A stretch of DNA of 22,910 nucleotides from a virus. Positions 1 through 22,910 of the stretch are shown here, piece by piece. The stretch's first letter is position 1. Every line of letters begins with the position of its first letter. Both the position numbers and the translations under genes were made by a program. A model generated the notes under the pieces. That model was not told where the DNA came from. It saw nothing but the letters and a program-made list of their open reading frames with translations, and did not search any database. The DNA lies in IMG/VR virus record IMGVR_UViG_3300030012_000072, positions 1 through 22,910 of that record. One strand, 5' to 3'.

Positions 1-237
1 GAAACACCGCAACCTTCTATATATACCCTGAACACAGGGGCTGCTGTAGCTATCTATGGTAATACTTCGTCAATTTACGGAACAGCCGTGTACGGTTCAT
101 CAGGCACACCTCTCGTACGACAAAGCGTAGAAGGCGGCGGATTTACGGTTGCAGTTCGATTAGACGATACAGCAGGGGCTGCACCAATTTCATTGAAAGG
201 CTACCAACTGGAGTTTACTCCGGGTGGAAGGAGATAA
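1..237 (+). CDS. C-terminal part of a structural (tail/virion) protein, 5' truncated
   Basis: Frame 1 is open from the first base and ends in tandem TAA TAA stops (235-240), giving the last 78 residues of a protein that begins upstream. The segment is rich in G, T, V and Y and ends GYQLEFTPGGRR; such beta-rich C-termini are common in phage tail and head-tail connector proteins. It lies immediately upstream of a fibre-like gene on the same strand, and the ribosome-binding site of that gene is embedded in its last codons, so the two are probably co-transcribed. I cannot assign a specific role; a tail tube/nozzle or head-completion protein is possible by position only. Confidence 0.7.
   Translation, partial: ETPQPSIYTLNTGAAVAIYGNTSSIYGTAVYGSSGTPLVRQSVEGGGFTVAVRLDDTAGAAPISLKGYQLEFTPGGRR
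228..233 (+). promoter_or_regulatory. Strong Shine-Dalgarno for the 683-residue fibre gene
   Basis: AAGGAG ends 7 nt before the ATG at 241 and overlaps the last codons of the upstream gene, supporting this start. Confidence 0.7.
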
Positions 238-240
238 TAA

Positions 241-2292
241 ATGGCAGGATATACCAGACAATCCACGTTCACTGATGGCGACGTTATTACCGCTGCTCAT
301 AGTAACGATGAATTTAACCAAGTTCTTGCAGCGTTCGTAAATACATCAGGTCACAAACACGATGGTACGACAGCAGAAGGTCCTGTCATTGGTTTGATTG
401 GTGACCCCGGTGTTACCACGCCCCTCAACAAGGTTGTAATCGACAATCCCAACAATCAGATTGAGTTCTCTGTAGATGTATCAAGTTCATCTGTAGAGCA
501 GCTTGTTATTAAAGATGGTGTTATCGAACCTTCAACTACCAACGATATCGACCTCGGTGCAAGCAGCAAACAGTTTAAAGACTTACATTTAGATGGCACA
601 GCCAACATAGATAGTCTTGTGCTTTCAAGCGGCGCAACTGTTACCGCCATCCTCGATGAAGACAACATGGCATCCGACAGCGCAACGGCGTTGGCAACAC
701 AGCAATCAATCAAAGCGTACGTTGACACACAGCTAACTGCAGAGGACTTGGACTTTCAGGCAGATAGCGGTGGCGCACTTAGCATAGACTTAGACAGTGA
801 GACACTTACTTTCACTGGCGGCACAGGTATCGATACTAGCGGTTCTGGCAATGCTGTCACGTTCGCTATCGACAGCACTGTTGCAACTTTAACAGGTTCG
901 CAAACTCTTACCAACAAAACCCTCACCACACCAATCATTGCAGAGATTGATTCTGGTGCAGACATCACTCTTGATGCAACTGCTGATATCATCCTTGATG
1001 CAGGCGGTGCAAACATTATTTTTAAAGACGATGGCACATCAATCCTTGACATTGCCAACAACTCATCTGATGTCGAACTTACAGTAAGCACAGCAGATAA
1101 GAACTTTGCTATCAAAGGCACAGACGGTTCGTCTGCTATCACTGCCTTAGACATTGACATGGCCCTAAACGGTAAGGCTACCTTTAGCGGCGATGTTGTT
1201 GTAACTGGTGACCTTACTGTTACAGGCGACGACATCACTATGGCTACGAACACCTCTGGTCATATCATGGTAGCAGACGGTGCGAACTTCAACCCAGTTG
1301 CTGTATCTGGTGACGTGACTATCAGCAGTGCAGGTGCAGTTACCATTGCTAGTGGTGCTGTTGAAACTGCAATGCTTAACGCTAATGTAATTACAGGGCA
1401 AACTGAACTTGCAAGTGCCTCTGATGTAGACAAAACTAATGATGATGTGTTAATACATGATAACGATGCAGGAACATTAAAAAAAGTATCTGTATCAAAT
1501 CTAGTATCAGCAGCAGGTGGTCTTACAGAGGTCAGTGCAGATGGAACTCCCCAGCTTGGCGGGGACCTCGACGTTAATGGGCAGGATATTGTATCCGTAT
1601 CCAACGGCAACATCGACATCTTACCAAACGGAAGTGGCGTAGTAAATATTGACGGTAACGGTTCATCAGGTGGTGTCTCTATTTCTGATGGTCTTGTTGA
1701 TATCCGCACAGGCACAGGCTCACGTTCGCAGGTTAAGTTCTATTGTGAGTCCAGCAATGCTCACGCACAGACCTTGCAGCCACAAGCGCACTCTTTAGGC
1801 GCAACTAATACCTTAACATTACCCGGTGGTAGCGTCATCGGAAATGCAGATGCAGTTCTAGTGTCTGATACAGGAACACAAACCTTGACTAACAAGTCAA
1901 TCGATGCCTCTCAACTTACTGGCACGGTTGCTAACGCACGTTTGGATGCAGAACTACAGGCACTCGCTGGACTAACTTCTGCGGCAGATAAGGGTATTCA
2001 GTTTACCGGGTCAGGCACGGCTGCAGTGTACGACCTCACAGCCGCAGGTAAAGCTTTGTTGGATGACGCTGATGCTGCTGCACAACGAACTACCCTCGGA
2101 CTCGGCACTGCGGCGGTTGCTGCTACGGGCATTAGTAGTGGCAACGTGCCTGTGTTTACCAGCGGTGTTGCTGACAACGACTTCTTACGTGTCGATGGCA
2201 CGTCCATAGAAGGTAGGTCTGCATCAGAACTTGCATCCGATATAGGTGCAGCTAGTGCTGGTTTTGCGGTGGCTATGGCGATTGCACTATAG
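241..2292 (+). CDS. Large modular tail-fibre/virion structural protein
   Basis: This 683-residue protein is low in Cys and aromatic residues and rich in G, T, S, D, A and V, as expected for a repetitive beta-structured fibre. The N-terminus (about 1-50: [20 protein letters not shown], then [10 protein letters not shown] near residue 40) matches a type of N-terminal region seen in many marine phage fibre-like proteins. The middle holds degenerate repeats such as [16 protein letters not shown]. The motif QTLTNK, a recurrent element of such proteins, occurs twice, at residues 221 and 547. The C-terminus is small and hydrophobic. The start is fixed by a good Shine-Dalgarno. No enzymatic motif is seen. 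It is probably a virion-attached fibre or tail appendage; direct receptor contact is inference. Confidence 0.75.
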
Positions 2293-2321
2293 TTGACACA
2301 GACTTTTACAAACAGTATAAT
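2293..2321 (+). promoter_or_regulatory. Exact-consensus sigma70-type promoter (TTGACA-N17-TATAAT)
   Basis: TTGACA at 2293-2298 and TATAAT at 2316-2321 are separated by exactly 17 bp, filling most of the 45-bp gap between the 683-residue fibre gene and the next gene. The predicted start of transcription, about 7 nt after the -10 box, is near 2328, at or inside the Shine-Dalgarno AAGGAG, so the mRNA leader would be only about 10 nt. It would drive the fibre cluster independently of upstream late transcription, using host RNA polymerase. Confidence 0.75.
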
Positions 2322-2337
2322 ACACTAAGGAGAAATC

Positions 2338-2691
2338 ATGGCACAGGATTTTGAATCCGTCGGTAAGAGAAACATATCAAACACCCAAACGATTTCGGGT
2401 GCAACGACTATTGTTACCTCTGATTCTGACGATGCGATTATCGGTATCAATGCCGCGAACACGGGTTCGTCTCAGATTCTTGTGTCTGTTTTAATTACAG
2501 ATTCAAGCAATACTGCGTCAAACACATTTTTCATCGTTAAAGATGCACCCGTCCCTGCGGGAAGTTCGCTGCAGATTATTGATGGTGGCTCAAAGATTGT
2601 ACTGCAAAATGGAGACGTTCTAAAAGCATACGCAGATACTGCAAGTTCATGTGATGTTTTTACGTCTATCGTTGATTCAATCAGCACATAA
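2338..2691 (+). CDS. Small virion/tail-associated beta-rich protein, unknown specific function
   Basis: The protein has 117 residues, a compact G/S/T/V-rich sequence and no signal peptide or membrane span. AAGGAG lies 5 nt upstream of the ATG at 2338. The pattern (N-terminal region around residues 15-30 rich in S/T/I, then ANTGSSQILVSVLITDSSN and a PVPAGSSLQIIDG stretch near residue 72) resembles small beta-sandwich proteins found beside tail genes in marine phages. It is the first gene after the consensus promoter. A structural or decoration role is inferred from neighbours; no catalytic motif is seen. Confidence 0.65.
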   Translation: MAQDFESVGKRNISNTQTISGATTIVTSDSDDAIIGINAANTGSSQILVSVLITDSSNTASNTFFIVKDAPVPAGSSLQIIDGGSKIVLQNGDVLKAYADTASSCDVFTSIVDSIST

Positions 2692-2701
2692 GGAATAGGC
2701 G

Positions 2702-3610
2702 ATGGCTTATATCGGTAACATACCTGCAACGCAGTTTGCTTCGTTAGACTACCAAGACTTGACAGGTGTAACAGGTAGCCCGTCTAAGAGAGGGTTTACT
2801 TTAGATAACACCGTAGGTAGTGCAAACGATATTGAAGTGTTTGTAAACAACGTGCGGCAAGAACCGGGCGTTGCATACACTGTGTCTGGCACTACGCTTA
2901 CTATGACAGGTGATGTAGAAACTACGGATGATTTCTACGTGGTGTTCCAAGGTAAGTCAATAGGCACTGCAAGTCATCCTGCTGGTAATGCGTTGGAGGC
3001 TACCACAGGTACGTTTACTGGTGCGCTTACAGCTACTGATGGTACGTTTAGTGGTGGATTAACTGCTACAGCAGGAGCATCCACTAACGCACTTAGCTTA
3101 CAGTCTAGTAATTTTAAAATGACTGATTTAACTACCAATGCTTTCTATCGCACAGGTACATGGACACCTATTTTTTCCAGTGCTGGTGCTACAAGTGCAG
3201 ATGTAAGCGATATTTTTACTAGTTCTAGTTACACTACTCAATATGGACAATATGAAAGAATAGGTGATGTTGTTCATGCACATGCTCAACTTGCACTTGC
3301 TGACTCTGTTACTTATCAAAATGGCGGTGCAACTAACCAAGGAATATCAGTTGCAGGATTTCCATTTAATGTAAAAACAAATAGTAATTATTTTCCTATG
3401 AGCAGCCCTTTTTACTTTAACGTAGGAAGCGATGATGGTTGGGATAGATTTACTTGGGCAGGACATATGCTTCAAACTGCTAAAAAATCAATGACTGTAA
3501 TGTATGCAGCTAGTAATGGTCACAATATACGTGTAATAACTGACCATATTAAGAATGGAACGGCTACATCTATAATTTTTAATATTACTTACTGCACGGA
3601 TGACGCATAA
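2702..3610 (+). CDS. Tail fibre protein with YIG-type N-terminal module
   Basis: The protein has 302 residues. The N-terminal module (about 1-90; MAYIGNIPATQF, with a VFVNNVRQEPGVAYTV stretch) is a phage fibre attachment-type module; the same fold type appears twice in the fibre at 5169-6308. Residues about 95-130 (TGTFTGALTATDGTFSGGL) form a T/G-rich beta linker. The C-terminal half has no similarity I recognise and is rich in Y, W, N and S, as in a receptor-binding domain. Base composition becomes visibly more AT-rich from about 3110, matching the domain border. AAGGA precedes the start. The stop overlaps the next ATG (TAATG), coupling it to a chaperone-like gene. Confidence 0.75.
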   Translation: MAYIGNIPATQFASLDYQDLTGVTGSPSKRGFTLDNTVGSANDIEVFVNNVRQEPGVAYTVSGTTLTMTGDVETTDDFYVVFQGKSIGTASHPAGNALEATTGTFTGALTATDGTFSGGLTATAGASTNALSLQSSNFKMTDLTTNAFYRTGTWTPIFSSAGATSADVSDIFTSSSYTTQYGQYERIGDVVHAHAQLALADSVTYQNGGATNQGISVAGFPFNVKTNSNYFPMSSPFYFNVGSDDGWDRFTWAGHMLQTAKKSMTVMYAASNGHNIRVITDHIKNGTATSIIFNITYCTDDA

Positions 3611-3798
3611 TGACAACAAAAGAAACTATGAACAGAAATGAAAGAAATAGGCTTTTGCTTATCACAGATTGGTGGGCTTGTACTGACCTTACGATGACAC
3701 AAGCACAAAAAGATTATCGTCAAGCTCTTCGTGATATCACAAACCATTCTAACTGGCCTAACCTGTCAGCTAGTGACTGGCCTACAAAACCAGAGTAG
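3610..3798 (+). CDS. Phage tail assembly chaperone-like protein (copy 1)
   Basis: This 62-residue protein has the family pattern of the phage tail assembly chaperone group (Phage_tail_APC): an N-terminal RNRLLLITDW, a central YRQALRDIT and a Trp/Pro-rich end (NWP...DWPTKP). It starts inside the stop codon of the preceding fibre gene (TAATG), so translation is probably coupled and the fibre is its likely client. Family members are small cytoplasmic proteins encoded beside tail-fibre or tail genes. Assignment rests on the motif; the function is inferred from the family. A divergent paralogue lies at 4956-5168. Confidence 0.7.
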   Translation: MTTKETMNRNERNRLLLITDWWACTDLTMTQAQKDYRQALRDITNHSNWPNLSASDWPTKPE

Positions 3799-3807
3799 GA
3801 GCAAGCA

Positions 3808-4356
3808 ATGGCATTATCAAAAATTACAAATGGTGGCGTTGCTGCATCAGGTATACCATCGGGCGGTATTATTCAAGTGCAACGTACACAGTACACAAGC
3901 ACAACTAGCACTACTGTTGCAAATGCCACTAACGTAGAGCTATCACATTTAGCTGTAAATATCACTCCTACAGCTACAAATAGCATTATTAAAATTGAAG
4001 CGATGGTAAGTGGCGAGTGGAACCCGCAAGAAACCACCACTTACAACAGTGGTTGGTTTTTTTATAGGGACAGCACAAAATTAGCAGCACCGCTTGATGG
4101 CAATAGGAATATTACGGTTCTCCCTCTTACTTTAATTGGCATTACAGGTCCAGACCAAGCTAGTACGCCTGAAGCAGCAGTTTACAGTTATTTTGATACA
4201 CCTAGCTCAACTTCTCAAATTGCTTATAAAGTGGGAGTGGTTCAGGCAACAGGAAGTTCAGCTATTTGGTATACTAACAGAACAGTTACTGACACAGATT
4301 CTGGTATTTATGAACGAGGTATTTCATACATCAGTGTAACAGAGATAGCGGGGTAA
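3808..4356 (+). CDS. Short tail fibre / receptor-binding-type protein
   Basis: The protein has 182 residues. It opens MALSKITNGGVAASGIPSGG, a short N-terminal adaptor seen on many marine phage fibre-tip proteins, followed by a beta-sandwich-like body (about 25-182) with STTSTTVANATN and ITPTATNSIIKIEAMVSG strands and a Y/W-containing C-terminus. AGGAG at 3797-3801 supports the start. It has no enzyme motif. It probably forms part of the distal adsorption apparatus with the neighbouring fibre proteins. A terminator-like hairpin lies within the coding sequence (4031-4063). Confidence 0.65.
   Translation: MALSKITNGGVAASGIPSGGIIQVQRTQYTSTTSTTVANATNVELSHLAVNITPTATNSIIKIEAMVSGEWNPQETTTYNSGWFFYRDSTKLAAPLDGNRNITVLPLTLIGITGPDQASTPEAAVYSYFDTPSSTSQIAYKVGVVQATGSSAIWYTNRTVTDTDSGIYERGISYISVTEIAG
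4031..4063 (+). terminator. Possible intragenic terminator hairpin
   Basis: Left arm 4031-4040 (AAACCACCAC), loop 4041-4048, right arm 4049-4059 (GTGGTTGGTTT, one bulged T at 4054) form about 10 bp, and the T-run 4057-4063 leaves four unpaired T after the stem. The stem is moderate and the site lies inside a coding sequence, so it may act as partial attenuation or be only an accident of codons. Confidence 0.35.
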
Positions 4357-4360
4357 TCAG

Positions 4361-4954
4361 ATGACGCAAGCAAGAGCAATGGCAGACTTAGTTGGCGGTT
4401 CTGTACCAGCACTTACACGCAAATACTATGACGTGGTAAATGTAGCTACTGCTAACAAAGCTGAGTTTACTAACATACCTAGCACTGCAAAAAGAATTGT
4501 TGTTGACTGTATAGACATTGGTACAGATATTGGTAATGACCCCGGTACACTTGCTTTTTTAGTGTCTGTAGGAGGTAGTTATGTTACTACAGGATATGAT
4601 GGACATGGTTATTATACGGCTGGTGATAGTACTGCTGTAGGCAGTGAAAGTAGAACGGCTTCTGGGTCTGGTGTGGGAGATAATCTCCGTGTATTTTTTT
4701 GGTCTTCAGCAGATAATAGAAGAACAGAAGGTAGTTTTGTTGTAGACCTTATAGATTCCGCTAATTATATTTACAAACTAAGTTTTCGAGGACACACCAT
4801 TTTAAATGGAGATGACCACGCTAACAGTAATTACGCCCACGTAAATTCATTTGCATTTATAGATTTAAGTGGTCCTATAGATAAAGTAAAAATAGAGTTA
4901 GATGCTGCTGGTGCAATCGACCACGGTTCAGCGATAGCTTATTACGAGATTTAA
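4361..4954 (+). CDS. Tail fibre / receptor-binding-type protein with ARxxADL N-terminus
   Basis: The protein has 197 residues. The first 12 (MTQARAMADLVG) match the start of the fibre at 6308-7372 (MSRARDFADLAG), indicating a shared N-terminal adaptor. The body (about 20-197) is beta-rich, with a G/Y/T segment near 72-105 and a C-terminal IDHGSAIAYYEI. No catalytic residues are recognisable. It starts 4 nt after the previous stop and is followed by a second tail-chaperone-like gene, so these two may form a client-chaperone pair. The receptor-binding role is inference. Confidence 0.65.
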   Translation: MTQARAMADLVGGSVPALTRKYYDVVNVATANKAEFTNIPSTAKRIVVDCIDIGTDIGNDPGTLAFLVSVGGSYVTTGYDGHGYYTAGDSTAVGSESRTASGSGVGDNLRVFFWSSADNRRTEGSFVVDLIDSANYIYKLSFRGHTILNGDDHANSNYAHVNSFAFIDLSGPIDKVKIELDAAGAIDHGSAIAYYEI

Positions 4955-4955
4955 A

Positions 4956-5168
4956 ATGAATATTGCTCAGATTATATTAATGCATGACACGAAACAAGCC
5001 GCTGAAATGATACTTCAAGAAACCGATTGGACGCAAATTCCTAATAGCGGTTTAACCAGCGATTGTGTTGCTGCTTTTACTACATACAGAAACAGTATCC
5101 GAACAATCAGAAAAACTGTTCCAGCCAACCCAACATGGCCTACTGTGCCTACAGAGGAGTGGTCATAA
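4956..5168 (+). CDS. Phage tail assembly chaperone-like protein (copy 2, divergent)
   Basis: The protein has 70 residues. Residues about 20-69 keep the chaperone-family layout: ETDWTQIPNSGL, a central YRNSIRTIRKTV in place of YRQALRDIT, and a W/P-rich end (TWPTVPTEEW). It is clearly diverged from the copy at 3610-3798 and has an extra N-terminal helix (IAQIILMHDTKQAAEMIL). It starts 1 nt after the preceding fibre stop. The two copies each follow a different fibre, suggesting client specialisation. Assignment is by motif only. Confidence 0.65.
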   Translation: MNIAQIILMHDTKQAAEMILQETDWTQIPNSGLTSDCVAAFTTYRNSIRTIRKTVPANPTWPTVPTEEWS

Positions 5169-6308
5169 ATGCCCTACATAGGTAAATCTCCAACAGGTTC
5201 AGGCGTACGACAACGCTACCACTACACTGCTACTGGCGGTGAAACTAGCTTGTCTGGCGCAGATGACAATAGCAAGACCCTCAAGTTTACGGATGGGGAA
5301 TATGTAGATGTATACCTCAACGGTGTCCTGCTTGTACAGGGTACTGACTATGGTGTTGGTACGGCTAATACAATTAGTAGCCTTGCTGCGTTGGCGGCTG
5401 GTGATATTGTAGAAGTCATTGTATATGATGTTTTTAACGTAGCTAAGATTAACAGCGAGGCAGTTCGTACTCGTCATTACTTTACTGCATCAGGCGGTGA
5501 AACATCTATTGGTACATCACAGATTGGTGGGCTGTCATTTGCAGCTAACGAAGAGATTGATGTGATGCTAAACGGTGTATCACTTGTAGCTGGTACAGAC
5601 TACAACACTAGTTCTGCAAACACAGTAGGTGGTCTCTCAGCATTGACTGCTGGGCAGGTGGTTGAGATTGTTATCTACGAAAAGTTTCAACTGGCTGATA
5701 CAGTAAGTAAAGCGGCAGGTGGTACGTTTAGTGGTCCTGTTACATTTTCTGGACAAACTACTTTTTCAGGAGATGTAGTAGGTGCTGTGCAAGAATACTT
5801 TCACGTTGACCTAACAACAGCCCAAACAGGTAACTCTGACAATACAACTGTTGTTGTTGATTTTGGCTCAAAAGGCACTGTGAAATATGACACTAAATCA
5901 AATGTAGACACTTCAAATGACGCTTATTTATTAGGTAGCAGTGATGGCGTTTACTTGATTAGTTTTAGTGTTGGTATAGTTTCTAACGCTATTTCAACAG
6001 AACAACTAATAGACGCTAGTGCATTTTTAGAAGTGGCAACAGACGGGTCAACTTTTGCGGCTTTGCATGGTTCAGGTTCACATGTTGAAGATAGCGCAGG
6101 TAACGAAACTGGTTCTGTTACTCGTAGCGGAACAGTTATTTATAAAGCAACAACAGCAACAACAAAGATTCGGGTAAGGACGCACGCAAATACAGTGTCA
6201 TCAGCTAATTACACGATAGCACATGAAGTGCAAAGTTTGATTTCAGCAACTCAATCTGCTTCTCAGGGTTCACGCTGTACATTTTTATCAATAGTGAGGA
6301 TTGCATAA
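5169..6308 (+). CDS. Tail fibre protein with tandem duplicated N-terminal modules
   Basis: The protein has 379 residues. MPYIGKSPTG is followed by two tandem modules of about 80 residues (about 13-92 and 99-176). Both carry (T)A(T/S)GGETS, DV(Y/M)LNGV.LV.GTDY, a LSAL/LAAL segment and VIVY/IVIY, so this is an internal duplication of the fibre attachment-type module also seen once in the gene at 2702. A G/T/F/S linker (about 184-203, GGTFSGPVTFSGQTTFSGDV) leads to a C-terminal domain (about 209-379) of likely trimeric beta structure. It begins directly after the previous stop and ends overlapping the next ATG (TAATG). This is a structural adsorption protein by family resemblance. Confidence 0.75.
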   Translation: MPYIGKSPTGSGVRQRYHYTATGGETSLSGADDNSKTLKFTDGEYVDVYLNGVLLVQGTDYGVGTANTISSLAALAAGDIVEVIVYDVFNVAKINSEAVRTRHYFTASGGETSIGTSQIGGLSFAANEEIDVMLNGVSLVAGTDYNTSSANTVGGLSALTAGQVVEIVIYEKFQLADTVSKAAGGTFSGPVTFSGQTTFSGDVVGAVQEYFHVDLTTAQTGNSDNTTVVVDFGSKGTVKYDTKSNVDTSNDAYLLGSSDGVYLISFSVGIVSNAISTEQLIDASAFLEVATDGSTFAALHGSGSHVEDSAGNETGSVTRSGTVIYKATTATTKIRVRTHANTVSSANYTIAHEVQSLISATQSASQGSRCTFLSIVRIA

Positions 6309-7372
6309 TGAGTAGAGCAAGAGATTTTGCAGACTTAGCTGGTTCGGCTGATGCTGGCGGTATCACGGGCAGGAATCTGATGATTAATGGTGCGATGCTG
6401 GTTGCACAAAGGGGTACGAGTAGTACAAGTTCTGGGGCGCATACGTTAGATAGATTTTTTAACTCTTTTGCTACAGTTGCGGTAACTCAATCACAAGACA
6501 CAACTGTTCCATCTGGTGAAGGTTTTACTAAATCTTTCAAGCAAGAATTTACAACAGCATCTTCTAGTAACGCTGCATATTATTCAGTGTACACTACTCT
6601 AGAGGGTCAGGATTTAATTAATAGTGGATGGGATTATACTTCTCCATCAAGTTTTATAACTATTTCATTTTACATTAAATCTTCTGTAGCTGGAACATAC
6701 ACCTGTTCATTTAGAACAGCCGCTGGAACTGTTAAAGCATTTTCTTTTCAATATACTTTAGCAGCAGACACTTGGACAAGAGTTACTAAATCAATTCCCG
6801 GTAATTCAGGTATTACAATAAATAACGATAACACCAAAGGCATGAATATATTTCTTAATGTTCAATTGGGAACTGATTATACTGATTCTGGTAGAACACA
6901 TGATATTTGGGATGATTATTCAGGTACAGCACAAACGCCACCCACAACTAATAATAATATGACAACTGTAAATTCAACGATACACATAACAGGAGTACAG
7001 CTTGAGGTAGGCAAAAAGGCTACACCATTTGAGCATCGGTCATTTGGGGATGAGTTGGCTAGGTGTCAGAGGTATTATGAACAGTTAGGTCCAGCATTAA
7101 TAAATTCAGGTAGTGGTTATAGTTATGCTCTAACTAGTTACGATGGCAGTTCTAGTAATATGTGGCTTACAATAGATTTTGCTACTACAAAAAGAGCAGC
7201 ACCTACAAGTTTGGACTTTCTTAATGGTTATGCTTGGGTAGGCACACCATCAGTTTTTGGATATGGTACAAATGGTATAACTTCACACAGGGCGGGTGCT
7301 GGTATTATTAAAAATACAGGTGCTAGTGCAACTGGTGTAAATACAGTAGAAGTGGACTGTGAAATAACATGA
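6308..7372 (+). CDS. Tail fibre protein with carbohydrate-binding-like domain
   Basis: The protein has 354 residues. The ARDFADL adaptor at 1-12 is followed by NLMINGAMLVAQRG (about 22-36), then a beta-sandwich region (about 45-230) with FYIKSS, TWTRVTKSIPG and ITGVQLEVG...ATPFEHRSFGDELARCQRYYE (about 229-260). This order is characteristic of a widespread phage tail-fibre family whose middle resembles a carbohydrate-binding module. The final part (about 265-354) is variable and probably the tip. The conserved landmarks look less AT-rich than the variable parts, suggesting domain exchange. Its stop overlaps the next start (ATGA). A receptor-binding role is inferred from the family. Confidence 0.75.
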   Translation: MSRARDFADLAGSADAGGITGRNLMINGAMLVAQRGTSSTSSGAHTLDRFFNSFATVAVTQSQDTTVPSGEGFTKSFKQEFTTASSSNAAYYSVYTTLEGQDLINSGWDYTSPSSFITISFYIKSSVAGTYTCSFRTAAGTVKAFSFQYTLAADTWTRVTKSIPGNSGITINNDNTKGMNIFLNVQLGTDYTDSGRTHDIWDDYSGTAQTPPTTNNNMTTVNSTIHITGVQLEVGKKATPFEHRSFGDELARCQRYYEQLGPALINSGSGYSYALTSYDGSSSNMWLTIDFATTKRAAPTSLDFLNGYAWVGTPSVFGYGTNGITSHRAGAGIIKNTGASATGVNTVEVDCEIT

Positions 7373-7587
7373 TAAATGAAAATAATAAATTCAATTACAT
7401 ATCGGCTAAATATGTTCATGGAACTGATATGGAAGGTAATGTTATGAATAATTGTGTTATTGTAGCAACTAGACCTGATGGTAATTTATCTTACTTTCCA
7501 GCAGATAATAACAACCCTAATTACGCATATATCAAAGCAAGACACGATGATGCTGATGACAGCTTTACTATAGCGGATGCAGATTAA
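7369..7587 (+). CDS. Small protein resembling tail-fibre assembly protein C-terminus
   Basis: The protein has 72 residues. Residues about 27-72 follow a pattern known from small tail-fibre assembly proteins: a hydrophobic strand, DG, then FPADNNNPNYAYI and an acidic end with IADAD. It is coupled to the fibre gene by an ATGA overlap. No membrane span or enzyme motif is present. The likely role is as a chaperone or accessory factor of the upstream fibre; this rests on weak pattern similarity and position. Confidence 0.5.
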   Translation: MINENNKFNYISAKYVHGTDMEGNVMNNCVIVATRPDGNLSYFPADNNNPNYAYIKARHDDADDSFTIADAD

Positions 7588-7588
7588 G

Positions 7589-7735
7589 ATGAAACCAGAT
7601 GACTTCGTTATCGCCACTGGCGGTCTGTCAGCACCGTTCTGGTTGCCCGTACTAAACCAGTGGATAGCACTTGCAGTTGGTATCCTGACCATTACGTATC
7701 TGGTTATCAAGATAATTAATGCGACAAGGAAGTAG
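7589..7735 (+). CDS. Putative small holin-like membrane protein (48 residues)
   Basis: An ORF of 48 residues starts 1 nt after the preceding stop and ends 2 nt before the next ATG. After a polar N-terminus (MKPDDFVIATGG) there is one hydrophobic span at about 19-43, including WIALAVGILTITYLVIKII, then a short basic end (ATRK). A single-span, basic-tailed miniprotein between tail and internal virion genes fits small phage holins, which permeabilise the inner membrane for lysis, but no endolysin is in the window. Existence is well supported by exact tiling; the holin role is inference. Confidence 0.6.
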   Translation: MKPDDFVIATGGLSAPFWLPVLNQWIALAVGILTITYLVIKIINATRK

Positions 7736-7737
7736 AC

Positions 7738-9156
7738 ATGAACGGCATGGATGAAAGAATATCAGATAACGACGTTGGCATCTTTCCGGGTGAAGACACC
7801 TTTACAGATACAGGCCGTATTAAAACACCAAAAACTATCAGCACAGATATCGAACTTGAAACTGAAGTTGGAACTCTTGCGGGTGCTGGTCTTCCTGCTG
7901 CAAAAACAACTAAGCAAGAAGTTCAAGATAATGAGTTGCTGGCGCAAGATTATAAGCTAGACCCCGGTGACCCTCTTGAGGCTAAGCAAGGAACAGCCAC
8001 TGAAACCGTCGCACCAGAGAAGCCTGACCCCTCTGTAGGTCAGATATCAGAGATAGATGACGTAAGCTCTGACATAGAAGATTTAGGTCCAGCAGAAGCG
8101 GCTAGGTTTGACCGCGTAGAAGACTACATCGACCCTGACGACGTACAAGGCACTTTATCTCCGGGTGCTACGGCAGTTGCTGCAACACAAGAACTTGACC
8201 AAAAAGCCACCATTCAGTATCAGCTAGGTCAACTCATGGGTTCCCTACAGTCTGGCGGTCCTATGCCACCTTGGGCATCCCCTGCAGTTCGCAAAGTGAA
8301 CGCCCTAATGCAACAACGAGGTATGGGTGCTTCTTCTATGGCTGCAGCCGCCATGACTCAAGCCCTGATGGAATCGGGTGTGCAGATTGCAGCAAAGGAC
8401 GCTGACAAGTATGCAGCTATCCAGCTAAAGAACCTTGACAACGAACAGCGAACAGTGTTGCAAAATGCAGCAGTTGTTGCTTCTATGGACAAAGCAAATC
8501 TCAACGCTCGTCTAAAAGCAGAGGTGACTAACGCACAAGCGTTTCTATCTATCGACCTGAAGAATCTTGACAACGAACAAAAGTCTGCTACATTAACATA
8601 TCAGGGATTACTTAAAGGTTTGTTTACAGATGCTGCAGAAGAGAACGCTCGTCAACAATTCAACGCCAAGAATGAGTTGCAGGTAGAAGAGTTTTTTGCT
8701 GAACTAGGCGCACAGGTAGACACAGCCAATGCTAACCGTGTTGCTTCTATGGAACAGTTCAATGTCTCAGAAGCAAACTCGATGACTCAGTTTAATGAGA
8801 CCTTAAACGATTCGCGGAACAAGTTCAATGCGAACATGCAGTTTGCTGTCGACCAATCAAACGCTACGTGGCGCAGGGAAGTCAACACGTCAAACACTGC
8901 ACTTGATAACGAAACAAATCGTATAAACGTACAGAACGAGTACAATGCTGTTCAGAACGCCCTGAATAATCTGTGGCAGGCATACCGTGACGAAGCTGCT
9001 TGGAACTTCCAAAAGGGTGAGAACGAACTGTCTCGTCAACACGATTTAGGCACGTTAGCTATGCAGTTTGCAAATAGTAACGAGTTATATGATAAACAGC
9101 AGAAAGATGACCTTGCAAGAATGGTCGGTAATTGGCTTGCAAATCTTGACGTATAG
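7738..9156 (+). CDS. Internal virion-type structural protein with 11-residue coiled repeats
   Basis: The protein has 472 residues. Residues 1-150 are acidic and disordered-looking (D/E/P/T rich). Residues 160-225 contain a GGPMPPWASPAVRKVNALM segment and an Ala/Met-rich helix. Residues 225-400 are long helical coiled coil: LKNLDNEQ occurs at 230-237 and 274-281, and FN or a variant recurs every 11 residues (308, 341, 352, 363, then SN at 374 and 385). There is no signal peptide or catalytic motif. It opens the block of probable ejection/internal core proteins. A phage structural role is likely; the exact position in the virion is unknown. Confidence 0.65.
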   Translation: MNGMDERISDNDVGIFPGEDTFTDTGRIKTPKTISTDIELETEVGTLAGAGLPAAKTTKQEVQDNELLAQDYKLDPGDPLEAKQGTATETVAPEKPDPSVGQISEIDDVSSDIEDLGPAEAARFDRVEDYIDPDDVQGTLSPGATAVAATQELDQKATIQYQLGQLMGSLQSGGPMPPWASPAVRKVNALMQQRGMGASSMAAAAMTQALMESGVQIAAKDADKYAAIQLKNLDNEQRTVLQNAAVVASMDKANLNARLKAEVTNAQAFLSIDLKNLDNEQKSATLTYQGLLKGLFTDAAEENARQQFNAKNELQVEEFFAELGAQVDTANANRVASMEQFNVSEANSMTQFNETLNDSRNKFNANMQFAVDQSNATWRREVNTSNTALDNETNRINVQNEYNAVQNALNNLWQAYRDEAAWNFQKGENELSRQHDLGTLAMQFANSNELYDKQQKDDLARMVGNWLANLDV

Positions 9157-9164
9157 GATTAGTA

Positions 9165-9641
9165 ATGGATTTATTTAAAGGTTTTAATTTGTTCAAAAGT
9201 CTTACGGGCATATTTGAAGATGGGAAGGATTTCTTCTTAGGACCTGAACTTTATGATGCTTTTGGAGATAAAACAAATGAGCGTAGTGGTGGTTTCCTCG
9301 ACACTGCCATCGACCTTGGTAAGGCAGGCTTCAAGGCATTTCAAGCGATGAACAGAGAAGGAGCCAACAACCCGTTTGAACGCACACAGTTCACACGACC
9401 TAACATAACAAGGGTCGGCGCACCACAAACCAGAGCAGCAGCCACAGAATCTCGTTGGAGACCGCAAAACCCATTATATCGTGAAGCAATTATTCGCCGT
9501 ATGAAACAGGTAAACTTCGAATCTAATCTACAGCGCATGACTCAAGACACAACGGTACGACCTACAACAAGACGCAAGGCTCCAACTCCTATTGAATCTG
9601 CGAGTATAAAACGAACAATGCCAGCTAAAAGATTAGATTGA
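9165..9641 (+). CDS. Basic virion-associated protein, unknown function
   Basis: The protein has 158 residues. An N-terminal amphipathic/aromatic segment (MDLFKGFNLFKSLTGIF) and a helical Ala/Lys stretch (about 45-65) lead to a strongly basic, Arg-rich C-terminal half (about 70-158, with repeated Thr-Arg and Arg-Arg) that could bind DNA or line an ejection channel. TAGGA precedes the ATG. It lies between two genes of the probable internal virion block. I do not recognise the family; its function is inferred from position and charge only. Confidence 0.6.
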   Translation: MDLFKGFNLFKSLTGIFEDGKDFFLGPELYDAFGDKTNERSGGFLDTAIDLGKAGFKAFQAMNREGANNPFERTQFTRPNITRVGAPQTRAAATESRWRPQNPLYREAIIRRMKQVNFESNLQRMTQDTTVRPTTRRKAPTPIESASIKRTMPAKRLD

Positions 9642-9651
9642 GGAGAACATC

Positions 9652-10182
9652 GTGGTACAAAAACGATTTGATGATTTTAACCGCGCACCACCCGGTCACT
9701 CCTTAACACAGGACAACTCAAGGTGGCCTTGGGGCAAACCGCCACAGCATACAAATCCTGACATTATATTTGACAAGTTAGTTGACACTCTCATGAAGCC
9801 TCGCAAGAAGCAGGAGATGATGAAGCTGCTTATAGTCGGTGTGTCTGTAGAGGTTATTGTAGAGGGTGTGTTGTTTTCGCAGTTTCAAAAAGGCACGTTC
9901 AATCCAGACGTAGGACTGTTGCTAAAAGGCCCCCTAGCTATTATGATTGCAGATATGGCAGAAGAAGAGGGCATACCTTATCGTCTGTTCGAAAACAGCG
10001 ACGAACTAGATAAGGAGGAGATGGACTCGGAAACATTCCTGCGTATGATGAAGCAGAACAATCCACAGATGTTTAACTACGTTCGCGAGAACTTAAACGC
10101 GACTATCCGTGCTGGTAATATGTCACGTTCGCAGGAACCTAACTTCATGACTATGGAGAAAGGAGAGAAAGATGCTGAGTAG
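9652..10182 (+). CDS. Conserved marine-phage structural-block protein, GTG start
   Basis: The protein has 176 residues and starts at GTG 9652 with AGGAG at 9641-9645. Residues 14-32 (PGHSLTQDNSRWPWGKPP) and the helical core MMKLLIVGVSVEVIVEGVLF (about 57-76) followed by NPDVGLLLKGPLAIMIADMAEEEGIP form a pattern I associate with a protein family encoded beside ejection/structural genes in marine phages. The hydrophobic segment at about 60-80 is not a clear membrane span. The C-terminus (MMKQNNPQMFNYV) is helical. Its 3' end overlaps the next gene by 11 nt. No enzymatic residues are recognised; the role is unknown. Confidence 0.65.
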   Translation: MVQKRFDDFNRAPPGHSLTQDNSRWPWGKPPQHTNPDIIFDKLVDTLMKPRKKQEMMKLLIVGVSVEVIVEGVLFSQFQKGTFNPDVGLLLKGPLAIMIADMAEEEGIPYRLFENSDELDKEEMDSETFLRMMKQNNPQMFNYVRENLNATIRAGNMSRSQEPNFMTMEKGEKDAE

Positions 10183-12124
10183 TAGTTTTCTACTAAATGT
10201 TGCCGCTGGTTACATGGAAGGCACGGCTGAACGCAGAAAGAACGAGCGTGAAGCAGAGTTGCAAGAACAGAAGGATAGGGCTAAACTTGATAGGGAGTTT
10301 GCGAGTGCTGTTGCAAGCGCAATCAATAGCAAAAACTTTCGGCCTGAGTCTCTCCCGTTGCTTTTTAAGACGTATAATAAACCGTATAACCCAAGTGAGT
10401 ATGCAGCGTTAACTAATTTAGCAGGAAAAGTTGCTACCACTGATAAATACGGCAATTACGATTTAAATCTTGTTCAAGAGTATGATTACGATACAATGTC
10501 TCCTTTTGAACGTTCTCAGATATTTTGGCAAAGCTGGGACAGGCAGCTTAGTTCTGAACAAGAGTATCAAAAAGCTTTAAAGTATTTTAAAAACGATAAG
10601 TCAGCTATGGAGCTATTGCAAAATCAAGTACGTAATAACGAGTATGAACTCCGTTTAGGAAATCAAAATAGACAGACCTCTGCAGGCAGAACAGGAGAGT
10701 TAAGTTACATAGATATAGGGGGTCAATACGGTTTTGCAGCACGTTTATTTAATGAGTTAGGTTTTAAAAACGTAAGTGAAGAAGCTAACAGGGCAATTGC
10801 AGAAAGTGCAATTCAGATAGACCCTGAAACTGAAGTTGCTATGCTTATGAATACTCGTCAAACGGGAGGTGCTTTAACACCTGTGCCTGTTGCAGTTGAT
10901 AAGAATACATACAACATATGGGGTGAGATGGCTGCTAATATCGGCTATGCAAATCAACAGCAAATGCTTTCAGACTTCAGCATAGATGCTGATTTTAGAA
11001 AAGAAGATGAGACAGTGGAGCAATTTGCTTACCGTCAAAATCAACTGTTACACAACGCAGCAAAGCTGCATACTGAGTATGGTAATTTTCTAGCTAACCC
11101 TGCTAATATGGACAGAGCAACGAGTGAGGCATTTCTTGCTCGTGTGAAGACGTTATCAAACGGCAATCGTGAAGATACAATTCGAATGATTTCACTCTTG
11201 ACGCCTAACCCTGTAAACGTTTTTAAAAAAACAAGACGATATGACTATGCAGAAAACCCATCAAGAAGTATTGAAACTGTTATATCAAATGCTAAGTATG
11301 TCGAACGTATTACAGGTCTGGAGCCAGACGATTTTAACGAAGGTATTAAAGCACAGAGAGAAGCTGTAGATTACCTAGACAGACTTATGGAACTGGAAGG
11401 GCAGATTAGTAATGAAGTTGGAACTGGTTGGGTTAGAAGTTCAGCACGATTACTACAGCAGTTTGGCATACAAATTCAACAGGGAACAACAACCTTGGGA
11501 AATCTGTTTGGAACTAACAGGGATTTTGGTGCTACTAAAGCAGGCACTACCCAATCAGACTTACAGGCGGTAATATTAAAGGTACGACCTAATATTAACC
11601 TGAATAATATATCTGAAGCAGAGGCCATCCGTCTAACCCTAGCTGCAAAGATGGCTCGTGCGGTTGACCCATCAGGTCGTCTTTCAAACCAAGACTTTGA
11701 AATACAGCTACGGCGTTTGGGTGATGGGGCCTTCACTACATACGGTGAAATCATAACAAAACTAAAATCAGTTCGAAATGAGTTCGCGCAAGACTTGCAA
11801 TACAAAAACAGATTGAAAACTGTTATGGATAATCAAGCTGCACTAACTCCGCAAGTAGCACGTACGTTAGAAGCATCCATGCGTCTTCGCAATATAGAGA
11901 GTAATATATTTGGTGCAAAGGGAAGAAACGCTGTAGTAGGTTCTGATTCTGCAGCAACAGATACACCATCACCAGAGCCTAACCCCCAGCCACAACAGCT
12001 TGCTCCTTACGGTAATACAGGATTTTACGGGCCTGATAAAGATGGTCGCTTTTACAATGACCCGCAAGGAACGCAGCCAGTTGACCCTAAAGAGTTTAGA
12101 AGAAAAACACAACAAGCAACTTAA
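10172..12124 (+). CDS. Probable internal virion / DNA-ejection protein (650 residues)
   Basis: AGGAG (10161-10165) 6 nt before the ATG fixes this start, which lies inside the end of the previous gene. The protein opens with a small hydrophobic/Ala segment, then a highly charged helix (about 18-42). The rest is mainly helical, with Q/N/R-rich stretches, and the last about 60 residues are Pro/Gly/Asp-rich and disordered. At about 493-510 it carries MARAVDPSGRLSNQDFE, a motif shared with the protein at 16629-17162. Large helical proteins in this position of podovirus-like genomes form the internal core ejected with the DNA. No lytic transglycosylase or peptidase motif is seen, so function is inference. 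Confidence 0.65.
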   Translation: MLSSSFLLNVAAGYMEGTAERRKNEREAELQEQKDRAKLDREFASAVASAINSKNFRPESLPLLFKTYNKPYNPSEYAALTNLAGKVATTDKYGNYDLNLVQEYDYDTMSPFERSQIFWQSWDRQLSSEQEYQKALKYFKNDKSAMELLQNQVRNNEYELRLGNQNRQTSAGRTGELSYIDIGGQYGFAARLFNELGFKNVSEEANRAIAESAIQIDPETEVAMLMNTRQTGGALTPVPVAVDKNTYNIWGEMAANIGYANQQQMLSDFSIDADFRKEDETVEQFAYRQNQLLHNAAKLHTEYGNFLANPANMDRATSEAFLARVKTLSNGNREDTIRMISLLTPNPVNVFKKTRRYDYAENPSRSIETVISNAKYVERITGLEPDDFNEGIKAQREAVDYLDRLMELEGQISNEVGTGWVRSSARLLQQFGIQIQQGTTTLGNLFGTNRDFGATKAGTTQSDLQAVILKVRPNINLNNISEAEAIRLTLAAKMARAVDPSGRLSNQDFEIQLRRLGDGAFTTYGEIITKLKSVRNEFAQDLQYKNRLKTVMDNQAALTPQVARTLEASMRLRNIESNIFGAKGRNAVVGSDSAATDTPSPEPNPQPQQLAPYGNTGFYGPDKDGRFYNDPQGTQPVDPKEFRRKTQQAT

Positions 12125-12136
12125 ATAAGGTGCATA

Positions 12137-15100
12137 ATGGTACAGCCTAATCCAATCGCTGGTTCAGAAGAGCCTACACGAACTCAACTTGCTAGTCAAA
12201 ATGACCCTGTAATGCTGGGACCTACTATCAAGGTAACACGCACGGGTGACATATCTGAAGAAGCTGCTGAAGACGTTCGTAAACAAGAAGAGGGTACAAC
12301 CTTCGAAGAGTACATGGCTGCTGCTTCTGACGAAGACTATATGGCTATGTCAGCTTTAAAAGCGCAGGCTGACGCTGGTGATGATGAAGCTTACATGCAG
12401 ATGATGGCTAAATTAGCCCCGTCAGCACAGCCGGGACAAGTTACAAAACCGTTCACACGGCAAGGGCAAACCTTTATTCCTGCTAATCTAGAAGACCCTT
12501 ATAAGGTTAATAAGGCGGAGTTGCTGGCTAAGAGTAAGCAGAAGCTAGATGGTTTCTTGATGGATAAAGTTCCTGATGCTAGAGTTCGTGAGGTTCTTGT
12601 AAATAACATAGCTTTAGGTGACTTTAGTGATGTTTTGGGAGAGCGTCTTGCAGAGGCAGGGAGAGGAACTTTTCAATTAGGCGCAACACTTGTTGGACAA
12701 TCACCTATCAACACTGCTTCCAAATATGGTTTCTTTGCATTTCAGGATTGGGTATCAGGTAAAACTGAAACTTTCGGTGCAGCATATAAATCATACGACG
12801 CACAAATACAGGCGGAGTCCCAGCAAAAGTTAAATAACCTTAATGCAGTTCTTTCTGGCCCCAGCTTAGGCATGGCTGTTAATCAAGGATTAGAGCGTCT
12901 TCTAAGAGAAAAGTACTCTGAAGAAGAAGTTCAAGAAATTTTATTTGATGAGGATGGTAACAAAAGACAGTTAATTTCTGATGAGGCTGCACAACAAACA
13001 CTCAACTACTCGTTTGACCAGATGAGCGAGATTCAAGAGTTTGGTGCGATTGCTATAGAGAACATGATAAATCTGGCAGGGTTTGGGGCTGGACGTGCTG
13101 CTGCTGGTAAAGAATCCTTGTCAAACGCTAAGAGACTGCAAAACAAGTTTGCCGACCTAACAGTAAAGGGAAAGAGAATAGGAGACGTAACAGACCCTAG
13201 AGAAGTTGTTCGTTTACTTGAAATTGACGGTAAAATTACAACGAACGTACTGTCTAAGAAAAGAACACGCATAAACATGAAGAACCTAGAAATAGGTTTG
13301 CGCGAAGAAAGACTAGACCGTAGTTTAGAGAGAGCATCACAAGAGGTGCAAGCTATGGGTGCTAAGTTAGAAGCGATGCGTCGTTATGGTATCGGAAGTT
13401 TTCCAAAACAAGACCCTGATTACATCTCTCTTTACAATCAATATCAAGCTGGTAAGAATCGCATCCTTCGTGCTAAGTTTCGTGGACGTACGATGCCGCT
13501 GCTTGCAGAGAATGTTGAAAACTCTTTGGTTGTATCTGCAGGACAATACTACGGTAGAGAACATTTACCGGGCTGGACAGGCATGGATGCTGACACATCT
13601 GAGATGGTTAGTGCGCTTATAATGAGTGTTGGTGGGTACAAACCTGTTAAAGCTGTAGGTAGTGCCGTAGGAAATCGTGTTCTTCGTCCTTTTGATTTAG
13701 ATACCTTATCAGTTAAGAATAGTCTAGGACGGGTGTTTGATTACGTTGCTTATGTAGGAACAGGGGGTTTTGGTCCTAAGAGACTTGATGCTGTTTCAAG
13801 CTTGTTTACAGACGATTCAATCCGCGCATTTGAAGCATCCACAGGAAGAAAACTAACAGCTTCAGAAATGAAGGGACTTCGTTACGCTACTCGTCTTATT
13901 CAGAACATGGATGATGACCAAAGAGAGGTTGTTATAAAGGCAGCAGACGATTATCTAGAACTTCAAGAGCGCATTGTGAGTAGCTTTCCTGTAGACATGC
14001 AGAAACAGGCTCAAGAGGCATTTGAGTTGAGTTTTGCAGAGGCAGCTTCATTGGGTCCATTGCAAGGTTTATCCAAACTAGCAACTGCAAAAGTAGATGC
14101 GCGGGACCTTAAAAACCTGAACGGTAGTCAGGTATTCGAAGTACAGCGTATGCAAGAACTACAAATAGAGCGTAGCGAATTGGCTTTAAATAACCTAGAG
14201 TCTATGGTAGGTAACTTACAAGATGAGGCTAGTAAACAGGCTGTATTGGATTTTGTGAACAACGGTAAGCAGGCCGTCATCAATCACAGGAATAAGTTGA
14301 TAGATGAAGCAGAACAAAACTTGACTCAGCTAGACGAACTACAGGCAGTTTTATTCGATGATATATCAGTAGAGTTACCTGAAGATGCGTTTGAAAATCT
14401 GTTCATGTTAAGAAAATCTGCTCACGAACGTTTAGGCAGAGCTTTTGATAATAAACAAGAAATAATAAAACTTCAAACAGATTTTGAAGAAGGCTTTGCT
14501 GCTCGTATGGATGTTATCGCTGGATTTAGAGGTACTCGTCAACATGAACAGATGCTTCGTGCAGAAACAGAGGCTTTTATTAACGTTCACATGGGAGTAT
14601 TTAAAGCAAGAGGTCGGGCTGCATACGAAGAGGTGGTTGCCTTTGCTGAAGGAAGAGACCCCATTGATGTTACTCCACTTGTAAAAACCATGTTAAACAA
14701 GATGGAAATAACAGATATCGAACGATTCTTTTCTCCCGGCGGCGAGTTTATGAACGGTAAGATTGGTGGTCATACTTTTACAGTTATGAACAACATGGTC
14801 AAGAGAGTAATCAACCCAGAAGAAATGACACAGATGCGAGGACTTCTAAAGAAATCAGATGAGTTTGCAGAAACACCTAACGTTGTTGATGGGCTTTCTG
14901 ATTTAGAAGTTGCACTTCGTATTGACGGTGCATCTTCAGGTCTAAATATTTTTGCACAAGCAAATCCATATGAAATAGATGTTATGCGTCGTGGTTTCAG
15001 GGACTACGCAGGACAGCTTAAAGACAAAAATCCAGCGTTATCCAGAGAGTACACACTTTTCGAAAGAAACTTAGATACTCTAATTCGTACTCAAGATGAG

Positions 15101-16648
15101 CCTATGTACGACATGCTTGTTGCGGCACGTAGAACGTATCAATCTGAGGTTGGTCAACGTATGCGTAACAAAGGCTTTCTATCGAAGCTGGATAAATCAC
15201 GAGATAATGACGAACTTGTCATCAGCCAAGGCGGTATGAAGTATAGATATGCAGACGTTACACCTACAAGTGTATTTGACCCTGTTACAAACAACATAGC
15301 CGCTGTTGCCGCAGGTGGTAAGCGGGGCGAGAAAGCAAAACAAGCTATTAGCACACAGCTTGACGAGATTATGATTGAGTTTGGCGAACGTACACCAGAC
15401 GGTAACGTGTTTGACCTAACAATGGAAGACAGTAACGCAAACTTCCAAGCGTTGTCTCGACTGTTGCGTGAACGTGCCTACGCTGATTGGGCAGCAGATG
15501 TTACAAAGAACATGCAACGTTCAACAGGCGATGTTAGAGCGAGAGGCTTACAGGAAAGACTAGGTGGCTATGACTTTGCACGTTCGCAAGGTTGGGAAGA
15601 TGTTCAAGATGCCTTTATGGTAGACGTGTTGGTGATTAATAAGAATGGTCAAAAAGTAAAAGAGCGTCGTAGTCTTGTGAACTTGGACGCCCTAGTTTCT
15701 CAGGACAATGATATTGAAAAGTTGATAGCACAAAACGCAGGAACTAAAGCTAAGTTTGATGAATTTAAAACAGAGGTGACTAATGCTGATAGTCAGTTTC
15801 GTAGACAGATACGAGACGATGTTGCAAAACAACAAAGTATATTTGATAGCTTGAGAGATGTGTTTGATACGGACCCAGATAGCTTCTACACAAAGTTCGT
15901 AGAGATGGGTACAGAAGAAAACATGATGGCTATAAGAGACTTATCTGTTAATGCTCTTATGAGAGGTGGCACTGCAAAGTCTCGTGAAGAGGCGGTTGCA
16001 ATGTTTGACACAGCAACACGCTCTCTTGTTAGTCGTGCTTTATTAAACAAGTCTCGTGTAAGTCCCGTAGCTGGAAGCACAGTATCTGCTGTTAAGAGTG
16101 ATAGAAGGTTTGTTAGGAATATAGCAGACCCTAACGTCATGCTACAAACAATAGAGGACAATCGTCAAGTATTAACAAGCGTTCTTGGTGACGAACATAT
16201 CTCATATTTAGAAGATATAGCAGACTTTATGAACAAGTCTGAACCTTCGTTAACATATAATTTTAATGGTGTTGTCAGGGGATACGGAACAAACGAAGCA
16301 CTCAGTCGTGTATATAACATGGCTCGTGGTATGGTCAGTCCATTATATGTTACATCTGAATTTGCTGTAAGACTTGCATCTCAGGCAAATGTACAGATAC
16401 TTCAGCTTGCAGGAGAAAACAGACAGGCTGCACGTATCATTACAAACATGATGAATTACCCTGAACTTGTAACACGTAAGGATATGGAGTACCTTAACGA
16501 CACGTTTAAAGAATTTGTAATAACTGAAATAACAAGAACGGGTGCTGACCCGACGATATTCTTCCCAAGTGACGAAGAAGAAGAAGAAGAAAAACCACAA
16601 CAAACTACTGAGAATGAGGATATTTACGATGAAGCGTACTCCGCGTAA
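12137..16648 (+). CDS. Giant internal virion / ejection-type protein (1503 residues)
   Basis: This is the largest gene of the window. The N-terminal about 130 residues are acidic and disordered-looking (EEAAEDVRKQEEGTTFEEY). The remainder is long and helical, with charged E/K/R/Q stretches and a few small hydrophobic segments (about 310-325, IENMINLAGFGAGRAAAG). Near the end is LSRVYNMARGMVSPLY (1389-1404), and the C-terminus carries an acidic run, D1479 E1480-1485. Size, composition and position after the 650-residue protein match the large ejected inner-core proteins of podoviruses, which help DNA cross the cell envelope. No confident lysozyme or protease motif is visible. The gene overlaps the next by 20 nt. 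Confidence 0.65.
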   Translation: MVQPNPIAGSEEPTRTQLASQNDPVMLGPTIKVTRTGDISEEAAEDVRKQEEGTTFEEYMAAASDEDYMAMSALKAQADAGDDEAYMQMMAKLAPSAQPGQVTKPFTRQGQTFIPANLEDPYKVNKAELLAKSKQKLDGFLMDKVPDARVREVLVNNIALGDFSDVLGERLAEAGRGTFQLGATLVGQSPINTASKYGFFAFQDWVSGKTETFGAAYKSYDAQIQAESQQKLNNLNAVLSGPSLGMAVNQGLERLLREKYSEEEVQEILFDEDGNKRQLISDEAAQQTLNYSFDQMSEIQEFGAIAIENMINLAGFGAGRAAAGKESLSNAKRLQNKFADLTVKGKRIGDVTDPREVVRLLEIDGKITTNVLSKKRTRINMKNLEIGLREERLDRSLERASQEVQAMGAKLEAMRRYGIGSFPKQDPDYISLYNQYQAGKNRILRAKFRGRTMPLLAENVENSLVVSAGQYYGREHLPGWTGMDADTSEMVSALIMSVGGYKPVKAVGSAVGNRVLRPFDLDTLSVKNSLGRVFDYVAYVGTGGFGPKRLDAVSSLFTDDSIRAFEASTGRKLTASEMKGLRYATRLIQNMDDDQREVVIKAADDYLELQERIVSSFPVDMQKQAQEAFELSFAEAASLGPLQGLSKLATAKVDARDLKNLNGSQVFEVQRMQELQIERSELALNNLESMVGNLQDEASKQAVLDFVNNGKQAVINHRNKLIDEAEQNLTQLDELQAVLFDDISVELPEDAFENLFMLRKSAHERLGRAFDNKQEIIKLQTDFEEGFAARMDVIAGFRGTRQHEQMLRAETEAFINVHMGVFKARGRAAYEEVVAFAEGRDPIDVTPLVKTMLNKMEITDIERFFSPGGEFMNGKIGGHTFTVMNNMVKRVINPEEMTQMRGLLKKSDEFAETPNVVDGLSDLEVALRIDGASSGLNIFAQANPYEIDVMRRGFRDYAGQLKDKNPALSREYTLFERNLDTLIRTQDEPMYDMLVAARRTYQSEVGQRMRNKGFLSKLDKSRDNDELVISQGGMKYRYADVTPTSVFDPVTNNIAAVAAGGKRGEKAKQAISTQLDEIMIEFGERTPDGNVFDLTMEDSNANFQALSRLLRERAYADWAADVTKNMQRSTGDVRARGLQERLGGYDFARSQGWEDVQDAFMVDVLVINKNGQKVKERRSLVNLDALVSQDNDIEKLIAQNAGTKAKFDEFKTEVTNADSQFRRQIRDDVAKQQSIFDSLRDVFDTDPDSFYTKFVEMGTEENMMAIRDLSVNALMRGGTAKSREEAVAMFDTATRSLVSRALLNKSRVSPVAGSTVSAVKSDRRFVRNIADPNVMLQTIEDNRQVLTSVLGDEHISYLEDIADFMNKSEPSLTYNFNGVVRGYGTNEALSRVYNMARGMVSPLYVTSEFAVRLASQANVQILQLAGENRQAARIITNMMNYPELVTRKDMEYLNDTFKEFVITEITRTGADPTIFFPSDEEEEEEKPQQTTENEDIYDEAYSA
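16574..16591 (+). repeat. (GAA)6 trinucleotide repeat coding for Glu run
   Basis: Six consecutive GAA codons encode Glu 1480-1485 of the 1503-residue protein, immediately followed by AAA. Such tracts can change length by slippage in multiples of three without breaking the frame. Confidence 0.85.
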
Positions 16649-17162
16649 AGCTTACGCCTACGGTTCTACAGTCAGGAGTCCTATGAGTCCTGATACAAAG
16701 ATGATGTCAGATATGAACCCTATGGCTGACCGCACACAAAAACAAACTGTGATTAAACAAACCATGCCTAAACCAATGGGTATGCCAAAGCCACAGGAAC
16801 GTAAGTCTAAGAACGTTGAAGTTGCTGCAGGTATGCCGAAGATGGCAGGTGGTGGCGAGTTGAAAGAGCCTAACAATCCCGGCCTGAAAAAGCTACCAGA
16901 AAAGGTACGCAATAGAATGGGCTATAAAGCCTACGGCGGTAAAATGAAGAAGATGGCAGAAGGCGGTAAGCTAATGGAAACACGCCAAGAGATAATAGAC
17001 CGTATTTCTAAAAAAGATACGAGCTTGTCTAAGTCTCAACTAAGTCGAGCATTTAACATGGCTAGGGGTATGGACCCTGTTGGAAGACTATCAAACCAAG
17101 ATATTGAACGTGTTATAAAAGCACTAAAAGACCCATCTAACAGACGCTCATCACGAGATTAA
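16629..17162 (+). CDS. Small basic Met/Gly/Lys-rich virion-block protein
   Basis: The ATG at 16629 was chosen because GAGGA (16616-16620) lies 8 nt upstream and MKRTPRKAYAYG is a sensible basic N-terminus; a longer ORF reaching 16542 is the Lys-coding shadow of the GAA tract. The product has 177 residues. Residues 1-55 are basic and Pro/Met-rich, 60-110 contain repeated small motifs (PKMAGGGELK, YGGKMKKMAEGGKLM), and 130-177 are a charged helix with FNMARGMDPVGRLSNQD. This last motif is shared with the 650- and 1503-residue proteins. It is translationally coupled to the preceding gene (20-nt overlap). A core or DNA-binding accessory protein is plausible; function is unknown. Confidence 0.65.
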   Translation: MKRTPRKAYAYGSTVRSPMSPDTKMMSDMNPMADRTQKQTVIKQTMPKPMGMPKPQERKSKNVEVAAGMPKMAGGGELKEPNNPGLKKLPEKVRNRMGYKAYGGKMKKMAEGGKLMETRQEIIDRISKKDTSLSKSQLSRAFNMARGMDPVGRLSNQDIERVIKALKDPSNRRSSRD

Positions 17163-17166
17163 AAAA

Positions 17167-17388
17167 TTAAACGTACCTACTAGAGTTTGCCATAACGTCA
17201 TCTCCTATCTCTCGTAGATAACGAACGAGACTAGCAACCTTAAACGTTCCCTCATACTCTGGAAAACCACGTTCCATCGTCTTCACAAACTCCTCTGGGT
17301 CTACCGCCTGATAGTCCAGTTCGATATGCCCATCAGTGTTCATAACACATGTCAGGTTAAATAACTCAGCTTTAGCTTTCTTTGCCAT
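17167..17388 (-). CDS. Small hypothetical protein, last gene of the - strand operon
   Basis: The chosen start (MAKKAKAELFNL) gives 73 residues; AAGG lies about 9 nt upstream and the start overlaps the preceding gene by 17 nt. An upstream in-frame GTG (17457) would lengthen it but has no support. The sequence is a small alpha/beta type with HIELDYQAVDPEEF and a C-terminal helix; no Cys pairs, membrane span or catalytic motif. I do not recognise the family. It ends only 4 bp from the stop of the convergent + strand gene, and no strong - strand terminator is visible beyond it. Confidence 0.55.
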   Translation of the reverse strand: MAKKAKAELFNLTCVMNTDGHIELDYQAVDPEEFVKTMERGFPEYEGTFKVASLVRYLREIGDDVMANSSRYV

Positions 17389-17791
17389 CTTTGTATGCCT
17401 TAAATACGTCGGTGGAAAACAGTTTCTGAAGGCTGAGTAAATACATACGAGCCGCACCGTTATCCCCCCCGGATACGGTGCGTTTTTCGTCTAGGTTGTC
17501 TATGATAAGTTTTAGGGATGGGACATCGAACACGAGCGTTGCAAAAGTCTCGTCGCCAATACAGAGGTTGTGGAACCAGTAGTCGGACTTGGTTGCGTTG
17601 ATACCACTAGGTTTACCATAGCACTCGTATTCAATGGCTATGTTGCCAGTTCGAACCCACATGTCTCGCTCTGACTTGACCTCTATCTTCTTATCCTGCA
17701 GCATGTCAGCAACACGCTTCTCACGTACCTTTCCGTACTGCAGGTCTATGTCAAACTTCTTACGGTCTGCTACACACGGTTCCATACTCAT
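17372..17791 (-). CDS. Putative PD-(D/E)XK-like nuclease-fold protein
   Basis: The protein has 139 residues. The N-terminal half shows FDIDLQYGKVRE (E24), then KIEVKSER (E37-V-K39) and TGNIAIEYECYGKPSGI (about 48-64), an arrangement resembling the core of PD-(D/E)XK nucleases such as resolvase- or restriction-like phage proteins. KSDYW (68-72) is typical of the same phage family as I recall it. The C-terminal SGGDNGAARMYLLSLQKL completes a compact domain. The start overlaps the stop of the 42-residue gene (ATGA). Cleavage activity is inference; the active site is not fully identifiable. A G7 run and a + strand terminator hairpin lie inside the gene. Confidence 0.5.
   Translation of the reverse strand: MSMEPCVADRKKFDIDLQYGKVREKRVADMLQDKKIEVKSERDMWVRTGNIAIEYECYGKPSGINATKSDYWFHNLCIGDETFATLVFDVPSLKLIIDNLDEKRTVSGGDNGAARMYLLSLQKLFSTDVFKAYKDGKES
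17453..17487 (+). terminator. Strong rho-independent terminator for + strand late transcripts
   Basis: Left arm 17453-17465 (CGCACCG, bulged T17460, TATCC), a five-C loop 17466-17470 and right arm 17471-17482 (GGATACGGTGCG) form a 12-bp GC-rich stem, followed directly by TTTTT (17483-17487). The T-run is only on the + strand, so it should end late transcription about 300 bp past the last late gene, inside the opposing - strand gene. Confidence 0.75.
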
Positions 17792-17916
17792 GAGAACTTA
17801 CCTATCAATGCAAGCACTACTTCATACGCACCATACAAAAACAGTGCAGTGACACACACCTTTAAGAACTTGTTCATGCCATCATCTGACATGCGTTCCC
17901 ACTCTGGTCTACTCAT
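17788..17916 (-). CDS. 42-residue single-span membrane peptide
   Basis: This short ORF fills the gap between two larger - strand genes. It starts inside the end of the upstream gene (8-nt overlap) and its TGA overlaps the next ATG (ATGA). The polar N-terminus (MSRPEWERMSDDGMNKFL) is followed by one hydrophobic segment at about 19-39 (KVCVTALFLYGAYEVVLALI). GGGGGAG just upstream can serve as ribosome-binding site. The double overlap makes it likely to be translated. Function unknown; a small membrane-active or envelope-modifying peptide is possible. Confidence 0.6.
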   Translation of the reverse strand: MSRPEWERMSDDGMNKFLKVCVTALFLYGAYEVVLALIGKFS

Positions 17917-18202
17917 GCTCTCCCCCTATGCCTCTACCAAGACCACCAAAGTATTGTGGCCTTTTACGTGCAACCTCAAACGTGGCTACGGTTATTACTA
18001 TACCAGCTATCAGGATACTATGCAATAGCGCACTTACACCAAATACGGTGATAGACCCAATATACATTGAAAAGATGATACACCACATCCACGCAAGAAG
18101 TTGCATAACAAGATGTCTTGTATTCATATCAGGTATGTTTCGCAAAGGATTGTGTTTACTATTCATAATCACATTCCAACTGTCATGTACAAATTTACTC
18201 AT
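17909..18202 (-). CDS. Small two-span membrane protein, unknown function
   Basis: The ATG at 18202 overlaps the NrdJ stop by one base (TGATG); an in-frame GTG 3 nt earlier is an alternative. The product has 97 residues. An amphipathic N-terminus (HDSWNVIMNSKHNPLRNIPD) is followed by two hydrophobic segments at about 31-49 and 53-75, then a basic Gly-rich tail (RKRPQYFGGLGRGIGG). I recall similar proteins in marine phages but no assigned function. It probably sits in the host inner membrane. It could be a holin-like or superinfection-related protein, but its place in the replication operon argues against a late lysis role. No catalytic motif is seen. Confidence 0.65.
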   Translation of the reverse strand: MSKFVHDSWNVIMNSKHNPLRNIPDMNTRHLVMQLLAWMWCIIFSMYIGSITVFGVSALLHSILIAGIVITVATFEVARKRPQYFGGLGRGIGGEHE

Positions 18203-20130
18203 CACGCAGCACTCAAATCAACAACTTCACAAACACCAGCCGTACAAGCAAGTTCACGGGAACCACTAGTATTGTCTTCTTTCTCGAACAGACTTAGCTG
18301 ATTCCAATCTAGCTTCACGTCTTTGTACGTTTGTTGCCACTCAAGATAGTCTTCCTTTTCGATATCCTGATAAGGAGCCTGCTGATAACTGTGGTCACTA
18401 TGCGGTAAGAACGATACCCCGGAGGCTACATCGAAGTTCTCATACACCCATGCTCCTACATCCATCCACTCGTTTTCTTTGACAGATATAGTTACAGATG
18501 GCTTGTGTTCGCACCAGTGCAGCGCATACGTCTTCCACAGTTCTAGTTGTTCTATGGCTGTCATCTGAGTTCGCGTTACGGCGTTGCTGGGAGACCTCAT
18601 AGCAAACGAGAACACAGTGGTTGAATCTGGTTTCATAACACATCGTTCGTGGGGTACACCTGCCTCAATCATAAACTGAGTTAGCGGGTCTTTGTTATCG
18701 CCGCGAACTGTCCTGATGTAGTAATCGTTGTGCCGTGCATGAATACCACTAGCGGTATCGGTTAGTTGTGACACAGTACCCGACGGCTTTACACAGGTGA
18801 TTGCAGCGGATACTGGGATTCCAAGCATGTTCGCATACTTGTCGTTCGTCTTGACGGACTCTTCCCGCATCTCCTGTAACCACCTTTTGCTGTCTACGTT
18901 CTTTGACAGAACTGCGTGGTCCATAATACCAGTTAAGGATACGCCCAACAAGCGTTCTTCCTCTGTGTTCTTTTTCCATACGCTCCTCAAATACTTGAAG
19001 TCTGTTAGGGTGGACTGCAGGGTTCCTAGTATAGTTGCTATGCGAACCTTACGCTTGAGGCTGGCTAGGTCATCTGTTTCGCGAACCATCACCTCTGATA
19101 GGTTACAGAACTGATACGGACGTAGGATTATCTCAGAGCATGGGTTAGTACCCCACATATGTCCTGTCTCTCGCCGTCCATTCTGAGCAACCTGTTTGTC
19201 AGCAGCCTCACGGTTGAACATACCACGTTCACCAGATTTACTATCGTACAACGCAAGCCATTCACGCATAAACGTACCCATCTCAGGCTTGCCTTTGTAG
19301 GCTACAGAGTTGTTAGCCAAGGCACGTTGGCCCTCGTTCTCCCACCACTGACCAGACTTAGCATGTGCCATTTGGTCGTCGTTCAAGTTTGACAGACTAA
19401 TCAAAGCTGACCGTCTGACTCCCCCCACAACTACAATCTCACCAATCTTACACATCAAGTCGTGACACTCGATAGGAAACAGTCTGCGTCCCTGTGCTTT
19501 CTTGAAGGTCTCCACAGTAAAGCGGAACAGGTCATCAAGGGGCTGCGGCCCAGATGCTCTACCACCCATTGTCTTGAGACGCTCACCAGCAGCACGAACT
19601 TGTGACATATCCCACGTAGGAATCTGCCCTGCATACAGTAACGCAATCAGTTCGCGAAGTGACTTGGCCCAACCGGGCTTCGAATCGCCAACCTTGATTA
19701 CAGTATCTGTATCGTGCATAGCATCACTAACCACAGGCAGCTTGTCTACATTCTCACGCTCTACTGAAAACCCAACACCTGTACCACACATAAGAATATA
19801 CATACACTCATCGAATGAGCGTGGACTATCTACGGGTATATACGAGCAGTTGTATCCTGAGATGTTGTCACGAGCAAGAGCAGGGCCAGATGTCATCATA
19901 GCTCTCATGGACGGCATCACTTCGAGGTTTAGTATAGCCTCGCGAATCTCCTCTACGTCCTTCTTAGGCAGTTCATAGTTGTGCTTCCCGCGAACCTGAT
20001 TGACCATAAAGTCAACATAACGGTCAACCGTCTCGTGCCAATCCTCACGACGTTGCTCGGAATCCAGCCAACGTGCATATCGTGACTTGTGGATAAATTG
20101 TTGATAGGTGGTTGGTAACATATTACTCAT
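18202..20130 (-). CDS. nrdJ: Adenosylcobalamin-dependent (class II) ribonucleoside-triphosphate reductase, monomeric
   Basis: The product has 642 residues from the ATG at 20130, chosen because AAGGA and a GA-rich tract lie just upstream; a start at 20169 would add 13 residues inside the preceding gene. Key elements of monomeric class II RNR are present: NCSY (C95), GTGVGFSVE (116-124), GGVRRSALISLSN (236-248), NPCSE (N329, C331, E333; the thiyl-radical Cys and its partners), FCNLSE (C342, redox partner of C95), KPSGT (448-452), and a C-terminal CTAGVC pair (C629, C634) that passes electrons to the active site. It converts ribonucleotides to deoxynucleotides for phage DNA synthesis and needs host or environmental vitamin B12. 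It is oxygen-independent, and no subunit B is needed. Confidence 0.95.
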   Translation of the reverse strand: MSNMLPTTYQQFIHKSRYARWLDSEQRREDWHETVDRYVDFMVNQVRGKHNYELPKKDVEEIREAILNLEVMPSMRAMMTSGPALARDNISGYNCSYIPVDSPRSFDECMYILMCGTGVGFSVERENVDKLPVVSDAMHDTDTVIKVGDSKPGWAKSLRELIALLYAGQIPTWDMSQVRAAGERLKTMGGRASGPQPLDDLFRFTVETFKKAQGRRLFPIECHDLMCKIGEIVVVGGVRRSALISLSNLNDDQMAHAKSGQWWENEGQRALANNSVAYKGKPEMGTFMREWLALYDSKSGERGMFNREAADKQVAQNGRRETGHMWGTNPCSEIILRPYQFCNLSEVMVRETDDLASLKRKVRIATILGTLQSTLTDFKYLRSVWKKNTEEERLLGVSLTGIMDHAVLSKNVDSKRWLQEMREESVKTNDKYANMLGIPVSAAITCVKPSGTVSQLTDTASGIHARHNDYYIRTVRGDNKDPLTQFMIEAGVPHERCVMKPDSTTVFSFAMRSPSNAVTRTQMTAIEQLELWKTYALHWCEHKPSVTISVKENEWMDVGAWVYENFDVASGVSFLPHSDHSYQQAPYQDIEKEDYLEWQQTYKDVKLDWNQLSLFEKEDNTSGSRELACTAGVCEVVDLSAA

Positions 20131-20281
20131 TGTCTTCTCTTTCCTTTGGATAATATACGTGTACTTCACTGTTACAATTAGAACAGTGTAGGTTGGTTAC
20201 CATGCTATATTCAGAATCTTCTTCTGATATATCGTGGTCTCCGCCCCAAATTAATTCTGTATTGCAATGCCAACAGTTCAT
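20123..20281 (-). CDS. 52-residue double-CxxC zinc-ribbon protein
   Basis: This is a short ORF between the DUF3310 gene and nrdJ. Its ATG overlaps the upstream stop (ATGA) and its end overlaps the nrdJ start by 8 nt. CWHC (C3, C6) and CSNC (C33, C36) are 26 residues apart, which fits a zinc ribbon; the segment between is acidic with WGGDH and MVTNLH, and the tail is charged. Its existence is well supported by tiling and the four cysteines. Function is unknown. Tight coupling to nrdJ invites the idea of a redox or regulatory partner of the reductase, but zinc-bound cysteines would not usually act as thiol donors. Confidence 0.75.
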   Translation of the reverse strand: MNCWHCNTELIWGGDHDISEEDSEYSMVTNLHCSNCNSEVHVYYPKEREDNE

Positions 20282-20559
20282 TCTGTTTTCTCATCAATTA
20301 ACTTTTGGAGATACCACTGGGCTTTTTTGAGGTCTTGTAGTTTGCCTTTGTATCTGTATCGCCAGACGTACTTGATGATGTTCCCTTGTAGGTATTGTTC
20401 AAAGCCTGTACCCGTCGCCGCCCTGATTGCCTCAATGCACTCGATACCTGCCTGATTGTAGTGGAAGGGTTTGTCAACCATGTCATATCCGCTATATGCC
20501 TCTTTACCTGCTTGTTCGTTTTCTTCTATCTTTTTCATGATGTTCATGTAACTCGTCAT
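20278..20559 (-). CDS. DUF3310 family protein
   Basis: The protein has 93 residues. DKPFHYNQAGIECIEAI (about 29-45) and GNIIKYVWRYRYKGK (59-73), followed by DLKKAQWYL, are the defining elements of the DUF3310 (SaV-like) family, found widely in phage genomes next to replication and nucleotide genes. Residues 1-25 are a charged variable N-terminus. Its start overlaps the MazG stop (ATGA) and its stop overlaps the zinc-ribbon start. The molecular function of the family is not established; its neighbours suggest a link with nucleotide metabolism or host takeover. Confidence 0.85.
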   Translation of the reverse strand: MTSYMNIMKKIEENEQAGKEAYSGYDMVDKPFHYNQAGIECIEAIRAATGTGFEQYLQGNIIKYVWRYRYKGKLQDLKKAQWYLQKLIDEKTE

Positions 20560-20897
20560 CGGTTGTCCCCGTCTCCACTTATCTTACCACGTTTAGCACG
20601 GTCATTCAACTTGTGTATGTTGCCTTGCGCTATGTGTTGTAAATTGTAGCCAATGTCATTAGCAAGTGCTGCACAATACCATAGCACATCACCTATTTCA
20701 CTTGCAAGCTCTCCCTTCTTAAGTTCGAATCCTTCAACATCGTAACCGTCACGTACAAACTTCTTTACTTTGTTAGCAACCTCACCAGCTTCACCAGCTA
20801 GGCCAAGAGCAGGGTAAGTTATCTTATGACTATCGGGATAGATAGCAGTCCTAACCGCTTGTTTTTGATAGTAATTTAGGCTCCACTGGTCTTTCAT
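20556..20897 (-). CDS. mazG: MazG-like nucleoside triphosphate pyrophosphohydrolase
   Basis: The protein has 113 residues, a single all-helical MazG-type domain. The metal-binding signature is present: E36-x2-E39 (LAGEAGEV) and E67-x2-D70 (ELASEIGDVLWY), correctly spaced. The C-terminal KLNDRAKRGKISGDGDNR is typical of phage-type MazG-like proteins. Such enzymes hydrolyse NTPs or dNTPs to the monophosphate and pyrophosphate; phage copies have been proposed to reshape nucleotide pools or alarmone levels, but the substrate cannot be told from sequence. It starts inside the stop of the preceding gene (ATGA) and is part of the nucleotide cluster with nrdJ. Confidence 0.88.
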   Translation of the reverse strand: MKDQWSLNYYQKQAVRTAIYPDSHKITYPALGLAGEAGEVANKVKKFVRDGYDVEGFELKKGELASEIGDVLWYCAALANDIGYNLQHIAQGNIHKLNDRAKRGKISGDGDNR

Positions 20898-21250
20898 TGC
20901 TTCTCTCCAAAATCTACTTTAACTATGTTATCCTCACGGGCAATTACTTTGTCTATAATTTTGTTATCTTCATCACTGTTCGATTCTTTCTTGAATGAGT
21001 TTGCCATAGCTACGAAACTAAGTCTAGCCATACCAGCATCCCACACACTGTCAAAGTCATTCTCCATCATCTCTATGATACCTGACAAGATTACCATACC
21101 AGCAGGCACACTTTCTAAATCAACTGTGTTACCTTTCGTGGTATCGTAAGCTGTCATCGAAAACGAATCCTCGTCTTCGTAGTTAAGAATAAGGTAATAC
21201 CTATTTGGGAGCAAGCTAGCTCGTTCCACCTGATTGTTTATATCATCCAT
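20894..21250 (-). CDS. Hypothetical 118-residue protein of the replication operon
   Basis: The start at 21250 (MDDINNQVERASLLPNRYY) was chosen over a longer frame because it overlaps the endonuclease I stop by only 8 nt, matching the style of the operon, while the upstream extension is the shadow of the endonuclease gene. The sequence has an N-terminal beta region (YYLILNYEDEDSFSMTAYD), a hydrophobic helix (VPAGMVILSGIIEMM) that is too polar for a confident membrane span, and an acidic/charged C-terminus. No motif is recognised. Its stop overlaps the MazG start (ATGA). Confidence 0.6.
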   Translation of the reverse strand: MDDINNQVERASLLPNRYYLILNYEDEDSFSMTAYDTTKGNTVDLESVPAGMVILSGIIEMMENDFDSVWDAGMARLSFVAMANSFKKESNSDEDNKIIDKVIAREDNIVKVDFGEKQ

Positions 21251-21737
21251 CTTTAAGCCACTCCTCTGGGATTGCTTTCTCTGCCCACACAAAGTTGTGC
21301 TTAGTTGCCCAAGCAGCGTAGGTGGTTTTACTACCTCTATAAATTTTGTTTTTTGCGTTGAGGAACACAAACCGGATATCAAGGTCTGGGTGTTGCTGTT
21401 TGATAAGCAACATCTTAACACGGTCCCCCTTATCTAAATGACCCTTGGCTTCTATGTACAACTCTTTATGAGGAATATAGAAGTCGGGTGTGTAATTACG
21501 GGGCTTTGGTATATACGTTAGTTTCTTCGATTCGTATTCGAATGTAATGCCTTTTTCTGCAAGGGCTTTGGCTATGTTGATTTCAAACATAGACCGATAT
21601 CTTGTGTTTCTCATAATTCTAGCAGGGGAAATGATGTCTTTGCCAGACTTAGCCTTTTTAAGAGATACTGTTCTACTTTTGGTGTATGCTTTTCTAGGTA
21701 GTTTAGTTCTTCGCTTAACAGCATTGTCGGTAGACAT
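21243..21737 (-). CDS. Endonuclease I (T7 gp3-like Holliday-junction resolvase)
   Basis: The protein has 164 residues. All catalytic positions of T7 endonuclease I have counterparts: E52 (SMFE), E67 (TFEYE), D85 (YTPDF), E96 and K98 (YIEAKG). The following LLIKQQHPDLDIRFVFLNAKNK and the C-terminal KAIPEEWLK also match the family. The enzyme cleaves branched DNA and helps break down host DNA and resolve phage recombination or packaging junctions. The start is uncertain: 21737 gives a Lys/Arg-rich 41-residue arm but overlaps the preceding gene by 127 nt; ATG 21614 gives a 123-residue protein beginning MRNTRYRSMFE with an exact ATGA overlap. Neither has a strong ribosome-binding site. Confidence 0.9.
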   Translation of the reverse strand: MSTDNAVKRRTKLPRKAYTKSRTVSLKKAKSGKDIISPARIMRNTRYRSMFEINIAKALAEKGITFEYESKKLTYIPKPRNYTPDFYIPHKELYIEAKGHLDKGDRVKMLLIKQQHPDLDIRFVFLNAKNKIYRGSKTTYAAWATKHNFVWAEKAIPEEWLKDG

Positions 21738-22006
21738 ACAGTAACGCCCATCCTCAAGTTGTGATTGATTTGTTGAAATTCTTCTTCGATACGAATTATA
21801 TCCCTAGCTTCCGTGTCGGAAACAAGATAACCAGTGTCGCTATAGTTATTGCGTAGGGTGAGGGGCAGCGATGTTTCCAATCCGCGAACATGCACGGTTG
21901 CTGGGTTACCACCCCTCTCCTCATGTGATTCCACATAAACACACCGCAAGGCTGGATTCATAGTCAGCAACTTACGTGGGTATGTCTCTGTGTATAGAAG
22001 GGGCAT
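21611..22006 (-). CDS. Hypothetical 131-residue protein
   Basis: It starts within the stop of the nuclease gene (TGATG), the usual junction type of this operon, which supports its reality. It contains VYVESHEERGGNPATVHVRGLETSLPL (beta-rich, about 24-50), a helical central part (TEARDIIRIEEEFQQINHNL), and a Leu-rich C-terminal helix region (about 98-131). No motif I recognise; no membrane span. The last 127 nt are also open in the endonuclease I frame, so one of the two readings there may be non-functional unless the segment codes twice. Confidence 0.6.
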   Translation of the reverse strand: MPLLYTETYPRKLLTMNPALRCVYVESHEERGGNPATVHVRGLETSLPLTLRNNYSDTGYLVSDTEARDIIRIEEEFQQINHNLRMGVTVCLPTMLLSEELNYLEKHTPKVEQYLLKRLSLAKTSFPLLEL

Positions 22007-22893
22007 CAGATGCTCCTGTTAACTATCTTGGTGTACCAAGCTTTCGGTGGGAACTTAGCCTTAGATGTAATCTTATCGTGATACTCTGCTTTCTTCCAGC
22101 AGTGTTCTTTAAACGAACAGAAAGTACAGGTCTTCGGCATCAGTTTGTTACCTGTGTAAATCTTCTCGCCTTTAACGGTGTAGGATTCGTCAACTGCCTC
22201 GAAAGGTATCTTGAACTTATCATCCTTGAGAAGGCTCTCCACGCGGCTCCTAGCGTCAGCAATGTACCTTTTACGGTCCTCTTCTTGGTCGGCAGGTGCT
22301 TCTACAAAATCCCACTCACCGGACGATTTGTTGATAGCTATCCAACCACCAAACGGCATGTCCTGTGACTCTGAATATAGAAAGCCCTGCATGATGTAAC
22401 CAAAGGGGTCATCCTCTTTGATTACCTCATAGCCGCCACGGTTCGAAAACTTGTTGTCAAAAGACCACGGGCTAGTTGACTTAACATCCCATACTTTATC
22501 CTGACCATCGTTTAAGATAATGTCTAAAGTTCCCTTAACATCTGTGTCGCCTAGTTTTAAACTGCACTGTCGCTGAGTATCAACAACGGTAACTCCCGCA
22601 GCTTTCATAACAAACACTGCAATCGCTTCAACAAGGTCACCCATGAGGAAACGCATAATATCATTATACGCAACCTCTTGGGTGTGGCCTTTTTTTTCCA
22701 TCTTCTGCTGACACAGGGGACGGCCCAGACCTGACATACGAATACGGTAGCCACCACGAGATGACAACTGTTTTCGCAAGGAGTCCTTACAGTCTTCTCC
22801 GAACTGTTCTATCAGGTCGTCAAAGCGGGAAGAGTCAATCTCCCCCCGCCCTGCTTTCTTCAAGAAGTCCTGTACTTCCAGAAGGGCTATCAT
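22006..22893 (-). CDS. Cas4/AddB-like PD-(D/E)XK exonuclease with Fe-S cluster cysteines
   Basis: The protein has 295 residues. Nuclease core: GDLVEA (E89), GTLD (D124), WDVKS (D136, K138) and QGFLY (Q169, Y173), corresponding to the PD-(D/E)XK motifs including the RecB-type Q-x3-Y. Cys61 plus C256-x2-C259-x5-C265 near the C-terminus match the four-cysteine 4Fe-4S arrangement of Cas4/AddB-type nucleases. In phages such proteins act as DNA exonucleases in recombination or host DNA degradation. The start ATG overlaps a TGA in the frame of six upstream codons (22910-22890), suggesting another gene of the same operon just outside the window. Confidence 0.85.
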   Translation of the reverse strand: MIALLEVQDFLKKAGRGEIDSSRFDDLIEQFGEDCKDSLRKQLSSRGGYRIRMSGLGRPLCQQKMEKKGHTQEVAYNDIMRFLMGDLVEAIAVFVMKAAGVTVVDTQRQCSLKLGDTDVKGTLDIILNDGQDKVWDVKSTSPWSFDNKFSNRGGYEVIKEDDPFGYIMQGFLYSESQDMPFGGWIAINKSSGEWDFVEAPADQEEDRKRYIADARSRVESLLKDDKFKIPFEAVDESYTVKGEKIYTGNKLMPKTCTFCSFKEHCWKKAEYHDKITSKAKFPPKAWYTKIVNRSI

Positions 22894-22910
22894 CCCGCTA
22901 ACCGATTAGC

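Follow-up and report, generated by a model that had tools for sequence, protein, structure and literature searches.

Conserved signatures of two large virion-block proteins and their hybrid in the small protein p177 of an uncultured marine phage

The virion block and its likeness to known systems

The window, i.e. the whole stretch of DNA analysed here, is a 22.9-kb viral record (IMG/VR IMGVR_UViG_3300030012_000072, 22,910 nucleotides). It carries a block of six genes on the + strand, positions 7738–17162, which encode proteins of 472, 158, 176, 650, 1503 and 177 aa. The block ends where replication genes of the opposite strand start. The genes of concern here are as follows.

7738..9156, + strand: p472, the most conserved protein of the block and a candidate partner (58–76% identity, 36 relatives)
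9652..10182, + strand: p176, a conserved small protein in the position of T7 gp14 and a candidate partner (52–68% identity, 37 relatives)
10172..12124, + strand: p650, a large virion-block protein predicted to be helical; open reading frame in the position of the gp15-type tunnel protein of T7
12137..16648, + strand: p1503, the largest virion-block protein; open reading frame in the position of the T7 gp16-type protein
16629..17162, + strand: p177, a small basic accessory protein; open reading frame, preceded by GAGG-N9-ATG, with a 20-nt overlap between its start and the p1503 stop

The ejection genes of phage T7 are adjacent and encode 196, 747 and 1318 aa, and ejection proteins have published size ranges of ~200, 430–980 and 600–1340 aa, adjacent in that order (PMC8954989). 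p176, p650 and p1503 show the same order with 176, 650 and 1503 aa, the sizes of p176 and p1503 being slightly outside the T7-type ranges. As with the T7-type gp14-gp15-gp16 set and its P22/SP6 counterparts, the proteins close the virion block, are large and are predicted to be mostly helical where modelled. Unlike the T7-type set, an extra small gene (p177) follows the gene in the gp16 position.

Distant matches to p176 were found in the cultured podoviruses HTVC033P (E-value = 2e-8), HTVC104P, CRP-212, RHph_I3_11 and phiM6. The gene order in podoviruses with a p176 match is a small gene, the p176 homologue, a 365–935 aa gene and a 1077–1638 aa gene, and the operon order around p650 is the same in phiM6, RHph_I3_11, CRP-212 and HTVC033P. 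A distant p176 homologue and the block gene order are thus common to the window and the HMO-2011-type marine podoviruses CRP-212 and HTVC033P (PMC9038755), and CRP-212 likewise has reversed replication genes with an adjoining ribonucleotide reductase. A difference is that the p650 profile finds no significant similarity in the CRP-212 and HTVC033P proteins at the p650 and p1503 positions. In the window, the ribonucleotide reductase is a 655 aa protein near the virion-block end (18202–20169, − strand; phrog_367, E-value = 4e-191); the enzyme is similarly placed in CRP-212 and phiM6, and is annotated as B12-dependent in phiM6. Also on the − strand, 22006–22893 encodes a 295 aa protein of the Cas4-domain exonuclease family phrog_1990 (E-value = 7e-28). 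Two proteins of the tail-fibre region, 2702–3610 and 5169–6308, start similarly (MAYIGNIPA and MPYIGKSPT), and the second displays an internal repeat, RYHYTATGGETSL and RHYFTASGGETSI.

Because gene order and sizes are as in T7 and the cultured podoviruses, p176-p650-p1503 are read as a putative ejection-protein set. Position and size are the grounds for this reading, for which neither the sequence nor the fold tests brought confirmation. PDB chain profiles and Pfam gave no gp15 or gp16 sequence similarity for p650 or p1503: in the profile search of PDB chains p650 had no hit and the C-terminal part of p1503 no significant hit, and Pfam showed no transglycosylase domain. Pfam and PHROGs yielded nothing significant for the block proteins of the window, and single family members gave scattered PHROG matches (best E-value = 0.001) with no consistent direction. 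A 706–715 aa frame in six of ten relatives has a weak P22-type portal match below the curated cut-off; the T7-type portal family gave no match, and the control was likewise without one, which makes this negative uninformative. A fold search with the p650 and p1503 models found nothing significant in PDB or BFVD; for the p650 model (pLDDT 78), the best Foldseek E-value against PDB was 0.6, with no T7 entry among the matches listed. gp15 changes shape on ejection, and the negative fold comparison of p650 with gp15 is therefore weak.

The signatures of p650 and p1503

A preliminary description of this DNA proposed a single short motif in three successive virion-block proteins. The three genes are indeed successive, and the quoted peptides are present in the translations at p650 residues 493–510 (nt 11648–11701), p1503 residues 1389–1402 (nt 16301–16342) and p177 residues 143–160 (nt 17055–17108), with LSRAFNMARGMDP at p177 residues 138–150. 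Family profiles, however, resolve the proposed motif into two separate family signatures and a hybrid of them in p177. The two signatures are:

11615..11719, + strand: p650 signature hairpin, residues 482–516, ending LTLAAKMARAVDPSGRLSNQDFEIQLRRL (conservation and AlphaFold helix-loop-helix)
16289..16384, + strand: p1503 signature hairpin, residues 1385–1416, TNEALSRVYNMARGMVSPLYVTSEFAVRLASQ (conservation, alignment and AlphaFold helix-loop-helix)

A blastp search gave 41 relatives of p650. The family was sampled from 39 IMG/VR relatives and from 45 contigs recruited with the DNA form of DPxGRLSNQDIE. All 45 contigs encode p650 homologues (E-value = 4e-20 or better), thus the string belongs to the p650 family. 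MARA-DP-GRLSNQD is the segment with the highest conservation in the family. In a profile of 50 p650 proteins the top 20-mer, MARAVDPSGRLSNQDFEIQL, reaches 3.69 bits per residue compared with a median of 1.12. A further alignment, of 47 proteins, has 14 invariant columns, and all but one of them (13) fall within p650 residues 491–516. The conservation of the signature is somewhat inflated, since some relatives were recruited with patterns taken from the motif. The signature is situated about three quarters along proteins of ~570–820 aa, to which p650 itself conforms, and is usually followed by 110–260 residues (~140 in p650). p177 does not belong to this family: it carries the second half of the signature only, is 177 aa long and is otherwise without similarity to p650. 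A diverged form, ARAVDNNGRLSNDDF, is present in L003 and L004, two relatives found via p177.

Homologues of p1503 longer than 900 aa are found at 76 loci. These proteins were recruited independently of their own motif, and the p1503 figures are free of the bias noted above. The segment with the highest conservation is SRAFN-ARGMVSP--YV, and the top 20-mer, LSRVYNMARGMVSPLYVTSE, gives 3.11 bits compared with a median of 1.48 (profile of 42 p1503 proteins). GRLSNQD was not found anywhere in the 1503 aa family. A significant match to either signature is lacking in 50,697 records of cultured phages, although p650 relatives are common among IMG/VR contigs. The middle gene of three cultured podoviruses displays a degenerate hairpin (NKVSKNDL, GRDMSDKDV and, in CRP-212, GNGFSNKDF).

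AlphaFold models suggest that both signatures are helix-turn-helix hairpins, with moderate confidence for p650 and low confidence for p1503. The p650 model (mean pLDDT 77.9) has a helix at 482–498, a loop at 499–505 and a helix at 506–515, with pLDDT ~78–91. The model of the C-terminal 314 residues of p1503 (mean pLDDT 80.4) has a helix at 1385–1396, a loop at 1397–1401 and a helix at 1402–1416, with pLDDT ~58–66. The latter values are below most of the domain, which would fit a hairpin that folds on a partner. In both models the second helix begins after a serine, S505 in p650 and S1401 in p1503.

The GRLSNQD segment resembles a calcium-binding EF-hand or dockerin-like loop in its spacing, with D499, S501, G502, L504, S505 and D508 at loop positions 3, 5, 6, 8, 9 and 12, and two p177 homologues (in L060 and L062) do end in a canonical loop. 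D508 at position 12 and both helices are present in p650, but an invariant alanine (A497) occupies position 1, where the key ligand would be. Pfam gave no EF-hand match up to an E-value of 1, and PDB only a weak match to centrin (E-value = 0.5). A calcium-binding loop is thus highly improbable.

The preliminary description also offered a packaging or proteolytic processing signal, which could be suggested by the shortness and strong conservation of the string and by its presence in a second protein. The p650 copy, however, is an interior element within a predicted helical hairpin of pLDDT ~78–91, with ~140 residues after it and usually 110–260 beyond it in the family, which disfavours processing. 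The string is C-terminal in p177, and its GRLSNQD half is missing from p1503. Those window proteins that were scanned include no recognisable protease. We consider a signal of this kind very unlikely.

Pairwise BLAST of p650 with p1503 yields no match at the motif, and profile comparison (hhalign) is not significant, with P = 0.036 for the motif regions and 0.08–0.29 otherwise. At the level of sequence the two families show no demonstrable relationship at their signatures. With these P values (0.036–0.29), and with p177 matching both profiles, there is no single three-protein motif. There is a weak resemblance of the first helices in the same register. Under the p1503 matrix the p650 motif has a median rank of 2 among ~650 positions, and in the reverse scan the p1503 motif has a median rank of 9 among ~1484, the family members not being independent in these ranks. 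The loops differ: the shared arginine and the capping serine are 9 residues apart in p650 and 4 in p1503.

The two proteins reassort between genomes: in 31 pairs of genomes the identities of p650 and of p1503 are more than 40 percentage points apart. L031 and L064 have p1503 proteins that are 94% identical and p650 proteins that are 38% identical; L048 and L064 show 82% for p650 and 29% for p1503. L046 and L066 are a further discordant pair. The signatures are kept across both families, whose proteins are elsewhere ~24–30% identical. Median identity to the window proteins is ~64% for p472, ~59% for p176, 32% for p650 (24–55% across relatives) and 27% for p1503.

The hybrid tail of p177 and its insertion

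p177 consists of module A (YAYGS-VRSPM), module B (KLP-VRN-MGYKAYGGK) and a tail, C. The features of the tail are:

16947..17167, + strand: 221-nt insertion that encodes tail C (p177 residues 107–177, 71 residues) and a new stop; it replaces 5 nt of L003
17040..17132, + strand: putative hybrid hairpin, p177 residues 138–168, LSRAFNMARGMDPVGRLSNQDIERVIKALKD, which matches the p650 and p1503 profiles
17168..17183, + strand: vestige of the ancestral C-terminus, TAAACGTACCTACTAG, from the 3′ flank alignment (KRTY-stop in L003)

The sequence of the p177 C-terminus shows the first half of the p1503 signature joined to the second half of the p650 signature. Pairwise BLAST gives a 31-residue match to p650 (E-value = 5e-7) and a marginal 11-residue match to p1503 (E-value = 0.009). 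Compared with the family profiles, the tail aligns to 32 columns of p650 (P = 3.8e-14) and to 14 columns of p1503 (P = 1.3e-7; whole profile P = 6.5e-6). Under the p1503-signature matrix the p177 segment scores 29.1 bits, and in 809,035 14-mers this segment and one genuine p1503 fragment were the only ones above 18 bits. None of the 29 distinct p650 motif segments exceeds −1 bit, and the best of 100,000 segments drawn from the p650 columns has 6.2 bits. On these matrix and profile scores SRAFN-ARGM of p177 is p1503-like and DP-GRLSNQDIE is p650-like. GRLSNQD was not found in any 177-type homologue examined, and other open reading frames of up to 420 aa in the fetched loci contain no p650-type hairpin, except for fragments of p650 genes. 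Absence from the homologues of two of the three proteins had been named in advance as what would refute a common motif, and GRLSNQD is missing both in the 1503 family and in the 177-type homologues examined.

The signatures could have independent structural roles, with the p177 tail produced by a joining of two pieces or by convergence of the short SRAFN-ARGM half, and with no common partner. Profile comparison shows no significant relationship between the two large-protein signatures, local capping can explain both hairpins (S505-N-Q-D508 in p650, S1401-P1402 in p1503), and the generic string SGR-S--D-E is found in unrelated PDB proteins. Internal packing alone, however, would rarely keep 13 of 14 invariant residues in a 26-residue stretch of a 650-residue protein that is ~20% identical in the remainder, and the match of the p177 N-terminal half to p1503 is far beyond chance. 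We regard independent roles as unlikely.

The flanking alignments show the tail to be a recent and sharp insertion. The 5′ flank (window 16644–16946) corresponds to L003 8001–8303 with 96.0% identity and the 3′ flank (window 17168–17791) to L003 8309–8932 with 97.3% identity (blastn). The ancestral gene end is now directly 3′ of the new p177 stop. The tail is missing in 30 of 30 relatives, which have a shorter gene (open frames of 74–124 aa) at the p177 position. GC3 of the insertion is 0.31, near that of p650 (0.30) and p1503 (0.32), and 0.45 in the remainder of p177. A single metagenomic contig carries the tail, which is unique among the records searched, from which very close records were possibly omitted. 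An assembly chimera is unlikely, since both flanks derive from the same relative, L003, at 96–97% identity.

Strongly differing codons had been taken to indicate an old or constrained resemblance. The codons do differ between p177 and p650 (43 of 72 nt identical, 41.3 expected, P = 0.33) and less so between p177 and p1503 (28 of 39, 23.5 expected, P = 0.03). With no excess of DNA identity to p650 and only a slight one to p1503, a recent duplication of either of these genes within the window was rejected. Great age does not hold for p177, its tail being a recent insertion.

Within the window the insertion has no other significant match. No donor of the tail was found in IMG/VR, where a few pattern hits led to no related protein, or among cultured phages, and in the records of ten relatives the sole match to the tail, where any exists, is the p650 gene. 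Host mimicry was also rejected; the motif in bacterial genomes amounts to five stretches, and only one of them reads in frame, within 73 aa at the end of a contig. No RNA family was found around the insertion.

Several further features of this gene region were observed. Modules A and B occur in either order, A-B in the window and B-A in L031, L035–L037 and others. Across p177 homologues, which include L003:7950-8321 and L036:8662-8943, module B reads LP-VRN-MGYMA-GGK. The homologues at L060:7817-8086 and L062:6808-7077 end in the canonical EF-hand-like loop DLDKDGKMSGYE (GDLDKDGKMSGYEKKRQ in L060), which is another kind of C-terminal addition in the same place as the p177 tail. At window 16644, five bases before the p1503 stop, 94–97% homology to L003, L004 and L005 begins, and upstream of it p1503 and p650 show only 25–32% protein identity to L003 and L004. 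This is a sharp recombination boundary at the p1503 gene end.

The tail could be a functionless passenger, i.e. a foreign p650-type fragment captured at the GGK-rich end of a fast-evolving gene, with the p1503 resemblance coming from the donor. It is a recent insertion in a single lineage, and the end of this gene varies among relatives, with the modules in both orders, so that additions are evidently tolerated. On the other side, the open frame, which ends in a stop of its own, preserves the signature residues, and a plain p650 fragment fails to account for the N-terminal half, where p650 segments score at most −1 bit under the p1503 matrix compared with 29.1 for the tail. A passenger is possible, though less likely than not.

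A possible docking site for the hairpins

A shared binding site, as first suggested, still provides the best reading of the conserved, constant and predicted hairpins, no longer as a single motif. Tentatively, the hairpins may serve to dock the proteins to a conserved partner within an internal or ejection complex, with p177 having gained a hybrid hairpin for the same site. p650 and p1503 would be seated by their hairpins on a single conserved partner or else on a pair of equivalent sites. Candidate partners are p176, p472 or the portal; with median identities of ~59% and ~64%, p176 and p472 are conserved enough for a fixed partner. The hairpins stay constant while p650 and p1503 diverge and reassort, as expected for a standard interface. 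The weak first-helix resemblance and the p177 hybrid are the only direct evidence that the site may be common.

With its hybrid hairpin p177 would be able to take this site too, either adding a component to the core or acting as a competing plug. The tail would have come from an unsampled phage gene and would have entered by recombination at the repetitive GGK-rich gene end. A more specific proposal, which we judge possible though less than probable, is that an accessory protein captured a hybrid docking hairpin and so occupies or bridges a common site of the ejection proteins, the signatures being an interchangeable joint for swaps.

A similar arrangement is known in phage PhiM1, where two virion proteins have a 46-residue helix-turn-helix motif in common and bind one and the same capsid pocket through it (PMC11440229). 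The likeness to its alpha-claw and alpha-paw is that a motif is present in two proteins of one virion, one of which is little more than the motif, at equivalent sites. The PhiM1 decoration proteins differ in that they bind the capsid exterior and are alike throughout the motif, whereas p650, p1503 and p177 are likely internal and p177 is a hybrid.

Interfaces of ejection proteins are hard to find by sequence because these proteins diverge rapidly. In the collections searched, the p650 and p1503 families occur only in uncultured marine phages; each displays one nearly invariant hairpin, and evolution has reused both signatures in a third protein, p177. If the p650 and p1503 signatures mark a common docking site, they would serve as a searchable annotation signature. 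Such a site, if true, would give residues to test and a compatibility rule for mosaic ejection complexes.
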